Source of the DNA: Clostridiaceae bacterium
GTDB taxonomy: Bacteria > Bacillota > Clostridia > Saccharofermentanales > Saccharofermentanaceae
Length of the DNA: 64,000 nt
Assembly: GCA_012729635.1 (NCBI GenBank)
Contig: JAAYCT010000030.1
Span: forward strand, 1-64,000
Direction: 5' to 3'
Below are positions 1 to 64,000 of the stretch, piece by piece; position 1 is the first letter of the stretch, and each line of letters starts with the position of its first letter. The position numbers and the translations under genes were made by a program. A model generated the notes under the pieces. It was not told the DNA's origin. It saw nothing but the letters and a program-made list of their open reading frames with translations, and did not search any database.

Positions 1-97
1 GTCACGCCCCGCGTGGGCGTGTGAGTTGAAATGATCGGACGATGCGTAAAGATGTGATGCAAGAAGTCACGCCTCGTTGCAAAGCCGCCATAACGGC
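1..97 (+). CRISPR. Trailer end of a type I-C-like CRISPR array
   Basis: Positions 1-32 form one full repeat that starts GTCACGCCCC and ends GTGAGTTGAAAT. It carries a perfect internal stem, ACGCCC (4-9) with GGGCGT (15-20), and the TTGAAAT end typical of type I-C repeats. A 33-nt spacer follows (33-65). A second repeat then begins at 66 with GTCACGCCTCG, matches the first 11 positions at 10, and decays after about 76. A degenerate last repeat marks the trailer end, so the leader, older repeats and cas genes should lie left of the window. Only one spacer is visible, so array status is inferred from repeat form and spacer size. Confidence 0.8.
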
Positions 98-153
98 AAT
101 CGCAACTCAAACTGTACACGAATTTCCTCAAAAGCAACACCAATTATCTGGAG

Positions 154-196
154 TTGACATGTCCGCTACCGCAAAATAGAATCATCGATCGATGAT
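154..196 (+). promoter_or_regulatory. Sigma-A promoter overlapped by a 16-bp operator palindrome
   Basis: The -35 TTGACA (154-159) and -10 TAGAAT (177-182) are separated by 17 bp. The perfect palindrome ATCATCGATCGATGAT (181-196) overlaps the -10 and the expected start site. A repressor bound there would block transcription. The XRE-type regulator directly downstream is the likely binder, giving autoregulation (inference). Confidence 0.75.
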
Positions 197-242
197 GCTT
201 CAGTGGTAAAATAGTGAAAGGACCAGGGATGAGGAAATGAAC

Positions 243-1154
243 ATGAGTTTGGGAGAAAATATTCAGTTTTACAGAAATAAGGCCGGCATTACACAGGAGC
301 AATTCGCGGAGCGTTTGGATGTTTCGCGGCAGTCCGTTTCGAAATGGGAGTCCAACACGACCTACCCGGAGATGGACAAACTCCTTCAGATGTGCGGGAT
401 GTTTTCGTGCTCGCTCGATACGCTCCTCAGGGGCGACGCGGAAAGCGTCAGTTTCGAGGATACCGGGAAATACGATCAGCACATGAACGGATTCGCAAGG
501 GCGATCACCGTCGGGATCGCGCTTCTGTTTTTAGGCGTCGCGGTTCTGCTCATGCTCCTCGGGTTCGAGGTGTCGGTACCGCTTTCGGTCGTGGCGATGC
601 TGGCCTTCGTGGTCTCGGCGATCATGACGATGACATACGCCGGGCTGGGACACGACGCGTATATGAGAAAGCACCCGCAAGTTAAGCCGTTTTATTCCGG
701 GGAAGACATCGAAGCCGCCGATCGAAAATTCCGCCTGCAGATCACGTTAGGGATCGGACTTCTGTTCCTCGGCGTTCTTTGGCTCGTCGGAAGCTTCGCG
801 CTTCCGATCCCCGTCGATATAGGACGGCAGGTGTATGTGGCGATCGCGATCCTGATCTTCGGGATCGCCGTTGCGATCATGTCCTATTCCGGAATGCAGA
901 AGGACAAGTACGACATCGACAAATATAATCAGAGCAACACGCCCGAGGCGCGTCAGGCAGAGAAGGAAAACGATGAGAACTCGCCGGTCGGGAAATGGTG
1001 CGGCGCGGTTTTCATGATCGCGATTGCCGTGTTTCTGGTCCTCGGACTGGGCTGGCAGATGTGGCATCCCGGATGGATCGCTTTTCCGGCGGCGATATTC
1101 CTGTGTGCGGTCGGGGCGATCGTCGGCGGGAAACAGGGGAAGAAGGCCGATTAG
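243..1154 (+). CDS. XRE-family DNA-binding protein with membrane domain
   Basis: The N-terminal ~60 residues are a Cro/CI-type helix-turn-helix (ITQEQFAERLDVSRQSVSKWE). The rest holds about five to six hydrophobic segments in two similar DUF-like blocks, each a pair of helices followed by an acidic linker, and a final pair near the C-terminus. Such proteins are membrane-tethered regulators common in Clostridia; the signal sensed is unknown. ATG 243 is preferred over ATG 237 because GAGG at 231-234 is 8 nt away, but AGGGA at 225 could serve 237. A promoter with a palindromic operator lies just upstream, and a strong hairpin terminator follows. Confidence 0.85.
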   Translation: MSLGENIQFYRNKAGITQEQFAERLDVSRQSVSKWESNTTYPEMDKLLQMCGMFSCSLDTLLRGDAESVSFEDTGKYDQHMNGFARAITVGIALLFLGVAVLLMLLGFEVSVPLSVVAMLAFVVSAIMTMTYAGLGHDAYMRKHPQVKPFYSGEDIEAADRKFRLQITLGIGLLFLGVLWLVGSFALPIPVDIGRQVYVAIAILIFGIAVAIMSYSGMQKDKYDIDKYNQSNTPEARQAEKENDENSPVGKWCGAVFMIAIAVFLVLGLGWQMWHPGWIAFPAAIFLCAVGAIVGGKQGKKAD

Positions 1155-1210
1155 AGATTTTTTCGCGAAAAGCGCCGGCATTGCGGAGCGGACTTGGCAT
1201 CAACAAAGAA

Positions 1211-1260
1211 GGGGCTGTCTCAAAAGACTTGTAAGAAAGTCAAATGAGGCAGCCTTTTTC
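1211..1260 (+). terminator. Hairpin terminator, copy 1 of a dispersed repeat
   Basis: GGCTGTCTCA (1213-1222) pairs with TGAGGCAGCC (1245-1254) with one G-U pair. An AAA/AAA internal loop follows, then an inner GACTT/AAGTC stem, and TTTTT comes directly after. A near-identical element occurs at 52264-52318. It should terminate the XRE gene. Confidence 0.8.
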
Positions 1261-1642
1261 TATCCAAACAGACGGCTGTCGGAAATGCAAATAAAATATC
1301 CTTCCGCCCGCCTACATTCGGGAGAACCATCCGCACTGCTCCATATTGGCTGAGTGCCCCTTCCGCCGACTCGAAAAGTGCTGCTAATCCGACGCGGACC
1401 GACAAACGATTTCTTGAAGCCCTGAAAGCGCTGGAATCTAAGACGGTCGACGGACAAATCGTCGTGGAGCGCGTGATGAAATTTCCGTCATGTGCATATG
1501 AACCCCGTTCCATTTTTTGCTGTGCACAGTTATGATTAAGAAAGAAAACACAGAATTCGGACCCGATCTCTTCGTCACATTTTGGATCGGCCGAAAAATA
1601 CAATAAGCATTACGAACCGGAACGGTCGGAAAGGGGCTTATC
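1261..1642. other. Intergenic stretch without recognisable gene
   Basis: About 380 bp between the terminator and the next gene. Short frames exist on both strands, but none has a ribosome site or a recognisable product. TGAAAGCGCT near 1422 resembles half of a catabolite-control (cre) site, but the second half does not match. A weak GGGG ribosome site precedes the next gene at 1634. Confidence 0.5.
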
Positions 1643-2365
1643 ATGGCAGAGGATGTTAAGATGAATGAAGAACCAAAAGTGATCGACGAGGGGGAGAACA
1701 TCGAACCGGCCCTTGAGGGTTCGATACCCGAAGCGGATGCCGCTCAACAAGCCGTTTTGCAACAAGAGCCCGTTGACACGCAAGTGCAGACTCCGGCACA
1801 GTTGCCGGAGGAAGAGATTGCCGGGACGGTAACAGAGATCAAAAAGCCGGAGGCCAAGCCCGCGGTTCCGGAAGTCACCCTTTCGCCGGAGCAGGCGAAG
1901 GCGCTTCAACAGGAGAAAATGATCGCCATTGAGTCCATCAAGAAGATCCTGGATAAGGCGCGTGTCGCATTTTTGACTACAGTCAGCGGAAAACAACTGC
2001 TCTCCCGTCCGATGTACATGCAGAAGAGGGAGTTTGACGGGACGCTTTGGTTTTTCGCCAAAAGCGACAGCCCGAAGGTCGAGGATATTCGCCGGGACTC
2101 TCGCGTCAATGTGCTTTTCACCGAAAAGGAATTCGTATCCCTTTCCGGAAGGGCGGAAATCGTCGAGAATGATCTGAAAAAGAAAATGTATTGGGGCAAG
2201 ATGCTCGAAAAGTATTTTGAGACCGGTTACAACGATCCGAATATCGTTCTGATCAAGATCGAGGCTTTGTCGGCGCAACTGTGGGAAAAGCCAGGATCCC
2301 TTGATTCGCTCCTGAACCGGGTGGATCCGATGTCGGAGAGCGACGGGGTTACCGTGGATTTTTGA
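1643..2365 (+). CDS. Pyridoxamine 5'-phosphate oxidase-fold protein
   Basis: The first ~90 of 240 residues are low-complexity and rich in Glu, Pro, Gln and Ala, with no hydrophobic segment. Residues ~95-225 form a split-barrel FMN-binding fold of the general-stress-protein-26 type: an opening KILDKARVAFLTT strand, RPMYMQKREFDGTLWFF, DSRVNVLF, and a C-terminal VLIKIEALSAQLWE strand. Family members bind FMN or related cofactors and are linked to stress responses; the substrate is not predictable. The acidic proline-rich N-terminus is unusual for the family and may be a flexible tether. Confidence 0.85.
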   Translation: MAEDVKMNEEPKVIDEGENIEPALEGSIPEADAAQQAVLQQEPVDTQVQTPAQLPEEEIAGTVTEIKKPEAKPAVPEVTLSPEQAKALQQEKMIAIESIKKILDKARVAFLTTVSGKQLLSRPMYMQKREFDGTLWFFAKSDSPKVEDIRRDSRVNVLFTEKEFVSLSGRAEIVENDLKKKMYWGKMLEKYFETGYNDPNIVLIKIEALSAQLWEKPGSLDSLLNRVDPMSESDGVTVDF

Positions 2366-2418
2366 TGATTTTTCGCCCGAAAATCGGCGTTGCGAGCTCA
2401 AAACAGAGTGGCCGCCGA

Positions 2419-2448
2419 TTGTTCCGGTTGCCGGTAATGCGTTATAAT
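2419..2448 (+). promoter_or_regulatory. Promoter of zinc transporter gene
   Basis: TTGTTC (2419-2424), an 18-bp spacer, then a consensus TATAAT (2443-2448). It lies 31 bp before the GTG start of the transporter. Confidence 0.6.
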
Positions 2449-2479
2449 CCGAAGCAGAGTACACCTTCGGGAGGACATC

Positions 2480-3328
2480 GTGAATAATGTTTGGTTTGCG
2501 TTCGGTCTGACTTTATTTGCCGGCTTGAGCACGGGCGTCGGAAGTATCCTTGCCTTTTTCACGAAGAAAAGCAATACGAAGTTCCTGTCGATCAGTCTCG
2601 GATTCTCGGCGGGCGTAATGATCTATGTTTCGATGGTTGAGATCTTCTTCAAGGCGCGGGGCAGTCTGATCGAGGAACTCGGTACCGTTCGGGGATCGTG
2701 GATCACGGTCGTCGCGTTTTTCGGCGGCATGCTCCTGATCGGGGTGATCGATCAATTGGTTCCGTCCTCGGAGAACCCCCATGAGCTTCACTCGATCGAG
2801 GAAATGAACGAGAAGCATCCGGAGGAAGGTCACCACGCCGTTCAGATCAAAATGCGTGAAGAGGCGAAGAAGAATCATAAGCTTCTCCGAATGGGTCTTT
2901 TTACCGCTCTGGCGTTGGCGATCCACAATTTTCCCGAAGGTCTTGCGACCTTCATTGCCGCTTTACACGAGCCGGAAATCGCGATCCCGATCGCTGTCGC
3001 AATCGGGATCCACAATGTTCCGGAGGGCATTGCCGTTTCCGTGCCGATTTATTTCGCGACCGGGAGCCGGAAAAAGGCCTTTTTCTATTCCTTCCTGTCC
3101 GGTTTGGCCGAGCCGGTCGGCGCGCTCGTCGGCTACCTGATCCTGATGCCGTTCATGAGCGATGCGCTGATGGGCGTCGTTTTCGCGATGGTTGCCGGTA
3201 TTATGGTTTTTATTTCGCTGGATGAACTGCTTCCTTCCGCCCGGGAATACGGAGAACACCATCTTTCGATTTACGGGATGGTCGGCGGGATGGTATTGAT
3301 GGCAATCAGCCTGCTCCTGTTTTTATAG
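2480..3328 (+). CDS. zupT: ZIP-family zinc/metal transporter (ZupT-like)
   Basis: A 282-residue polytopic membrane protein with about eight helices. The two metal-site helices are clear: HNFPEGLATFIAAL and HNVPEGIAVSVPIYFATG, the HNxPEG signatures of ZupT-type ZIP carriers, with a third E in SGLAEPVGA. A His/Glu-rich cytoplasmic loop (around residues 95-125) lies between helices 3 and 4, as usual in this family. It would import Zn2+ and other divalent metals. The start is GTG, with GGGAGG 5 nt before it. It stands alone behind its own promoter; the gene downstream is convergent. Confidence 0.92.
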   Translation: MNNVWFAFGLTLFAGLSTGVGSILAFFTKKSNTKFLSISLGFSAGVMIYVSMVEIFFKARGSLIEELGTVRGSWITVVAFFGGMLLIGVIDQLVPSSENPHELHSIEEMNEKHPEEGHHAVQIKMREEAKKNHKLLRMGLFTALALAIHNFPEGLATFIAALHEPEIAIPIAVAIGIHNVPEGIAVSVPIYFATGSRKKAFFYSFLSGLAEPVGALVGYLILMPFMSDALMGVVFAMVAGIMVFISLDELLPSAREYGEHHLSIYGMVGGMVLMAISLLLFL

Positions 3329-3351
3329 AGAATTCGGTTGATCGGCAGTAT

Positions 3352-4713
3352 TCATGGCTCTTCGGAGATTGATTCGTCGTATTGGATTACCGATTGGATT
3401 ACCGGATATGGATTGTTGAGCATCCCGATTGGGCAGAAGAAATAATCGGTGCCCGTGTCGGAAAGATAATGGAACGGTGTGAGCATGTAAACGAGCTCCT
3501 CGGAATCACCGGATGTGTAAAAATCGATTACGTTTACCTTGTTTCCGATGACCTGAACCGTCATGGAGATTACTTCCGTGTCGGAGGCTGATGTGCCGAA
3601 GGAAATTGTAACAAACCAAGGGTCTTGGAATGCCGAAGAAGAGGAGCCGTCAAGCTCCGGGAACGATTCGTCGAATCGATAGGGGCTTCCGACCGAATAG
3701 GAGGTTATCCTTATTCCTTGATCGGAAAGCGCCTGAAGTTTTTCGACATATTCATTGCGCAATTGATTGTGATAATTTAACGCGCCGATTGCGCGCACCT
3801 TTTCCGTCCGCTCACGGGCTTCCCGGTGCAAACGGGTATTTTCGAAAATCAGAATATCGAACATCGTTTGGGGAATCAGTTCCGATTGATTCATCCAATC
3901 CGGTTGGTTATTGAGTCGCCCCCCGACGGTCGGACGATAATAACGATTGCCGTCCTCTGCCGCAAACCGGATGTAGGTCAGCGAGCTGTCCGGAATTTCG
4001 CTCATAATGTCAACGACAAGAATGTCGTCGGTGAGTAGGGGTTGCGCAAGCCGAACCGCTTCGTCAAAAACCTCCTCGGGAATCGGAGTGAATCGTTCCG
4101 TGCCGGTCGAATTCATGACAATGATTTGAGCCCAGAAATCGGCGGGTGCAAGGTCGTCCGGAATGGCTTGAATTTTTTCGTTTCCGGCGAGCGTATAGTA
4201 TTCAACTCCATCTATGATTACTTTTATATAATCCCATCGGCTGATCGACGACCCGAACGAATCCTGAATGAGCGACTCGTAAATCCAATCGGTTTCAAAA
4301 TATTCGAAGGCCGCGGCGAAATCGCCTTCGCTCAGACTTTTAGCGAAATCGTTGACCAAACGAACGTCTTCTGCATTTGAAAAGGAGAGGCTCTCGCCTT
4401 TTGAATCGTTATAAGCGATTTTGATAAGGACGGCAATCGACAGGATCAACAGTACGCAGAGGATGGATATGATCCATCTGCGGCGGATTTTTTTCATTCC
4501 TTTTGCGAGCGTTATTTCCCGTTCGATTTCTTCCGTTTCCTCCGGTTCGTCGGATGACTCGGTCAGTACGAGCGGCCCGCTCATTGCTGCCAGTGATTTA
4601 GCGCACGATTCACAGTTTGCGATGTGTTCGTCGACTTTTGTTTTCGTTATTTCCGAGCAATCGCCCGCTGCGTAAACCGGCAGCAAATCCCGAATAATCT
4701 CACAATGAATCAT
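3352..4713 (-). CDS. zf-HC2 membrane protein, anti-sigma-like
   Basis: The N-terminal ~50 residues form an anti-sigma zinc finger (HC2) with the H-x3-C-x2-C core HIANCESC. One transmembrane helix (around WIISILCVLLILSIAVLI) follows, then a ~340-residue outer domain with no family I recognise. Such proteins usually hold an ECF sigma factor at the membrane, but no sigma gene is adjacent; the upstream neighbour is divergent. ATG 4713 and ATG 4716 are both served by GGGAGAAGG; 4713 has better spacing. The longer reading frame back to 4797 lacks a ribosome site. A Cys is present near the N-terminus of the finger (MIHCEII). Confidence 0.8.
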   Translation of the reverse strand: MIHCEIIRDLLPVYAAGDCSEITKTKVDEHIANCESCAKSLAAMSGPLVLTESSDEPEETEEIEREITLAKGMKKIRRRWIISILCVLLILSIAVLIKIAYNDSKGESLSFSNAEDVRLVNDFAKSLSEGDFAAAFEYFETDWIYESLIQDSFGSSISRWDYIKVIIDGVEYYTLAGNEKIQAIPDDLAPADFWAQIIVMNSTGTERFTPIPEEVFDEAVRLAQPLLTDDILVVDIMSEIPDSSLTYIRFAAEDGNRYYRPTVGGRLNNQPDWMNQSELIPQTMFDILIFENTRLHREARERTEKVRAIGALNYHNQLRNEYVEKLQALSDQGIRITSYSVGSPYRFDESFPELDGSSSSAFQDPWFVTISFGTSASDTEVISMTVQVIGNKVNVIDFYTSGDSEELVYMLTPFHYLSDTGTDYFFCPIGMLNNPYPVIQSVIQYDESISEEP

Positions 4714-4752
4714 CATCCTTCTCCCGTCGATTTCGGAGTTTTTCTTTACTCT

Positions 4753-4777
4753 GAAAAAAGCCGATTTCCCCCGGCTT
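4753..4777 (-). terminator. Possible leader terminator (attenuator) before zf-HC2 gene
   Basis: On the minus strand AAGCCG (4777-4772) pairs with CGGCTT (4763-4758) and runs into TTTTTT. No gene ends here on that strand, so it would act inside the 5' leader of the zf-HC2 gene. The stem is only 6 bp. Confidence 0.4.
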
Positions 4778-4823
4778 CCTTTATTCACACCGCTCAATGA
4801 TTGGATTCATGAAAAGGTGAAAG

Positions 4824-4842
4824 GTTACACTCGAATTGTAAC
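4824..4842. promoter_or_regulatory. Inverted repeat in divergent upstream region
   Basis: GTTACA (4824-4829), 7 bp, TGTAAC (4837-4842), located between the divergent zf-HC2 and Dabb genes. It could be a regulator site for either. On the minus strand the TGTAACCTTT it contains resembles the -35 of some ECF promoters, but no matching -10 is seen. Confidence 0.4.
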
Positions 4843-4938
4843 AGATCGGAGCACCCGTTTGAATAAGGGTTTCGAACTGAATATTGACCGAAGGGATACA
4901 CACGGCTATGATGACAGAAAACCGGGGAGGAAATAGCG

Positions 4939-5241
4939 ATGGTGGTTCATATTGTCATGTGGACGTTAAAGGATTTCGCGGAAGGCCGCACCAAGGAAGA
5001 AAACGCGGTTCTTTTGCAGAAAAGGTTGGAGGAACTCAAGAATTCTATCCCGGAAATCAAGCATATCGAGGCCGGCCGTAATTTCAACAACTCGCCGGCT
5101 GCGTACGATGTGGTTCTTTACTCCGAATTTTCCGATAAAGAGGGGTTGGCCGCGTATCAGATTCATCCGGAGCATCAAAAGGTTGCGGCGCTCGTCGGAG
5201 CGGTTACCGAAAGCAGAGCGGTAACGGATTACGAGCGTTGA
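4939..5241 (+). CDS. Dabb-family (stress-responsive A/B barrel) protein
   Basis: A 100-residue protein starting MVVHIVMWTLKD, with the Dabb hallmark pattern: an N-terminal HIV(M/L)WxxK strand, a helix, AYDVVLYSEFSD, and an HPEHQKV motif near residue 75. Family members are small dimeric ferredoxin-like barrels of mostly unknown function, some acting in polyketide or stress pathways. GGGGAGG ends 8 nt before the ATG. No operon partner: both neighbours are divergent or convergent. Confidence 0.9.
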   Translation: MVVHIVMWTLKDFAEGRTKEENAVLLQKRLEELKNSIPEIKHIEAGRNFNNSPAAYDVVLYSEFSDKEGLAAYQIHPEHQKVAALVGAVTESRAVTDYER

Positions 5242-5312
5242 CGGATCGAATCGGAGCGTAATGAAAAACAGATCTGTCGTTCAGTACGCTCTACCCGCCG
5301 GCGGTCAACGAA

Positions 5313-5792
5313 TCAGTCTTTTCTGAATAGTGCGTCGACCGATGTGTCGGTGTTGACTTCAACCGTAATCGTCGGATCGGTGCTTTCCAGTATAACGCCC
5401 CATTGAGTTCCGTCTGTGACCTGCCAAACCTGCCAGGAATCGAAAACATATCCCTCGGCCGCTTCCTGAAAGAATGTGACCGGGGTCCCGGCCGCAATCA
5501 TGCCGTCGTCCGCATACGGCTCAAAGGAGACATGCCCTCCGCCCTCGGTTCCCAAATTATCGAGCGGTCGGCCATGAACGGAAACGCAACAGAAAACCTG
5601 TTGTGCTGTTGTTGTGGCGGCCGTATCCGTCACGGAAACGGTCGTTTCTTCTTCCATCGGGGGGACATAGTCCTCCAGATCCCCGGCGATTTTTTTCGCC
5701 GCTTCCTGTGCTTCCTCGGGTGTGCATCCGGCAATCAAAACGGAAAAGGAAAAGATGAAGACAAACAAAAACGAGAGGATGCGTTTGGACAT
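5313..5792 (-). CDS. Lipoprotein with InlB-B-repeat-like C-terminal domain
   Basis: 159 residues. A short basic start and a hydrophobic stretch end in the lipobox LIAGC, so it should be lipid-anchored outside the cell. A helical, Glu-rich linker and a Thr-rich stretch (to ~65) follow. The C-terminal ~85 residues have the pattern GGxVSFEPYADDGMIxAGTPVTFxxxxxxGYVFDSW ending in TVEVNTDTSVDALF, the form of bacterial surface beta-repeats found in adhesins. An AAAGGAGG ribosome site precedes it. Ligand unknown. Confidence 0.75.
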   Translation of the reverse strand: MSKRILSFLFVFIFSFSVLIAGCTPEEAQEAAKKIAGDLEDYVPPMEEETTVSVTDTAATTTAQQVFCCVSVHGRPLDNLGTEGGGHVSFEPYADDGMIAAGTPVTFFQEAAEGYVFDSWQVWQVTDGTQWGVILESTDPTITVEVNTDTSVDALFRKD

Positions 5793-6025
5793 AATTTGCC
5801 TCCTTTATCTGTTTTCCGATGGTTCGAGGCATCGGGGTCGGACTAAAAGTGACACCGGCGCCGCATATCAAAAACTGTCTGTTTCCATTATATCTTTCGG
5901 CAACATACAATTCCATATTTTGGGGCTTGAAGCTTCCTTTGTGAAAACGGTTTTTTGTCATGGATTCTTCCTTTCGGATTATAATAAACGGGGAACGGTT
6001 ATTTTTTAGGAAAGGCAAACACATC

Positions 6026-7507
6026 ATGTCGGTCATCAGCGTCCACCATCTGACCTTCTCCTATGACGGGAGCTACGGTAATATTTTTGACAATGTCAGT
6101 TTCCAGATCGACAGCGACTGGAAGCTCGGCTTCATCGGTCGAAACGGGCGGGGCAAGACGACGTTTCTGCGACTTCTGCTCGGCGATTTCGCGTATGCCG
6201 GAAGCATCCGGGCGACCGAAAAATTCGAGTATTTTCCGTACGAGGTCCCGGATATGAGTCGACGGACTTTTGATGTGATGACGGATATTTGCCCGGAGTG
6301 TATGGAGTGGGAGATCAAACGGGAGATCGCTTTGCTTGACGTCTCCGAGGAGGCATTGGGACGGCCGTTCGAGACGCTTTCCGAGGGGGAGCGGACGAAG
6401 ATCCTTCTCGCCGCGTTGTTTTTGGCGTCGCATCGATTCCTTCTTCTGGATGAACCGACCAATCACCTCGACATTGACGCGCGAAAATCGGTTACTGCCT
6501 ACCTGGCTTCCAAGAAAGGATTTATCCTGGTTTCCCACGACCGCGACCTCCTCGACGCCTGCGTCGATCATATCCTCTCGATCAACAAGACGGATATTGA
6601 GGTGCAGAAGGGCAACTTCAGCTCCTGGTGGGCCAATAAGAATAATCGCGACGATTTCGAGCGGGACGAGAACAGAAAGCTCAAACGCGAGATCGATCGT
6701 CTCGGTGAATCAGCCCGGAGAAACGTCTCGTGGGCGGAAGCGGTCGAAAAGAGCAAGTATAAGCCCAACAAGGATGGCGACAGGCCCTTAGACAAGGGAT
6801 TCATCGGACACATGTCGGCCAAGGCGATGAAGCGCGCCAAGAGCATTGCTGCAAGGCAGGAGGCCGCCGCGGAAGAAAAATCCAAGCTTTTGCACAACAT
6901 CGAACGAAGTGATGACATCAAGATATCCCCGGTTGACTTTCACAGAGAACGAATGGTCGATGCGTCACACTTGTCGCTTTTCTACGGGGATCGAAAAGTG
7001 GTCGACGGCATTTCTTTTTCCGTGCGTTCCGGGGATCGGATCGCGATTGCCGGAAGAAACGGGAGCGGAAAATCGAGCATTCTGAAGTTGATTTGCGGGC
7101 AGAACATTACCCATGAGGGCTCCTTCAAGGTCGAAAGCGGGCTTGTGATCTCTTTTTTGCCGCAGGACACGTCGCATCTTCGGGGCAGTATGGACGATTT
7201 CGTGCCTCGATTCGGTCCGGACGGTGCTCTTTTTCGGGCGATACTCAATAAACTCGATTTCTCGCAGGATGATTTTGACAAAAATCTCGAGGAATTGAGC
7301 GGCGGACAGAAGAAAAAAATCCTCATTGCCCGAAGCCTTTGCGAAAAAGCTCACCTGTACGTGTGGGACGAGCCGCTGAATTTTATCGACGTCTTTTCGA
7401 GAATCCAGATCGAAAAAATGATCCTTACGTACCGGCCGACATTGCTTTTCGTCGAGCACGACGAGGCGTTTCGCAGAAATATCGCGACCCGGACCATCGA
7501 AGTGTAG
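6026..7507 (+). CDS. ABC-F ribosomal protection protein, Lsa/Vga type
   Basis: 493 residues with two ABC ATPase domains and no membrane segments. Domain 1: Walker A GRNGRGKT, signature LSEGERTK, Walker B LLLDEPTNHLD. Domain 2: GRNGSGKS, LSGGQKKK, VWDEPLNFID. A charged linker between them (about residues 195-300) would be the antibiotic-resistance loop region. The opening ISVHHLTFSYDG and WKLGFIGRNGRGKT closely resemble Lsa-type proteins, which bind the ribosomal exit site and displace lincosamides, streptogramin A and pleuromutilins. Spectrum cannot be read from sequence. ATG 6026 is set by AGGAAAGG 10 nt upstream; the longer frame from 5960 has no ribosome site. Confidence 0.9.
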   Translation: MSVISVHHLTFSYDGSYGNIFDNVSFQIDSDWKLGFIGRNGRGKTTFLRLLLGDFAYAGSIRATEKFEYFPYEVPDMSRRTFDVMTDICPECMEWEIKREIALLDVSEEALGRPFETLSEGERTKILLAALFLASHRFLLLDEPTNHLDIDARKSVTAYLASKKGFILVSHDRDLLDACVDHILSINKTDIEVQKGNFSSWWANKNNRDDFERDENRKLKREIDRLGESARRNVSWAEAVEKSKYKPNKDGDRPLDKGFIGHMSAKAMKRAKSIAARQEAAAEEKSKLLHNIERSDDIKISPVDFHRERMVDASHLSLFYGDRKVVDGISFSVRSGDRIAIAGRNGSGKSSILKLICGQNITHEGSFKVESGLVISFLPQDTSHLRGSMDDFVPRFGPDGALFRAILNKLDFSQDDFDKNLEELSGGQKKKILIARSLCEKAHLYVWDEPLNFIDVFSRIQIEKMILTYRPTLLFVEHDEAFRRNIATRTIEV

Positions 7508-7571
7508 ACACGGTATTGAAAAATGAATAAAGATACAGTACCATGAATAAATATTATTTGAGAGGGGGTGT

Positions 7572-8015
7572 ATGATTATGATTCGAAAAATGACGACCGA
7601 CGATTATGATGCGGTTTTTTCGCTCTGGGCTTCAACACCCGGCATGGGCCTCAATGATGTCGATGATTCCCGGGAGGGCATCGGGAAATATCTCCGGAGG
7701 AATCCCGAAACGTGCTTTGTCGACGAGGAGGACGGCCGCTTGGTCGGTGCGATCCTTTCCGGCCATGACGGACGCCGCGCCTTGATCTACCATTTGGCGG
7801 TGCGGGAGGAATGCCAACGCCGCGGAATCGGCGGAGCGCTTTTGGACGAAGCCCTCCGGGCGCTTCGTCGGGAAGGAATCCTGAAGGTCGCGCTTGTGGT
7901 GCTTGAAAGGAACGGGAAGGGAAATTTTTTCTGGGAAAAGCACGGATTTTCGATACGACCGGATCTTATATATCGGAACCGTCAGATCGGCGAATATAAC
8001 GGATTTCACACATAA
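7572..8015 (+). CDS. GNAT acetyltransferase
   Basis: 147 residues with the GNAT fold: an N-terminal IRKMTTDDYDAVFSLW, strand LVGAILSGHDGRRALIYHLAV, the acetyl-CoA loop RRGIGGAL (Q/RxxGxG/A), and a C-terminal FWEKHGFSIR. It resembles the YpeA group. The protein at 61784-62203 is a clear paralogue sharing DSR-GI, RNP-T and GHDGRR. AGAGGGGG gives the ribosome site. The substrate is unknown. It follows the ABC-F gene by 64 bp with no clear terminator between. Confidence 0.9.
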   Translation: MIMIRKMTTDDYDAVFSLWASTPGMGLNDVDDSREGIGKYLRRNPETCFVDEEDGRLVGAILSGHDGRRALIYHLAVREECQRRGIGGALLDEALRALRREGILKVALVVLERNGKGNFFWEKHGFSIRPDLIYRNRQIGEYNGFHT

Positions 8016-8054
8016 TGGAATGATTTCGGGCAGACGGAGCAGGAGGAATATAAA

Positions 8055-8435
8055 ATGGCGTACGAGTGGCTGGATGATTATTGCCTTTCATTTGCGGGTG
8101 TAACGAAGGATTACAAAGAGGAATGGCAGGCGACACGTTATATGATCGGCGGAAAAATGTTCGTAATGGCGGGTGGGGACAAATTCGGAAAGCCCATTGC
8201 GACCGTCAAGCTCGAGCCGGCGTTCGGACAGTTTCTCAGGGAGCAATATACAGATATCGTACCCGGTTACTATATGAATAAGGAGCACTGGAACTCACTG
8301 TATCTGGAAGGCGACGTTCCGGATGAGGTTTTCCGTGATATGATCGTTCAGTCGTATTCGTTGGTTCGAGCCTCGCTGAGCAAAAAAGAACGCGCCGTTC
8401 TTGATGATTCGTCGACAACCTCCGGGCCGTCGTAA
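8055..8435 (+). CDS. MmcQ/YjbR-family protein
   Basis: 126 residues matching the YjbR fold: an N-terminal LDDYCLSFAGVTKDYKEEW, KMFVMAG, and the hallmark C-terminal half with VPGYYMNKEHWNSLYLEG followed by FRDMIVQSYSLVRASLSKKERA. Family members have a double-wing DNA-binding-like fold but poorly known roles. It starts 39 bp after the GNAT gene with AGGAGGAATATAAA before the ATG, so the two are probably one transcript. Confidence 0.9.
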   Translation: MAYEWLDDYCLSFAGVTKDYKEEWQATRYMIGGKMFVMAGGDKFGKPIATVKLEPAFGQFLREQYTDIVPGYYMNKEHWNSLYLEGDVPDEVFRDMIVQSYSLVRASLSKKERAVLDDSSTTSGPS

Positions 8436-8441
8436 CACCGA

Positions 8442-9782
8442 TCAGCGCTCCGACATGAAAATCGGGATTTCTTGCGTTCCGACGCACTCGGACAGGATTT
8501 TCCCGACGCGCTTTACGGAGGCGAGCATGTCTGTTTCCGTGGTCCTGTAATGCTCGGGATCCTTTGAGGCGGGGATCGAAGGTATGATATAGTGCTTCAT
8601 TCCCGGTCCCCTTGGCGTTCGAACCACAAAGGTCGGGATGTATTCGCCCTTTTCAATCCGGACGCCCTCTTTTGTCTTCAGAATGGTTACCCGGGCGATC
8701 ATACCGTCTTGCGTCTTTCCGTAGGTTCCGAGCGTTTGAAACGCCCAGTTCCCGAAGAAATTACCGGTTGAATAGTAGACCAGTGTTTGATTGCCGTTTT
8801 TTTCGGAAACGAGTACGTCGATTTCCTGAAGGACGTGCGGATGGTGTCCGATAATCAATCCGACGCCGGCATCACAAAGCCTCATGGCCATATCTTGCTG
8901 CCACGCGGAGCTTCTTGTGGTGTATTCGGTGCCCCAGTGCACGAAAAAGCAGATAAACTCAGCCCCCTCACGACGCAGGCGTTCGATATCATCAACAATC
9001 GCTTCCATATCGTTTTCAAAAGATGATGTGCGATTCGGATTAAAGGAGTTGATTAACGGATCCGAGCCTTCCGGGAGCGGGATTCCGTTCAGCGCTTTTC
9101 GGGTTTTCGTCCCGATGCTTTCAAAGGTGTAGCTGATCAGGCCGACCTGGATGCCGCTTATATCCACAATCGCGTCAATCGGGCTGTTTTCGTCCGGTCT
9201 CGTACCGATCACCGTGAAGCCCTTCTCTTTGAAAACCGAGGCGGTGCGCACAAGTCCGTCCAAGCCTTTGTCGATACAATGATTGTTCGCGGTACACATT
9301 ACACGAAATCCTGCCTCGTGCAATGCGTCCGCGATTTCATCCGGTCCGCAAAAATGAGGAAATCCGGTGTACGGAGGACCGGCCATGGTTCCCTCAAAAT
9401 TACCGATCGCCAGATCACTTTCTTGAAAAATCGGTCGAATATATTGAAAAGCATAAGAATAATCGTATTCTGCCGGTGATTGCCCGGGATTGGTTCGCCC
9501 TCCGTCCGTAACCGGTTTATGCATAATGATATCTCCGACTGCGGTCAGGGTTACGCGAATTTCCGGAGCCAGAGGATCGGACTCTGTAGGCAACGGTCCG
9601 GCAATCGGGGCCGGAAGGATCCTGTTGACAGAGGACTCCGGGGCAGTCGGTATAGCTAAGTCTTCTGCCCGTACCGTTAATTCGGAGTTTGGAATTGAAT
9701 CCGAAGGTATATTCGAAGAACACCCGCTCAACATACAGAGCAGAGCAACGATCAAAAGCAAAGATATGATCCGACGATTCAT
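8442..9782 (-). CDS. CapA-family lipoprotein (metallophosphatase fold)
   Basis: 446 residues. The signal peptide ends in the lipobox MLSGC. After a ~50-residue linker, the CapA/PgsA domain has its characteristic blocks: LTAVGDIIMHKPV, IGNFEGTMAG, ANNHCIDKGLDGL, CFFVHWGTEY, IIGHHPHVLQ, YYSTGNFFGNW. These Asp, Asn and His residues form the metallophosphatase-like site. Family members take part in poly-gamma-glutamate capsule export or are surface hydrolases; no pgsB or pgsC is adjacent, so a stand-alone enzyme is likely. ATG 9782 is favoured by GAGGG 8 nt upstream; ATG 9788 is too close. Convergent with the YjbR gene. Confidence 0.87.
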   Translation of the reverse strand: MNRRIISLLLIVALLCMLSGCSSNIPSDSIPNSELTVRAEDLAIPTAPESSVNRILPAPIAGPLPTESDPLAPEIRVTLTAVGDIIMHKPVTDGGRTNPGQSPAEYDYSYAFQYIRPIFQESDLAIGNFEGTMAGPPYTGFPHFCGPDEIADALHEAGFRVMCTANNHCIDKGLDGLVRTASVFKEKGFTVIGTRPDENSPIDAIVDISGIQVGLISYTFESIGTKTRKALNGIPLPEGSDPLINSFNPNRTSSFENDMEAIVDDIERLRREGAEFICFFVHWGTEYTTRSSAWQQDMAMRLCDAGVGLIIGHHPHVLQEIDVLVSEKNGNQTLVYYSTGNFFGNWAFQTLGTYGKTQDGMIARVTILKTKEGVRIEKGEYIPTFVVRTPRGPGMKHYIIPSIPASKDPEHYRTTETDMLASVKRVGKILSECVGTQEIPIFMSER

Positions 9783-9878
9783 CCGCATTGCCCTCTTTTT
9801 CCGGATGCCGGACGTGTGCCGCCCGTACAAGGTGATTATGCGGAGTAAAAAAAGAAAAAACAAGATTTTATCGATGCA

Positions 9879-9908
9879 TTGCGTTCGAACCCCGGAGAAA
9901 GGTACAAT
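9879..9908 (+). promoter_or_regulatory. Possible promoter of GH43 gene
   Basis: TTGCGT (9879-9884), 18 bp, TACAAT (9903-9908), about 110 bp before the GH43 start and inside the divergent region shared with the CapA gene. Confidence 0.45.
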
Positions 9909-10016
9909 TATCTTGATTACAGGTGTTGTCGAAATGGTGAAAAGTGTGTTTTCCTTTCCGGATGCCCGGACAATGAATTCGTGCAATTTCCATTCATACA
10001 TTGGGGACGGTTACCG

Positions 10017-11432
10017 ATGAAGAAGCAAGCTGTAAATCCTTTTCTGCCATCTTGGGAGTACATCCCCGACGGTGAGCCTCGTCTTTTCGACGGTCGCGTT
10101 TATCTTTACGGATCTCATGACCGGTTTAACGGTTACACGTACTGCCTGAACGATTATGTCTGTTGGTCCGCTCCGGAAGACGATTTGTCCGACTGGCGGT
10201 ATGAGGGCGTGATTTACGGTCGGGCGGACGATCCGCGAAATCGGGACGGAGATATGTGTCTTTATGCTCCGGATGTTACGGTCGGACCGGACGGTCGGTA
10301 TTACCTGTACTATGTACTCAGTCGGCTTGGCATCGTTTCGGTTGCGGTCAGCGACTCGCCGGCCGGAAGATATCGGTTTTACGGATATGTTCGTTATGCG
10401 GACGGAACCCTGCTCGGCGAGCGTGAGGGCGATATGCCTCAGTTTGACCCGGGAGTGCTTACCGAAGAAGACAGAACGTATTTGTATTCGGGGTTCTGCA
10501 TGCCGGGAGATGAGAGTCGAAAGGGCCCGGTCGTGAGCGTTCTCGGTCCGGATATGCTGTCGATTCTCGAGGACCCGATTACCGTGGTTCCGAGTACGCC
10601 TTACGCGGCGGGAACCGATTTTGATGGCCACAGCTTTTATGAAGCGCCCTCCATTCGAAAAATCGGAGATACCTATTACTTTATCTACTCGTCCATTTTG
10701 TATTCGGAACTCTGTTACGCGACATCAAAATCACCGACCGGGAATTTTTCTTTCGGCGGGGTGATCATCGCCAACAACGACTTCAATATCGACAGCTATA
10801 AACCCGCAATGAAGCCAATGTTTTACGGCGGCAACAATCACGGAAGCATCATTCGGATTCGTGGTAAATGGTATGTCTTTTATCACCGACACACCAACGG
10901 CACCAACTTCAGTCGGCAGGCCTGCTGTGAGCCGATTGAGATCCTTCCGGACGGTTCCATTCGTCAGGTGGAGATGACATCCTGCGGTCTGAACGGCGGG
11001 CCCCTGAAAGGAAGCGGCGAGTATCCGGCGTATATCGCGTGTAATCTTTATTGCCCGACTGAAAATGCGTATACCGGAGAGCCTTGTTCCTGGCTCGACA
11101 GTCGATTCCCGAAAATCACTCAGGAGGGAAGCGACGGCGACGAATTTAAGGGCTACATCGATAACATTCGCGACGGTACCACGGCGGGATTTAAGTATTT
11201 TGACTGCCGGGACGTCCGAAAAATCTCGGTTACGGTTCGCGGGAATTGGGGAGGTGCTATTGAGATTCGGACGTTATGGAACAAAGAGAAGTTGGGAGAA
11301 ATACCTCTCGGCAGCAACACGGAGTGGAAATCCTATTCGGCGAATATCCGTTTACCCGACGGTGTGAACGCTCTTTATCTGTGTTATCGGGGAGAGTCGG
11401 TCCTGGCTTTGAAAAGTTTCTCTCTGGGATAA
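10017..11432 (+). CDS. Glycoside hydrolase family 43, intracellular
   Basis: 471 residues, no signal peptide. The five-bladed propeller of GH43 spans about 1-330: FDGRVYLYGSHD carries the first catalytic Asp region, CLYAPDVTVGPDGRYYLYYV the second, and SFYEAPSIRKIGDTYYFIYS the acid Glu. The C-terminal ~110 residues are a beta-sandwich (RKISVTVRGNWGGAIEIR to the end) resembling a family 6 carbohydrate-binding module. Likely alpha-L-arabinofuranosidase or beta-xylosidase on imported oligosaccharides. ATG 10017 has GGGGA 9 nt upstream. The next gene starts 18 bp after the stop with a strong ribosome site, so it is co-transcribed. Confidence 0.88.
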   Translation: MKKQAVNPFLPSWEYIPDGEPRLFDGRVYLYGSHDRFNGYTYCLNDYVCWSAPEDDLSDWRYEGVIYGRADDPRNRDGDMCLYAPDVTVGPDGRYYLYYVLSRLGIVSVAVSDSPAGRYRFYGYVRYADGTLLGEREGDMPQFDPGVLTEEDRTYLYSGFCMPGDESRKGPVVSVLGPDMLSILEDPITVVPSTPYAAGTDFDGHSFYEAPSIRKIGDTYYFIYSSILYSELCYATSKSPTGNFSFGGVIIANNDFNIDSYKPAMKPMFYGGNNHGSIIRIRGKWYVFYHRHTNGTNFSRQACCEPIEILPDGSIRQVEMTSCGLNGGPLKGSGEYPAYIACNLYCPTENAYTGEPCSWLDSRFPKITQEGSDGDEFKGYIDNIRDGTTAGFKYFDCRDVRKISVTVRGNWGGAIEIRTLWNKEKLGEIPLGSNTEWKSYSANIRLPDGVNALYLCYRGESVLALKSFSLG

Positions 11433-11450
11433 AAAAAGGAGGATGAACGT

Positions 11451-11789
11451 ATGTGGAAAAAAAGACTGATTGTTTCCTTGGTTTGCGGTGCAATTTTGGG
11501 TGTCTTCTGCATTATCGGCGCTTCGATCCGATTTGAAGGGCAGGCGGACTGGATGAATCTTTTTTCACTCTGGTATAACCGTTTGTTGATGGGACTTCTG
11601 ATCGGAATGTGTGTCCCTTGCGATAAATTGATTTCGGCGATCGGTCGCGGAGCCTTGCTCGGTCTGGCCGTTTCGTTCGCGTTTTTCGCAACAACGGGTT
11701 TTACCGATATCGTCAGTTTTCTGGCCGGCGTCGTATATGGAATGATTATTGAAGTCGTAACGTATCGTATCGGATTGTCGAAGGCTTGA
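11451..11789 (+). CDS. Small membrane protein of unknown function
   Basis: 112 residues with about four hydrophobic segments: LIVSLVCGAILGVFCIIGA, LLMGLLIGMCVP, ALLGLAVSFAFFATTGF and IVSFLAGVVYGMIIEVV. I do not recognise the family. AAGGAGGA ends 5 nt before the ATG. It follows the GH43 gene by 18 bp in what looks like one operon. Confidence 0.75.
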   Translation: MWKKRLIVSLVCGAILGVFCIIGASIRFEGQADWMNLFSLWYNRLLMGLLIGMCVPCDKLISAIGRGALLGLAVSFAFFATTGFTDIVSFLAGVVYGMIIEVVTYRIGLSKA

Positions 11790-11826
11790 CGGTGTCCGAT
11801 TTGAACGGAATGAATCGGAGAATGAA

Positions 11827-12069
11827 GTGATCACGGCGACATTCGGGTATACAGTCATCATCGGAGCGATCGTTTACGGTCTGGTTTTTATTGCGATTGC
11901 GGTTTTTTCAAAAAAACAAAGCCGGTGGGTCCCGTGGGTCCGCCGGATTCTGTTGATTCTTTTCATCCTGCTTCTTCTTATTCTCCTGATCGTACAGCCG
12001 TTTAGCGACACGTGTCCGATTGTATCCCCTTCCGGGACGACAGGCATTTTTTCCCGGAAAACCCCGTAA
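11827..12069 (+). CDS. Small membrane protein of unknown function
   Basis: 80 residues, GTG start with GGAG 6 nt before it. Two hydrophobic segments: VIIGAIVYGLVFIAIAVF, then a basic stretch (KKQSRWVPWVRR), then a very hydrophobic ILLILFILLLLILLIV. The tail of about 25 residues ends the protein outside or inside depending on topology. It lies 38 bp behind another small membrane gene. No family recognised. Confidence 0.6.
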   Translation: MITATFGYTVIIGAIVYGLVFIAIAVFSKKQSRWVPWVRRILLILFILLLLILLIVQPFSDTCPIVSPSGTTGIFSRKTP

Positions 12070-12180
12070 GCCATTCGGGGAAAAATATTCTTTTTTTGAT
12101 TTTTGTCTCACAAATGAGCGAAATAATGCTATACTCATAGCGTTTTATTTGTTTTGCCGTATTTTGGAAAGGAAAAAACC

Positions 12181-12423
12181 ATGCTAAAAGGATATACACG
12201 ATCGATGAAGGTGCTTTTCGGATTCGCATCGGGGATCATCCTTTGCTCGTTTATTTTCCTGACGCTCCAGTTTGTCACGGACTGGTTGCCGGACTTGACC
12301 TATTTATTGATATCGGTAATCTGTACGGCCGTAGGAACCGGCATTCTCCTTTATACCAACGAGAAGGCAAACCAAAACCGACAAAATTCACCGGAAAACA
12401 GGGAACCCAAGCGAAAAGAATAA
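12181..12423 (+). CDS. Small two-helix membrane protein
   Basis: 80 residues. Two hydrophobic helices (VLFGFASGIILCSFIFLTLQFV and YLLISVICTAVGTGILLY) are followed by a hydrophilic, Asn/Lys-rich tail. ATG 12181 follows AGGAAA; the longer frame has no ribosome site. It lies just before a secreted GH43 gene. Unknown family; the tail composition suggests a cytoplasmic C-terminus. Confidence 0.6.
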   Translation: MLKGYTRSMKVLFGFASGIILCSFIFLTLQFVTDWLPDLTYLLISVICTAVGTGILLYTNEKANQNRQNSPENREPKRKE

Positions 12424-12482
12424 TCAATCGATGCGTATGAATTCGCTTGAAAAACCACAAGATTTACAAGGAGTTATCGTAC

Positions 12483-13688
12483 ATGAATTCAGACAAAAAG
12501 AATACCGGAGTCCATTTGGGTTTTTATCACCGTTTTCATCGAGTCATCGCGCTGCTCGTCGTGTCGATCCTTATGATCCCTATGGCGGTTGCCTGCCAAG
12601 ATGCAGGTACGGTCGGGTCAAGTAACACGGAGACAACGCTCGTTTCGACAGATAAACCGACACCGACGCGGGCTCCGGCAAAAACACCGACACCGACACC
12701 GACACAGGCGCCGGATCTTCCCGGGGTTTTACCGCATGAAGCGCTGGTTACGCATATCTATACGGCGGATCCTTCCGCTCATGTTTTTGAGGGCAAACTC
12801 TTTATTTACGGATCGCATGATCAGGATGAACGCTTCCCTTCGGATAATGATGGCGGAAGTTATCGGATGATTGATTACCATGTTCTCTCCATCGAGAGTT
12901 TTGACGTCGACCCGGTTGATCACGGATTGGCGTTTTCCGTCGATGACATTCCGTGGGCCGAGCAACAGCTGTGGGCTCCGGATTGTGCCTACAAAGACGG
13001 GACCTACTACTTCTATTTTCCCGCAAAGGATTCTGAAGGGATTTTTTACATCGGCGTTGCGACTTCGGATCGTCCGGAAGGACCCTTCGTTCCGGAAGAA
13101 AGCTATATTCCCGGAAGTCACAGCATGGATCCGTGTGTTTTTATCGACGATGACGGCCAGGCCTATATGGTTTTCGGCGGCATTTGGGGCGGTCAGCTGG
13201 AAAAGTGGCAGACCGGTGAGTACGTTGCAACCGCATCCGCCCCCGGTGGAACAACGCCGGCGCTCGGACCGAAAGTAGCCAAAATGAATGACGATATGCT
13301 TTCGTTTGAAAATAATCCGGAGGAAATTCAGATTCTTTCCGAGAACGGGGAACCGATTACCGCCGGTGACGAAATGCGAAGATTCTTTGAGGGAGCATGG
13401 CTCCATAAGTACAACGATACGTATTACCTTTCTTATTCGACCGGAACGACCCATTATCTGGTGTACGCGACTTCGGACAGCCCGACCGGCCCGTTCACAT
13501 ACCGCGGGAAGATTCTGGATCCGGTCAAGGGATGGACGACGCATCACTCCATTGTGGAATTTGAAGGCGAATGGTATCTGTTTTATCACGACGCGAAAAT
13601 TTCCGGGTATGATGCGCAACGTAATATAAAGTACGCGCCTCTGTACTATAACGATGACGGAACGATCCAGGAGGTTTTGCTTCCCTGA
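12483..13688 (+). CDS. Lipoprotein GH43 glycosidase
   Basis: 401 residues. The signal peptide (hydrophobic IALLVVSILMIPMAVAC) ends in a lipobox Cys. A Thr/Pro linker (TPTRAPAKTPTPTPTQAP) lets the domain stand off the membrane. The GH43 propeller starts at about residue 85: AHVFEGKLFIYGSHDQD, LWAPDCAYKDGTYYFYFPA, HSMDPCVFIDDDGQAYMVFGG, FEGAWLHKYNDTYYLSYS with the acid Glu. It resembles arabinofuranosidase/xylosidase-type GH43 acting on arabinoxylan chains outside the cell. ATG 12483 has AAGGAG 9 nt upstream. It pairs functionally with the intracellular GH43 at 10017. Confidence 0.88.
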   Translation: MNSDKKNTGVHLGFYHRFHRVIALLVVSILMIPMAVACQDAGTVGSSNTETTLVSTDKPTPTRAPAKTPTPTPTQAPDLPGVLPHEALVTHIYTADPSAHVFEGKLFIYGSHDQDERFPSDNDGGSYRMIDYHVLSIESFDVDPVDHGLAFSVDDIPWAEQQLWAPDCAYKDGTYYFYFPAKDSEGIFYIGVATSDRPEGPFVPEESYIPGSHSMDPCVFIDDDGQAYMVFGGIWGGQLEKWQTGEYVATASAPGGTTPALGPKVAKMNDDMLSFENNPEEIQILSENGEPITAGDEMRRFFEGAWLHKYNDTYYLSYSTGTTHYLVYATSDSPTGPFTYRGKILDPVKGWTTHHSIVEFEGEWYLFYHDAKISGYDAQRNIKYAPLYYNDDGTIQEVLLP

Positions 13689-13763
13689 TTCCTTTGGGTA
13701 CCGTTTTTCGAAAAACAGCGCAACAAGGTGCAACAATATCTTGTTTCCTGGTATACTAGTGCA

Positions 13764-13792
13764 TTGTATCCTTGATTACAGTGTATTATACT
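13764..13792 (+). promoter_or_regulatory. Promoter of GntR-family gene
   Basis: TTGTAT (13764-13769), 17 bp, TATACT (13787-13792), 23 bp before the start codon. GTATAC with flanking symmetry at 13751-13756 may be a half-site for the regulator itself. Confidence 0.6.
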
Positions 13793-13815
13793 GATAGAAA
13801 AATGCGGAGGTGCTT

Positions 13816-14490
13816 ATGCACGTTACGGAGAGACTTCCGAAGGAAACGGCTCGCGAGTATGCATTGCGAGTTCTCAAGGAAAACATTATTTCTTTAGAAT
13901 TGGCACCCGGCATTATGGTCAGCGAAAACGAACTCTCGTCGGAGCTGGGACTCTCCCGCACACCGGTTCGAGAGGCTCTGATTGATTTGAGCAAAACCCA
14001 GATCGTTGACGTACTTCCGCAGCGAGGGAGCAGAATTTCTCTGATTGATTATAATTTTGTGGAAGAAAGCCGGTTCCTTCGCAGCGTCTTGGAAAGCGCG
14101 GTTGTCGAGCTGATATGCGAAAGCGAAGTTCCGATGGATCTGACGAATTTGGAGCATAATTTGAAGCTTCAGCAATTTTACCTCGAAAATGAAGGCATGG
14201 ATAAGCTTCTTCAGCTCGATAACGAATTTCACAGAGAATTGTTTCGCCTGACGAGCAAGATGCAGACCTACCATTTGATGGACAGCATGACGGCACACTT
14301 TGACCGTGTTCGTACGATGAGCCTTTCTGCCATTCGGGATATCAAGATTGTCGGGGATCACGCGGCACTGCTACAGGCGCTGCGCGATCGAAACGCAACG
14401 GACGCCAAGGCGGTTATCGCCAAGCACTTGTCCCGCTATAAGATCGACGAGCAGGCGATTCGGAGTGAGTATCCGAGTTTTTTCAAGTAG
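13816..14490 (+). CDS. GntR transcriptional regulator, FadR subfamily
   Basis: 224 residues. The N-terminal winged helix (about 1-75) has the GntR signature: LAPGIMVSENELSSELGLSRTPVREALIDLSKTQIVDVLPQRGSRIS. The C-terminal ~140 residues are an all-helical FCD domain with metal-binding positions in DNEFHRELF and H in VGDHAALLQAL, AKHL. FCD regulators bind small organic acids or sugar acids. Placed between GH43 and GH120 genes, it probably controls hemicellulose or uronate use (inference). GCGGAGG ends 5 nt before ATG 13816. Confidence 0.92.
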   Translation: MHVTERLPKETAREYALRVLKENIISLELAPGIMVSENELSSELGLSRTPVREALIDLSKTQIVDVLPQRGSRISLIDYNFVEESRFLRSVLESAVVELICESEVPMDLTNLEHNLKLQQFYLENEGMDKLLQLDNEFHRELFRLTSKMQTYHLMDSMTAHFDRVRTMSLSAIRDIKIVGDHAALLQALRDRNATDAKAVIAKHLSRYKIDEQAIRSEYPSFFK

Positions 14491-14514
14491 AGATACTTCT
14501 TCGTTCTCGATCAA

Positions 14515-15402
14515 TCAACTTTTTCCGGACCGATCGGCATGACTAATAAAAGCATTGACGGAATCAAACAATGCGCTGTATTGATCGTATATATAGTTCG
14601 TTCTTTTTACCTTAACATGACCGAGCAAGTATTCCCGATTACCCTCGGTGGTTTGAATTCTTATTTTTCGAACAAGATTCAGCAATTCACCGGGAACGGG
14701 AATCAATGTATCCGGTGTCATATCGATCTGACGGATATGCTCGATGTGAAAGATGGTTTCGTCAATACGGATTGCACTGTCGGAGATACGGATGACTTCC
14801 GGAATCTTCCGGGTATTTGAGCGATAATTGGACCAAAGGATGAATCCGGTCGGTACGAATAAGATAAAAAAAGCAACCGATACATACCGAATAACAGACG
14901 TCAAATCAGAATGTAGAACCTGGATGACCGTCGGAGCAACGATTGCTGTAGACAAAATGGCTGAGATTAAAGCATACACAAAGAATTTACCCCACATTTT
15001 CAGGAATAGTCTTTTGCGAAATTCCTCCTTAGGAAATTGAAATTGCACTCCGCCGAAGGGCAATTCGAGACCGACATCGCTCTTATCGAGAACGGAAGGA
15101 GCGGATTGCCTTTTTTTAAGAATGTCTTTTTGATGGACTTGCTGAACGTCCTCGACGAAGGCTTTGAACAATTCATCCGAAAAACCGGAGCACAGGTGAC
15201 TTTTGATCTTCCCGTCCGGATATTGAACCCGAAGATAGCGGTTTGTAATAACGAAAATGAATTGAATTCGGTATGAAGAAACATAAGACGAAAAAATATG
15301 ATTTTCAAACGGAATGGTAAGAACATTTTGCCTGCTTTTACAAAAGCGAATCTCTTGATCGGTTACCTCGATTCGAAGGTATGCGGATTCGTATGTTCTC
15401 AT
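14515..15402 (-). CDS. Membrane protein with PH-like domains, paralogue B
   Basis: 295 residues. A beta-rich region (IEVTDQEIRFCKSRQNVLTIPFENH) is followed by a linker, the block LPFGGVQFQFPKEEF, two transmembrane helices near 140-195, and a second beta-rich region (IPEVIRISDSAIRIDETIFHIEHIRQIDMT) ending with YLLGHVKVK. The layout resembles YcxB/bacterial PH-type proteins. It is a clear paralogue of the next gene upstream (15453-16517) but lacks that protein's N-terminal pair of helices. GAGGGGG before the ATG shows that the short start is genuine. Function unknown; the two form a minus-strand pair 50 bp apart. Confidence 0.7.
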   Translation of the reverse strand: MRTYESAYLRIEVTDQEIRFCKSRQNVLTIPFENHIFSSYVSSYRIQFIFVITNRYLRVQYPDGKIKSHLCSGFSDELFKAFVEDVQQVHQKDILKKRQSAPSVLDKSDVGLELPFGGVQFQFPKEEFRKRLFLKMWGKFFVYALISAILSTAIVAPTVIQVLHSDLTSVIRYVSVAFFILFVPTGFILWSNYRSNTRKIPEVIRISDSAIRIDETIFHIEHIRQIDMTPDTLIPVPGELLNLVRKIRIQTTEGNREYLLGHVKVKRTNYIYDQYSALFDSVNAFISHADRSGKS

Positions 15403-15452
15403 TTCTCTTTCCCCCTCATTAAGATGCTCTTTTTTGAGTCAAAAGAATGGCA

Positions 15453-16517
15453 TCAGTATGTAATCATAATCACGTTTTTTCCCGCCGGTCGGAGAAAGGC
15501 GTTGATCGACTTATAAAGGTCACTATATTCCGGATAACAAAAGCAGTTTTTTCTGCCGTCAATGTGTCCGAGCAAATAAGTCCTTTGCATCTCGGCCGTT
15601 CGAATCTTGATTTTTCTGAAGCGATGGAGCGTATCGTTTTCGATATATGCGTTTTCCGAGGTCATTTTTATCTCGAAAATCTCATCACGCCGCCATGCCA
15701 AATCGTCGATCTGGAGAGCACTGTCCGTTACTCGGATTGTACCGGGAATCTTTTTTAGTTTTCCCTGATGTGAGAACCACAGACAGAGCACAATCACGGC
15801 GATCGGTAGAAAGACAACGCCGACTCCCGTCAAGATGTAAGGCAGATCGCTTGATTTTATTTGTCTTTGCATCAGAACCGCAGCGAATCCGGCTGCTCCG
15901 AGTGTCAGGAAAATCAGTGCGGAACCTATTGATTTTCGCAGAAATCCATGGAGGAGCGTTTTTGAAAACAAATCCCTCGGAAAGACGAATTGAACTCCGC
16001 CGAACGGCAGATGTGATCTTTGGAGATCACTGTTACCGTCCGCAGTCAAATCCGGTCGGACGTGACCCGAAATATCTTCACCGATGGCCTGAAGCTCGGA
16101 TATCAGACGTTCATAGGATTCTTTGGAAAATCCGTAACAACGGTAATTATCTGTATTTCCGCTCGCGTCCGTCACCCGGATAAAGCGAGCGGTCAAACGG
16201 ATGATGTTTTCAATCGTTTCCGTCTGTTTATAGGCGGAAAAGGAACGCGACGCGACCGGAAAAACAAGGTAGTTTTTCCCGAGTCGGGAGAAGCGAATCT
16301 CCTCGCCCGTGATTTGAATGGTGATGGAATTGTACAGGATGTACAGGACCAATAAGGCGGGAACGATCATTAAGCCGAACAGAAAGACTGCAAGTCGAAG
16401 AGTTTCTGAAACGTCGCCTCTGCTGACTCGGAACAAAAAAGCCTCGGTCAAGATAAAAATCGGCAGTGATTTCAGCAGGATGAGCCACAGGCTGGAGCGG
16501 TAGATGCTTTTAATCAT
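15453..16517 (-). CDS. Membrane protein with PH-like domains, paralogue A
   Basis: 354 residues. An N-terminal helix pair (LWLILLKSLPIFILTEAF, LAVFLFGLMIVPALLVLYILY) leads into a PH-like beta domain (ITIQITGEEIRFSRLGKNYLVF). The shared block LPFGGVQFVFPRDLF, a second helix pair and a second PH-like domain (IPGTIRVTDSALQIDDLAWRRDEIFEI) with YLLGHIDGRKN follow. It aligns along its length with the downstream gene at 14515-15402, so the pair arose by tandem duplication. ATG 16517 is chosen for AAAGGGGAG; the frame continues to 16580 without a ribosome site. Role unknown. Confidence 0.7.
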   Translation of the reverse strand: MIKSIYRSSLWLILLKSLPIFILTEAFLFRVSRGDVSETLRLAVFLFGLMIVPALLVLYILYNSITIQITGEEIRFSRLGKNYLVFPVASRSFSAYKQTETIENIIRLTARFIRVTDASGNTDNYRCYGFSKESYERLISELQAIGEDISGHVRPDLTADGNSDLQRSHLPFGGVQFVFPRDLFSKTLLHGFLRKSIGSALIFLTLGAAGFAAVLMQRQIKSSDLPYILTGVGVVFLPIAVIVLCLWFSHQGKLKKIPGTIRVTDSALQIDDLAWRRDEIFEIKMTSENAYIENDTLHRFRKIKIRTAEMQRTYLLGHIDGRKNCFCYPEYSDLYKSINAFLRPAGKNVIMITY

Positions 16518-16839
16518 TTCTCCCCTTTGAGTGGTTGAATATCTTTTTAGATCGACTATTCTGTCTTTTCCGGCCTTCACCGAATACCGGGAGAGATTTT
16601 TATTATCTATTTAGAAATTGTAACAAAAATATCGGAGATTATAAATGTTTTCTCGATTACGATAATCTGAGCGGCAGTGCTGATATATCGACGTACACGA
16701 GGATGTCCGTCCATTAATGTCCATAAAATATGCTATGATTGTAGCAGGATAAATTCGGTCGTTTTTCCGGATGAATCGGATCACGGCCGCTCAATCCGAG
16801 CCGGCGATATCCGATGTTTATCAAAAAGCGGAGGTCAAT
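16518..16839. other. Divergent intergenic region, possible promoter
   Basis: About 320 bp between the divergent paralogue pair and the GH120 gene. TTGTAA, 16 bp, TATAAA around 16617-16644 is a possible plus-strand promoter; TATGAT near 16733 is a second possible -10. No further gene is supported. Confidence 0.4.
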
Positions 16840-18813
16840 ATGGGTCTTTCTATTCATGTAGCCAAGTTCGGAAAAGACATTAATGAAGGCTCGCTTCAGA
16901 GCCCGCTTCTCACGATTCAGGCCGCCGCGAACCGCGCGATGCCCGGAGACACCGTGGTTGTTCATGAGGGGATTTATCGCGAACACGTTCGTCCCGGACG
17001 AGGCGGTACCGGTCCGGACCAACGAATCGTCTACGAAGCCGCCCCGGGGGAAAAGGTTGTGATCTCCGGCGGCGAGCCGGTCACGAACTGGGAGCGGATG
17101 GACGACTCTATGTATAAGGCCGTAATCGATAATCGGCTTTTCGGAGGATTCAACCCGTTCTCCGAGGAGGTCGGGGGCGACTGGTTTCAGACCGATCGCG
17201 TCGATCATGTCGGCGAGGTCTACATCAATGGAAAAGCGATGTTCGAGGTCGCTTCTCTTGATGCGGTTCGCCGTCCCGTCCCGTATACTCCGGCGCGCGA
17301 GCCCGAGTGGTCCGTGCATGTCTGGTATGCCGAGGTCGGCGAGGATGTAACGACGGTCTATGCCAATTTCGGGGAATTCGACCCGACGCGCGAAAACATA
17401 GAGGTCAATGCGCGGAAATATTGCTTCTTTCCTGAACGGACCGGCATCAACTACATCACGGTACGCGGCTTTTCGCTTACGATGGCGGCAACCAACTGGG
17501 CACCTCCGACCGCGATGCAGGAGGGCCTTCTGGGCCCGCACTGGAGCAAGGGCTGGATGATTGAAAACAACGAAATCAGCAACTCCAAGAACTCGGGAAT
17601 CAGCCTCGGTAAGGAGCTTTCCACCGGGCATAACGAGTGGACGCGCTTCGGCGATAAGCACGGGACTCAGTATCAGCGAGACGCGGTGTTTAAGGCTCTT
17701 CATATCGGTTGGAGCAAGGAGACGATCGGATCGCATGTCATCCGAAACAACGTGATTCACGATTGTGAGCAGACCGGTATCTGCGGACACCTCGGAGCGA
17801 TTTTCTGCGAGATTTACGACAATCACATCTACGCGATTCATACGCGGCGGATGTTCGGCGGCGCGGAGATCGGCGGAATCAAGCTACACGCGGCAATCGA
17901 CACGGTGATTCGCAATAATCACGTTCATAACTGCGATCGCGGCTTCTGGATGGACTGGCAGGCACAGGGAACGCGGATTACGCGCAACCTGATGTACGAT
18001 AACGACATTGAGGACATCTATATCGAGGTCAGTCACGGCCCGTATCTGATCGACAACAATATTCTCCTGTCGATGAAATCAATCAAGGACATGTCACACG
18101 GCGGCGCATACGTACACAATCTGTTTGGCGGTTTCCTGAGCATCGTTCCGGTGCCGGACCGCTTTACGCCCTATCATTTCCCGCACGAGACCGCTGTCTT
18201 GGGCGTTGTGCGCATTATGTGCGGCGACAATCGATTCTACAATAACATATTTCTCGGCACCCAGGATCTGAACCGGCCGAAGGAGAAGAGGATGGATCTG
18301 ACCGGCTGGTATCACGGCGGGATTATTTGGAAGGAGGACGGTACGGTGGCTAAGGGTCTTGCTTCGTACGATTCATGCCCGACGCCGGAGGAGTGGTCAG
18401 GCTGGTGCCGTTCGCTTCATGACGTGCTCGATTTTGCGGCCGCAAAGCTGCCTGTATTTGTCGGTTCGAATCTCTATTTTGGCGACGCGACGATGTACGC
18501 CAAGGGTGAAGCCGGCTCGGTGTGTGTCCCGGGAGAGAATCCGCAGGCCATCCTGAAAGAGGGGGACGACGGGGTGTTCCTGAGTCTTGACTTCGGCGGA
18601 CATCTTACGGAAGTCACAACGCAATTCATCGACTCCGCCAAGTTGGGGGAGGCCTTTGAGCCGCGCGCGCGATTCGAAAATCCGGACTCGACGGATATTG
18701 TGATTGACACGGACTTTTTCGGCGCGAAGCGAAACAAAGACCAATCTCTGCCGGGTCCTTTTTCCTCGATTGCGCAAATTCGGGAAGGAATGCCGGTCGG
18801 ACGTCTGAAATAA
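16840..18813 (+). CDS. GH120 beta-xylosidase (parallel beta-helix)
   Basis: 657 residues, no signal peptide, so intracellular. It starts HVAKFGKDINEGSLQSPLLTI with AANRAMPGDTVVVHEGIYRE, the opening of right-handed beta-helix proteins, and matches from memory the Thermoanaerobacterium saccharolyticum XylC type along its length. Examples are FGGFNPFSEEVGGDW, LLGPHWSKGWMIENN, IGSHVIRNNVIHDCEQTGI and IKLHAAIDTVIRNNHVH. The two GH120 catalytic acids correspond to Asp372 in WMDWQAQGTR and Glu396 in YIEVSHGPYL. GH120 releases xylose from xylo-oligosaccharides. ATG 16840 has GGAGG 5 nt upstream; the frame extends to 16771 without a site. It supplies xylose to XylA/XylB encoded 15 kb away. Confidence 0.88.
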   Translation: MGLSIHVAKFGKDINEGSLQSPLLTIQAAANRAMPGDTVVVHEGIYREHVRPGRGGTGPDQRIVYEAAPGEKVVISGGEPVTNWERMDDSMYKAVIDNRLFGGFNPFSEEVGGDWFQTDRVDHVGEVYINGKAMFEVASLDAVRRPVPYTPAREPEWSVHVWYAEVGEDVTTVYANFGEFDPTRENIEVNARKYCFFPERTGINYITVRGFSLTMAATNWAPPTAMQEGLLGPHWSKGWMIENNEISNSKNSGISLGKELSTGHNEWTRFGDKHGTQYQRDAVFKALHIGWSKETIGSHVIRNNVIHDCEQTGICGHLGAIFCEIYDNHIYAIHTRRMFGGAEIGGIKLHAAIDTVIRNNHVHNCDRGFWMDWQAQGTRITRNLMYDNDIEDIYIEVSHGPYLIDNNILLSMKSIKDMSHGGAYVHNLFGGFLSIVPVPDRFTPYHFPHETAVLGVVRIMCGDNRFYNNIFLGTQDLNRPKEKRMDLTGWYHGGIIWKEDGTVAKGLASYDSCPTPEEWSGWCRSLHDVLDFAAAKLPVFVGSNLYFGDATMYAKGEAGSVCVPGENPQAILKEGDDGVFLSLDFGGHLTEVTTQFIDSAKLGEAFEPRARFENPDSTDIVIDTDFFGAKRNKDQSLPGPFSSIAQIREGMPVGRLK

Positions 18814-18926
18814 AGGAGACCATTGGCGTACATGCGATACGGATCCGGAAAGAGCCGCTCCGCAGTCATTTGGCGCCCGAGTGAAAATATCACAGTTATT
18901 TCATAGTTTATTCACTGGTAAAATGA

Positions 18927-18960
18927 TATAATCAAATCCGACCGACCGGTCGGTCGGATT
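18927..18960 (+). promoter_or_regulatory. Promoter -10 and 26-bp TetR operator
   Basis: A consensus TATAAT (18927-18932) is followed at 18935-18960 by a perfect 26-bp palindrome. Its left arm is AATCCGACCGACC and its right arm the exact reverse complement. The inner part also holds tandem CCGA/TCGG units. No good -35 is seen, so activity may be weak. The TetR protein encoded at the end of the same operon is the obvious ligand. Confidence 0.85.
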
Positions 18961-19014
18961 GTACGACCCATCATTTTTTCTGATTTTTCTTAATGATACA
19001 GCGGGGAGATAAAT

Positions 19015-22000
19015 ATGTTATCCGATTTCAGTGTACGTAAACCTTATACCGTATTTGTCGGGGTTATTTTGGTCATCGTTCTGGGTGTCATTTCTTTTCT
19101 GGGTATGTCCACGGATTTACTGCCGACGATGGAACTTCCCTATGTAATCGTAATGACCACATATCCGGGAGCCAGTCCGGAAAAAGTCGAGATGACCGTA
19201 ACTCGTCCGCTGGAGACCGCGCTCGGAACTTCCGGGGGTCTGGATAACATCAGTTCCATATCCAATGAGAACGCAAGTATAATCATCATGGAGTTTGTCC
19301 AAAGTACGAATATGGACAGCGCAATGATTGAACTGTCCGGGACCATCGACCGGGTCAAAGCGTATTTCCCGGAAGAAGTCGGCGTTCCCACCTTGTTAAA
19401 AATCAGTCCGGATATGATGCCGATCGTCGTTGCCAGCGTTGATATGGAGGGCATGGGGGTTGACGAACTGTCTTTCTTTACAACCGAAACCGTTATTCCC
19501 GCTTTTGAACGGATTGACGGTGTCGCATCCGTAAGCGCGAACGGCCTGATCGAAAAGCAATATGAAATCGAACCGGATGAACAACGAATCCGGGAGTTAA
19601 ACGAGCGCGTTCGTGAGGAAGTGAATCAAAAGTTGGAGGAAAGCCGCTCTCTGTTGACGGATGCTCAGGATCAGTTGGCGGAGGGTCGCCAGACGCTCGA
19701 GGATCAGACGGCGGATCAGAGCAAGAAAATAGCGCGCGCAAGCGCCCGGTTGAGCGATGCGATTGCGAGCCTGAATGCGCTTTTGCAGGAAGAAACGATC
19801 ATTCAAACGGAAATTGCCGCATACACGGCTGAGAAGGCGGCGATTGAGGAGTACATCGGCGGTATGGCCGAACAGCTTTTCGGACCGGACTCCGGCGTGA
19901 TCGGAACGACGGACCCTTCGCAAATCGTGGCGATTATTGTCGAAATCGCATCGAATTTTCCCGAGGATCCGTCCGCGATGACGCCGGAAGAAATTGCGGA
20001 GATGCTTGGAATTACCCCCGAACAGGCGGAAATCCTTTCGGGTCTTTCAGGCGAAGAAATGTCCATGTACGCTCAATTGTTGGTCGGTGCATCCTCCCGA
20101 ATTATGGCAATCGATTCGGAACTGCAAAATCTTGCTGTTCGCGAGGCGGCGGCCGCTGCGATGAAACCACAGTTGGAAAGCGCATTGGAACAGGCAAAAG
20201 CGGGTCTGCAGGCGTTGGAGATCGGGAAGATTACCGCTGCCGTTGAACTGGCAAAAGCGTCCGTTCAGATTGAAACCGGAGAGAAAGAAATCGAAGAGGG
20301 GTTGGCCGAATTTGACAAGGCCCGTGAAGAAGCCCTGAAAAATGCCGATTTGAATAAAATCCTGTCACCGGAAATGGTGAAAACCATTCTTTCTGTCCAA
20401 AATTTTTCCATGCCGGCCGGTTATATCATGGACGGAGACGAGCGCCGACTCGTCAAAGTGGGCGACGCTTTCGGAGCATTTGATGAAATCGAAAATATGC
20501 TTCTGATTAATATTGAACCGATCGGAGATATCCGGCTTTCGGACATTGCGACACTTCGGCAAACCGACAATTCTTCCGATTTGTATTCAAAGGTGAACGG
20601 GAACGATGGTGTATTGCTGACTTTTCAAAAGCAGAGCACGTCCTCGACCGCCGAGGTTTCCGATGCGATTTCCGAGTCGATAAAAACGCTCGAAAAGGAG
20701 TATCCCGGGCTGAGAATACGACCGTTGATGAACCAAGGGGATTATATTCACATGATTACGGGCAGCGTGATCGAGGGTCTTCTGATCGGCGGACTTTTGG
20801 CGATTATCCTCCTTTTACTTTTTCTCCGTGATATTCGTCCGACCCTGGCGATTGCATTCAGTATCCCCATCAGTCTGATGTTCTCTGTGACATTGATGTA
20901 TTTTTCGAATATAACACTGAATGTCATTTCTCTTTCCGGCCTGGCATTGGGTGTCGGAATGTTGGTGGATAACAGTATCGTTGTTATCGAAAACATATAC
21001 CGGCTCCGTCATCAGGGCATGTCCGCCGCGAAGGCGGCCGTTGTCGGAGCCAAACAGGTTTCCGGAGCGATTTTTGCCTCCACACTGACCACCATATGTG
21101 TTTTCCTTCCGATTGTATTCACCGACGGACTGTCCCGACAGCTTTTTACCGACATGGGACTGACGATTGCTTTCAGTCTGACGGCGAGCCTGATTGTCGC
21201 GTTGACACTGGTCCCGGCGATGGGCTCGACGTTACTTCGATCCGTGGCGGAAAAGAAACACAACGCGTTTGACGCCGTGGTTCGGTTTTACCGAAGCCTT
21301 CTGAAAGGCGCGATTCGGAGAAAAGCACTGGTTCTCGTTCCGGTCGTTGTCTTGCTTGCGGTCAGTATTTTCGGCGTGTTTGTCATGGGAACGGCGTTCA
21401 TGCCCCCGATTGATTCTCCGCAAATGTCGATGAGCGTGAAAATGCCGGAGGGCTTCGGGCAAGAGGACAGCTATCGATTAAACGATGAAGTGATGAAGCG
21501 AGTCCTTGAAATTGAAGCGGTTGAAACGGTCGGCGTGATGAGCGGCGGGGGATCCGGAATGGCTCTTCTGGGTGGATCGTTTTCCGGATCCGGCGGAAGC
21601 TCAACCTTTTACATGCTCCTAAAGGAACAGCGTTCAATGTCCAATATCGATGTCCAACGACAGATCTATGAGCGAACCGCGGACCTTGAAGCCGAAATCA
21701 CGGTAACGGCCTCCAATATGGACATCTCCGTTTTGGGCGGAAGCGGTATCCAGGTGAACATCAAGGGATATAATCTGGATAAACTTGCTGAGATTTCCGG
21801 AGACATTGCAAACCTGCTGTCCGAGGTTAAGGGAACGAAGAACATCACGACCGATCTGGAAGGGTCGGATCGCGAGACGCGTATTCTTGTCGATAAGGAC
21901 AAAGCGATGAGAGAGGGTCTGACCGTCGCACAAATCTATGCGGAAATCAGTTCCGCGATACAAAGCCAGACACAGGCGACCATCCTTTCGGAAGGGAAAG

Positions 22001-22929
22001 ACAATTTCCCGGTGGTCATTGTGAAAAGTGCGTATGATACACCGCAGTTAAGCGATCTTCCGGATCACCGATTTTTCATCAAGGCACCGGATGGAACGCC
22101 CAAGGTAGTGCGTCTCAAGGAAGTGGCAACCATTACCGAAGCGGATTCGCTGCGCGCGATAAAAAGGGACAGTCAGTCCAGATATATGACCGTGTCCACG
22201 GAAATCGCCGACGGCTATAACATCGGATTGGTGGGGCGTGATGTGGAAGAAAAACTCGCGAACTACCCGCTTCCTTCCGGATACGGAATTGAAGTCGAGG
22301 GAGAAAACGAGATGATTCGTACTTCTCTGCGTGACCTGGTGCTTATGATCGCATTGGCGGTAGTCTTTATTTACCTGATCATGGTCGCTCAGTTCCAGGA
22401 TCTGTCCTCTCCGTTTATCGTGCTGTTTACTCTGCCCCTTGCGTTTACCGGAGGCCTTCTGCTTCTCTGGACGGCCGGGATGGAATTATCGGTCATCGCC
22501 GTGCTGGGCTTTTTGGTACTCGCCGGCGTCGTTGTCAATAACGGAATCGTATTTGTCAGTTACGTGAACCAGCTTCGTGAAGGAGGAATGGAACGTAGGG
22601 AGGCCTTGCTTGTAGCGGGTACCGCCCGGATCCGTCCCATTGTCATGACCGCGTTAACGACGATTTTGGCGATGAGCACCCTTGCGCTCGGAATCGGACA
22701 GGGTGCCGAAATCATGCAGCCGATGGCGGTCGTCGCCGTCGGAGGGTTAATGTATGCCACGCTGATGACCTTGTTCGTGGTGCCGGTCTTGTACGATGTG
22801 TTTCACAGAAAAGATATTCGTAAAATTGACGCGTACTTAGCCGAAACGTCAAAGAACGGTCAGGAAGAAAGCTTTTCGGACGCTGACGGAGTGGCAACCG
22901 GAAACGGTGAAGGCGAAAAGGAGCCATAG
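19015..22929 (+). CDS. RND efflux permease with large helical insertion
   Basis: 1304 residues; AcrB/SwrC-type pumps usually have about 1030-1070. The core is typical: TM1 (YTVFVGVILVIVLGVISFLG), ELPYVIVMTTYPGASPEKVE, ALGVGMLVDNSIVVIENIYR in TM4 with an Asp of the proton relay, GVVVNNGIVFVSYVNQLR in the second half, and a Glu/Gly-rich tail. An extra ~255 residues (about 191-448) interrupt the first extracytoplasmic porter region. They consist of two long coiled-coil-like stretches (195-285 and 355-445) around a ~60-residue middle part with TPEEIAEMLGITPEQAEILSGL. No membrane-fusion protein is adjacent. TetR follows 20 bp downstream. Start 19015 is the only sensible ATG. Confidence 0.9.
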   Translation: MLSDFSVRKPYTVFVGVILVIVLGVISFLGMSTDLLPTMELPYVIVMTTYPGASPEKVEMTVTRPLETALGTSGGLDNISSISNENASIIIMEFVQSTNMDSAMIELSGTIDRVKAYFPEEVGVPTLLKISPDMMPIVVASVDMEGMGVDELSFFTTETVIPAFERIDGVASVSANGLIEKQYEIEPDEQRIRELNERVREEVNQKLEESRSLLTDAQDQLAEGRQTLEDQTADQSKKIARASARLSDAIASLNALLQEETIIQTEIAAYTAEKAAIEEYIGGMAEQLFGPDSGVIGTTDPSQIVAIIVEIASNFPEDPSAMTPEEIAEMLGITPEQAEILSGLSGEEMSMYAQLLVGASSRIMAIDSELQNLAVREAAAAAMKPQLESALEQAKAGLQALEIGKITAAVELAKASVQIETGEKEIEEGLAEFDKAREEALKNADLNKILSPEMVKTILSVQNFSMPAGYIMDGDERRLVKVGDAFGAFDEIENMLLINIEPIGDIRLSDIATLRQTDNSSDLYSKVNGNDGVLLTFQKQSTSSTAEVSDAISESIKTLEKEYPGLRIRPLMNQGDYIHMITGSVIEGLLIGGLLAIILLLLFLRDIRPTLAIAFSIPISLMFSVTLMYFSNITLNVISLSGLALGVGMLVDNSIVVIENIYRLRHQGMSAAKAAVVGAKQVSGAIFASTLTTICVFLPIVFTDGLSRQLFTDMGLTIAFSLTASLIVALTLVPAMGSTLLRSVAEKKHNAFDAVVRFYRSLLKGAIRRKALVLVPVVVLLAVSIFGVFVMGTAFMPPIDSPQMSMSVKMPEGFGQEDSYRLNDEVMKRVLEIEAVETVGVMSGGGSGMALLGGSFSGSGGSSTFYMLLKEQRSMSNIDVQRQIYERTADLEAEITVTASNMDISVLGGSGIQVNIKGYNLDKLAEISGDIANLLSEVKGTKNITTDLEGSDRETRILVDKDKAMREGLTVAQIYAEISSAIQSQTQATILSEGKDNFPVVIVKSAYDTPQLSDLPDHRFFIKAPDGTPKVVRLKEVATITEADSLRAIKRDSQSRYMTVSTEIADGYNIGLVGRDVEEKLANYPLPSGYGIEVEGENEMIRTSLRDLVLMIALAVVFIYLIMVAQFQDLSSPFIVLFTLPLAFTGGLLLLWTAGMELSVIAVLGFLVLAGVVVNNGIVFVSYVNQLREGGMERREALLVAGTARIRPIVMTALTTILAMSTLALGIGQGAEIMQPMAVVAVGGLMYATLMTLFVVPVLYDVFHRKDIRKIDAYLAETSKNGQEESFSDADGVATGNGEGEKEP

Positions 22930-22949
22930 TCGGGGCAAAGGAGGACGGG

Positions 22950-23624
22950 ATGCTTCAGCCAAAAGAATACGCTTCGAAGGAGATTGATCTGTTCGAAGGG
23001 ATTGTTAAGCTTCTGAACGAAGGAAGAAGTGTTCATGATCTGAAAGTAGCGGATATCGCTTCGGCCGCCGGGATGGGAAAAGGGACGGCGTATGAGTATT
23101 TTTCCAGTAAAGAGGAAATCATTCGTGAGGCGATACGCTATCATATATGTCTTGAATTCGGGGCTTTTTCGAAGTTTGTATCCCAAAGCGAAGGGCTGGT
23201 TTCCATTCTCGAAAGGTCGATGGATTATATCGTTGACATGATCAACAATCGATTTTCAAGTCTTTTGGTCATGGCTCTGAGCCTGAACTTTTCGGACATT
23301 CGAAGATTGACTTGTGAGGACGGAAGCCTGATTCCCGCTATCGAACAAGGAATACGCGGACAGATGAAAATCATCCTTGACGTCGGAGTGAAAGAAAAGC
23401 TGATCAGTCCGTCCGTAACGCCCGAAGAGTGCTATCTGGTGCTCGGCGGTATTTTCTCGGCTTTTTCGAACGAGGTCCGTTTTCTTCTCGGAAAGGACAG
23501 GATGGTGTTTGACGGTCCCGGAATAATCGATCAGCGAAAAGCCGGCACGGACGAGGAAGTGAATAAAAAAATCGAGCATTTGAGAGAAACGGTTATCCGA
23601 CTGGTGTTAAAAGCGTTGGCATAG
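22950..23624 (+). CDS. TetR/AcrR-family repressor of the RND operon
   Basis: 224 residues. The N-terminal HTH is clear: LLNEGRSVHDLKVADIASAAGMGKGTAYEYFSSKEEIIREAI, with the KGTxYxYF recognition helix. The remaining ~165 residues form the helical ligand domain. It starts 20 bp after the RND gene with AAAGGAGG and is surely in its operon. The perfect palindrome ahead of the RND gene is its likely operator, giving substrate-induced, self-limiting control (inference from family behaviour). Confidence 0.92.
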   Translation: MLQPKEYASKEIDLFEGIVKLLNEGRSVHDLKVADIASAAGMGKGTAYEYFSSKEEIIREAIRYHICLEFGAFSKFVSQSEGLVSILERSMDYIVDMINNRFSSLLVMALSLNFSDIRRLTCEDGSLIPAIEQGIRGQMKIILDVGVKEKLISPSVTPEECYLVLGGIFSAFSNEVRFLLGKDRMVFDGPGIIDQRKAGTDEEVNKKIEHLRETVIRLVLKALA

Positions 23625-23766
23625 GGCGTCGAATATCGCACTTATCGCGATTTTTTCGAATCAGCCCGGTCAGCATACAATAATGTTGCGCGGTTCGGCA
23701 AATTCCGATAAAGTGACTATTGAGCGTTGATTCCGACGCCGTAAAAGAGTGAAAGGCGGACCGACG

Positions 23767-24369
23767 GTGGAGTTTTCCATTCTGTATTTTCTTCAGGACA
23801 TGAACCATCCGTTTCTCGATCCGATTATGATTGGGGTCAGCACCCTGGGCAACAGCGGAATGATTTGGATTGTGCTGACCATTTTTATGCTGTTCGTCCG
23901 AAAGTACCGTGAAAGCGCTTTTGCGATGATCATCGCGCTTCTTCTTTCGCTTTTGATTTGTAATTTGGCGCTGAAAAATATCGTTCAACGCGATCGTCCG
24001 TTTTGGATAGATCCGACGGTGATTTTAAAAATCGATGAGCCGTCCGAATTTTCATTTCCGTCCGGTCACACGTTTTCCTCGTTTGCGGCGGCCGTAACAT
24101 TGTATCTGTTCCATCGGAAAATTGGATTTGCGGCGATTGTTCTGGCGATCATGATCGCTTTTTCCCGTCTGTATCTGTTCGTTCATTTTCCGACCGATGT
24201 TTTGGCATCCGTCGTACTCGGTTCCGTAACCGCGGTCATCGCGGTCCGGACGGTGCAAAAATATATCCGCCCCGTCATTCTAAAAGCGGGATTCATCCCC
24301 GTTTCCGTCGAGGTGACCACAGAAGGAGAGAATTATGAAATCCGAAATGACGAAACTGACCGAAAATGA
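23767..24369 (+). CDS. PAP2-family membrane phosphatase
   Basis: 200 residues with about five to six helices and the three phosphatase motifs: KNIVQRDRP, PSGHT and SRLYLFVHFPTDV. Such enzymes dephosphorylate lipid phosphates, for example undecaprenyl pyrophosphate or phosphatidylglycerol phosphate, on the membrane. GTG 23767 with AGGCGGA 6 nt upstream is chosen; GTG 23749 is possible. Its 3' end overlaps the next gene by 35 nt, so the two are translationally linked. Confidence 0.88.
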   Translation: MEFSILYFLQDMNHPFLDPIMIGVSTLGNSGMIWIVLTIFMLFVRKYRESAFAMIIALLLSLLICNLALKNIVQRDRPFWIDPTVILKIDEPSEFSFPSGHTFSSFAAAVTLYLFHRKIGFAAIVLAIMIAFSRLYLFVHFPTDVLASVVLGSVTAVIAVRTVQKYIRPVILKAGFIPVSVEVTTEGENYEIRNDETDRK

Positions 24370-24724
24370 TCGGGTAGCCGAGCTTTTGGGAATCCGTCTC
24401 AAAAAGGTTGATACCGGCTATGCCCTGGCAGAGATGACGATTCGCGAGGATCATCTGAACGGAGTCGGAACCCTTCACGGCGGCGTTATCTTTTCGCTTG
24501 CGGATTATGCGTTTGCGGTCGCGGTCAATTCGGGGGGCGTACCGACACTGGCGATAAACGCCGGTATATCATTCTTCAAACCGCCTCGCGGACCGGTTGT
24601 ATCCGCGGAAGCCAAGGAGATATCCTCCGGGAGGAAAATTTGTTGTTGCGAGGTGGAAGTTCGTGACGAGGATCACACACTGGTTGCGAAGTTTTCCGGG
24701 ACCGGATATCGAAAACCTGCTTGA
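24335..24724 (+). CDS. PaaI-type hotdog thioesterase
   Basis: 129 residues with the hotdog motif LHGGVIFSLADYAFAVAVN, where the HGG...D segment holds the active site. A second core strand is INAGISFFKPPRGPVVSAEAKEI. Members hydrolyse acyl- or aryl-CoA esters. It overlaps the end of the PAP2 gene, and AGAAGGAGAG precedes the ATG. Substrate unknown. Confidence 0.9.
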   Translation: MKSEMTKLTENDRVAELLGIRLKKVDTGYALAEMTIREDHLNGVGTLHGGVIFSLADYAFAVAVNSGGVPTLAINAGISFFKPPRGPVVSAEAKEISSGRKICCCEVEVRDEDHTLVAKFSGTGYRKPA

Positions 24725-24854
24725 AGTAGCTCTGACCCCGGTGATCCTTTATGAAAATCAACGAGAAAAGCGGATGAATTGACGGTATCGGATTCTCGCA
24801 TTTTCGGATACAATCATATCGTAGGTATCGTTGTGTCCTAACCTTCTTTCGGTC

Positions 24855-24876
24855 GCTCCGGGCATTTAGCCGGAGC
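24855..24876 (+). promoter_or_regulatory. Leader hairpin before heliorhodopsin gene
   Basis: GCTCCGG (24855-24861) pairs with CCGGAGC (24870-24876) across an 8-nt loop, ending 30 nt before the heliorhodopsin ATG. No T-run follows, so it is not a terminator. The ribosome site GGAGG (24894-24898) lies outside the stem. A role in mRNA stability or protein binding is possible. TACAAT at 24809-24814 is a candidate -10 without a good -35. Confidence 0.45.
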
Positions 24877-24906
24877 TCGGAAATTCGCCAATCGGAGGAT
24901 AAGATT

Positions 24907-25692
24907 ATGAAGGAAATCACACTGCCCGGTCTTCGTCGCTTCAATATGATTATGGGTGCGCTTCATCTGATTCAGGGAATCGTAATGCTGATTCTTGCCG
25001 GAAGCGTCATTCAGAAAATTGCGGAATTTTCACCGGTCATCACACAGAATTATCTGACGTTTAACCCTGCGACGCAATCGCTCGAACCCGCTTTCCGGGA
25101 ACTGTTCTCGCTACCGTTCGGCGTGATGGTCGCATCTTTCCTTTTCATTTCGGCAATCGCACACGCATTGATATCCGTGCCCCAAAAACTCAATGAGGTC
25201 TATAATAACGATCTGACGAAACGGATCAACCGTTTCCGTTGGTTTGAGTATGCGCTGAGCTCGTCGGTTATGATTGTTCTGATCGCGACTTTGTTCGGAA
25301 TCTATGACATCGCTTCGCTGACATTGATCTTTCTTGCAAATGCAGCCATGAATCTGTTCGGACTGGTAATGGAACAGATGAATTCCGAAAGAAATACGGT
25401 ATGCTGGGGTCCGTTTGTTTGGGGTTCGATCGTGGGAATCGCCCCGTGGGTCGCCATTCTGATGTATATGTTCGGTTCCGGAAATTTCGATAAAGTACCG
25501 TGGTTCGTATGGGCGATCGTCGGCGCGTATTTTGTCGCATTTAACACCTTTCCGATCAACATGATCCTACAATACAAACGAGTCGGGAAATGGAATAACT
25601 ACCTTTACGGAGAGCGTGTATACATCGTGCTGAGCCTTGTTGCCAAAACGATTCTGGCATGGTTGGTGCTTTTCGGAGCGATGCAGCCGTAA
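24907..25692 (+). CDS. Heliorhodopsin (retinal-binding photoreceptor)
   Basis: 261 residues, seven helices, no signal peptide. It carries the heliorhodopsin hallmarks: LRRFNMIMGALHLIQGIVML in helix A, RWFEYALSSSVMIVLIA in helix C with Glu114 at the counterion position, and GERVYIVLSLVAKTILAW in helix G with Lys247 as the retinal Schiff-base lysine. Heliorhodopsins are inverted relative to type-1 rhodopsins, do not pump protons and are found in monoderm microbes. Their signalling role is still unsettled. GGAGG is 8 nt before the ATG. No retinal-synthesis gene is present in the window. A DUF1508 protein with its own promoter follows. Identification rests on motif recall, but the Glu, Lys and surrounding residues fit well. 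Confidence 0.92.
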   Translation: MKEITLPGLRRFNMIMGALHLIQGIVMLILAGSVIQKIAEFSPVITQNYLTFNPATQSLEPAFRELFSLPFGVMVASFLFISAIAHALISVPQKLNEVYNNDLTKRINRFRWFEYALSSSVMIVLIATLFGIYDIASLTLIFLANAAMNLFGLVMEQMNSERNTVCWGPFVWGSIVGIAPWVAILMYMFGSGNFDKVPWFVWAIVGAYFVAFNTFPINMILQYKRVGKWNNYLYGERVYIVLSLVAKTILAWLVLFGAMQP

Positions 25693-25778
25693 ACGGATTT
25701 TCTATCGGGCGTATAATAGTATCGGACCGATCGGAGAGATTTCCGGGTAAAAACGTGAAATTTTCCCGGAGAAGATGA

Positions 25779-25806
25779 TTGTTCTTCGGTCAAGAGGGGT
25801 TATAAT
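25779..25806 (+). promoter_or_regulatory. Promoter of DUF1508 gene
   Basis: TTGTTC (25779-25784), 16 bp, consensus TATAAT (25801-25806), 33 bp before the ATG. Just upstream, CCGGG-AAAA/TTTTCCCGG (25744-25769) forms a hairpin with no T-run that may weakly end the heliorhodopsin transcript. Confidence 0.6.
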
Positions 25807-25838
25807 ATATGTAATTGTCATCAGAAAGGAGCCAAGAA

Positions 25839-26210
25839 ATGGGAAAATTTGTTATTAAGGCGACCCGTACCGGTTATGTATTCAATTTAAAAGCGAGCAA
25901 CGGCGAGGTTATCGCGACATCCGAGGCGTACGCGAGCGCTGCGTCTTGTAAGAACGGTGTGGAGAGTGTTCGTGCCAATGCATCGGCAAAGGTCGAGGAT
26001 CAGACGCTGGAGACCGTGCAGACACTGACAAACCCGAAATACGAAGTGTACGCTGACAAATCCGGCGAGTTCCGGTTCCGGCTTAAGGCAAGAAACGGTG
26101 AGATCGTCGCTTCCTCGGAGGGCTATAAGTCAAAGGGTGCCTGCATGGGTGGAATCGAGAGCGTCAAGAAAAATGCGCCCGGTGCGACCGTTGAGAAAGA
26201 GGACGCCTGA
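25839..26210 (+). CDS. DUF1508 / YegP-family protein, two repeats
   Basis: 123 residues formed of two ~50-residue repeats. Each has the YegP pattern: a strand ending in F(N/R)LKA(S/R)NGE(V/I)(I/V)A(T/S)SE.Y followed by a helix with (S/C)(C/M).NGVESV or GGIESV. The repeats sit at about 3-50 and 63-112. YegP-type proteins are small cytoplasmic alpha-beta dimers of unknown function, linked in several genomes to stress. AAAGGAG is 7 nt before ATG 25839. A perfect terminator follows. Confidence 0.9.
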   Translation: MGKFVIKATRTGYVFNLKASNGEVIATSEAYASAASCKNGVESVRANASAKVEDQTLETVQTLTNPKYEVYADKSGEFRFRLKARNGEIVASSEGYKSKGACMGGIESVKKNAPGATVEKEDA

Positions 26211-26247
26211 TTTGGTATCGTTTTGTATTCCGACGAATCAACGGAAT

Positions 26248-26282
26248 GAAAAAGACGGCGCATAATGTGCCGTCTTTTTCAT
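26248..26282 (+). terminator. Intrinsic terminator after DUF1508 gene
   Basis: A perfect 12-bp stem, GAAAAAGACGGC (26248-26259) with GCCGTCTTTTTC (26269-26280). The U-tract is part of the stem, giving terminator form in both directions. This separates the DUF1508 gene from the sensor downstream. Confidence 0.85.
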
Positions 26283-26420
26283 TGCTTTCCGTGAAGATCC
26301 TACGGCAAAAAAATCGGATAACGGGACAAAAAATAGAAATCAGAGGGTTTTTCCTGTATAATCATTACCTAAGAAATATGAATCGTCCGCCACGCCGTTT
26401 GTGCACCAGAGGATGGATCA

Positions 26421-28913
26421 ATGCTCAAACTTCGAGCGAAACCACCTGCGATGAAGGCTCTTATGACCGTCCTTATGGTCGTTGTTTATTTTGGGGCGGT
26501 TTTGGGCGGCATTTTATATGTTTTTTCCGTCCGCGAAGAATACAAGGAGAAGACACAGGAAGCGCTGTTTGATAAAGGGAACGCTGCGGCCTCCTTTATC
26601 TCCGCGAAGGATATCGGGCGAATCGTTTCGGAGTCTGATCAGGGAGCTGATGTTGCCGAGGAATTGAAAGACCGGACGAATCGGTTGGTACAAATCAGCG
26701 GAAAGGCACGAATCGCTTATATCCTTGCTCTCCGTGAAGGAGATTTATCGATGCTATGCATTTCCGATCCGATCGGAGTCGAGGAGTGTACCGCCCGGGA
26801 GGGTATATCGGAAGAGGTATCGGACGGTTTTTGGCAAATCAGACAGACCGGTGCATCGCAAATTCTCAGCCATGATAGCAATGGTTCTCAGGTTTGTGTC
26901 GTAACACTTTCACCGATTATCGATCCGGATTCCGGGGAAACGACGGCGGTGTTGGTGATACATTTTTCGAAATCAGCATATTATGATGAAGTAGACAAGC
27001 ATACGTTTCACGCCGTTATCATCGCGGCAAGCGTTCTGGTACTGATGGGTTGTCTGTATTGGTTTGTTATTCAGAACGAGCGCCTGAAAACACTCTCGCG
27101 AGCCAGTCAGGAGCGAGAAAGTCTGTTTCGCACGATCTTTGATCAAACACCGATCGGTATCGCGATGATGAACCAATTTACCGTGATGTCCGCAGTTAAT
27201 CAAACCTTCCTTCGGATTCTCGGAAGAACCGAAGAGGAGTTGAGAAAAATCAGCTGGGCGGATATCACGCATCCGTCGGATTTGGATGAGGACATGGCTC
27301 AATTTCGTCGACTGCAAAACGACGAAATCAATGATTACACCATGGAGAAACGCTTTATTCGCCCGGACGGGAGCGTCGTGTGGGTCTTGATGATCGTGAT
27401 TCGGTTCATCACGCAAGGGAAAAGCAATTTTTCCCACCTGTGCATTCTCCAGGACATCAGTGCCCGCAAAGCGACGGAAACGGCTTTTCATGAATCGGAG
27501 CGAAGCAAATCCGTCCTTCTGTCGCACCTTCCCGGGATGGCATACCGATGCCGAAACGATAAGGAGTGGACGATGGAATTTGTATCGGAGGGCTGTCGTT
27601 CATTAACCGGATATGAGACGGAGGACCTGCTCGGGAACCGGAACGTATCGTTTGCCGACCTGGTGATTCCCGAGTTTCGTGATTTGCTTCGAAAGGAGTG
27701 GGATCGCGTACTTAAACTTCATGAACCGTTTAAATCGGAATATGAAATAGAAACGCGTGACGGAACAAGAAAATGGGTCATGGAGCTCGGACAGGGTGTT
27801 TTTGGAGAGTACGGCGAAGTCGAGGCGCTCGAAGGCATCATCATTGACATGACCGAGCGGAAACAGCAAGAAGAGCATATCCAGTATTTAAGTGAGCATG
27901 ATTTTCTGACCGGCCTTTTCAATCGACGCCATTTTGATAACGAAAAGGATCGACTGGACATCAAGGAAAATATGCCGTTATCATTTTTCATTTGCGATAT
28001 CAACGGCGTACGCCTGATCAATGACGCGTTCGGACAGATCCACGGAGACCGGGTGATTGTTGAAACATCGAGGTACCTGAAGAATTTTTGCGGCGAAAAC
28101 GATGTGCTGGCAAGAACGGGAGGAAACGAGTTTTGTATATTAATGCCCAATACATCCGCGGAAAGCGCGCATAATATTCTGCAGAGAATGGAGAACAGTC
28201 TCAAAAAGCTGAATAAAGAACGAAAGAATTCGGGTTTTGATATCAGCCTCGCCATCGGCTTCGGAACCAAGACGACTACGGAGCAAAGTCTCCCGGACAT
28301 CGTGAAAGAAGCGACCGATTATATGTACAGCAGGAAGCTTCTGAGCAGATCCAGCTCTCACAGTTCGATTTTGTCCGCCATTGTTGCCACCATGTACGAA
28401 AGAAGTCAGGAAACCGAGGAGCACGCGATTCGCCTTGCTGATATTTCCAAAAAAATCGCATCCAAGCTCTCTTTGAGTCAAAAAGAGATGGATGATCTCG
28501 AGGTTTTTGCAATGTTACACGATATCGGAAAGGTCGGGATCGATGATCGAATTCTCAATAAGCCCGGAAAATTGACGGACGAGGAGTGGGTGATCATGAA
28601 ACGTCACCCCGAAATCGGATACCGAATCGCGATAGCATCGCCCGATCTGGAAAACGTAGCGGGCTATATATTGTCTCACCACGAGCGATGGGACGGAAAG
28701 GGCTATCCCCGAGGACTTTCGGGAAAAGAGATTCCGCTTCTTTCCCGGATCATTTCGTTGGCGGATGCCTATGACGCGATGACCGAGGATCGGGTATACC
28801 GAAAAGCGATGAGCTCCGATGAAGCGATCAAGGAAATTACCCGCAACTCCGGGACCCAGTTCGATCCTCAAATCGTCGAATTGTTCCTTCAGGTTTCAAA
28901 AGAGTTTCTCTGA
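26421..28913 (+). CDS. PAS-PAS-GGDEF(degenerate)-HD-GYP membrane sensor
   Basis: 830 residues. TM1 (about 14-36) and TM2 (about 195-213) bracket an outer sensing domain. Two PAS domains follow (about 232-350 with FRTIFDQTPIGIAMMN, and 365-485 with a PAC-type tail). The GGDEF domain (490-640) has G567-G568-N569-E570-F571, so the catalytic motif reads GGNEF and cyclase activity is doubtful. The C-terminal HD-GYP domain has H700-D701 in HDIGKVGIDD, HHERWDGKG and G761-Y762-P763. HD-GYP proteins hydrolyse cyclic di-GMP. The net activity is therefore probably phosphodiesterase with GGDEF as a regulatory site (inference). ATG 26421 follows AGAGGA. Confidence 0.9.
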   Translation: MLKLRAKPPAMKALMTVLMVVVYFGAVLGGILYVFSVREEYKEKTQEALFDKGNAAASFISAKDIGRIVSESDQGADVAEELKDRTNRLVQISGKARIAYILALREGDLSMLCISDPIGVEECTAREGISEEVSDGFWQIRQTGASQILSHDSNGSQVCVVTLSPIIDPDSGETTAVLVIHFSKSAYYDEVDKHTFHAVIIAASVLVLMGCLYWFVIQNERLKTLSRASQERESLFRTIFDQTPIGIAMMNQFTVMSAVNQTFLRILGRTEEELRKISWADITHPSDLDEDMAQFRRLQNDEINDYTMEKRFIRPDGSVVWVLMIVIRFITQGKSNFSHLCILQDISARKATETAFHESERSKSVLLSHLPGMAYRCRNDKEWTMEFVSEGCRSLTGYETEDLLGNRNVSFADLVIPEFRDLLRKEWDRVLKLHEPFKSEYEIETRDGTRKWVMELGQGVFGEYGEVEALEGIIIDMTERKQQEEHIQYLSEHDFLTGLFNRRHFDNEKDRLDIKENMPLSFFICDINGVRLINDAFGQIHGDRVIVETSRYLKNFCGENDVLARTGGNEFCILMPNTSAESAHNILQRMENSLKKLNKERKNSGFDISLAIGFGTKTTTEQSLPDIVKEATDYMYSRKLLSRSSSHSSILSAIVATMYERSQETEEHAIRLADISKKIASKLSLSQKEMDDLEVFAMLHDIGKVGIDDRILNKPGKLTDEEWVIMKRHPEIGYRIAIASPDLENVAGYILSHHERWDGKGYPRGLSGKEIPLLSRIISLADAYDAMTEDRVYRKAMSSDEAIKEITRNSGTQFDPQIVELFLQVSKEFL

Positions 28914-29071
28914 ACAAAATCTGTGCGTTCGAATTCTGTCGGACGTGATAAAATAAAGTAGAACGAAACAAATAATGCGGAGATGTTTGGGGATTGAGCC
29001 GAGAAATCCCGACTGTGATAAAGCACAAGTATCCTCCGATTTTTTCTCGGTTTCATAGGGGAGGGATTATT

Positions 29072-29794
29072 ATGTTTCGAACTTCCGTGAGAAGATATTT
29101 TCATGTCGGTGCGAAAGCGATGGCCGCTTGTGTTTGTGCCGCGGTTCTTTTGATGATGGGCGGATGTAATTTGATTTTTCAAGAAGAAACGAGCGATACA
29201 TCCGGGGATTCGACATCCGGTACCGTAAGTGCTTCGACGGTTTTGTCCGAAACGGATACGACGGGAGACACGGGTTCTTCGGATACATCATCCGCATCGG
29301 ATGGATCCGCGGATCCGTCTGCTTCCTCAGAGAGCTCTGAGGAAACAAGCGCTTCGGAAACCGAGTACTCCAATCCGGAAAGCATGTATTCGAGTTATGC
29401 GCACATGGTCTCTTTTGATCCTGTGAACGGACTGGCTCGGTTTGATTATTTCGATATGCTGAAAGGACAAGCCGCGATTGATTGGCTGGTTGCACACGAA
29501 GGATATACGGTTGCCGACGCTACCGCGCTGGTCAATGATTTTGCCGACAGTGAGTTTGTTTATAAGAACATTAATCCCCAGCTCCGAACCGCGGACATGA
29601 GCGAAGTGGACATTACCATGATGTATCATTCGGACGGGACACAGGTGCCCGGCGCGGAAACCGTTTCGCTTACCTATGCTCAATTTGTTACGCTTTATTC
29701 CGGCCATAGCTCCGCCGTATTGGAATCGTTTTTCTACTATGTAACCGTTTCCGGAGGTGAGATCACAAAGGTCGATCAGGTTTACTGGCCGTAG
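29072..29794 (+). CDS. Lipoprotein with Ser/Thr/Asp linker, unknown
   Basis: 240 residues. The signal peptide ends in LMMGGC, a lipobox. A disordered ~80-residue stretch of Ser, Thr, Asp and Glu follows. The folded part (about 110-240) includes FDYFDMLKGQAAIDWLVAHEGYTVADATALVNDF and a C-terminal strand FFYYVTVSGGEITKVDQVYWP. I do not recognise the domain. GGGGAGGG precedes ATG 29072. It lies 16 bp before the GH3 gene and probably shares its transcript. Confidence 0.7.
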   Translation: MFRTSVRRYFHVGAKAMAACVCAAVLLMMGGCNLIFQEETSDTSGDSTSGTVSASTVLSETDTTGDTGSSDTSSASDGSADPSASSESSEETSASETEYSNPESMYSSYAHMVSFDPVNGLARFDYFDMLKGQAAIDWLVAHEGYTVADATALVNDFADSEFVYKNINPQLRTADMSEVDITMMYHSDGTQVPGAETVSLTYAQFVTLYSGHSSAVLESFFYYVTVSGGEITKVDQVYWP

Positions 29795-29809
29795 TTCGGG
29801 AGGAGTTTT

Positions 29810-31918
29810 ATGTACGATCATGAGCCTTGCAGGAAGAAAGCGGAAGACCTCGTCGGACTCATGACCGTAGAGGAACGAATCGATCAACTGACATATCATG
29901 CCCCTTCCGTCGAACGATTGGGTGTACCGTCTTTCAATTACTGGAATGAAGCCCTTCACGGAGTGGCACGGGGCGGGACCGCCACGGTTTTTCCGCAAGC
30001 CATCGGGCTGGCCGCTACTTTTGATGATGAATTGCTAAAAAGAATTGCCGACGTGATCGCGACCGAAGCACGGGCTCGATTCAATGAGTTTTCAAAGCGC
30101 GGAGACCGGGACATGTACAAAGGACTTTCTTTCTGGTCACCGAATGTCAATATTTTTCGGGATCCCCGTTGGGGCAGAGGACACGAAACGTACGGAGAAG
30201 ACCCTTTTCTGACTTCACGTATGGGTGTTGCTTTCATTCGAGGACTGCAAGGTGAAGGCAAAACAATGAAGGCAGCGGCTTGCGCAAAACACTTTGCCGT
30301 TCACAGCGGACCGGAGGTTATTCGCCACTTTTTTGATGCCGTCGTTTCCGAAAAAGATATGAGGGAAACCTATTTGCCGGCATTTGAGTCGTGTGTTTGC
30401 GAGGCGCAAGTCGAGTCCGTGATGGGTGCGTACAATCGGGTGAACGGAGAGCCCTGTTGCGGCAGCCGAAGCCTGTTGAGGAATATTTTAAGGGGTGAAT
30501 GGGGATTTCAGGGACATGTTGTTTCCGATTGTTGGGCACTCCGGGATTTTCATGAACATCATCGGGTTACCAAAACCCCGGTCGAATCCGCCGCGTTGGC
30601 GATGGATGCCGGATGCGACTTGAATTGCGGAAACACATACCTTCATTTGAAAAGCGCTTGGTTACAAGGGCTGGTTTCGGACGACCAAATCACCGAGTCG
30701 GCGGTGCGCCTGTTTACCATGCGTTTCAAGTTGGGGCTTTTCGAGGAAACCGAATTCGATTCGATTCCGTATGAGAAAGTAGAGTGTGACGAACACATAA
30801 GTCTTTCGGTTCGCGCCGCCGAGGAGTCCGTGGTTCTTCTGAAAAACGACGGAATTCTTCCTCTTGACCCCGATACGATCCGGACAATCGGTATCATCGG
30901 ACCGAACGCGAACAGCAGGCGTGCATTGGTCGGTAATTACTACGGAACATCATCCCGTTACGTGACTCCTCTGGAAGGAATTCAGGATTATCTGAAAGGA
31001 AAGGTGCGCGTGTTGTATTCTGTCGGCTGCGCGCTTTCGGCGGATCGTACCGAGGATCTGGCCATGGCCGGCGATCGAATCGCCGAAGCCTGTACGGTTG
31101 CGGAAAAAAGTGACATCGTTATCCTTTTTTTGGGATTGGACGAATCCTTGGAAGGCGAGGAAATGGATACCGGAAACAACGTAGGATCCGGCGATAAATC
31201 AGATATAAATCTCCCTTTCGTGCAACGGGATCTGCTCAAGAGGATTACACAAACCGGGAAACCGGTAATCCTTTGTGTACTGGCGGGCAGCTGTCTTGAT
31301 CTGCTTGAACCGAATCGGGAATGCAACGCGATATTGCAGGCCTGGTATCCGGGTGCCCGCGGAGGAGAGGCGATTGCAAACATTCTTTTCGGACGTGTGA
31401 ATCCGAGCGGAAAACTACCCGTTACCTTTTATTCCGGCCAAAATACCCTGCCGGACTTTACGGATTATTCCATGGTCGGCAGAACCTATCGATATATAAC
31501 CGATCAGCCCCTTTATCCTTTCGGTTACGGATTGACTTACGGGAAACTGATTCCGGTGCGTGCGAAGACGGATCATCGCATTCCCGAGAGCGGTTCTTTT
31601 TCCGTCTCGGTGACTATCAGAAATGATTTCGATCGGGAAATCAATGAGGTGCTTCAAATCTACGCCAAGCCGGCGGAGAGCCGATTCGCGCCACCGAACC
31701 CGGTGCTGGTCGCTTTTCGAAGAGTGCAAATCGCGCACCGCTCGACCGAAGAGAAGGATATCACTGTTTCGACGAATACTCTAACCGTTGTCGATGAGTC
31801 CGGAATGCGCATTCGGCCCGATTCGGACTGGATTTTATATGTTGGATTCTCCCAACCGGATGAACGAAGCTGCGAGCTTCTCGGAACAAGACCGATTGAG
31901 CTTCGAATAGAAAAGTGA
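29810..31918 (+). CDS. GH3 beta-xylosidase / beta-glucosidase
   Basis: 702 residues, no signal peptide. The N-terminal TIM barrel includes YWNEALHGVARGG, NIFRDPRWGRGHETYGEDP, CAKHFAVHSGPE and HVVSDCWALRDF, where Asp240 is the nucleophile. The second domain (about 320-540) starts RAAEESVVLLKNDGILPL, and a fibronectin-III-like domain closes the protein (SGSFSVSVTIRNDFDREINEVLQIY). The NEALHG and DCWA forms are those of GH3 beta-xylosidases. It is 246 bp upstream of xylA and fits hydrolysis of xylobiose in the cell. Ribosome site GGGAGGAG. Confidence 0.92.
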   Translation: MYDHEPCRKKAEDLVGLMTVEERIDQLTYHAPSVERLGVPSFNYWNEALHGVARGGTATVFPQAIGLAATFDDELLKRIADVIATEARARFNEFSKRGDRDMYKGLSFWSPNVNIFRDPRWGRGHETYGEDPFLTSRMGVAFIRGLQGEGKTMKAAACAKHFAVHSGPEVIRHFFDAVVSEKDMRETYLPAFESCVCEAQVESVMGAYNRVNGEPCCGSRSLLRNILRGEWGFQGHVVSDCWALRDFHEHHRVTKTPVESAALAMDAGCDLNCGNTYLHLKSAWLQGLVSDDQITESAVRLFTMRFKLGLFEETEFDSIPYEKVECDEHISLSVRAAEESVVLLKNDGILPLDPDTIRTIGIIGPNANSRRALVGNYYGTSSRYVTPLEGIQDYLKGKVRVLYSVGCALSADRTEDLAMAGDRIAEACTVAEKSDIVILFLGLDESLEGEEMDTGNNVGSGDKSDINLPFVQRDLLKRITQTGKPVILCVLAGSCLDLLEPNRECNAILQAWYPGARGGEAIANILFGRVNPSGKLPVTFYSGQNTLPDFTDYSMVGRTYRYITDQPLYPFGYGLTYGKLIPVRAKTDHRIPESGSFSVSVTIRNDFDREINEVLQIYAKPAESRFAPPNPVLVAFRRVQIAHRSTEEKDITVSTNTLTVVDESGMRIRPDSDWILYVGFSQPDERSCELLGTRPIELRIEK

Positions 31919-31956
31919 ATTTTTCCTGAATTATTTCTATATCGACGTTTTGTTTA

Positions 31957-32015
31957 TTGACATAAGCGCTAAAGGAATGTAATCTGTAAGTAACATGTCG
32001 TGCTCGAGCACGACA
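31957..32015 (+). promoter_or_regulatory. xylA promoter region with 20-bp operator palindrome
   Basis: The -35 TTGACA (31957-31962) is consensus. The -10 is either TGTAAT (31978-31983, spacer 15) or TAATCT (31980-31985, spacer 17). Immediately downstream, 31996-32015 is the perfect palindrome TGTCGTGCTCGAGCACGACA, at about +5 to +25 of the transcript. It could be an operator for a xylose regulator, or a hairpin. The 150-nt leader to xylA also holds TTTTGCAAAA at 32049-32058. Confidence 0.65.
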
Positions 32016-32164
32016 AGGAAAAAACGGGTTCCCGCCAAGTGAGTTCTTTTGCAAAACCAATTTTGCATAATCGAATTTAATGCTACTACTTGAAAAGATT
32101 CGTGAACCGACGGGCACCGAAATAACCGGACAAGGCAATATGCCACAGAAAGGAAGGAAACAAT

Positions 32165-33481
32165 ATGAGTGAATTCTATCCGACCATCCCGAAAATTCGA
32201 TATGAGGGAAGCAAGAGCAAAAACCCGCTCGCATTCCGTTTTTATAATCCGGAAGAGGTGATTGCCGGGAAAACGATGCGAGATCATCTGAAGTTTGCCA
32301 TGTCCTACTGGCATACGATGTGTGCCGAAGGGACGGATATGTTTGGATCCGGAACCATCAACAAGAAATTTGGAGCGGTCGATGTGATGGAGGTTGCCAA
32401 GAACAAGGCAAAAGCATCTTTTGAGCTTATGGATAAGCTTGATATCGATTATTTCTGTTTTCATGACCGGGATATCGCTCCGGAAGGCGACACGCTTGCA
32501 GAGAGCAATGAAAGACTGGATGAAATCGCGAATCTGATCGAAGAACTGATGAAGAAATACAATAAGAAGCTTTTGTGGGGTACGGCGAATCTTTTCTCGA
32601 ACAAGCGATACATGAACGGTGCCGGAACCTCCTGTGAAGCGGATGTTTTCGCTTTTGCGGCAGCACAGGTCAAGAAGGCGCTTGAAATCACCGTCCGTCT
32701 CGGCGGCGAAGGCTATGTTTTCTGGGGCGGTCGCGAAGGCTACGAAACACTCCTGAACACCGACATGGCTTTGGAGCAGGACAATATGGCCAAACTGATG
32801 AGAATGGCCGTGGATTACGCGAGGAGTATCGGATTTACCGGAGATTTCTACATTGAGCCCAAGCCCAAGGAGCCGATGAAGCACCAATACGACTTTGACG
32901 TATCCACCGTAATTGCCTTTTTGCGTAAATACGGACTGGATAAGGACTTCAAGATGAACGTCGAGGCGAATCACGCAACATTGGCGATGCACACCTTCCA
33001 GCACGAGCTCAGAGTGGCTTCCGTTAACGGTATGTTCGGATCGGTCGACGCAAACCGCGGTGACCTGTTACTCGGATGGGATACGGACCAATTTCCCACG
33101 GATGTTTATGATTGTACGTTCGCAATGTACGAAATCATCAAGGCCGGCGGTTTTACCAAGGGCGGATTGAACTTCGACGCGAAGGCCAGACGTGCATCCA
33201 ATGCGCCGGAAGATGTTTTCTACAGCTACATTTCCGGAATGGACGCTTTTGCCCTCGGCCTGAAGATGGCATATAAAATGATTGATGACGGAAGAATCGA
33301 AGGATTCGTTAAGGATCGTTATTCCAGTTTCAAAACCGGAATCGGGGCGATGATTGTCTCCGGAAACGCGGATATGGTCAAGCTTGAAGAGTACGCGCTC
33401 GCCAAGGGCGATGTTCAAGCATTGAGCGGTCGTCAGGAGTATCTTGAGAGCATCGTGAACGATATTCTTTTCGGACAGTAA
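32165..33481 (+). CDS. xylA: Xylose isomerase
   Basis: 438 residues, the normal size for class II xylose isomerase. It has [22 protein letters not shown], the catalytic-base region [45 protein letters not shown] and the metal ligands in [18 protein letters not shown] and [17 protein letters not shown]. It interconverts xylose and xylulose in the cytoplasm and may also act on glucose. AGAAAGGAAG precedes the ATG. xylB follows 26 bp downstream with its own ribosome site. Confidence 0.97.
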
Positions 33482-33507
33482 TCAAGAAAATCACGGAGGG
33501 AATTACG

Positions 33508-35028
33508 ATGGCTTTTCTGATCGGCATTGATATCGGGACTTCCGGGACAAAAACGGTCTTGTTCGACGAGACCGGCAAGACCATTTCTCAAGCCACCATC
33601 GAGTATCCTATGGCTCAGCCGCAAAACGGCTGGGCCGAACAGGATCCCGAGGATTGGTGGAATGCGGTTGTCGGCACGGTACAGAGAGTTCTTGCCGATT
33701 CCGGAGCGGATGCGGGGGAGATTCGAGGAATCGGTCTTTCCGGACAAATGCACGGCTTGGTGATGCTGGATGAATCGGATCGGGTAATCCGCCCTTCCAT
33801 CATTTGGTGTGACCAGAGAACCGCCAGGGAATGCGAGCAGATTACGGAACGGGTCGGTGCGAAGCGCCTGATAGAAATTACGGCGAATCCCGCACTTACC
33901 GGGTTTACGGCATCGAAGATTCTTTGGGTTCGCAACAATGAACCGGAAAACTTCGAAAAGTGCAAAAGCATCCTTCTTCCGAAGGATTATATACGACTTC
34001 GTTTGACCGGCGAGCGGGCGACGGAGGTTTCGGATGCTTCCGGAATGCAGTTGTTGGATATCGGGAAGCGAGCATGGTCCGATGAGGTGCTCGAGAAACT
34101 TTCGATTGACCGGGCACTGCTTGCTCCGGTGTATGAGTCGCCGGAGATTACGGGCGGTATATCGGAATCGGCGGCCGGACTGACCGGACTTCGGGCGGGA
34201 ACTCCCGTTGTCGGCGGCGCGGGAGATAATGCCGCGGCCGCGGTCGGAACCGGCGTCGTTTCGGACGGACAGTCGTTTACAACAATCGGTAGTTCCGGAG
34301 TCGTGTATGCTCATACCTCTCAAATGCATATTGATCCGGCAGGCAGAGTTCATACATTCTGCTGTGCGGTTCCCGGACAGTGGCACGTCATGGGTGTTAC
34401 CCAGGGCGCCGGTCTTTCCCTGAAATGGTTCAGGGATCAGTATCTGGGCGAGGTGATTTCCACGGCCGAACTGATGGGTGTGAGTCCGTACTATCTGATG
34501 GATCAGATGGCGGAAAAAATACCGATCGGATCCAACCGTCTGCTATTTCTCCCATACCTGATGGGAGAGCGTACGCCGCATCTCGATCCTTTTGCACGAG
34601 GCGTTTTCTTCGGTCTCTCCGGAGTTCACGGCAAGAAAGAAATGATCCGGGCCATTATGGAAGGCGTTTCCTTTTCGCTGAAGGATTGCCTTGAAGTCAT
34701 CAAGGGCATGGACATTTCCGTGAATATTATGCGCGCGTGCGGCGGTGGATCCGGACCGTTCTGGCGACAGATGCTCGCGGATGTTTACGGATGCGATGTG
34801 GAGACGACCGATTCCGCACAGGGACCGGCGCTCGGGGTGGCTCTTTTGGCGGGAGCGGGGACCGGAGTTTACTCGGATGTTCGTGAAGCCTGCGATGTCG
34901 CAATTCACACACGGAGTACGAATGCTCCGGGAAAAAGAGCAAACGAAGAATACGCGAAATACTACGCTCTTTACCGCGAATTATACCCGAACCTGAAAGC
35001 ATCCTTTCACAGATTGTCCGATCTGTAA
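33508..35028 (+). CDS. xylB: Xylulokinase
   Basis: 506 residues of the FGGY sugar-kinase family. The N-terminal IGIDIGTSGTKTVLFDETG binds phosphate, GLSGQMHGLVMLD and IIWCDQRT are typical of XylB, GGAGDNAAAAVGTGVV holds the catalytic Asp, and RACGGGSGPFWRQMLADVYG is the C-terminal signature. It phosphorylates xylulose to xylulose 5-phosphate. Operon partner of xylA; a strong terminator follows. Confidence 0.96.
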   Translation: MAFLIGIDIGTSGTKTVLFDETGKTISQATIEYPMAQPQNGWAEQDPEDWWNAVVGTVQRVLADSGADAGEIRGIGLSGQMHGLVMLDESDRVIRPSIIWCDQRTARECEQITERVGAKRLIEITANPALTGFTASKILWVRNNEPENFEKCKSILLPKDYIRLRLTGERATEVSDASGMQLLDIGKRAWSDEVLEKLSIDRALLAPVYESPEITGGISESAAGLTGLRAGTPVVGGAGDNAAAAVGTGVVSDGQSFTTIGSSGVVYAHTSQMHIDPAGRVHTFCCAVPGQWHVMGVTQGAGLSLKWFRDQYLGEVISTAELMGVSPYYLMDQMAEKIPIGSNRLLFLPYLMGERTPHLDPFARGVFFGLSGVHGKKEMIRAIMEGVSFSLKDCLEVIKGMDISVNIMRACGGGSGPFWRQMLADVYGCDVETTDSAQGPALGVALLAGAGTGVYSDVREACDVAIHTRSTNAPGKRANEEYAKYYALYRELYPNLKASFHRLSDL

Positions 35029-35047
35029 CGGATCACGAATCATCTCC

Positions 35048-35079
35048 AAAGAGCCGTCAAATCTGACGGCTCTTTTTTT
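35048..35079 (+). terminator. Intrinsic terminator after xylB
   Basis: GAGCCGTCA (35051-35059) pairs with TGACGGCTC (35064-35072) and is followed by TTTTTTT (35073-35079). Confidence 0.92.
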
Positions 35080-35129
35080 GAGGATATTTTTGAATGGACA
35101 TGGTTTCAGACCGAGTATATAACGATTTC

Positions 35130-36020
35130 CTAATGTTGCTGCTTCCAAAATTTTTCTCTGAGTCGGTACAGCAAAAAGTAAGTTCCGAAAGAAATAAGAT
35201 AAGCAAAAAGTAATGCTACCCAATAATAGAGGGTCAGACGATATGAACTCAGGAAGTCTCGAGTCTGAAGAAACGCATTGGTCAGTGTAAGATTCGGAAG
35301 ATTCGTAAAGAATAAAAAGGCGTAAGAAAAATGATTGACAAAATAGATCATGATAATGGTAATCGGAGCGGAAAAAATGGCGGATCTTCTTCGTGTTGCG
35401 CCCGATAACAACAAAAACCCCCAATAAGACCCGCAGGAAATAATGACAGCCAAAAAAACGCGGGAGGAGACATTGGCATGGACCTCAGGCGTCTGAACCA
35501 GAAATCCATCATTGCTTGCGATGGATGAGATAAACCACGCGATGACTCCCGGAATCGCCCCGAGAAACGAACCCAGAATTCCCATGCCGACACTCGGCTT
35601 TGGTGGTTCGGGTATGATGTGCGGAAGTGATTCCGGTATTTGTTCAATGATGGTTTTCTCGTCGGTGGAGTCCGTCGCAATATCCGCGGACGAAAGGTAT
35701 TCCGTAATCTGATCCGTAATTTCTCGAATTCTGCGAACCCAACCTGTGTTTGAGGGAATGATGACAATGATTTCATTGCCCTCGAACAATAAACTGTAAT
35801 TGACCCGCGAAAAATTCGACGCCAGCTTCGTATCCAGTCCGGTGCGGGTATCCTCATCCAGCTTCAGGACACGGACCCGAAGTAAAGCTCGTGAAAGATG
35901 AGTCTGGACTTCGACGTAAACGAAATAGTCATTATTCCTCCCGGCGAAGTACGTCGACTCAATGTTGCGAAGTCCCGTAGTGTCAATGATCTCTTTTACA
36001 AGAGAGGAAGTTAGATTCAT
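35130..36020 (-). CDS. Membrane protein of unknown function
   Basis: 296 residues. The first ~130 form a soluble alpha-beta domain (TTGLRNIESTYFAGRNNDYFVYVEVQ, FEGNEIIVIIPS). A Pro-rich linker (PESLPHIIPEPPKPSVG) leads to four hydrophobic helices (GMGILGSFLGAIPGVIAWF, VFLAVIISCGSYWGFLLL, ITIIMIYFVNHFSYAFLFF, YYWVALLFAYLISFGTYFLLY). No family recognised. AAGGG is 8 nt before the ATG, and a good promoter lies at 36063-36091. Confidence 0.7.
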   Translation of the reverse strand: MNLTSSLVKEIIDTTGLRNIESTYFAGRNNDYFVYVEVQTHLSRALLRVRVLKLDEDTRTGLDTKLASNFSRVNYSLLFEGNEIIVIIPSNTGWVRRIREITDQITEYLSSADIATDSTDEKTIIEQIPESLPHIIPEPPKPSVGMGILGSFLGAIPGVIAWFISSIASNDGFLVQTPEVHANVSSRVFLAVIISCGSYWGFLLLSGATRRRSAIFSAPITIIMIYFVNHFSYAFLFFTNLPNLTLTNAFLQTRDFLSSYRLTLYYWVALLFAYLISFGTYFLLYRLREKFWKQQH

Positions 36021-36062
36021 CCAATGTCCCTTCCTGTTTCTGTCGGGTAAGTTCTACTCATT

Positions 36063-36091
36063 ATTTTATCAGTGAGCGCAAATAAATACAA
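36063..36091 (-). promoter_or_regulatory. Promoter of the minus-strand membrane gene
   Basis: Read on the minus strand: TTGTAT (36091-36086), 17 bp, TAAAAT (36068-36063), 43 bp before the ATG at 36020. Confidence 0.65.
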
Positions 36092-36292
36092 TAAATTTTA
36101 TATTTTAGAGTGTTTTGCAAAAATTCAAATCAGCTCTTCTTGTGAAGAAAAAAGGGCGTACAAGCGTCCTTGCCGTAAGATTCTTTTTTGAAACGAAGGT
36201 GAAATACCACTATTTTGATTCACATATTTTTTTCAATTACGACATAAAAAGATGATGAAAATGACCCGGGAAATGTCAATAATAAAAGTGAA

Positions 36293-36319
36293 TTAGCAGT
36301 CACAACATAAGAGTGCTAA
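36293..36319 (+). promoter_or_regulatory. CIRCE element (HrcA operator)
   Basis: TTAGCAGTC (36293-36301), 9 bp, GAGTGCTAA (36311-36319). The CIRCE consensus TTAGCACTC-N9-GAGTGCTAA is matched at 17 of 18 arm positions. HrcA binds CIRCE and represses chaperone genes until heat stress. The promoter upstream is not clear; TAATAA near 36280 is a weak -10 candidate. Confidence 0.9.
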
Positions 36320-36347
36320 AACGAAAAACAGAAAGGAGTTGTTTGAA

Positions 36348-36794
36348 ATGGCAGGATTGGTCCCTTTTAACCGTAAGAATACGGGCGCAATGAGCACGGG
36401 TTTTGATGATTTTCAGAACATGCTGGATGACTTTTTCACGGATGGTTGGCCGATTCGCAGAAGTCTTGCCGCAGACACCTTCAAAGTTGATGTGGAGGAT
36501 CGAGGCAATGAATATTCGGTTGAGGCCGAGCTTCCCGGCGTGGAGAAGAAAGACATCACGATTCAAATGGAAGAAAAGCGATTAACCATCTCGGTGAAGA
36601 AATCGGACGAGGTCGAAGAGAAAAAGAAGAACTATATTCACAAAGAGCGTCGTTACTGCTCGATGTCAAGGAATATTTTTCTCGCGGACGCTTCGTCGGA
36701 AGGAATTAAGGCGAAACTTACGGACGGTGTGCTGTCTGTGACCGTTCCCAAGAGAGAGTCCGAGGCATCCGGACAGACGATCGAGATCGAATAA
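36348..36794 (+). CDS. Hsp20 / alpha-crystallin small heat-shock protein
   Basis: 148 residues. The N-terminal arm has FDDFQNMLDDFFTDGW. The alpha-crystallin domain (about 42-135) includes FKVDVEDRGNEYSVEAELPGVEKKDITIQ and LTDGVLSVTVPK (the GVL motif). An IEIE tail follows (I-x-I type). It holds unfolding proteins soluble under stress. AAGGAG is 9 nt before ATG 36348. CIRCE in front puts it under HrcA-type control, although many Clostridia place hsp20 under other controls. Confidence 0.95.
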   Translation: MAGLVPFNRKNTGAMSTGFDDFQNMLDDFFTDGWPIRRSLAADTFKVDVEDRGNEYSVEAELPGVEKKDITIQMEEKRLTISVKKSDEVEEKKKNYIHKERRYCSMSRNIFLADASSEGIKAKLTDGVLSVTVPKRESEASGQTIEIE

Positions 36795-36838
36795 CCGAAC
36801 GAAGACATGCGGAACGTTTTCCCGTGTCCTAAAAATGA

Positions 36839-36867
36839 GCCGTCGCGATTTATCGCGGCGGCTTTTT
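36839..36867 (+). terminator. Intrinsic terminator after hsp20
   Basis: GCCGTCGCGA (36839-36848) pairs with TCGCGGCGGC (36853-36862), with one G-U pair and a 4-nt loop, followed by TTTTT. Confidence 0.9.
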
Positions 36868-36943
36868 AAGATGAATGGTCAAAAACCCGACCGGTTCCGA
36901 ATCAAACCATTCAATCCATTCGATATATCGGGCGGACGATGGA

Positions 36944-37612
36944 TCAGAAGTGAAGTCGTCGACGCAGCTCGCTCTTTACGGCCTTGTCACCGAAGATAAA
37001 CGTTCCCAAAAGGCTTAAGGCGGACAGGGATGTTGAAATAATGACGAAGATCGGATTATCGGAGATGTTAATCAGGTACAAAAGTAAAGGAACGAATCCC
37101 AGAAGAGCAATAACAAACTGATACAGCATATAATTCCGCCAGTTCATACGGTTAATAAGGATTACGATAACGACCGCAACGTCGGCTGTTGAAAAAATGC
37201 TCGGGATTACGAAATCGACGGACCAGCCGCGATAACCCAGCAGGTAATCAATCAGTACGATAAAAATGGAACCGAGAAACGATTGTACCAGAATTTTTGA
37301 AGCGACGTTGATGTGATTCGCGACGGAGTGGGAGATGACGGCCCACAGATAAAGAATTCCGGCTACCGTAATCAATGACCAGAGAAAGCCGTCATAGGTA
37401 ATAAAGTTGATGAAAAGAGAGGCGGAGCCGACAATGACGGAGAGAAATATCAGAAGTCTTTTTAAGAAATGGTACTGTTTACTGTCAATTTCGGGAGTCG
37501 GGAAAGCATTTTGCGATGCCGGACCTCGCGGTTCGCTCAGAACGGACTTGCAAAGCGGACAGACATCGGTGGAGTCCGTAACACGGACGTGACATTTAAT
37601 GCAGGTTTTCAT
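36944..37612 (-). CDS. Zinc-ribbon membrane protein (DUF6320-like)
   Basis: 222 residues. The N-terminal zinc ribbon CIKCHVRVTDSTDVCPLC (C-x2-C...C-x2-C) is followed by a linker and about six to seven hydrophobic helices. Proteins of this form are often found next to acyltransferases like the gene upstream, which fits here. It starts 16 nt inside the end of that gene, so the two are translationally coupled. ATG 37612 has GGAG upstream; the frame to 37678 lies inside the neighbour. Function unknown, perhaps assembly or scaffolding for the acyltransferase. Confidence 0.75.
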   Translation of the reverse strand: MKTCIKCHVRVTDSTDVCPLCKSVLSEPRGPASQNAFPTPEIDSKQYHFLKRLLIFLSVIVGSASLFINFITYDGFLWSLITVAGILYLWAVISHSVANHINVASKILVQSFLGSIFIVLIDYLLGYRGWSVDFVIPSIFSTADVAVVIVILINRMNWRNYMLYQFVIALLGFVPLLLYLINISDNPIFVIISTSLSALSLLGTFIFGDKAVKSELRRRLHF

Positions 37613-38894
37613 AATATGCTCCGTTGGTTTCGATGGTGATCGTAAGGCCGTCCTCCGACATTTTTCGGAAAAAGGCACGTTGCAGATAGGTATCGCTCAG
37701 GACGGAGATGAATGTGACATTCAATGTTCGTTCATAGGAGGCGACGGAGCATTTCACGGCTTCCGAGCTGCTCGCCCCCAAAAGCAGGCCGATGCCCGAG
37801 ATGAAAGGCTTGTAGCGATCGGGAACTTTGAAGCGTCCGATATTGGTTAAAGTGATGGTATTGGCTCTTGCGGAGCGTATATAGCTGATTTTCAAAAAAA
37901 TGTTCTTGATGAAAAGAGGGATAAACCGGATATACATTTTTTTAACGAAGGAAACGTTGTATGCGATTTTGGAGGCAAAATAATCTTGTGTCAACATCTC
38001 CGAAAACTGATTTTTTGTATATTCGAGGATTTCCTCGAAGGTGTGGTCGTCACGTTCGACTCGAAATACGATCGGGATGACCGAGAAGAAATTCATCGTC
38101 GAAGTTGAGTTGAAATAAGGGCGAAGATTCACCGGAACGGAAACGGTAATCGGACGCTTATGCAGTTGACCGGTATAATATTCCCGATAGATACTAAAGA
38201 TCATGACAGCGGTCAGGTATTGGGTGATGGTCACTCCTTTGTCCCGGCATAACGCAACGATTTCTTTAATCGAAATCGAACCGATGATAATACCCTTAGT
38301 ATATATGGGGAATTTCTCCCCCTTGATTTCAAAAGCTCGCTCCGTGCTGTATGCTTTGGGATTTTTATTGGAAAAGTTCTTCAGATAGCTGTCTTCTATA
38401 TCCGAGAAGACATCGACGACGGGTTGATCCGGAAGTGGATCTCCGTCTCTAATAAAAAGCTGGATATCAATGTACCGGCGAACCAGCTCCTTCAAAAAAT
38501 CGACGGCCCCCGTTCCGTCCGTAATCACGTGAAAAACCTCAAGATTGATTCGTTCCTTAAAATAAGTTACGCGAAACAGATAATGATTGTTCTGAGCGGG
38601 AACGAAATAAGAGCACGGGTTCGGCATTTCGGGAGCGACCAGGCAGGGCCGGTCATTCGCCTCGAAATAATACCAGAAAAACCCGTGACGTAATCGCACC
38701 TTGAAACTGCCAAAACGCGGAAGTGTTTGGTCCAGAGCCTGTTGAAGGATATCCGGATTGACTTCTTCCTTAAGGATCACGCTGATTCGGTAAATGCTTG
38801 TATAGTTTCGATTGGCGACGACCGGAAAAATATTGGCGGTATTATCCAGTCGGTGCCATTTCGCTTCCGGTATCGACTTTCCGATATTGCTCAC
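37596..38894 (-). CDS. Condensation-type acyltransferase (alcohol acetyltransferase-like)
   Basis: 432 residues of the CoA-dependent acyltransferase / condensation fold. The catalytic motif H-x3-D-G is seen as H122-V-I-T-D126-G127. Other family features are WHRLDNTANIFPVVANRNYTSIYR at the start, PVNLRPYF in the middle (the NLR-like structural motif) and LTNIGRFKVPDRYKPFI near the end. Members transfer acyl groups to alcohols or lipid head groups. GTG start with AGAAGGT upstream. It overlaps the zinc-ribbon gene downstream. Confidence 0.85.
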   Translation of the reverse strand: MSNIGKSIPEAKWHRLDNTANIFPVVANRNYTSIYRISVILKEEVNPDILQQALDQTLPRFGSFKVRLRHGFFWYYFEANDRPCLVAPEMPNPCSYFVPAQNNHYLFRVTYFKERINLEVFHVITDGTGAVDFLKELVRRYIDIQLFIRDGDPLPDQPVVDVFSDIEDSYLKNFSNKNPKAYSTERAFEIKGEKFPIYTKGIIIGSISIKEIVALCRDKGVTITQYLTAVMIFSIYREYYTGQLHKRPITVSVPVNLRPYFNSTSTMNFFSVIPIVFRVERDDHTFEEILEYTKNQFSEMLTQDYFASKIAYNVSFVKKMYIRFIPLFIKNIFLKISYIRSARANTITLTNIGRFKVPDRYKPFISGIGLLLGASSSEAVKCSVASYERTLNVTFISVLSDTYLQRAFFRKMSEDGLTITIETNGAYYENLH

Positions 38895-39309
38895 ACACCT
38901 TCTATTTTTATCCTTTTATTATGCAACAAATCATACCGAAAACCAACAGTTGACGAAAGGAGACCTTCCTTTCTTTTCGTGAAATGGAATCGATGGTGCA
39001 CCCGATATCGTTTGCCGGTGTTTTTGGCCGTATCAAACCATAGGGACATCATTTCACAATTTACAGAGCGAATGAGAAGTCTCGGATCTGTACCGTGAAA
39101 AGGATTACTTAACTCGGGTTTTCCGAACGAAAAAGGCGCGCATGAGGCAGGGATCGGGGATGACCGGATCGTGCAGACACCCTTTATAGTAGTTCCTTCG
39201 CATTGCCCCGCTCCCGGGTCGGCATTTTTCCTGTGTTTCACAGATGGATGATTGACCCGAAAGGAAACGACGGAACGAAAAGAATATTACAAAAGGTAGG
39301 GAAAACATA
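38895..39309. other. Divergent intergenic region, no gene seen
   Basis: About 415 bp between the acyltransferase and the PstS-like operon. GAAAGGA/TCCTTTC near 38955-38973 forms a small hairpin. No reading frame here has a ribosome site or a recognisable product, and I see no known riboswitch. Confidence 0.45.
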
Positions 39310-39338
39310 TTGACAAGCGCTACACGACGTAATATAGT
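39310..39338 (+). promoter_or_regulatory. Strong promoter of PstS-like operon
   Basis: TTGACA (39310-39315), 17 bp, TATAGT (39333-39338). The spacer begins AGCGCT, a motif also found in the xylA promoter spacer. The expected start is near 39345, 35 nt before the 28-codon gene. Confidence 0.8.
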
Positions 39339-39379
39339 TTAATCATTACATGCAGTAGCAAGCAAGTCGGAGGTGTGAA

Positions 39380-39466
39380 ATGAGAAAAATGAACAATGAT
39401 CCGTCTGTATTTATCGTTTTTTTGTTTGCCGCCCTGACCGCGGTATTGCTCGCGGTTGTTTCATAG
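39380..39466 (+). CDS. 28-residue single-helix membrane peptide
   Basis: ATG 39380 to TAG 39464-39466. A polar start (MRKMNNDPS) is followed by one hydrophobic helix (VFIVFLFAALTAVLLAVVS). GGAGG (39369-39373) is 6 nt before the ATG, and a consensus promoter ends 42 bp upstream. The next gene, a PstS-like lipoprotein, starts 34 nt after the stop, so this is the first gene of its operon. It may be a small accessory subunit or a leader peptide that tunes translation. No family is recognised. Confidence 0.6.
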   Translation: MRKMNNDPSVFIVFLFAALTAVLLAVVS

Positions 39467-39500
39467 TCGAAAAGCGGCCTTTCGCGGAGAGGGAATTCTC

Positions 39501-40616
39501 ATGAAAAAGAATGTAAAAAGGATTAAGATTGACAGCCGAAACGTTTGGGCGGTAATGATCTCAACATTTCTACTATTTCTTTTTGTATTCGCCGTGCTGA
39601 CGGCATGCAATCACACAGGAAACGTGAAAACGGAATCCAGCGAAAGCGAAACCAGTCCAACCGCAACAGAGATTGTTACGGAGAGCACGACGAAAAAGCC
39701 GACGCAAATCATAACCTCGGAAACCACCGGGAGAATTACGAGTACCGAAGACGGTATCCCGCTTCCCGCGGATATCCCGCAAATCGACAGTTCGACGGCA
39801 AGAATCCCGATTACCGATGCACTGTACTATTTTTTTACAGAATATTATAAGTTAGAAGGTCCCGCCCCGATCTGCTCAAAAACGCATCAGGCGCTTCTCA
39901 ATTTAGCGGACGGAACGGTGGACCTGGTTTTTGCCGTATTGCCGACCGATGAAGAAATAGAGTACTTTGACGAGAAAAACGTTGATATCGAAGCAAGGCT
40001 GTACGGATGTGACGGACTGGTGTTTATCGGAAACTCCGCCAACCCGGTGAAAAACTTGACGAGCGAACAAATCAAGGGCATTTACAGCGGAAAAATTAAA
40101 AACTGGAAGGAACTCGGAGGAGATGACGCACCGATCAAGGCATACTATAGGGATCCTCAATCCGGAAGTCAGAGATTTTTCGAAAAATTAGTATGGGCAG
40201 ATGAAAAGATTCCCGATTTTTCGGGCCTGACGCTTGCGGTCGAAGTGGACGATATGGGAGAAATCACGAGCAACGTGATCATCGATAAGTACGCAATCGG
40301 CTTTAACATTATGTCCTACGTGGACATGTCCTTCGAAACGGACGATCTGATGCTTTTTTCCGTAAACGGGGTCGAGCCGAAGACCGAGACGTTGGCCGAC
40401 AGCTCCTATGAATATGTAACGCAAGCCTACATCATGATTCGGGCGGACGCGCCGGAAGACAGCTCTACAAGGTGGTTTTTCGAATGGTTCGGCTGTGATG
40501 AGAGTCGCCGGTTACTATCCGAAAACAGTGAATTGTCAGTGGTGTTCAGCGATCCGTATTTGATTCGCCTTTCCGAGGGGAACAGCATATTGACGTTTAT
40601 CGAAGAGAATAGTTAG
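39501..40616 (+). CDS. PstS-like phosphate-binding lipoprotein
   Basis: 371 residues. The signal peptide ends in FAVLTAC (lipobox). A Ser/Thr-rich linker leads to a type II periplasmic-binding fold (about 90-370) with the PstS-like blocks DGLVFIGNSANPVKNLTSEQIKGIYSGKIKNWKELGG and YRDPQSGSQRFFEK, the latter forming the phosphate loop. The usual Pst permease genes (pstC, pstA, pstB) are not adjacent, so it may be an orphan binder or serve another role. GGAGAGGG precedes ATG 39501. A hairpin follows the stop. Confidence 0.85.
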   Translation: MKKNVKRIKIDSRNVWAVMISTFLLFLFVFAVLTACNHTGNVKTESSESETSPTATEIVTESTTKKPTQIITSETTGRITSTEDGIPLPADIPQIDSSTARIPITDALYYFFTEYYKLEGPAPICSKTHQALLNLADGTVDLVFAVLPTDEEIEYFDEKNVDIEARLYGCDGLVFIGNSANPVKNLTSEQIKGIYSGKIKNWKELGGDDAPIKAYYRDPQSGSQRFFEKLVWADEKIPDFSGLTLAVEVDDMGEITSNVIIDKYAIGFNIMSYVDMSFETDDLMLFSVNGVEPKTETLADSSYEYVTQAYIMIRADAPEDSSTRWFFEWFGCDESRRLLSENSELSVVFSDPYLIRLSEGNSILTFIEENS

Positions 40617-40635
40617 CGAATGAAATATCCAAAGT

Positions 40636-40670
40636 ATGATGCCTCCCTTTCCTCCTGGGGGAGGCATTAT
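40636..40670 (+). terminator. Hairpin after PstS-like gene
   Basis: ATGATGCCTCCC (40636-40647) pairs with GGGAGGCATTAT (40659-40670), with an 11-nt loop. No U-tract follows, so it may be a weak terminator or a stabilising 3' end. Confidence 0.55.
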
Positions 40671-40740
40671 GCTTGTCCTTTCAACGTTTCTGACGTGCTA
40701 TAATGAGTCCAAGAAATCCTCAAAATAGGTGTATCGGACG

Positions 40741-41982
40741 ATGAGCGAAAAACCACGCCGACCGGGCAATCTGATTCTTATTGTGCTTCTTGCGGGATGG
40801 ATTGTGTGTTCCTGTAATGCTTCGGATCCGCCCGAGGCGTCGTCGGACCGATCCGTACAAACCAGGATAACCGATGAATCGGAAGAGACGACCGGGGAGG
40901 TACCGGTCACGGAGGGACCGACTTTGTCTTCTTCGGAGGAAACGATGAATTCGGAAATTTCATCTGTGGAATTTGCGGAGGAGCGGGTCGCGCAAATGAC
41001 ACTCGAAGAAAAGGTCGGACAGATGTTTTTTGCAACCTGGGTGAGCGGAAACGTCCCGGAAGAGATTGAAAACTGGAATTTGGGCGGTCTGGTCTTATTT
41101 GCGCCGGATTTTGAAAAATCCGACCCGGTATCGATTCGTAACAAAATTGACTCCTACCAGAAAGCCAGTGCGATTCCACTGCTGATCGGCGTTGATGAGG
41201 AAGGCGGCACCGTGGTCCGAATCAGCCGCTTTACGCAATTTCGGGTCGAACGGTTTTTATCGCCGCAGGATCTTTTCGCGCAAGGAGGACTGGACGCGAT
41301 CCGATCGGATACGGTCGAAAAGTCGAAATTTCTTTTATCATGCGGGATTAATGTCAATCTTGCTCCGGTCTGTGACGTCAGCACGGACGCAGCGGATTTT
41401 ATTTATAAGCGAAGCTTCGGTCAGGATGCAAAAGCGACTTCGGACTATGTGGCGGTCGTTGTGGAAGAGATGAAAAAGGAAGGAATCGGCATTTCGTTGA
41501 AACATTTTCCCGGATACGGTAATAACACGGATACGCACTTCGGTATCGCAGTGGACAAAAGAGATTACGAAACCTTTATTACGAGTGATTTTCTCCCGTT
41601 TCTGGCGGGTATCGAAAAGGGAGCAGGGTCGGTGATGGTTTCTCACAATATCATTGATTGCATGGACGCAAATCTTCCCGCATCGCTGTCACCGATTGTA
41701 CACCGCGTTCTTCGGGAAGAACTCGGCTTTGAAGGCGTCATCATGACCGACGATCTTTCCATGGGAGCGCTCAAGCCATACACAGGGAATCAAGAAGCGG
41801 CCGTTCTTGCGGTTCTTGCCGGAAACGACATGTTAATCGGATCGGCATACGCGGAGCAGATCCCGGAGGTGATCAGGGCCGTGCTCAGCGGAGAAATCAA
41901 CGAGCAAATCATCGATGAAGCGGTGACCCGAATTCTGGTGTGGAAGACGGAGCTCGGGTTGATTCAATCATCGGTCGAATAG
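40741..41982 (+). CDS. nagZ: GH3 beta-N-acetylglucosaminidase, lipoprotein
   Basis: 413 residues. The hydrophobic start ends LLAGWIVCSC, a likely lipobox, and a ~70-residue acidic linker follows. The GH3 domain carries the NagZ hallmark KHFPGYGNNTDTH with His255 and Asp264/His266 (the acid-base dyad loop). Asp337 in IMTDDLSMGAL is the nucleophile. No C-terminal sandwich domain, as in NagZ. It removes N-acetylglucosamine from peptidoglycan muropeptides outside the membrane, in Gram-positive style. Start ATG 40741; GTG 40729 is less likely. Confidence 0.9.
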   Translation: MSEKPRRPGNLILIVLLAGWIVCSCNASDPPEASSDRSVQTRITDESEETTGEVPVTEGPTLSSSEETMNSEISSVEFAEERVAQMTLEEKVGQMFFATWVSGNVPEEIENWNLGGLVLFAPDFEKSDPVSIRNKIDSYQKASAIPLLIGVDEEGGTVVRISRFTQFRVERFLSPQDLFAQGGLDAIRSDTVEKSKFLLSCGINVNLAPVCDVSTDAADFIYKRSFGQDAKATSDYVAVVVEEMKKEGIGISLKHFPGYGNNTDTHFGIAVDKRDYETFITSDFLPFLAGIEKGAGSVMVSHNIIDCMDANLPASLSPIVHRVLREELGFEGVIMTDDLSMGALKPYTGNQEAAVLAVLAGNDMLIGSAYAEQIPEVIRAVLSGEINEQIIDEAVTRILVWKTELGLIQSSVE

Positions 41983-42005
41983 CTTAATTCTGTTCAGGCG
42001 GTCCT

Positions 42006-43253
42006 TCAGGAACACTCCGGCAGCGTTGAGCCTCCGAACGGCATCAGGATAACGCCCGCATCGCGACCGAGATCGGAAAACGCGGCATCCACCGCGGACT
42101 GCGCGTCCGGAAAGGGTTCGAGAAATAAGGAGCGAACAAAGTCCGGCTCCAGATCCGATACCAGAAAAATACGAGCCTTCCGAAGAACCATTGCAATGGC
42201 CGCCGCTTTGTGACCTCCGAGAACGAATTCGCGGCGGATATGATCGATCATATCCGAGCTTTTTTCGTGCCCTGTCATCCATTCCTCGAAATGTTTTTCA
42301 CCGAGACCTTCGGAGCATGCGGCGAGCCAAATGATAATTCCTCCCTCGCGGACCGCGTGACGTGCGTTATCGAGCGCCTTTTGTGCCTGATACATATTGA
42401 TGTCCTTGGGGAAACCGCCGGGAGAGACGATGACAATATCCGCTTTTTCCGAAATACAGATTTTATAAAAAGAATCCAGAAAAGCGCATCCGGCGCGATG
42501 TGCCGCGACCGGGTGACCGGAAAAACTGCGAATGATTTCTTTCTTTTCGTCCAGGACAACGTTGAGGATGAAGTCTATGCCGCAAATCCGCCCGGCCTCC
42601 TCAATATCCTCGCGGACCGGATTGTCCTTTAGTCTTCCCGCCGCGGCTTCGGGACGAACCATCGCGCTGTGGTTGTTTTGGATGGCGTCCCTTGTCGAGA
42701 CTCCGGGCATGATGGCTTTGGCGCCGCCGCTGTACCCGGCAAAATAATGAAATTCAATGTTGCCGAGACAAATCCTGCGGTCCGCTTGAGCAACGGGGCG
42801 ATAAACATCAACCGGTGTTCCCCGTGAAGTCATACCGATGCGCACACAGTCGTCCGGATCCGAATCCAGACATCGGATCCGATCATACACCGCGTCTCCG
42901 ACGAGCGCCCGTTTGCGTTCCTCGCTGTGCCCTTCGTGGCTTCCGAGTCCGAAAACGATCATAATATCACAGTCGGGAATGCCGGCTCCACAGAGCTCAT
43001 CGAGAATCGCGGGGAGAATCTTATAACTCGGCAGAGGGCGGGTGATATCGCTGGTGATAATCGCTATTTTTTCTCCCGGGAAGACGAGTTCGCGCAGAGG
43101 TGCGCTTTCAATGGGATGTTGAAGAGAGCGAATGACTTCTTCGACTCCGGTTTGGTCGACTTCCACCGCGTTCGGCCGAAGATTCGCCAAAACGGAGGAC
43201 GCATCCAATCGAACAAGAAATGTTTTTTTCCCATATGCGAAAGAATAATCCAT
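42006..43253 (-). CDS. larA: LarA-type nickel-pincer racemase homologue
   Basis: 415 residues. LarA motifs are present: TSDITRPLPSYKILP, GLGSHEGHSEEE with the catalytic His, HYFAGYSGGAKAIMPGVS with the second His and the lysine that binds the cofactor in lactate racemase, and NNHSAMVRPE with the nickel-ligand His. LarA enzymes isomerise 2-hydroxy acids with a nickel-pincer nucleotide made by LarB, LarC and LarE; none of those genes is in the window. The substrate may be lactate or another hydroxy acid. ATG 43253 has GGAG 10 nt upstream. Confidence 0.88.
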   Translation of the reverse strand: MDYSFAYGKKTFLVRLDASSVLANLRPNAVEVDQTGVEEVIRSLQHPIESAPLRELVFPGEKIAIITSDITRPLPSYKILPAILDELCGAGIPDCDIMIVFGLGSHEGHSEERKRALVGDAVYDRIRCLDSDPDDCVRIGMTSRGTPVDVYRPVAQADRRICLGNIEFHYFAGYSGGAKAIMPGVSTRDAIQNNHSAMVRPEAAAGRLKDNPVREDIEEAGRICGIDFILNVVLDEKKEIIRSFSGHPVAAHRAGCAFLDSFYKICISEKADIVIVSPGGFPKDINMYQAQKALDNARHAVREGGIIIWLAACSEGLGEKHFEEWMTGHEKSSDMIDHIRREFVLGGHKAAAIAMVLRKARIFLVSDLEPDFVRSLFLEPFPDAQSAVDAAFSDLGRDAGVILMPFGGSTLPECS

Positions 43254-43342
43254 GGCGCGCCGTCTCCTTTTTTCGTAAGGGGTCACGCGTTATTATAGCA
43301 TGACCGGGTACGAATAAAGAATCCGGCGCGCCGAAGATTGGA

Positions 43343-44644
43343 TTACAAATTGGCGGTAATGCCCGTAAACAAGATTGTTCCGTCGGTGGTATCACAAATC
43401 GCGAACAGGAACGGTCGATCTGCATTAAATACAATCGTCTGCTCCGGATCATCGTTCGGGGCCGCTTTTATGTCCATCACCACCGCGGTGGCCGCCGCAG
43501 CTTCCGCACCCTCCTCATTCACGCGAATATATGTTTTGTGCATGATTTCCGAAACATAAAGATCATTTTTGTTGCTTTCCAGCATGTTTGCAAATTGCGC
43601 ATTCATCGTAAAAGCTTCGTTCATTCCGAGCGCCTGCATGGTTTGAATCATAGAGGATTGAAATTCAAATTCAAATTTCGGAAGACTGATGATCACCTCT
43701 TTTTCGGATGCACTTGAAAGCAGGGATTCGATTCCGGTCTCGGAGATTTCTTCCGATACATCCTCGGGTGCGTATCCCTTTTTCGGAAGGATGAAGGTCA
43801 TGGCGTACGGGCCGGTCTCTCCCTCGTCTCCGCGGAACGGAAGGAGGATGAGTTGGAACGTATTTCCCTCCGTGTAACGTACAGTCCACCGAGCATGCAT
43901 GAAAGGAACCGTCGTATCTCCGTTGCTTCCGTGGAAGACTTCGTCAAAGGTTTGATCCTTGTCAAAGCTCGTTTCCCATTCGCCCAGAAAATAGAGGGCG
44001 TTTATCAAGACCAAACGAGTCAAGGAAGACACGTCATTTTTCAGAATTTCCGGGATTTTCCCGTGCGTCTTATGATTTACCCAGGCGTTCATCAATTCTT
44101 CCGCGCCGGAAGGATCATCTACAAAGTCGACATTGTACAGATCCGCCATGAAATTCTCGTTGCAGTGGCTTACGTATTCTTTTGCAAAATTGTAATCGTC
44201 CTGAAGCCACAAGGAATTGGATGTTTCCATGCCGTTTCGGTTCGCACGCCACATCAGTTGAGCAACCGAAGAAAGAATCTCCTCTTCGGAAATGCCGGAC
44301 ATCCGAAGCGCGGACATCATTTCATCCCGGGTGTTGCCTTCGGCGCCGATCGCGGTCATCAACAGAGCCAGCTGTAAACTGGCGGGAGAGATCGCGATGT
44401 TCTCCCCGTCGTACATCTTAAGAAGCACGTCGAAACCGTAACGGTTTAATCCCGAAACAAACTCGCTCGAAAACGGAGTCAGTTTTTTGGGCGTGAGGGC
44501 GGCTTCAAATGTTATGATATTACTGTCAATCCCCTGAAAAGGATTGTCCTTCTCTTTGACGCGAATATCTGAGCATCCACCCAAAGAAAACAGTAGGGTT
44601 GTCGATAGAATCACAGATAACAGTCGTTTGGTCAGTCTTTTCAT
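43343..44644 (-). CDS. Lipoprotein serpin 1 (protease inhibitor)
   Basis: 433 residues. The signal peptide ends in SLGGC (lipobox). The serpin fold (about 60-433) shows NRYGFDVLLKMYDGENIAISPASLQLALLMTAIGAEGNT, the NALYFLGEWE shutter strand, and the C-terminal FNADRPFLFAICDTTDGTILFTG. The reactive loop has the inhibitory hinge EEGAEAAAATA. Counting from hinge Glu as P17 puts P1 at the Lys of MDIKAAP, so trypsin-like proteases are likely targets. A second serpin gene lies just upstream in the same direction (44 nt apart). AAGGA is 8 nt before ATG 44644. Confidence 0.92.
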   Translation of the reverse strand: MKRLTKRLLSVILSTTLLFSLGGCSDIRVKEKDNPFQGIDSNIITFEAALTPKKLTPFSSEFVSGLNRYGFDVLLKMYDGENIAISPASLQLALLMTAIGAEGNTRDEMMSALRMSGISEEEILSSVAQLMWRANRNGMETSNSLWLQDDYNFAKEYVSHCNENFMADLYNVDFVDDPSGAEELMNAWVNHKTHGKIPEILKNDVSSLTRLVLINALYFLGEWETSFDKDQTFDEVFHGSNGDTTVPFMHARWTVRYTEGNTFQLILLPFRGDEGETGPYAMTFILPKKGYAPEDVSEEISETGIESLLSSASEKEVIISLPKFEFEFQSSMIQTMQALGMNEAFTMNAQFANMLESNKNDLYVSEIMHKTYIRVNEEGAEAAAATAVVMDIKAAPNDDPEQTIVFNADRPFLFAICDTTDGTILFTGITANL

Positions 44645-44688
44645 TGTTGTATCCTTCTTTCGTTGTTTTCGGGTTTGTTCCAATCGGT

Positions 44689-45987
44689 TTAGTCGATCGT
44701 TGCGGTAATCCCGGTAAACAGGATCGTTCCGTCCGTGGTGTCAAAAATCGAGAAAAGAAACGGACTGTCGGCGTTAAAGATCACGGGCTGCTCCGGATCA
44801 ATCGGCATTGCCGTCTCTGCCATGATTACGGTGGTAATCGCCGCGGCCTCCGCACCTTCCTCATCGATCCGTACATAGGTCTTGTGGAGGATATCGGAAA
44901 TGAAAAGCCCGTTCGGTCCGTCGGTCATCTTGTCAAAACGGGCACTATCATTAAATGCGTCTTCCATTCCGAGGCGTTTCATCGTCTCCACCATGGATGT
45001 TTCGTATTCAAACTCGAATTTCGGAAGGCTGATCCGGACCAACGTATCCCGAGCGTTCGCAATTGCGTCGGCAAAATCACTTTCGGACAATTCCCGGGCT
45101 ACGTCTTCCGGGGTATTTTTGTTTTTCGGAAGCATAAAGGACATCGCAAACGGACCCGTCATTCCGTCGTCGCCGAGAAACGGAAGGATAATCATTTGGT
45201 AGGTCTCACCCTCCATGTAAAGCACCGTCTGCTCTGCGTGCATAAACGGTATCGTCGATTCGCCGACGGCTCCGAAAAAGGTATCGTCATAGGTATTATT
45301 GGCTTCAAAAGGAGTAACCCAATCTCCGAGAAAATACAGGGCGTTCGCCAAGACCAGCCGGGTGGAGGAATCAAGCGGCTGGTTGAGGATTTTCGGTATT
45401 TTGCCGTGCGTTTTCTCGTCGCCCCAGTCGTTAATCCGTTTTGTACTGTCGACCGGTTCGTTGATATAGTCGAGCGTATAAATATCGGCCATAAAATCGG
45501 TCGTACAGATGTCCAAAAATGCATCGGCGAATCCGTAGTCCTTCTGCGGGAAAAGAGCGTTGGCCGCCTCCATTCCGTTGGTGTTTACGCGCCACATCAA
45601 CTGACCGACGAAGGAACGAATCTCTTCGTCGGACATTTCACTCATCTGAAGAGCGGTCATCATTTCTTCCTTCGTGTTGCCGGTCGCACCCATGGAAGTC
45701 ATCAGCATGGCGAGCTCCAGACTGGCGGGAGAAACGGAGATGCTTTGCTCTTCGTAAAGATCCAAGAGGACCTGAAAGCCGAATCGGTTCATCCCGGAAG
45801 TAAACTCCGTCGAAAAGGGCTCGATCTCTCTGGGCGACAAAACGGCCTCGTATGACTCCAGTTTGGTGATCGAGTTTTCGTCCGGTTCGGAGTCGTTTCG
45901 GAAGGATATTTCCAAGCATCCGGAAAGCGAAATGCAAATCGACGCGACGAGCGCGTACGTAACCAGTATTGAAAACCTTTTTTTCAT
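44689..45987 (-). CDS. Lipoprotein serpin 2 (protease inhibitor)
   Basis: 432 residues, paralogous to serpin 1 along its length. The lipobox is LSGC. Serpin blocks include NRFGFQVLLDLYEEQSISVSPASLELAMLMTSMGATGNT, ANALYFLGDW and FNADSPFLFSIFDTTDGTILFTG. The hinge reads EEGAEAAAITT, still inhibitory in form. P1 by the same counting is the Thr of AETAMP, with neighbouring Ala, so an elastase- or subtilisin-like target is likely. AAAGGAG is 9 nt before ATG 45987. First gene of the serpin pair; the frame upstream to 46296 is not used. Confidence 0.92.
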   Translation of the reverse strand: MKKRFSILVTYALVASICISLSGCLEISFRNDSEPDENSITKLESYEAVLSPREIEPFSTEFTSGMNRFGFQVLLDLYEEQSISVSPASLELAMLMTSMGATGNTKEEMMTALQMSEMSDEEIRSFVGQLMWRVNTNGMEAANALFPQKDYGFADAFLDICTTDFMADIYTLDYINEPVDSTKRINDWGDEKTHGKIPKILNQPLDSSTRLVLANALYFLGDWVTPFEANNTYDDTFFGAVGESTIPFMHAEQTVLYMEGETYQMIILPFLGDDGMTGPFAMSFMLPKNKNTPEDVARELSESDFADAIANARDTLVRISLPKFEFEYETSMVETMKRLGMEDAFNDSARFDKMTDGPNGLFISDILHKTYVRIDEEGAEAAAITTVIMAETAMPIDPEQPVIFNADSPFLFSIFDTTDGTILFTGITATID

Positions 45988-46221
45988 ATGTTGCTCCTTT
46001 CGGATTGAAAACAATCCACTCGCCTTTTCGGCTCTACACATCAGACGAGCAACGATCAAGAATTGTTGCGTCTCTTTTAGAAAATTCCGAGCGCATTGAC
46101 TTCGCTTTTCCTGTAGAATATCATTTTTACATGAGAGATAGTATGATGGGGGAGTAAACAAGACACATTCTACATCGGAAGTTTTGCGCTTTGACGTGAG
46201 AAGGAGAAGGGGGGGTGAAGG

Positions 46222-47085
46222 ATGAAGATTCTGGTTATCGGCGGAACGCGCTATTTCGGCAAGCACTTGGTTCGGGAACTGTTGGATCAAGGCCATGAGG
46301 TTACCATCGCGACGAGGGGTTTAACTCCGGATGTTTTCGGAAATGAAGTCGAGCGAATACGTTTCAATCGAACGGATCGTGAAAGTGTACGGTCGGAATT
46401 ATCGGGACGAGAATTCGACGTGGCATACGATAACATCAATTATTCGCCGTATGATACGGAGAGCATACTGGAGTGCATTCAAACCCAAAGATATATTTTT
46501 ACCTCCTCCTCCGCGGTATATCGCGGAGGACGCAACCTTTCGGAAAAGGATTTCGATCCGTATCACTACCTGATCCGCATGGGTCGGAGAACGGATTTTG
46601 ATTACGCAGAAGGGAAGCGCTTGTGCGAGAGCGTGCTGTTCCAAAATTATAAGATCGATGCTTGCGCGGTTCGATTCCCGATTGTCATCGGGAAGGATGA
46701 CTACACGAGAAGATTGTATTCCTATGTCGAGCATATTGCTCGGGGCGAGAAAATGAATATCGATAATGCGGATGCGCGCTTTTCGATGATCGAGTCTTTG
46801 CAAGCCGGGGCCTTTCTGGCGTATCTGGCAGACCGAAAGGATACCGGACCGATGAACGCAGCAGCACGTGGGCACATCAGCGTTGCTCAGATTGTTAAAC
46901 GGATTGAAGAGATTCTTGACCGCAAAGCGATTCTGGGCTCAAACGGAATTCCGGGGGAATTTAACGGTTATCCCCATAACACTCTTTCGACCGAAAAAGC
47001 CGAGGCAACGAATTTCTGCTTCGCCGAATTGGATCCGACAATCCGCGACCTTCTAAAAACATACGCAATCGATTTTGTCGAGTAA
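46222..47085 (+). CDS. NAD-dependent epimerase/dehydratase family protein
   Basis: 287 residues of the extended SDR family. The N-terminal ILVIGGTRYFGKHLVRELLDQGHEV is the Rossmann nucleotide site. FTSSSAVYRGGRN holds the Ser, but the usual Y-x3-K is replaced by FDYAEGKRLCE (Y-x3-K is visible as YAEGK). The substrate is likely a sugar nucleotide, but close relatives act as RNA-binding proteins. An AAGGAGAAGGGGGGG stretch precedes the ATG. Divergent from the serpin pair. Confidence 0.85.
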   Translation: MKILVIGGTRYFGKHLVRELLDQGHEVTIATRGLTPDVFGNEVERIRFNRTDRESVRSELSGREFDVAYDNINYSPYDTESILECIQTQRYIFTSSSAVYRGGRNLSEKDFDPYHYLIRMGRRTDFDYAEGKRLCESVLFQNYKIDACAVRFPIVIGKDDYTRRLYSYVEHIARGEKMNIDNADARFSMIESLQAGAFLAYLADRKDTGPMNAAARGHISVAQIVKRIEEILDRKAILGSNGIPGEFNGYPHNTLSTEKAEATNFCFAELDPTIRDLLKTYAIDFVE

Positions 47086-47218
47086 ATCCGATGTCGGACC
47101 GCCCGCCGTGAATCGGTGTTTCTTGTTTGTACGATTTGTGTCGTCCCCGTGGAAGGATGCTTCGTTTTGGCGTATAATACGTTCTGTTTGAGCATTGATT
47201 TCGAAGGGACGGACCGAA

Positions 47219-48199
47219 ATGATTTATGACAACGTTTTGATGGCGGTCGGCCATACACCGATGATTCGACTCCGGCATATGACCGGCTCGAATGACGCGG
47301 AAATTCTCGTCAAGTACGAGGGACTGAATGTCGGCGGTTCAATCAAGACCCGGACTGCTCTGAATATGATCGAGGATGCGGAAAAGAAAGGACTCATCGG
47401 TCCGGACAGCATCATTGTCGAGCCCACCAGCGGGAATCAGGGAATCGGACTGGCACTGGTCGGCGCGGTCAAAGGGTATCGAACCGTGATCGTTATGCCG
47501 GACTCCGTCAGCCTGGAGCGGAGGAAACTGGTGGAGCATTACGGGGCGGAAGTCGTTATCGTTCACGACCAAGGAGATATCGGGGAATGTATCCAAAGAT
47601 GTCTGGATGAAGCCAATCGATTGGCGCGTGAGAATCCGAACGTATTCGTTCCTCAGCAGTTTAATAATCCGGCCAATCCGACCGTACATCGACACCATAC
47701 CGCGCTTGAGATCCTGGAGCAGGTCGCAGGACCGATTCACGGATACTGCGCCGGAATCGGAACCGGAGGGACGCTTTCCGGAATCGGAGAAGTCCTTAGA
47801 GCACAGAATCCCGGACTTGAGATTTGGGCGGTCGAACCGGAACACGCGGCAATACTCGCCGGCGGAAACATCGGTACGCATTTGCAGATGGGGATTGGGG
47901 ACGGACTGATTCCCGGAAATCTGAACCTCGATATTTTTGATCATATCCACGTCGTATCGGATGATGAGGCAATCGGAACCGCACGGGATCTCGCGCGAAA
48001 AGAAGGGTTGCTGTGCGGTATATCCAGCGGATCGAACGTTGCGGCGGCGATGGTAATGGCCGGAAAGCTCGGAAAGGGGAAAACCGTTGTCACGGTCCTG
48101 CCGGATACCGCCGAAAGGTATTTCAGCACTCCGCTTTTCATTGAAACCGAATCGGAAAAGGGGTCATCGGATCCGAAAGGTTGTGTTACGTCTCCCTGA
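47219..48199 (+). CDS. cysK: Cysteine synthase-like PLP enzyme
   Basis: 326 residues of the fold II PLP family. The PLP lysine lies in NVGGSIKTRTALNMIEDAEKKG; typical CysK has SVKDR, so Asp is replaced by Thr. The substrate loop is TSGNQGIGLAL where most have TSGNTG. The phosphate loop GIGTGGTLSG and the C-terminal LLCGISSGSNVAAA and LPDTAERYFSTPLF are normal. It makes cysteine from O-acetylserine and sulfide, or a related reaction. TATAAT (47173-47178) is a candidate -10. ATG 47219 follows a GAAGGGACGG ribosome region. Confidence 0.85.
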   Translation: MIYDNVLMAVGHTPMIRLRHMTGSNDAEILVKYEGLNVGGSIKTRTALNMIEDAEKKGLIGPDSIIVEPTSGNQGIGLALVGAVKGYRTVIVMPDSVSLERRKLVEHYGAEVVIVHDQGDIGECIQRCLDEANRLARENPNVFVPQQFNNPANPTVHRHHTALEILEQVAGPIHGYCAGIGTGGTLSGIGEVLRAQNPGLEIWAVEPEHAAILAGGNIGTHLQMGIGDGLIPGNLNLDIFDHIHVVSDDEAIGTARDLARKEGLLCGISSGSNVAAAMVMAGKLGKGKTVVTVLPDTAERYFSTPLFIETESEKGSSDPKGCVTSP

Positions 48200-48223
48200 G
48201 GTTGGGTGTTATCCGATAATCAA

Positions 48224-49060
48224 TCAGGAAAACAGAGATCGAATGCGATCGATATTTTCACGGCACAGATTGTATCCGTGTCGATAGTTGGCTTCAATCT
48301 GATTCATATTTTTTTCCAGACTGTTCAGCGGGTAATCCGGGCGCAGGATGACCGCCTTACCCGATTCCTCCAGCTTTTCGCAAAAGAGAAGCGTTTCATT
48401 ATATAGATTGTGCCGGTTTTTTAGCAGGTCGACCATCAGCGGGTATTTTTTTCCGATCAGACGAATGGCAAAATTGTATTCTTTTGCGTATTCTTTTCGA
48501 AAATGCCTGGGCTGAGTCAGAATGATCAGATTTTTCTCCTGGCCGTCCGATATCGCTTTCCGTACCGGGATTGAATCCGAGATCCCGCCGTCATAATAGA
48601 TTCTTCCTTTCCAGTTGACTGCGGGGAAGGCGCCCGGAATGGCGCAGGTCGCCCGAAGAATGGTATATTCTTCATCCATTTCCTTACAGTCGAGGTATTC
48701 CGGTTTTCCGGTCACCGCATTGGTGACTCCGGCCAGAATCGTTCCGTCGTAGTTCAAAAATGCGTTTCGGTCAAAAGGCATCAGCTCGTTCGGGATGGTT
48801 CCAAATACAAAATCTATGCCGAACAGGCTCCGGGCGGTGAAGAGATTTCGCTTTCCGAAATACCGGCTGTCGTTTCGATAACGTTTCAGTATTTCAAGGT
48901 TGCGGCCGTGTTGTCGGGAGATGTAGGATACCCCGTTGCTGATGCCGGCCGAGACCCCGATACAATACGGGAAACGGATCCTTTGTTCAAGGAGATGATC
49001 CAGGGCTCCTGCGCTGAATATCGGACGAAGCGTACCTCCTTCAAGAATCAATCCCGGCAT
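48224..49060 (-). CDS. Patatin-like phospholipase
   Basis: 278 residues. It has the patatin oxyanion loop LILEGGTLRPIFSAGAL, the nucleophile elbow GVSAGISNG (G-x-S-x-G) and the Asp dyad partner in YYDGGISDSIP. It resembles the cytoplasmic YjjU/RssA-type patatins of bacteria. It starts 20 nt inside the end of the maf gene, with AAGGAGG before ATG 49060. Likely acts on phospholipids or acyl esters. Confidence 0.9.
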   Translation of the reverse strand: MPGLILEGGTLRPIFSAGALDHLLEQRIRFPYCIGVSAGISNGVSYISRQHGRNLEILKRYRNDSRYFGKRNLFTARSLFGIDFVFGTIPNELMPFDRNAFLNYDGTILAGVTNAVTGKPEYLDCKEMDEEYTILRATCAIPGAFPAVNWKGRIYYDGGISDSIPVRKAISDGQEKNLIILTQPRHFRKEYAKEYNFAIRLIGKKYPLMVDLLKNRHNLYNETLLFCEKLEESGKAVILRPDYPLNSLEKNMNQIEANYRHGYNLCRENIDRIRSLFS

Positions 49061-49715
49061 CGGACACCTCCTTGATCGAGAGAACCGGATATCCGAGCGA
49101 ATGGAGCTGGCGGGCGAGCTTCGCGAGCGGAAGTCCGACGACGGTGTCGTAACTTCCTTTGATTTTGGAAACCAGCAATCCGCCCGTTTCCTGTATACCG
49201 TAAGCACCGGCCTTGTCGAGCGGATCGCCCGAAAGCGCGTAACGCCGGATCAGTTCTTCCTGAAAATCATCCGAAGGATAAAACGTAACAACGGATTTGC
49301 TGCGGAATGTTTTTTCGAAAGATCCGAATCGGAGCGCAACCGCAGTATATACGCAGTGATCCCGACCGCTCAGGCTTCGTAGCATTTCGATGGCGTTCTC
49401 GCGGTCGGAAGGCTTGCCGAGGATTTGGTTTTCGGTGCTCACGACCGTGTCCGCAGAGATGATCAGGTGATCCGGAAATCGAGAGGAAACAAAACGCGCT
49501 TTCTCGAGCGCAATGGAGGAGCAGGCTTTTCGTGCATGATAGTAGGCGTTCTTCGCGGAATAATCCCGAACCATCCGAATAAGGATCTCTGACTCCGGAA
49601 TGTCCGTCGTTTCCACGCGAAAAGGGATGCCAAGCCGACCGAGAAGAGAAGCTCTTCGAGGGGAAGCGCTTGCCAGAATTACAGGCGGAGGTACGCTCAT
49701 CTTTTCAAAAAACAT
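49041..49715 (-). CDS. maf: Maf-family nucleotide pyrophosphatase
   Basis: 224 residues. The N-terminal VILASASPRRASLLGRLGIPF and the core ISADTVVSTENQILGKPSDRENAIEMLRSLSGRDHCVYTAVAL match Maf. GSYDTVVGLPLAKL closes the fold. Maf proteins hydrolyse non-canonical nucleoside triphosphates and are tied to septum control. GAGGAG is 8 nt before ATG 49715. Operon with the patatin gene. Confidence 0.93.
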   Translation of the reverse strand: MFFEKMSVPPPVILASASPRRASLLGRLGIPFRVETTDIPESEILIRMVRDYSAKNAYYHARKACSSIALEKARFVSSRFPDHLIISADTVVSTENQILGKPSDRENAIEMLRSLSGRDHCVYTAVALRFGSFEKTFRSKSVVTFYPSDDFQEELIRRYALSGDPLDKAGAYGIQETGGLLVSKIKGSYDTVVGLPLAKLARQLHSLGYPVLSIKEVSDAGIDS

Positions 49716-49742
49716 GGCTCAGACTCCTCATCATCAAACCGG

Positions 49743-50900
49743 TCACAACTGAAATTCGATGCGGTTTTTTCCTTTTCTCTTTGCCGCATACATCAGTTGA
49801 TCGGAAATATGGATCATGGTTTCCAGCGTAGACTCTTCCTTCATCTGGGTCACCCCGATACTACAGGAAGCACGAATTCCGCCGGGGAAGGGTCTGTTGA
49901 CCAAATCGTCGCGTATTTTTTCAACCATGCGTACGGCGCTTCGGATATCAAGGCCGGGCAGAAGGATTACAAATTCATCTCCGCCCCATCTGCAGACAAT
50001 GTCGCGAGGCGTCAGGGATGAACCGATGCGATTGGCGGTTTCGATCAATACCTTATCACCGACAAGGTGACCGAACATATCGTTGATTTCCTTAAGGTTA
50101 TCCAAATCCAAAAAAGCAAGAGAAAGCGGTTTTTCATGCTCTCTGCAAAGACGAATCCATCGGTTTCCGTCGTGTTCGAGGCGAACGCGGTTATGGGTTT
50201 GGGTAAGTAAATCCGTTGTGCTGATTGAGCGAAGGGCCTCCAGCGAAGAAAAATGCCGTAAACGATATTTTTCTGCTCCGCGGGCTCCGAACGCACAAAG
50301 GATTCCGGAGATCAGAAGATAGGAGGACCCCGCGATAAGTTCTCTCGGAGACAAGTCTTGTATCCGGAAAGAGGACAGCAGAATAAAACAGCATGCGGAT
50401 ATAAAGGAAACCGAGATGACGTAATAACGGTGATTCGGAAACATGAAATAGATAATAAAAATAAGGATCATCCCCATGGTCTGGATTAAAAAATCGGGAT
50501 TCGGGTAACATGCCAGCACAAAAAGAAAGACCAGCATACCGAAAAGCTCGAGCGCGGAAAGTGCCCGGGAGTAAATTCGAAAAGTACCGAAGCGATCCAG
50601 AAAAAAGTAAAAAACCAGCATACCGGCCGAAAGGAGAAGACGAAGCAGTACGACAAAGATCTTTGCCGGGATGCTGTTAATGAGAATCATGTCGGGAATC
50701 AGCAATAATATGTTGAATGCCGCCAGAACAAAGATCGAATAACCCTTTTCGCGGAGAGCGTACCGATGGAGATATCGATAGAAAGCCTCACTGTCCGGTT
50801 GTATCGCGGGAACGGCTTCGGATTCTGTCAGCGTTTTCGGATCGATTACATGGTTCTTTCCCGATTTTATCGCTTCAGACTGTCCTTTCATATTTGACAT
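49743..50900 (-). CDS. Membrane-bound GGDEF diguanylate cyclase
   Basis: 385 residues. Six hydrophobic helices span about 40-205. The GGDEF domain (about 220-385) starts STTDLLTQTHNRVRLEHDG, has an intact CRWGGDEFVILLPG and a DNLKEINDMFGHLVGD metal site. It should make cyclic di-GMP from two GTP. No I-site RxxD was identified with confidence. ATG 50900 is preferred because GAGGA is 6 nt upstream; ATG 50906 directly follows it. Confidence 0.93.
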   Translation of the reverse strand: MSNMKGQSEAIKSGKNHVIDPKTLTESEAVPAIQPDSEAFYRYLHRYALREKGYSIFVLAAFNILLLIPDMILINSIPAKIFVVLLRLLLSAGMLVFYFFLDRFGTFRIYSRALSALELFGMLVFLFVLACYPNPDFLIQTMGMILIFIIYFMFPNHRYYVISVSFISACCFILLSSFRIQDLSPRELIAGSSYLLISGILCAFGARGAEKYRLRHFSSLEALRSISTTDLLTQTHNRVRLEHDGNRWIRLCREHEKPLSLAFLDLDNLKEINDMFGHLVGDKVLIETANRIGSSLTPRDIVCRWGGDEFVILLPGLDIRSAVRMVEKIRDDLVNRPFPGGIRASCSIGVTQMKEESTLETMIHISDQLMYAAKRKGKNRIEFQL

Positions 50901-51027
50901 GTACATTCCTCTTTTGGTTATTCATAATATTCTTTGCTATACTCTAATCTTATCAAGGGGTCGATCCCGACCATCCAATGAAAGCGGGTTACGGGACCGG
51001 AACGGTAAAGGGAAGGGAAGAGGACAA

Positions 51028-51447
51028 ATGTCGCACTACATCCACAAGGTCCAATATTATGAAACCGACCAAATGCAAATTGCTCATCATTCTAATTATA
51101 TACGTTGGTTTGAGGAGGCGCGAACATTTTTTTTGGAAACGGCCGGATTCGGTTATGACAAAATGGAGGCCGTCGGAATTCTTTGTCCCGTTACGGAGGT
51201 ACAATGCCGATATGTAAATATGGTTCGGTTTCCGGACGAAGTGCTTATCCATACGATAATTCAGGAATTCTCCGGTGTTCGCATGACGGTCGGTTATTCG
51301 ATTTTGAACGCGAGGACGGGTGATCTTTGTGCCGAGGGATTCAGTCGTCATTGTTTTCTCGGAAAATCAGGAAAACCGGTTGCCCTTCAAAAGGAAAATC
51401 CTTCGTTGTTCCGACTTCTTTCGGAAAAAACAGAGAAACCCTGTTGA
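51028..51447 (+). CDS. YbgC/FadM-type acyl-CoA thioesterase
   Basis: 139 residues with the 4-hydroxybenzoyl-CoA thioesterase motif YYETDQMQIAHHSNYIRWFEEARTFF, where the Asp is catalytic. VTEVQCRYVNMVRFPDEVLI is the second signature. Members hydrolyse acyl-CoA or acyl-ACP esters. GGGAAGAGG lies 4 nt before ATG 51028; the frame continues upstream to 50899 inside the divergent promoter region. Divergent from the diguanylate cyclase gene. Confidence 0.92.
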   Translation: MSHYIHKVQYYETDQMQIAHHSNYIRWFEEARTFFLETAGFGYDKMEAVGILCPVTEVQCRYVNMVRFPDEVLIHTIIQEFSGVRMTVGYSILNARTGDLCAEGFSRHCFLGKSGKPVALQKENPSLFRLLSEKTEKPC

Positions 51448-51508
51448 ACGTTAACAAGTTGTTTATATATTTCTCCGAAAAAAAGATGAAAACAACAAGA
51501 AAAACTGC

Positions 51509-51526
51509 TATAATTGTAATCGTTAC
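51509..51526 (+). promoter_or_regulatory. Possible peroxiredoxin promoter with small inverted repeat
   Basis: TATAAT (51509-51514) lies 47 bp before the peroxiredoxin ATG. GTAA-TCG-TTAC (51516-51526) follows directly. The AT-rich symmetry recalls PerR/Fur-type boxes but does not match a consensus; the -35 is unclear. Confidence 0.4.
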
Positions 51527-51560
51527 TAATTTGGTTTATAAACAAAAAAGGAGGCGTCAT

Positions 51561-52238
51561 ATGGAAGGAAATGAATGTAATGCAATGCCGTTAATCGGAG
51601 AGGCAGCCCCGTCTTTTACTGCGGTCACTACTCAGGGTATGATCAATTTTCCGGAGGATTACAAGGGCAGTTGGGTAATTTTGTTTTCCCACCCGGCGGA
51701 CTTTACTCCGGTATGCACTACGGAGTTTATGACGTTTGCCACGATGGCGGACGAGTTTAAGGCACTGAACACCGAACTGGTCGGTCTTTCGGTCGACTCT
51801 TTGTACGCGCATATTGCCTGGCTTCGTAAGATTCAGGAAATTGAATGGAACGGTATGAAGGGTGTTGAGGTGAAGTTTCCGCTCATCGAGGATATTCGGA
51901 TGGATGTTGCCCGCAAGTACGGGATGATTCAGCCCGGACAATCAAACACTCAGGCGGTTCGAGCCGTTTTCTTTATTGATCCGACCGGTAAAATTCGCAC
52001 TATTCTTTACTATCCGCTTTCGATGGGAAGAAATTTTGACGAGATTAAAAGAATTATTATTGCTCTTCAGAAGGCAGACAAGGATCAGGTTGCGACACCG
52101 GCCAACTGGCGTCCCGGAGACGATGTCATCATTCCGACCGCCGGTTCCTGCGGAACCGCAAAGGAAAGAATGGAGGATACTTCGGACGACAAGTATTGTC
52201 TGGATTGGTTTATGTGTTTTAAGAGAGAAAAGAAGTAA
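51561..52238 (+). CDS. 1-Cys (Prx6-type) peroxiredoxin
   Basis: 225 residues. The peroxidatic Cys lies in FSHPADFTPVCTTEF, and the Prx6-type C-terminal half has KFPLIEDIRMDVARKYGM, RAVFFIDPTGKIRTILYYPLSMGRNFDE and NWRPGDDVIIP. Four extra Cys occur near the C-terminus (SCGTAK, KYCLDWFMCF), which may serve as resolving residues. It reduces H2O2 and organic peroxides. AAAAGGAGG is 6 nt before ATG 51561. A hairpin terminator of a dispersed type follows. Confidence 0.95.
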   Translation: MEGNECNAMPLIGEAAPSFTAVTTQGMINFPEDYKGSWVILFSHPADFTPVCTTEFMTFATMADEFKALNTELVGLSVDSLYAHIAWLRKIQEIEWNGMKGVEVKFPLIEDIRMDVARKYGMIQPGQSNTQAVRAVFFIDPTGKIRTILYYPLSMGRNFDEIKRIIIALQKADKDQVATPANWRPGDDVIIPTAGSCGTAKERMEDTSDDKYCLDWFMCFKREKK

Positions 52239-52263
52239 TACACATACTCTTCTCTCGAAAGAA

Positions 52264-52318
52264 TGGGCTGTCTCAAAAGACTTGAAAAAAAGTCAAATGA
52301 GACAGCCTCTTCTTTTTT
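52264..52318 (+). terminator. Hairpin terminator, copy 2 of a dispersed repeat
   Basis: GGCTGTCTCA (52266-52275) pairs perfectly with TGAGACAGCC (52298-52307). The inner GACTT/AAGTC stem is kept, and TCTTCTTTTTT follows. The whole unit is nearly identical to 1211-1260, and copy 2 restores the pairs that are G-U in copy 1. Confidence 0.85.
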
Positions 52319-52376
52319 CTTCAATTGCATTTGAGCGCAATATAAAATATGATAGATTTTCGGAGGATTGTATACT

Positions 52377-54722
52377 GTGATTTGCAGAGAATGCGGACGG
52401 GAAATCAGTGAAGAAAGCGTTTTTTGTATGTTCTGCGGTACCGAGCAGGATTTTAATGAGCTCGGTCCGGAAGAAAACGATGCCATAAGTGATCGTATTC
52501 CGACAAGGCGAAGAGACGATCTGGCACCCGGACAAAAAGAATCGGAGCTTTTGACCTCTATCGGTAACGGAAAGAAAGGCCGGTTTTCGGATCCGCTGAC
52601 GATTTCATTGATTGCGATTTCTTCCGTGCTTCTGGTCTCCTTTCTGTTGTTGCTTTTTGGTCGTCCCATCTTGGAAAAAAGAAGGGGATCCGTTGAAGAG
52701 ACCGCCTCATCGCAAACGACAAAACCGTCGGTCGAGAGTACGGAAGTCCTTCCGGCTCGCCCGGTCATGCGATTCCTTGATTCTCAAATCCAGTTATCGG
52801 CCGGAGAGAGCTTCAACCTGCCGGATCTGGCCGAAGTATTTTCGGAAGCCTCGCTGATTTGGAAAAGTGAGCGGGCGGAAGATATTCAAGTAGATCAAAA
52901 CGGGCGGGTAACGGCGATCAATCCGGGGTCCGTCTCCGTCGTCCGGGTTATGGATTCGAACGGCATTTTTCTCCCGCAAACCATACGGGTTCTTTGTCTT
53001 TCCGAAGAAGCCGAAAAACTGATTGATGAAACGGAAAGGCTGAATGTTCAATCGGAAGAGCTTGCAGAGATCGATACCCGAACCGTCTCGTATTTCCCGG
53101 CGGCACGTAACCTGAATTATTTCTGGGATAAAACACTTTTTTACGCATTGGAGGATTTTCCCGAAGAAGAGGATGACGGACGGATTAACGCTTATCATGT
53201 CGAAAAGAGGAAACTTAAGAGCGCACAATCCGGCAACCCGATCGACTACGAAATCTACAGAAGCCCGGCATTGGGTATCGTCAATAAAATCACCTCCATC
53301 GAGTACCTTTCGGGGAATAAGGTTGAAATTTCGGAATATTATTATGAAAATGACGGGAAACTCAACTTTGTGTTTATCCATAAGGACACCTCGTATACTC
53401 CGAGCCGTCCGGCTGCCCCGAACATTTACGGAGATCGCTATTATTTCAGAGATGACGTGATGGTGAAATGGCGGACGGTCAACGGCGCGGACGGGGTTCA
53501 AGACATAGCAATCGGGGAAAGGGAGCGTCAGAACACCGCTTCACAGTACTCGGTCTCTCTGTACTCGGATCAGGACGATCAAACGATGAATCGGTTTGAT
53601 TCGCTGGAAAAAGAGATTTTAAACAAAGCCTACATCACATACGAAACGGTTCTGGCGGAGAAACGAACGATTCGAATTTCAGGCTGTGTTAAGGACGCAT
53701 CGGGAATGAGCGTCAGTGACGCAAAAATATCTTTGGTTTGTACGGATGAAAATAACGCGGAATTGTATCAGACGTTTTCGAATACGGACGGTATGTACCG
53801 AATCATCGTACCGCCCGGAACTCATGCTTATTCCCTGACTGTCGAAAAAAACGATTTTGCTCCGGTTACGGTACACGATATCGATATTATCGGTATAGAG
53901 GCGGATTCTTTTGTCGAGAGCGTAGTTTTGGTACCGATGAGCGAAGAAAGTTACACGATCGGTATATTGATTACCGATGCGGTTACGAAGGCCAATGTTA
54001 TTCTTGATGATGGGTTTTCGACCGAAATGCTGCGGATTGCGGGCGCCGAGATTCGATTCCGCGAAGGAATCGGGAACATAAAAGGGAGCGTTATTCAAAC
54101 GGTTCAGACGGATTTGAACGGCTTCGCGGAAGTCTCTCTTCCGCCCGGTGCGTATTCGGCGGAAGTGTCGGTAAACGGTTATGAGAGCACACTTTTTTCC
54201 GTATATGCCTATCCGGAGCCGAATCTGTTCCGGTTCAGCCTGTCTCCGGTGCTCGGAATAGCACAGATGCGTATCGTTCTTACATGGTCTGACTCCCCTG
54301 CGGATCTGGACGCTCATCTGTTTACCCCGTTTTCGGATCAAGACAGCGGACCGGACTCCCATATATGGTTCAGAAACCGTGCCGACGAGTACGGAAATCG
54401 ACTGGATGTGGATGCAACGGACGGTTACGGTCCCGAAACCGTGACCATCGGAAACATCGGTGAAGGGTCGTATTAATATTACGTGACGGATTTTTCGCAC
54501 TGCATTTCGGCGGAAACCGATTCCGAAGAAATGTCCCGATCGGACGCCTTGGTTCAGATCTACACCGAAGACGGACTGATGTATTCTTTTCCGGTCCCGG
54601 CAGGCATCGAAGGTGTCATCTGGGAGGTTTTTGAGATCAGGAACCGGACGATTATACCGATTCACCGATACTATTCCGGTATCAGCGATAAACCTTGGTG
54701 GAATACCGATAAACAGAATTGA
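52377..54722 (+). pseudogene. Zinc-ribbon, Ig-like, carboxypeptidase-regulatory protein broken by in-frame TAA
   Basis: The frame runs from GTG 52377 (GGAGG 10 nt upstream) to TAA 54474-54476 and then continues in the same frame to TGA 54720-54722. The N-terminal zinc ribbon CRECGREISEESVFCMFC is followed by one transmembrane helix (near 80-100). A BIG2-like domain (about 135-210), two carboxypeptidase-regulatory-like beta domains (about 430-510 and 550-625) and a C-terminal beta-sandwich with DLDAHLFTPFSDQD follow. The stop cuts this last domain: GEGSY, then YYVTDFSHC, SDALVQIYTEDG, GVIWEVFEIRNRTIIPIHRYY continue the fold for 82 codons. A single change to a sense codon would restore it. Either a recent nonsense mutation, or an assembly error. 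Confidence 0.8.
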
Positions 54723-54830
54723 GCGAAACAAGCTACGGATAACGGCGCAAAGACGATTCGCGAAATGACGACAATCAATACGATCGGCAGAACAGAGAAC
54801 AGAACCTCTATGGTTTTTTTCCAAGAATCG

Positions 54831-55688
54831 TCATCGGATGGGTTCGAGGTTTTTTACGGAAAAGTCAAGGATCGGCGAAGAGTGCGTCAGCGCACCGACG
54901 GAGATGAAATCGACTTTCAGTTCGGCCAGTTTCCGCAGTCTGCCCTGCGTGATGTTGCCCGACACCTCGGTCATTGCCCGACCGGCGATCATCCGGATAG
55001 CCTGTGCGATGGTATCGTCGCTCATATTGTCGAGCATAATGATATCCGCTCCGGCTTCGATCGCTTCGGCGACCATATCCAGAGTCTCGACCTCAACTTC
55101 AATCTTTCGTACAAACGGTGCATATTCACGAGCCATTCGAACCGCATCGGAAACCGATCCGGCAGCACCGATGTGGTTATCCTTAAGCAACACACCGTCC
55201 GACAGATTATAGCGGTGGTTACTGCCTCCGCCGACGCGAACCGCATACTTATCAAATATGCGCATGTTTGGGATTGTTTTTCGGGTGTCCAGCAGACGGG
55301 TTGAAAAACCGGCAAGCTCGTCGGCCATCGATCGTGTCTGCGTTGCGATTCCGCTCATTCGCTGAAGGAAATTCAGCGCGGTCCGCTCTCCGGAAAGGAT
55401 AATCCGTCCGTCTCCCGCGAGGATGCCGACCTTGTCACCGTTTCGGACGCGGTCACCGTCCTTGAAACGAGATGTGAATATCACTTTTTCATCCAGGAGC
55501 CGGAAGACCCTCTCAAAAACCGGAAGACCGCAAACCACACCGTCCTGTTTACAGATCAAATCGGCATGAACCGCGACCGGATCGGGCATGACTGCCTGTG
55601 TGGATATATCCTCGTGGGAGATATCCTCCCGCAGTGCCAGGCGGATGAGGTCATCCGCTATGATGGTCAGTATCGATCCATTGCTCAT
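54831..55688 (-). CDS. nadC: Nicotinate-nucleotide pyrophosphorylase
   Basis: 285 residues, the usual NadC length. It has ALNFLQRMSGIATQTRSM, DTRKTIPNMRIFDKYAVRVGGGSNHRYNLSDGVLLKDNHI (substrate loop) and EVEVETLDMVAEAIEAGADIIMLDNMS. It converts quinolinate and PRPP to nicotinate mononucleotide. It begins 38 nt inside the 3' end of nadB. ATG 55688 is chosen for length; the frame extends to 55763 within nadB. Last gene of the nadABC operon. Confidence 0.95.
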   Translation of the reverse strand: MSNGSILTIIADDLIRLALREDISHEDISTQAVMPDPVAVHADLICKQDGVVCGLPVFERVFRLLDEKVIFTSRFKDGDRVRNGDKVGILAGDGRIILSGERTALNFLQRMSGIATQTRSMADELAGFSTRLLDTRKTIPNMRIFDKYAVRVGGGSNHRYNLSDGVLLKDNHIGAAGSVSDAVRMAREYAPFVRKIEVEVETLDMVAEAIEAGADIIMLDNMSDDTIAQAIRMIAGRAMTEVSGNITQGRLRKLAELKVDFISVGALTHSSPILDFSVKNLEPIR

Positions 55689-56979
55689 AAAAATCTTTGT
55701 CCCTTCTTCTGATCTCATCCAAAACGATATTACGGAATTCCGAATCGAAAACACGGTTTTCATATAAGGAGAGATCGACCGTTGTTTCTTCTACCGGGGT
55801 GTACGGGATGCTTTGCGCAATTTCCGCCGCTGCCCGTTTTGCGAATACCAGACTTTCGAGAAGCGAATTACTGCCCAGACGGTTTTTGCCGTGTACGCCG
55901 GTACAACTGGTTTCGCCGATTGCGTATAATTTTTCCATGGAGGTTCGCCCCTTGAGATCCACCTCGATTCCGCCCATAAAGTAATGCTGAGCCGGTGTGA
56001 CCGGAATCGGCTCTTTGACGAGGTCGTAACCCTGCTTCAGGCAGTGTTTGTATATATTCGGGAAACGACTCCGGATTTTGTCCGGATCGAGATGGGTCAT
56101 GGAAAGGTAGACATATTCTTTTTCGTCCTTTTGCATCTGCTCTCGTATGGCCGCGGTTACGATATCCCGGGGCTGAAGCTCATCCGTGAAACGCTCCATA
56201 TTGGCGTTGAGAAGGTATGCTCCCTCCCCGCGGACCGCTTCGGAAATCAAGAATCGACGACCGGGCTTGGTGGAATACAGCGCGGTCGGGTGAATCTGGA
56301 TGTAATGCACATCTTTGAGCGCGATGCGATGGTTTGAGGCAATCGCCAAAGCATCCCCCGTAATGTGTGCGAAGGCGGTTGAGTGTTTGAAAAGTCCTCC
56401 GATTCCTCCGGTTGCAAGGACGACGACTTTTCCGTGGATTGCCTGAGGAACGCCGTCCCGATCCAGTACGACGATTCCGCGGCAAATGTTGTTGTCCGAG
56501 ATCAAATCGACCATGCGGGAGTGCTCGCTGATGGTTATATTCTTCTTTTTTCTGAGGCCGTTCAATAGCTTTGAGGTAATCTCCTTACCGGTGATGTCAT
56601 CATGATGAAGAATTCTGGATTGTGAGTGTCCGCCTTCCTTGGTTCGAGAGAGCTCTTCCCCCGCACGGTCGAAATTGACATGGTACGCAAGAAGCTCCTG
56701 AATAATAAGCGGAGACTGGCGAATCATCGTATCAACGGCCTTGCGGGAATTCTCATAATGACCTGCACGCAAGGTATCTTCAAAATAATCGTCGTAATCG
56801 TCCGCATCCTTCATTGCGGCAATTCCGCCCTGCGCAAGATAAGAGGCGCTGTTTTCGAGCGTATCCTTGGTAATCATTCGGACCGAGAGCGTATCCGGCA
56901 GGTTGAGCGCACAGAAAATACCCGCGGCACCGGTCCCGACGATGATGACATCCGTCTTATTCGAAATACTATCTTCCAT
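55651..56979 (-). CDS. nadB: L-aspartate oxidase
   Basis: 442 residues, slightly shorter than many NadB (about 500) because the C-terminal helical tail is reduced. The FAD site is VIIVGTGAAGIFCALNL. SASYLAQGGIAA, HDDITGKEI and RFTDELQPRDIVTAAI follow, with EVDLKGRTSMEKLYAIGETSCTGVHGKNRLGSNSLLESLVF (FAD/substrate site). It oxidises aspartate to iminoaspartate for quinolinate synthesis. It starts 3 nt after nadA ends. Confidence 0.95.
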   Translation of the reverse strand: MEDSISNKTDVIIVGTGAAGIFCALNLPDTLSVRMITKDTLENSASYLAQGGIAAMKDADDYDDYFEDTLRAGHYENSRKAVDTMIRQSPLIIQELLAYHVNFDRAGEELSRTKEGGHSQSRILHHDDITGKEITSKLLNGLRKKKNITISEHSRMVDLISDNNICRGIVVLDRDGVPQAIHGKVVVLATGGIGGLFKHSTAFAHITGDALAIASNHRIALKDVHYIQIHPTALYSTKPGRRFLISEAVRGEGAYLLNANMERFTDELQPRDIVTAAIREQMQKDEKEYVYLSMTHLDPDKIRSRFPNIYKHCLKQGYDLVKEPIPVTPAQHYFMGGIEVDLKGRTSMEKLYAIGETSCTGVHGKNRLGSNSLLESLVFAKRAAAEIAQSIPYTPVEETTVDLSLYENRVFDSEFRNIVLDEIRRRDKDFYEQWIDTDHHSG

Positions 56980-56982
56980 CTG

Positions 56983-57891
56983 TTATCCCGCCAATTCGTG
57001 CATCTTGAGGAGAGGAACCAGAGCTTGCTTTCGCAAATCCTCTCTCATTTCGATTTTTGTGCGCAGGTGGGTTAATGAATCAAGCAGGTTTTGAAGTGTC
57101 GTTTTCTTCATATCCGGACATATTGGCGTTGCGGAAGGGAAAAGGAATTTTTTAGAGGGATTGTCTTTTCGGAGTTGATGTCCGACGCCCTCTTCCGTGC
57201 AAATAATGAAGGTGTCGGATTTTGAGCCGGCTGCTTCGTAAATGATTCCGGAAGTGCTTCCGACAAAATCGGATACTTCAATCACTTCACGCGGGCATTC
57301 GGGGTGGGAAAGAACCTTTGCTCCGGGGTTCTCTCGAATCAGATCAAGGACAGAGGCCGCTGATATTTGATTGTGGGTCGGACAAAATCCGGACGGCAGT
57401 ATGAACGTTTTGTCCGGGAAAAAATCGGATAAATAGCCGCCGAGATTGCGATCCGGAACAAAAAGGATGTATCGCGCATCGATTTTCGAAATGATCATTT
57501 TTGCATTGGATGAGGTCACACAGACATCGGATGCCGCCTTGACCCGGGCCGTCGAATTTATATAACAGACGACCGACAAATCATCGTGCATCGCGCGGAT
57601 CCGGAGGATCTCGCTTTCGTCGATCATATGAGCCATCGGGCAACCCGCAGACGAATCCGGCATAAGAACCGTCTTGTCGGGGCTGAGGATTTTTGCGCTT
57701 TCCGCCATGAATCGAACGCCGCAAAAGGCGATAATCTTATTCGGGGCTTCCATCGCGACACGACTCAGATAATAGGAGTCTCCGACATAATCGGCGACAT
57801 CCTGAATGGCTCCGTCAACGTAGTAATGCGCCAGGATGACGGCATCCCTTTTCTGTTTCATGGCCCGGATTTGCTCAATCAGTTGTTCCAC
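56983..57891 (-). CDS. nadA: Quinolinate synthase
   Basis: 302 residues. It has AVILAHYYVDGAIQDVADYVGDSYYLSRVA, the first cluster Cys in FCGVRFMAESA, and the others in HPECPREV and CPDMKKT, giving the three Cys that hold the [4Fe-4S] cluster. It condenses iminoaspartate with dihydroxyacetone phosphate. GTG 57891 (CGGAG 9 nt upstream) is preferred: it gives the family length, while ATG 57933 has no ribosome site. First gene of the nadABC operon. Confidence 0.95.
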   Translation of the reverse strand: MEQLIEQIRAMKQKRDAVILAHYYVDGAIQDVADYVGDSYYLSRVAMEAPNKIIAFCGVRFMAESAKILSPDKTVLMPDSSAGCPMAHMIDESEILRIRAMHDDLSVVCYINSTARVKAASDVCVTSSNAKMIISKIDARYILFVPDRNLGGYLSDFFPDKTFILPSGFCPTHNQISAASVLDLIRENPGAKVLSHPECPREVIEVSDFVGSTSGIIYEAAGSKSDTFIICTEEGVGHQLRKDNPSKKFLFPSATPICPDMKKTTLQNLLDSLTHLRTKIEMREDLRKQALVPLLKMHELAG

Positions 57892-57934
57892 TGAGGAATT
57901 CTCCGTTTCAACGATGTAGAAGTATTCTAACATC

Positions 57935-57951
57935 TGTCATTACTAGTGACA
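57935..57951 (-). promoter_or_regulatory. Inverted repeat upstream of nadA
   Basis: TGTCA (57935-57939), 7 bp, TGACA (57947-57951), 44-60 bp before the chosen nadA start. It is a candidate operator for an NAD-biosynthesis repressor such as NiaR (inference). Confidence 0.4.
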
Positions 57952-57994
57952 AGAACACAAGGAATACGGGATGCCTCGAGTGAAGGAAGTGTGA

Positions 57995-58106
57995 TATAAT
58001 TATGAACAAGTTGTATTTTGAACAATAAACGTTTCGTTATCATGAAACAATGCATGTCCGAAACAGTGAGATGCATTGAATCGCTATGTTCGGACAGCGA
58101 TTTTTT
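57995..58106 (+). promoter_or_regulatory. Promoter and attenuator-like leader before diguanylate cyclase
   Basis: TATAAT (57995-58000) is the likely -10; the -35 is poor. In the leader, AATCGCT (58079-58085) pairs with AGCGATT (58096-58102) and runs into TTTT, a terminator form. The alternative pairing TGTCCGAAACA (58055-58065) with TGTTCGGACA (58087-58096) would disrupt it. No known riboswitch consensus was recognised. Confidence 0.45.
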
Positions 58107-58149
58107 GCGAAACGCTTCCGTACACATCGCTTGCGGGGGGCAAGGTAAA

Positions 58150-59085
58150 ATGGACAACTCAATCTTACATCCGCTGGATGCGGGAAAAATGTCGGACGGA
58201 GAGCTTTTTCGAGCGATGATGGATCATGTTCATGAGGGAATCTATTTTATCGACAGAAAGTTCAATGTTACATACTGGAATGATAGTGCCGAGCGTATCA
58301 CCGGAATTCCCGCATCGGAGATACTCGGTAAAATTTCTACGGAGAGTATTTTAAGACCGGTTGACGAAAACGGAGAGCGGTTGACATCCGACCGAACGGC
58401 GCTGAAAATGTCCATGCTTGACGGCAAGCAGAGAGAGCAGGAAGTGTATATTCGCCATCGGGACGGGCATCGTGTTCCGGTTCTTCTTCGTACCGTTCCC
58501 ATTAAGAAATTTACGAAAATCCTCGGAGTGATGGAAGTTTTCATTGATGTCAGCATCCGCCAGGAAATAAAAAACGAGGCCGAGCAGTACAAGGAGCTCG
58601 CTTTTACCGACAAACTTACGGGACTTTACAACCGCAGATATATCGAGGAGTTTATCAAGGCACGGATGGACGAATATCTGATTCGGGGGGTTCCCTTCTG
58701 CGTGATGTTTTTGGATATCGACCATTTCAAGCAATTCAACGACAACTACGGTCATGAGCTCGGTGACGAAGTGATCTGCATGGTCGGTAAAGCCTGCTCG
58801 CTGATGATTCGCTCCTCCGACCTTTTTGGCCGGTTCGGCGGAGAGGAATTTGTCGCCGTACTTCCGGGGACCAATGAACAGAACATGTATGTAATCGCGG
58901 ACGCGATGCGCAGTATCGTTGAAAATACCGGGATTTCATCCGAGGGTGAAAAGCTTAAGGTAACCATTTCGATCGGGGCCACGATGGTTCGGCCGGATGA
59001 CACGCCGGAAACGGTAATGAAGAGAGCGGATGAACTGTTGTATAAGAGCAAGGAAGACGGCAGAAATCTGGTTTCGACCGGATAA
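58150..59085 (+). CDS. PAS-GGDEF diguanylate cyclase
   Basis: 311 residues, soluble. A PAS domain (about 20-135) has IYFIDRKFNVTYWNDSAERITGIPASEILGK. The GGDEF domain (about 150-305) has FTDKLTGLYNRRYIEEF, DIDHFKQFNDNYGHELGDEVI and an intact RFGGEEFVAVLPG. It should make cyclic di-GMP in response to a PAS-sensed cue. ATG 58150 is chosen for GGGGGG and AAGG upstream; the frame extends to 58018 (TTG) through the attenuator-like leader without a ribosome site. Confidence 0.9.
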   Translation: MDNSILHPLDAGKMSDGELFRAMMDHVHEGIYFIDRKFNVTYWNDSAERITGIPASEILGKISTESILRPVDENGERLTSDRTALKMSMLDGKQREQEVYIRHRDGHRVPVLLRTVPIKKFTKILGVMEVFIDVSIRQEIKNEAEQYKELAFTDKLTGLYNRRYIEEFIKARMDEYLIRGVPFCVMFLDIDHFKQFNDNYGHELGDEVICMVGKACSLMIRSSDLFGRFGGEEFVAVLPGTNEQNMYVIADAMRSIVENTGISSEGEKLKVTISIGATMVRPDDTPETVMKRADELLYKSKEDGRNLVSTG

Positions 59086-59182
59086 TCCTTTTCGCAGACG
59101 ATAAGTGGTTGCCTCGGGGGTTCCATAATCCGGACTTTTTCTTCTAAGACGTGAGCAAAAGCCCTCCAAAAAGCAAACTTCA

Positions 59183-59210
59183 TTGATTTTCTGGGATTTC
59201 GTATTATAAT
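59183..59210 (+). promoter_or_regulatory. Promoter of histidine phosphatase gene
   Basis: TTGATT (59183-59188), 16 bp, TATAAT (59205-59210). The leader to the ATG is about 135 nt and holds no recognised riboswitch. Confidence 0.65.
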
Positions 59211-59352
59211 ATAAAGATAGGTTGACATCCCTTCGCGATCTGTTGCATTCCGTTTGACCGGTTTGCCGGGGGATTCTTGTAAGAAACGGAGGATTCGCCT
59301 GTACCTTGCGATTCTTCAAGTTACGCAATAAGCTTTTGAGAACGGGAGACAT

Positions 59353-59919
59353 ATGACCACCATCTATTTTGTACGGCATGCGGAGCCTGATTTGCGGCAA
59401 AAAGATGAACTTCAGCGTCCTTTGACTCCGAAAGGAAAAGAGGACAGTTTGCGTTTATCCGAGTTTTTCAGAAATGAACCGATCGATTATGTGTACTCCA
59501 GTCCGTATAAGCGGGCCATTGAGACAATCCAACCCCTTGCGGATCGAAATCGAAAAACAATATATCTCGAGAAGGATTTTCGCGAGCGAAAGATCGATGA
59601 CGAATGGATTGATGATTACGAGAATTTCATTGAACGACAATGGACGGACTTTCTTTATCGAAGAAGAAACGGGGAGTGTCTTCAAACCGTTCAGGACCGA
59701 AATATTGCGGCGACGAATATGTTGCTTTTAAAGCATATGAACAAAAGCATTGTTGTCGGAAGCCACGAGAATGCTTTGGGGACGGTAATCAAGTACTATA
59801 CGAAGGATTTCGGAATCAAGGAATTCATGAGGGTTCGAAATCTTCGCCCGTGGATCGTTCGCTTCACTTTTCGCGGGGTGGAGTGCGTAAATGTCGAGGA
59901 TTTCTGTCTGAATGTTTAA
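59353..59919 (+). CDS. Histidine phosphatase superfamily protein
   Basis: 188 residues. The catalytic RHAEPD motif (R-H-G/A) is at the N-terminus. Further motifs are PLTPKGKEDSLRLSEFF, YVYSSPYKRAIETIQPLA and VGSHENALGTVI with the second His. It resembles the phosphoglycerate mutase-like small phosphatases. A GGGAGACAT region precedes the ATG. Substrate unknown. Convergent with the glutamate dehydrogenase gene; a shared bidirectional terminator separates them. Confidence 0.9.
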   Translation: MTTIYFVRHAEPDLRQKDELQRPLTPKGKEDSLRLSEFFRNEPIDYVYSSPYKRAIETIQPLADRNRKTIYLEKDFRERKIDDEWIDDYENFIERQWTDFLYRRRNGECLQTVQDRNIAATNMLLLKHMNKSIVVGSHENALGTVIKYYTKDFGIKEFMRVRNLRPWIVRFTFRGVECVNVEDFCLNV

Positions 59920-59956
59920 CCCCGTCAACGGCGGACGAATATTGAATGTTGTATAA

Positions 59957-59992
59957 AAAAAGTCCCCCGCCTTTCCCGGCGGGGGACTTTTA
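59957..59992. terminator. Bidirectional intrinsic terminator
   Basis: AGTCCCCCGCC (59961-59971) pairs perfectly with GGCGGGGGACT (59978-59988), with A-tract before and TTTT after. It serves the phosphatase gene and the convergent glutamate dehydrogenase gene. Confidence 0.92.
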
Positions 59993-60010
59993 CTCCTGTA
60001 GGATGTCGGA

Positions 60011-61783
<1,773 letters not shown>

Positions 61784-62203
61784 ATGATCATCAGGACTAT
61801 GCTCGAGCAGGACTATGAGGAAGCTTATGAAATGTGGATGCGCGCGGGAAAATCCGGTGTTCGGGCGATTGAGGATTCGCGGGACGGGATTGTTCGTTTT
61901 TTGAAAAGAAATCCCGACACCAGTTTCATCGCGCAAATTGACGAAAGAATCGTCGGAGTTTTGATGTGCGGTCATGACGGCCGACGCGGATACATTTATC
62001 ATACGGCCATCCGGGACACCAGTCGTGCGAAAAGCATCGGAAGGGGATTGCTGGACGCGATGGAGTCCGCCATGAAAAAACTCGGGATTACAAAGGTCGG
62101 ACTTCTGGTCGATATCGAAAACGAGGAAGGTGCTCGGTTCTGGGAGCTTCTGGGCTGGACACGCAGAGAGGATTTGGTCTATTTTAACCGCGTGATTGAA
62201 TAA
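61784..62203 (+). CDS. GNAT acetyltransferase, paralogue of the 7572 gene
   Basis: 139 residues. It shares the layout of the gene at 7572-8015: DSRDGIVRFLKRNPDTSFIA, VGVLMCGHDGRRGYIYHTAI, the acetyl-CoA loop region SIGRGLLDAME, and a C-terminal FWELLGWTRREDLVYFNR. The loop here is SRAKSIGRG rather than QRRGIGGAL. GGAGGTG is 5 nt before ATG 61784. Substrate unknown. Confidence 0.88.
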   Translation: MIIRTMLEQDYEEAYEMWMRAGKSGVRAIEDSRDGIVRFLKRNPDTSFIAQIDERIVGVLMCGHDGRRGYIYHTAIRDTSRAKSIGRGLLDAMESAMKKLGITKVGLLVDIENEEGARFWELLGWTRREDLVYFNRVIE

Positions 62204-62243
62204 ATGATCGGATCGGCAAAGGATTCAGGAGAAAGAGGTTATT

Positions 62244-62588
62244 ATGAGTTTTTCGGAGAACAACGGGAAAGACCGACTCTATTTTAAGCCGGAGAAAAGC
62301 GGCGGTATCGTGCGAATTTCTTGCGCAAAGAACGGAAAATACCTGATTCGTGCGGTCCCGAATATTTCGGCTTTTCAAACGCTTTTTGAGGCGGGAAAAA
62401 GAACGCGGTCCGCACCGGACCCGAAAATCGGGGAGGATTGGATTCAACAAGGTCCGGAATCCTTTTATCTTGAGATCCTGATGACACTGCCGCGGGAAAA
62501 GGAGTGGAACGATGAAAAGTACTCCGAGAACCTGAATCGATTGCTCCGGGAGGTTCTTTCGGGAGAGAACTCCGATTTGTTATACTGA
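62244..62588 (+). CDS. Hypothetical protein
   Basis: 114 residues with no signal peptide or helix long enough for a membrane. It has RLYFKPEKSGGIVRISCAKNGKYLIRAVPN, then a charged region and a C-terminal helix (EKYSENLNRLLREVLS). No family recognised. GAGAAAGAGG precedes the ATG. It lies between the GNAT and the dehydratase genes, 17 bp before the latter's start region, so one transcript is likely. Confidence 0.6.
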   Translation: MSFSENNGKDRLYFKPEKSGGIVRISCAKNGKYLIRAVPNISAFQTLFEAGKRTRSAPDPKIGEDWIQQGPESFYLEILMTLPREKEWNDEKYSENLNRLLREVLSGENSDLLY

Positions 62589-62605
62589 TGGGCGGAGGTT
62601 CACTT

Positions 62606-63505
62606 ATGAAGCTGCAAGATCAAAAAGAATGGCTGGTTGATCGGGTTGCCCGGTTTACGGAATACTCCGCAAAACATCTTCCGGATGATGTCAGGGAGCG
62701 TCTGCGTGCTCTTCGCGCTTCCGAGACGACGGAGTTCGCGCGCATTATCTACGACGCCATGTTCGATAACATAGAGAAAGCGGATGAGCTGTCCCGGCCG
62801 GTTTGTCAGGACACGGGCATCATCCAGTTTTTTGCACGGGTCGGTACCCGGTTTCCTTTGATTGACCGTTTGGAAGAAATTTTGCGCGACGCGGTTCTTC
62901 TTGCAACGCGGCGCGCTCCCTTACGCCATAACGCCGTCGAGGTCTTCGACGAAAAAAACACCGGAAACAACGTCGGTTTTCGAATCCCCTGGATTGAGAC
63001 GGAGCTGATTCCCGAAAGTGACATTCTGGAATTGTGTGTGTATATGGCCGGCGGCGGGTGCAGTCTTCCGGGTATTGCGGAAGTGTTAATGCCGCTCGAG
63101 GGTTATGAGGGGGTGGTTCGGTTTGTATTTGATCGAATCACAACGTATGGAATCAATGCCTGTCCGCCGCTTCTTGTCGGTATCGGAATTGCCGGATCGG
63201 TTGAAGTGGCGGCCAAGCTCTCCAAAAAGGCGCTTCTTCGTCCGCTCGGATCGAGAAACGAAAATCCGACCGGAGCGGATCTGGAAAGACGGATCGAGGA
63301 AGGGCTCAATAAGATCGGAATCGGCCCCGGCGGACTGACGGGCAACATGTCGGTCATGGGCGTTCATATCGAGCAGGCGGCAAGACATCCGGCAACGCTG
63401 GCGGTCGGTTTATCGACCGGCTGTTGGGCGCACCGTCGGGCGTGGATCCGATTCCACGGCGATTTATCGTATGAAATGCTGTCGCACAAGGGGGCCGAAT
63501 TATGA
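62606..63505 (+). CDS. Class I fumarate hydratase / L-tartrate dehydratase, alpha subunit
   Basis: 299 residues. The two-subunit iron-sulfur hydro-lyase alpha chain is recognised by RPVCQDTGIIQFF (first cluster Cys), NTGNNVGFRIPW, YMAGGGCSLPG (second Cys) and GNMSVMGVHIEQAARHPATLAVGLSTGCWAHR (third Cys). The [4Fe-4S] cluster binds substrate. Fumarase and tartrate dehydratase alpha chains are too alike to separate here. CGGAGG is 7 nt before ATG 62606. The beta-subunit ATG overlaps its stop (ATGA). Confidence 0.92.
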   Translation: MKLQDQKEWLVDRVARFTEYSAKHLPDDVRERLRALRASETTEFARIIYDAMFDNIEKADELSRPVCQDTGIIQFFARVGTRFPLIDRLEEILRDAVLLATRRAPLRHNAVEVFDEKNTGNNVGFRIPWIETELIPESDILELCVYMAGGGCSLPGIAEVLMPLEGYEGVVRFVFDRITTYGINACPPLLVGIGIAGSVEVAAKLSKKALLRPLGSRNENPTGADLERRIEEGLNKIGIGPGGLTGNMSVMGVHIEQAARHPATLAVGLSTGCWAHRRAWIRFHGDLSYEMLSHKGAEL

Positions 63506-64000
63506 GCGGAAAAACGCTGACAACACCGATTTCGGATCAAGAGATTGAAAGCCTTTCGGTCGGAGATATTTTCTATTTGAGCGGACACCTGATTACCGGA
63601 AGAGACGATGTCCATCAGCGGGTAATCAAGCAGGGACTGGAACTTCCGGTCGATCTAAGCGGCGGCGCAATTTTTCATGCCGGTCCGATTATGCAACAAC
63701 GAACGGATGAGCCCGGGAAATACGAAGTTATATCCATCGGGCCGACAACAAGCATGCGTATGGAAAAATACGAGAAGGAATTCATCGAAAAGACCGGAGT
63801 CCGACTGATTATCGGAAAGGGCGGAATGGGGCCGAAGACAACGGAGGGGTGTGTAAACGGTCGGGCGGTCCATGCGGTTTTTCCCGGAGGATGTGCCGTT
63901 CTGGCCGCCCGATGTGTCGAAGAGGTGGAGGATGTGAAATGGCTCGATTTGGGCATGCCCGAGGCGATGTGGGTCATGCGCGTCCGAAGGTTCGGGCCGC
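63502..64000 (+). CDS. Class I fumarate hydratase / tartrate dehydratase, beta subunit (partial)
   Basis: Runs off the window end after 166 codons; the native chain should be about 185-200. It has LTTPISDQEIESLSVGDIFYLSGHLITGRDDVHQR, IFHAGPIM, ISIGPTTSMRMEKYEKEFIEKTGVRLIIGKGGMG and AVFPGGCAVLAA. This is the swivelling C-terminal part of the enzyme. It overlaps the alpha-subunit stop by 4 nt, so translation is coupled and the subunits are made together. Confidence 0.92.
   Translation, partial: MSGKTLTTPISDQEIESLSVGDIFYLSGHLITGRDDVHQRVIKQGLELPVDLSGGAIFHAGPIMQQRTDEPGKYEVISIGPTTSMRMEKYEKEFIEKTGVRLIIGKGGMGPKTTEGCVNGRAVHAVFPGGCAVLAARCVEEVEDVKWLDLGMPEAMWVMRVRRFGP

Follow-up and report, generated by a model that had tools for sequence, protein, structure and literature searches.

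A heliorhodopsin gene under strong purifying selection in an anaerobic clostridial genome without detectable retinal synthesis genes, and a phage-borne relative

Heliorhodopsins are known from strictly anaerobic Firmicutes, and forms fused to an N-terminal MORN or zinc-finger domain have been described (PMC8612252). Heliorhodopsins have also been reported in microbes without retinal synthesis (PMC9296517). Described members of the family include TaHeR, from a Thermoplasmatales archaeon (PDB 6is6, 7u55), TfHeR of Trichococcus, which is paired with a photolyase (PMC9769723), and the proton-transporting V2HeR3 of Emiliania huxleyi virus 202, whose transport hallmarks are E191 (the gate residue) and W195 (PMC9448325). 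Clostridial and retinal-auxotrophic heliorhodopsins are thus already known, and the gene described here is a further member of a known family. It lies in a 64,000-nt stretch of DNA, the whole of which was analysed and is referred to as the window.

The initial annotation of the window, made from the sequence, had placed a heliorhodopsin gene at 24907-25692, and its coordinates, strand and length are correct. The open reading frame starts with ATG and has a GGAGGA ribosome-binding site upstream; no comparable protein is read from the opposite strand of 24907-25692. The gene and its signals are as follows:

24809-24814, + strand: TACAAT, probable -10 element of the heliorhodopsin gene's own promoter, inferred from conservation with the congener locus L002
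24894-24899, + strand: GGAGGA ribosome-binding site, read from the sequence and kept in L002
24907-25692, + strand: heliorhodopsin gene (261 aa), identified by PF18761, PDB matches by sequence and fold, and a structure model
25246-25248, + strand: codon of Glu114, Schiff-base counterion (E108 of TaHeR), invariant in 41 sequences
25645-25647, + strand: codon of Lys247, retinal Schiff-base lysine (K238 of TaHeR), invariant in 41 sequences

A profile search places the open reading frame in the heliorhodopsin family. Pfam PF18761 matches residues 9-259 with an E value of 2.1e-98 and 328.9 bits against a curated cut-off of 26.7, and the profile is covered over its full length (1-242 of 242). In a sequence search, the heliorhodopsins in the PDB match the protein with E values of 5e-56 to 2e-47. 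An AlphaFold2 model, for which 41 homologues were the input, has a pLDDT of 91.9 and a pTM of 0.88; it displays the seven helices that had been claimed, all of them long and transmembrane, together with both beta-strands of extracellular loop 1. When the model was used in a Foldseek search, the best ten matches were all heliorhodopsins, with TM-scores by query of 0.83-0.90, and type-1 rhodopsins gave far weaker matches. The open reading frame is a true heliorhodopsin. With 261 aa it has no extension, and a fused N-terminal domain of the MORN or zinc-finger type is absent. In the predicted topology, K/R number 9 in cytoplasmic versus 3 in extracellular segments, and the charge rule would favour a cytoplasmic N-terminus.

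The assignment of Glu114 as counterion and of Lys247 as Schiff-base lysine is borne out by alignment with TaHeR, and Glu114 is the single Glu counterion in helix 3. Ser243 and Lys247 form the SxxxK motif of helix 7, which is invariant across the 41 sequences. In all, H20, H86, E114, E236, S243 and K247 are unvarying in the alignment.

The window comes from contig C29 of the host genome, which measures 2.15 Mb and has a completeness of 96.65% and a contamination of 2.37%. The closest relative of the heliorhodopsin, with 89% aa identity, is found in a congener, the MAG Clostridiaceae bacterium AS10tlH2TH_129 (locus L002), whose name we take to belong to a biogas-reactor set. The congener, which has the same gene order, is classed in Clostridiaceae, class Clostridia, in line with the Clostridia-like host first proposed. 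The window also encodes two GH3 proteins and a further protein that contains a GH120 insertion domain, sugar-polymer enzymes that agree with the fermentative, fibre-degrading habit proposed for the host. Two genes for serpins (serine protease inhibitors) lie side by side on the - strand at 43346-46296. A mis-binned contig was considered and rejected, as the gene order recurs in the congener, whose assembly was made separately.

The order of genes shared by the window and L002 is GH120-domain protein, RND, TetR, PAP2, thioesterase, heliorhodopsin, DUF1508 and PAS/GGDEF/HD-GYP. The immediate neighbours in the window are:

23749-24369, + strand: PAP2 phosphatase (PF01569), kept in L002
24335-24724, + strand: hotdog thioesterase of the 4HBT type (PF03061), kept in L002
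25801-25806, + strand: TATAAT, probable -10 element of a separate DUF1508 promoter, within GTTATAATATA, conserved with L002
25839-26210, + strand: DUF1508 (YegP-like) gene (PF07411), 84% identity in L002
26421-28913, + strand: PAS-GGDEF-HD-GYP c-di-GMP signalling protein (Pfam), kept in L002

Between the window and L002 the heliorhodopsin genes have a dN of 0.069, a dS of 1.9 and a dN/dS of 0.036, a rough estimate with dS near saturation. This is the lowest value among the neighbourhood genes that yielded a ratio, all of these values being rough: at high dS, PAP2 (61% identity) has a dN/dS of 0.20 and the GGDEF protein (64% identity) one of 0.06. The heliorhodopsin is under strong purifying selection, and its GC content is similar to that of the window.

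Upstream of the heliorhodopsin gene a block, TACAATCA...CGTAGG, is kept in L002, and the rest of the intergenic region is divergent. A second block, GTTATAATATA, is likewise kept upstream of the DUF1508 gene despite a diverged intergenic region. A consensus promoter scan of the window picked neither. These conserved blocks probably represent two separate promoters, and thus the heliorhodopsin gene is probably transcribed alone. An operon with the thioesterase or DUF1508 gene was rejected on the gaps of about 180 and 146 bases, and for DUF1508 also on the separate conserved promoter-like site of each gene. A DUF1508 gene occurs in 1 of 35 other genomes of the family outside the genus. Outside the genus, both it and the heliorhodopsin are all but missing from the family, and their histories may be similar. 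No window neighbours are common to the clade loci outside the genus, with the exception of generic signalling proteins.

Heliorhodopsins above the cut-off were found in 12 of 188 genomes of the window's order. Within the family they were seen only in the window's genus (2 of 3 genomes, the third being 78% complete). In the tree, the window and congener sequences fall in a mixed group with Bacillota, Mycoplasmatota and MAGs assigned to Chloroflexota or Actinomycetota; binning errors may lie behind some of these assignments. The heliorhodopsins of several other genomes of the order are clearly different (54-57%), and two genomes of the order carry two copies each (G213, loci L062 and L063; G210, loci L066 and L068). 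Because the gene is patchy within the order, lateral transfer is the natural reading, and repeated loss would also account for the pattern.

A possible vehicle for movement of such genes among anaerobes, and for their patchy distribution, is suggested by relatives borne on a phage and a plasmid. In a scan of viral contigs, a heliorhodopsin gene was found in a 5.8-kb tailed-phage contig, IMGVR_UViG_3300036987_000418 (locus L088). From position 700 to 5179, on one strand, this contig has the genes for an HNH endonuclease, the terminase large subunit, the heliorhodopsin (2387-3175), the portal and a head maturation protease. The phage-borne protein is 78% identical to that of the window and 86% to a copy from G213, with which it groups in the tree at 99/96. 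Its gene is preceded by a TATAAT motif and a ribosome-binding site, and on the 3′ side there is a hairpin followed by a U-run (region at -18.1 kcal/mol, z -2.8). An assembly chimera is unlikely, because both joints fall between genes. Across 69 related phage contigs, the content of the gap from terminase to portal varies and frequently includes other genes, in no case a heliorhodopsin. With a promoter-like motif and a terminator of its own, the gene in L088 appears to be phage cargo, a ‘moron’. A search of 50,697 deposited phage records gave no match to the protein, viral scans that started from other heliorhodopsins brought up no additional case, and a literature search at the title and abstract level revealed no report that joins heliorhodopsin and bacteriophage. 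A second mobile copy (57%) is at 5592-6368 of a 10.5-kb MOBP mobilizable plasmid of Lactococcus petauri (NZ_CP141705.1, locus L090). This plasmid has an IS6 transposase and comes from a catfish isolate.

The absence of visible retinal genes, first noted for the window, holds for the whole genome. A whole-genome search for retinal synthesis and carotenoid oxygenase genes detected no phytoene/squalene synthase (PF00494), no Blh-type dioxygenase (PF15461) and no RPE65-type oxygenase (PF03055), and the phytoene synthase, Blh-type and RPE65-type enzymes were likewise not found in the congener. It should be noted that none of 14 control genomes scored above the PF15461 cut-off, so that this search has no good positive control, and the missing phytoene synthase is the stronger result. 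Among genomes that carry a heliorhodopsin, BCD was above the cut-off in 0 of 38 searched (congener included), with three sub-threshold matches in other carriers, and RPE65 was found in 0 of 44; phytoene/squalene synthase was present in 9 of 44. The formation of retinal by these oxygenases needs O2, and an anaerobe could thus hardly make retinal in any case. External retinal is therefore the likeliest source for a host with no detectable retinal pathway. The question of where the retinal comes from and what it is for had been presented as an open puzzle; in part it was already known, from the heliorhodopsins of anaerobic Firmicutes (PMC8612252) and of retinal auxotrophs (PMC9296517).

A tocopherol-cyclase-like gene (PF14249) is directly downstream of the heliorhodopsin gene at five loci (L021:8849-9823, L023:8846-9805 and L028:3828-4787, which are close kin, L035:8844-9800 and L061:738-1688) and nearby at a sixth (L034:11819-12730). 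By a hand count that is confounded by taxonomy, matches to this family occur in 26 of 43 carriers versus 5 of 37 non-carriers of the window's order. A retinoid-handling partner of this type was rejected for the host, as the gene is absent from its genome and from the congener, and no literature was found that pairs heliorhodopsin with tocopherol cyclase. At another locus (L012:1837-2229) a TspO/MBR gene is about 100 bases upstream of the heliorhodopsin gene on the same strand.

The role of the window protein is probably, in our judgement, that of a standard non-transporting, light-sensing heliorhodopsin that uses scavenged retinal and signals to a partner protein. As a seven-helix membrane protein with a predicted cytoplasmic N-terminus, it would take up retinal from the surroundings and bind it on Lys247. 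Absorption of light would then cause a slow conformational change, and the signal would pass via the cytoplasmic face to the partner. In the anaerobic host the protein would most likely serve to report light exposure; since other organisms make retinal with O2-dependent enzymes, it might also indicate, indirectly, contact with oxic, sunlit material. The PAS-GGDEF-HD-GYP gene, two genes downstream of the heliorhodopsin and kept in the congener, is the leading local guess for the output partner, a weak one. At L014 a protein of the same architecture directly adjoins the heliorhodopsin. By raw count, two-component or c-di-GMP genes are at most a few genes away from the heliorhodopsin in the window and at L007, L014, L020, L024, L025, L031 and L034, which agrees with the enrichment of signalling genes near heliorhodopsins (PMC8612252).

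Other roles should also be considered. The protein could bind a single soluble or membrane protein, encoded elsewhere in the genome, and alter its activity in light. Glutamine synthetase, photolyase and an ABC transporter are the partners reported for other heliorhodopsins (PMC9529153, PMC9769723, PMC11109279), the cytoplasmic loops are positively charged in the predicted topology, and a lone gene is compatible with a distant partner. However, none of ten published partner families (PMC11109279) adjoins the window heliorhodopsin and DNA photolyase is absent from the host genome, and we regard regulation of such an enzyme or transporter as rather unlikely. A light-driven proton channel or pump, as in the coccolithovirus heliorhodopsins, would have the same fold, and E236, the equivalent of E215 of V2HeR3, is present; but the hallmark residues E191 and W195 are replaced by Y208 and F212, with Tyr at 208 in 40 of 41 sequences and Phe at 212 in all 41. 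Transport therefore appears unlikely on these substitutions, and we would give a transporting role very little credence.

A role chiefly as an apo-protein, or as a sensor of retinoids or lipids, independent of light in a dark habitat free of retinal, would be in keeping with the lack of retinal genes in the host and congener and of RPE65 or above-cut-off BCD in the other carriers searched, and with strong purifying selection nonetheless. The Schiff-base lysine and its counterion would be needless for such a role, yet they are invariant, which makes it improbable. Nor is the gene likely to be a recently acquired passenger with no function in the host. Its patchy spread, in the order and within the family, is what a passenger would show, but it is kept in the same gene order in the congener at 89% identity, with the lowest dN/dS of its surroundings and a window-like GC content. 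This reading is strongly disfavoured by the selection result, and we consider it barely credible.

The preferred light-sensing role can be joined to the phage and plasmid observations in a more tentative proposal, by which heliorhodopsin would move as stand-alone cargo of tailed phages and mobilizable plasmids among retinal-less anaerobic monoderms, where it may sense light and oxic contact together. If true, the new host would gain a light sensor that works solely in the presence of retinal supplied by oxic neighbours. Phage carriage is seen in one contig; a phage may have been the source of the gene in the window lineage, and the protein may serve as such a coincidence detector. The phage-borne relative between terminase and portal genes, although outside the window, is the most surprising observation. 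The window itself is a clear example of strong selection on a heliorhodopsin whose anaerobic host has no detectable chromophore synthesis, and this combination, together with the phage-borne relative, is what gives the locus added weight. The setting is simple, with one gene, probably its own promoter and no obvious partner, and makes testable whether the protein holds retinal and from where it is obtained.

Compared with known systems, the window protein shares with V2HeR3 the family, the counterion and the E215 equivalent, but the transport hallmarks are missing (PMC9448325). The likeness to the TfHeR-photolyase pair of Trichococcus (PMC9769723) is that of a Gram-positive heliorhodopsin, whereas the window gene has no photolyase nearby or in its genome. 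TaHeR is archaeal and has Ile199 in place of Tyr208, but the two proteins have a TM-score of about 0.9, 115 identities in 247 aligned residues, and equivalents of E108 and K238. From the heliorhodopsins of anaerobic Bacillota and Mycoplasmatota (PMC8612252) the window case differs in its genus-specific neighbourhood and in a genome without retinal genes; it is like them in sequence (up to 89%), in fold, in all active-site residues and in the lack of a fused domain.
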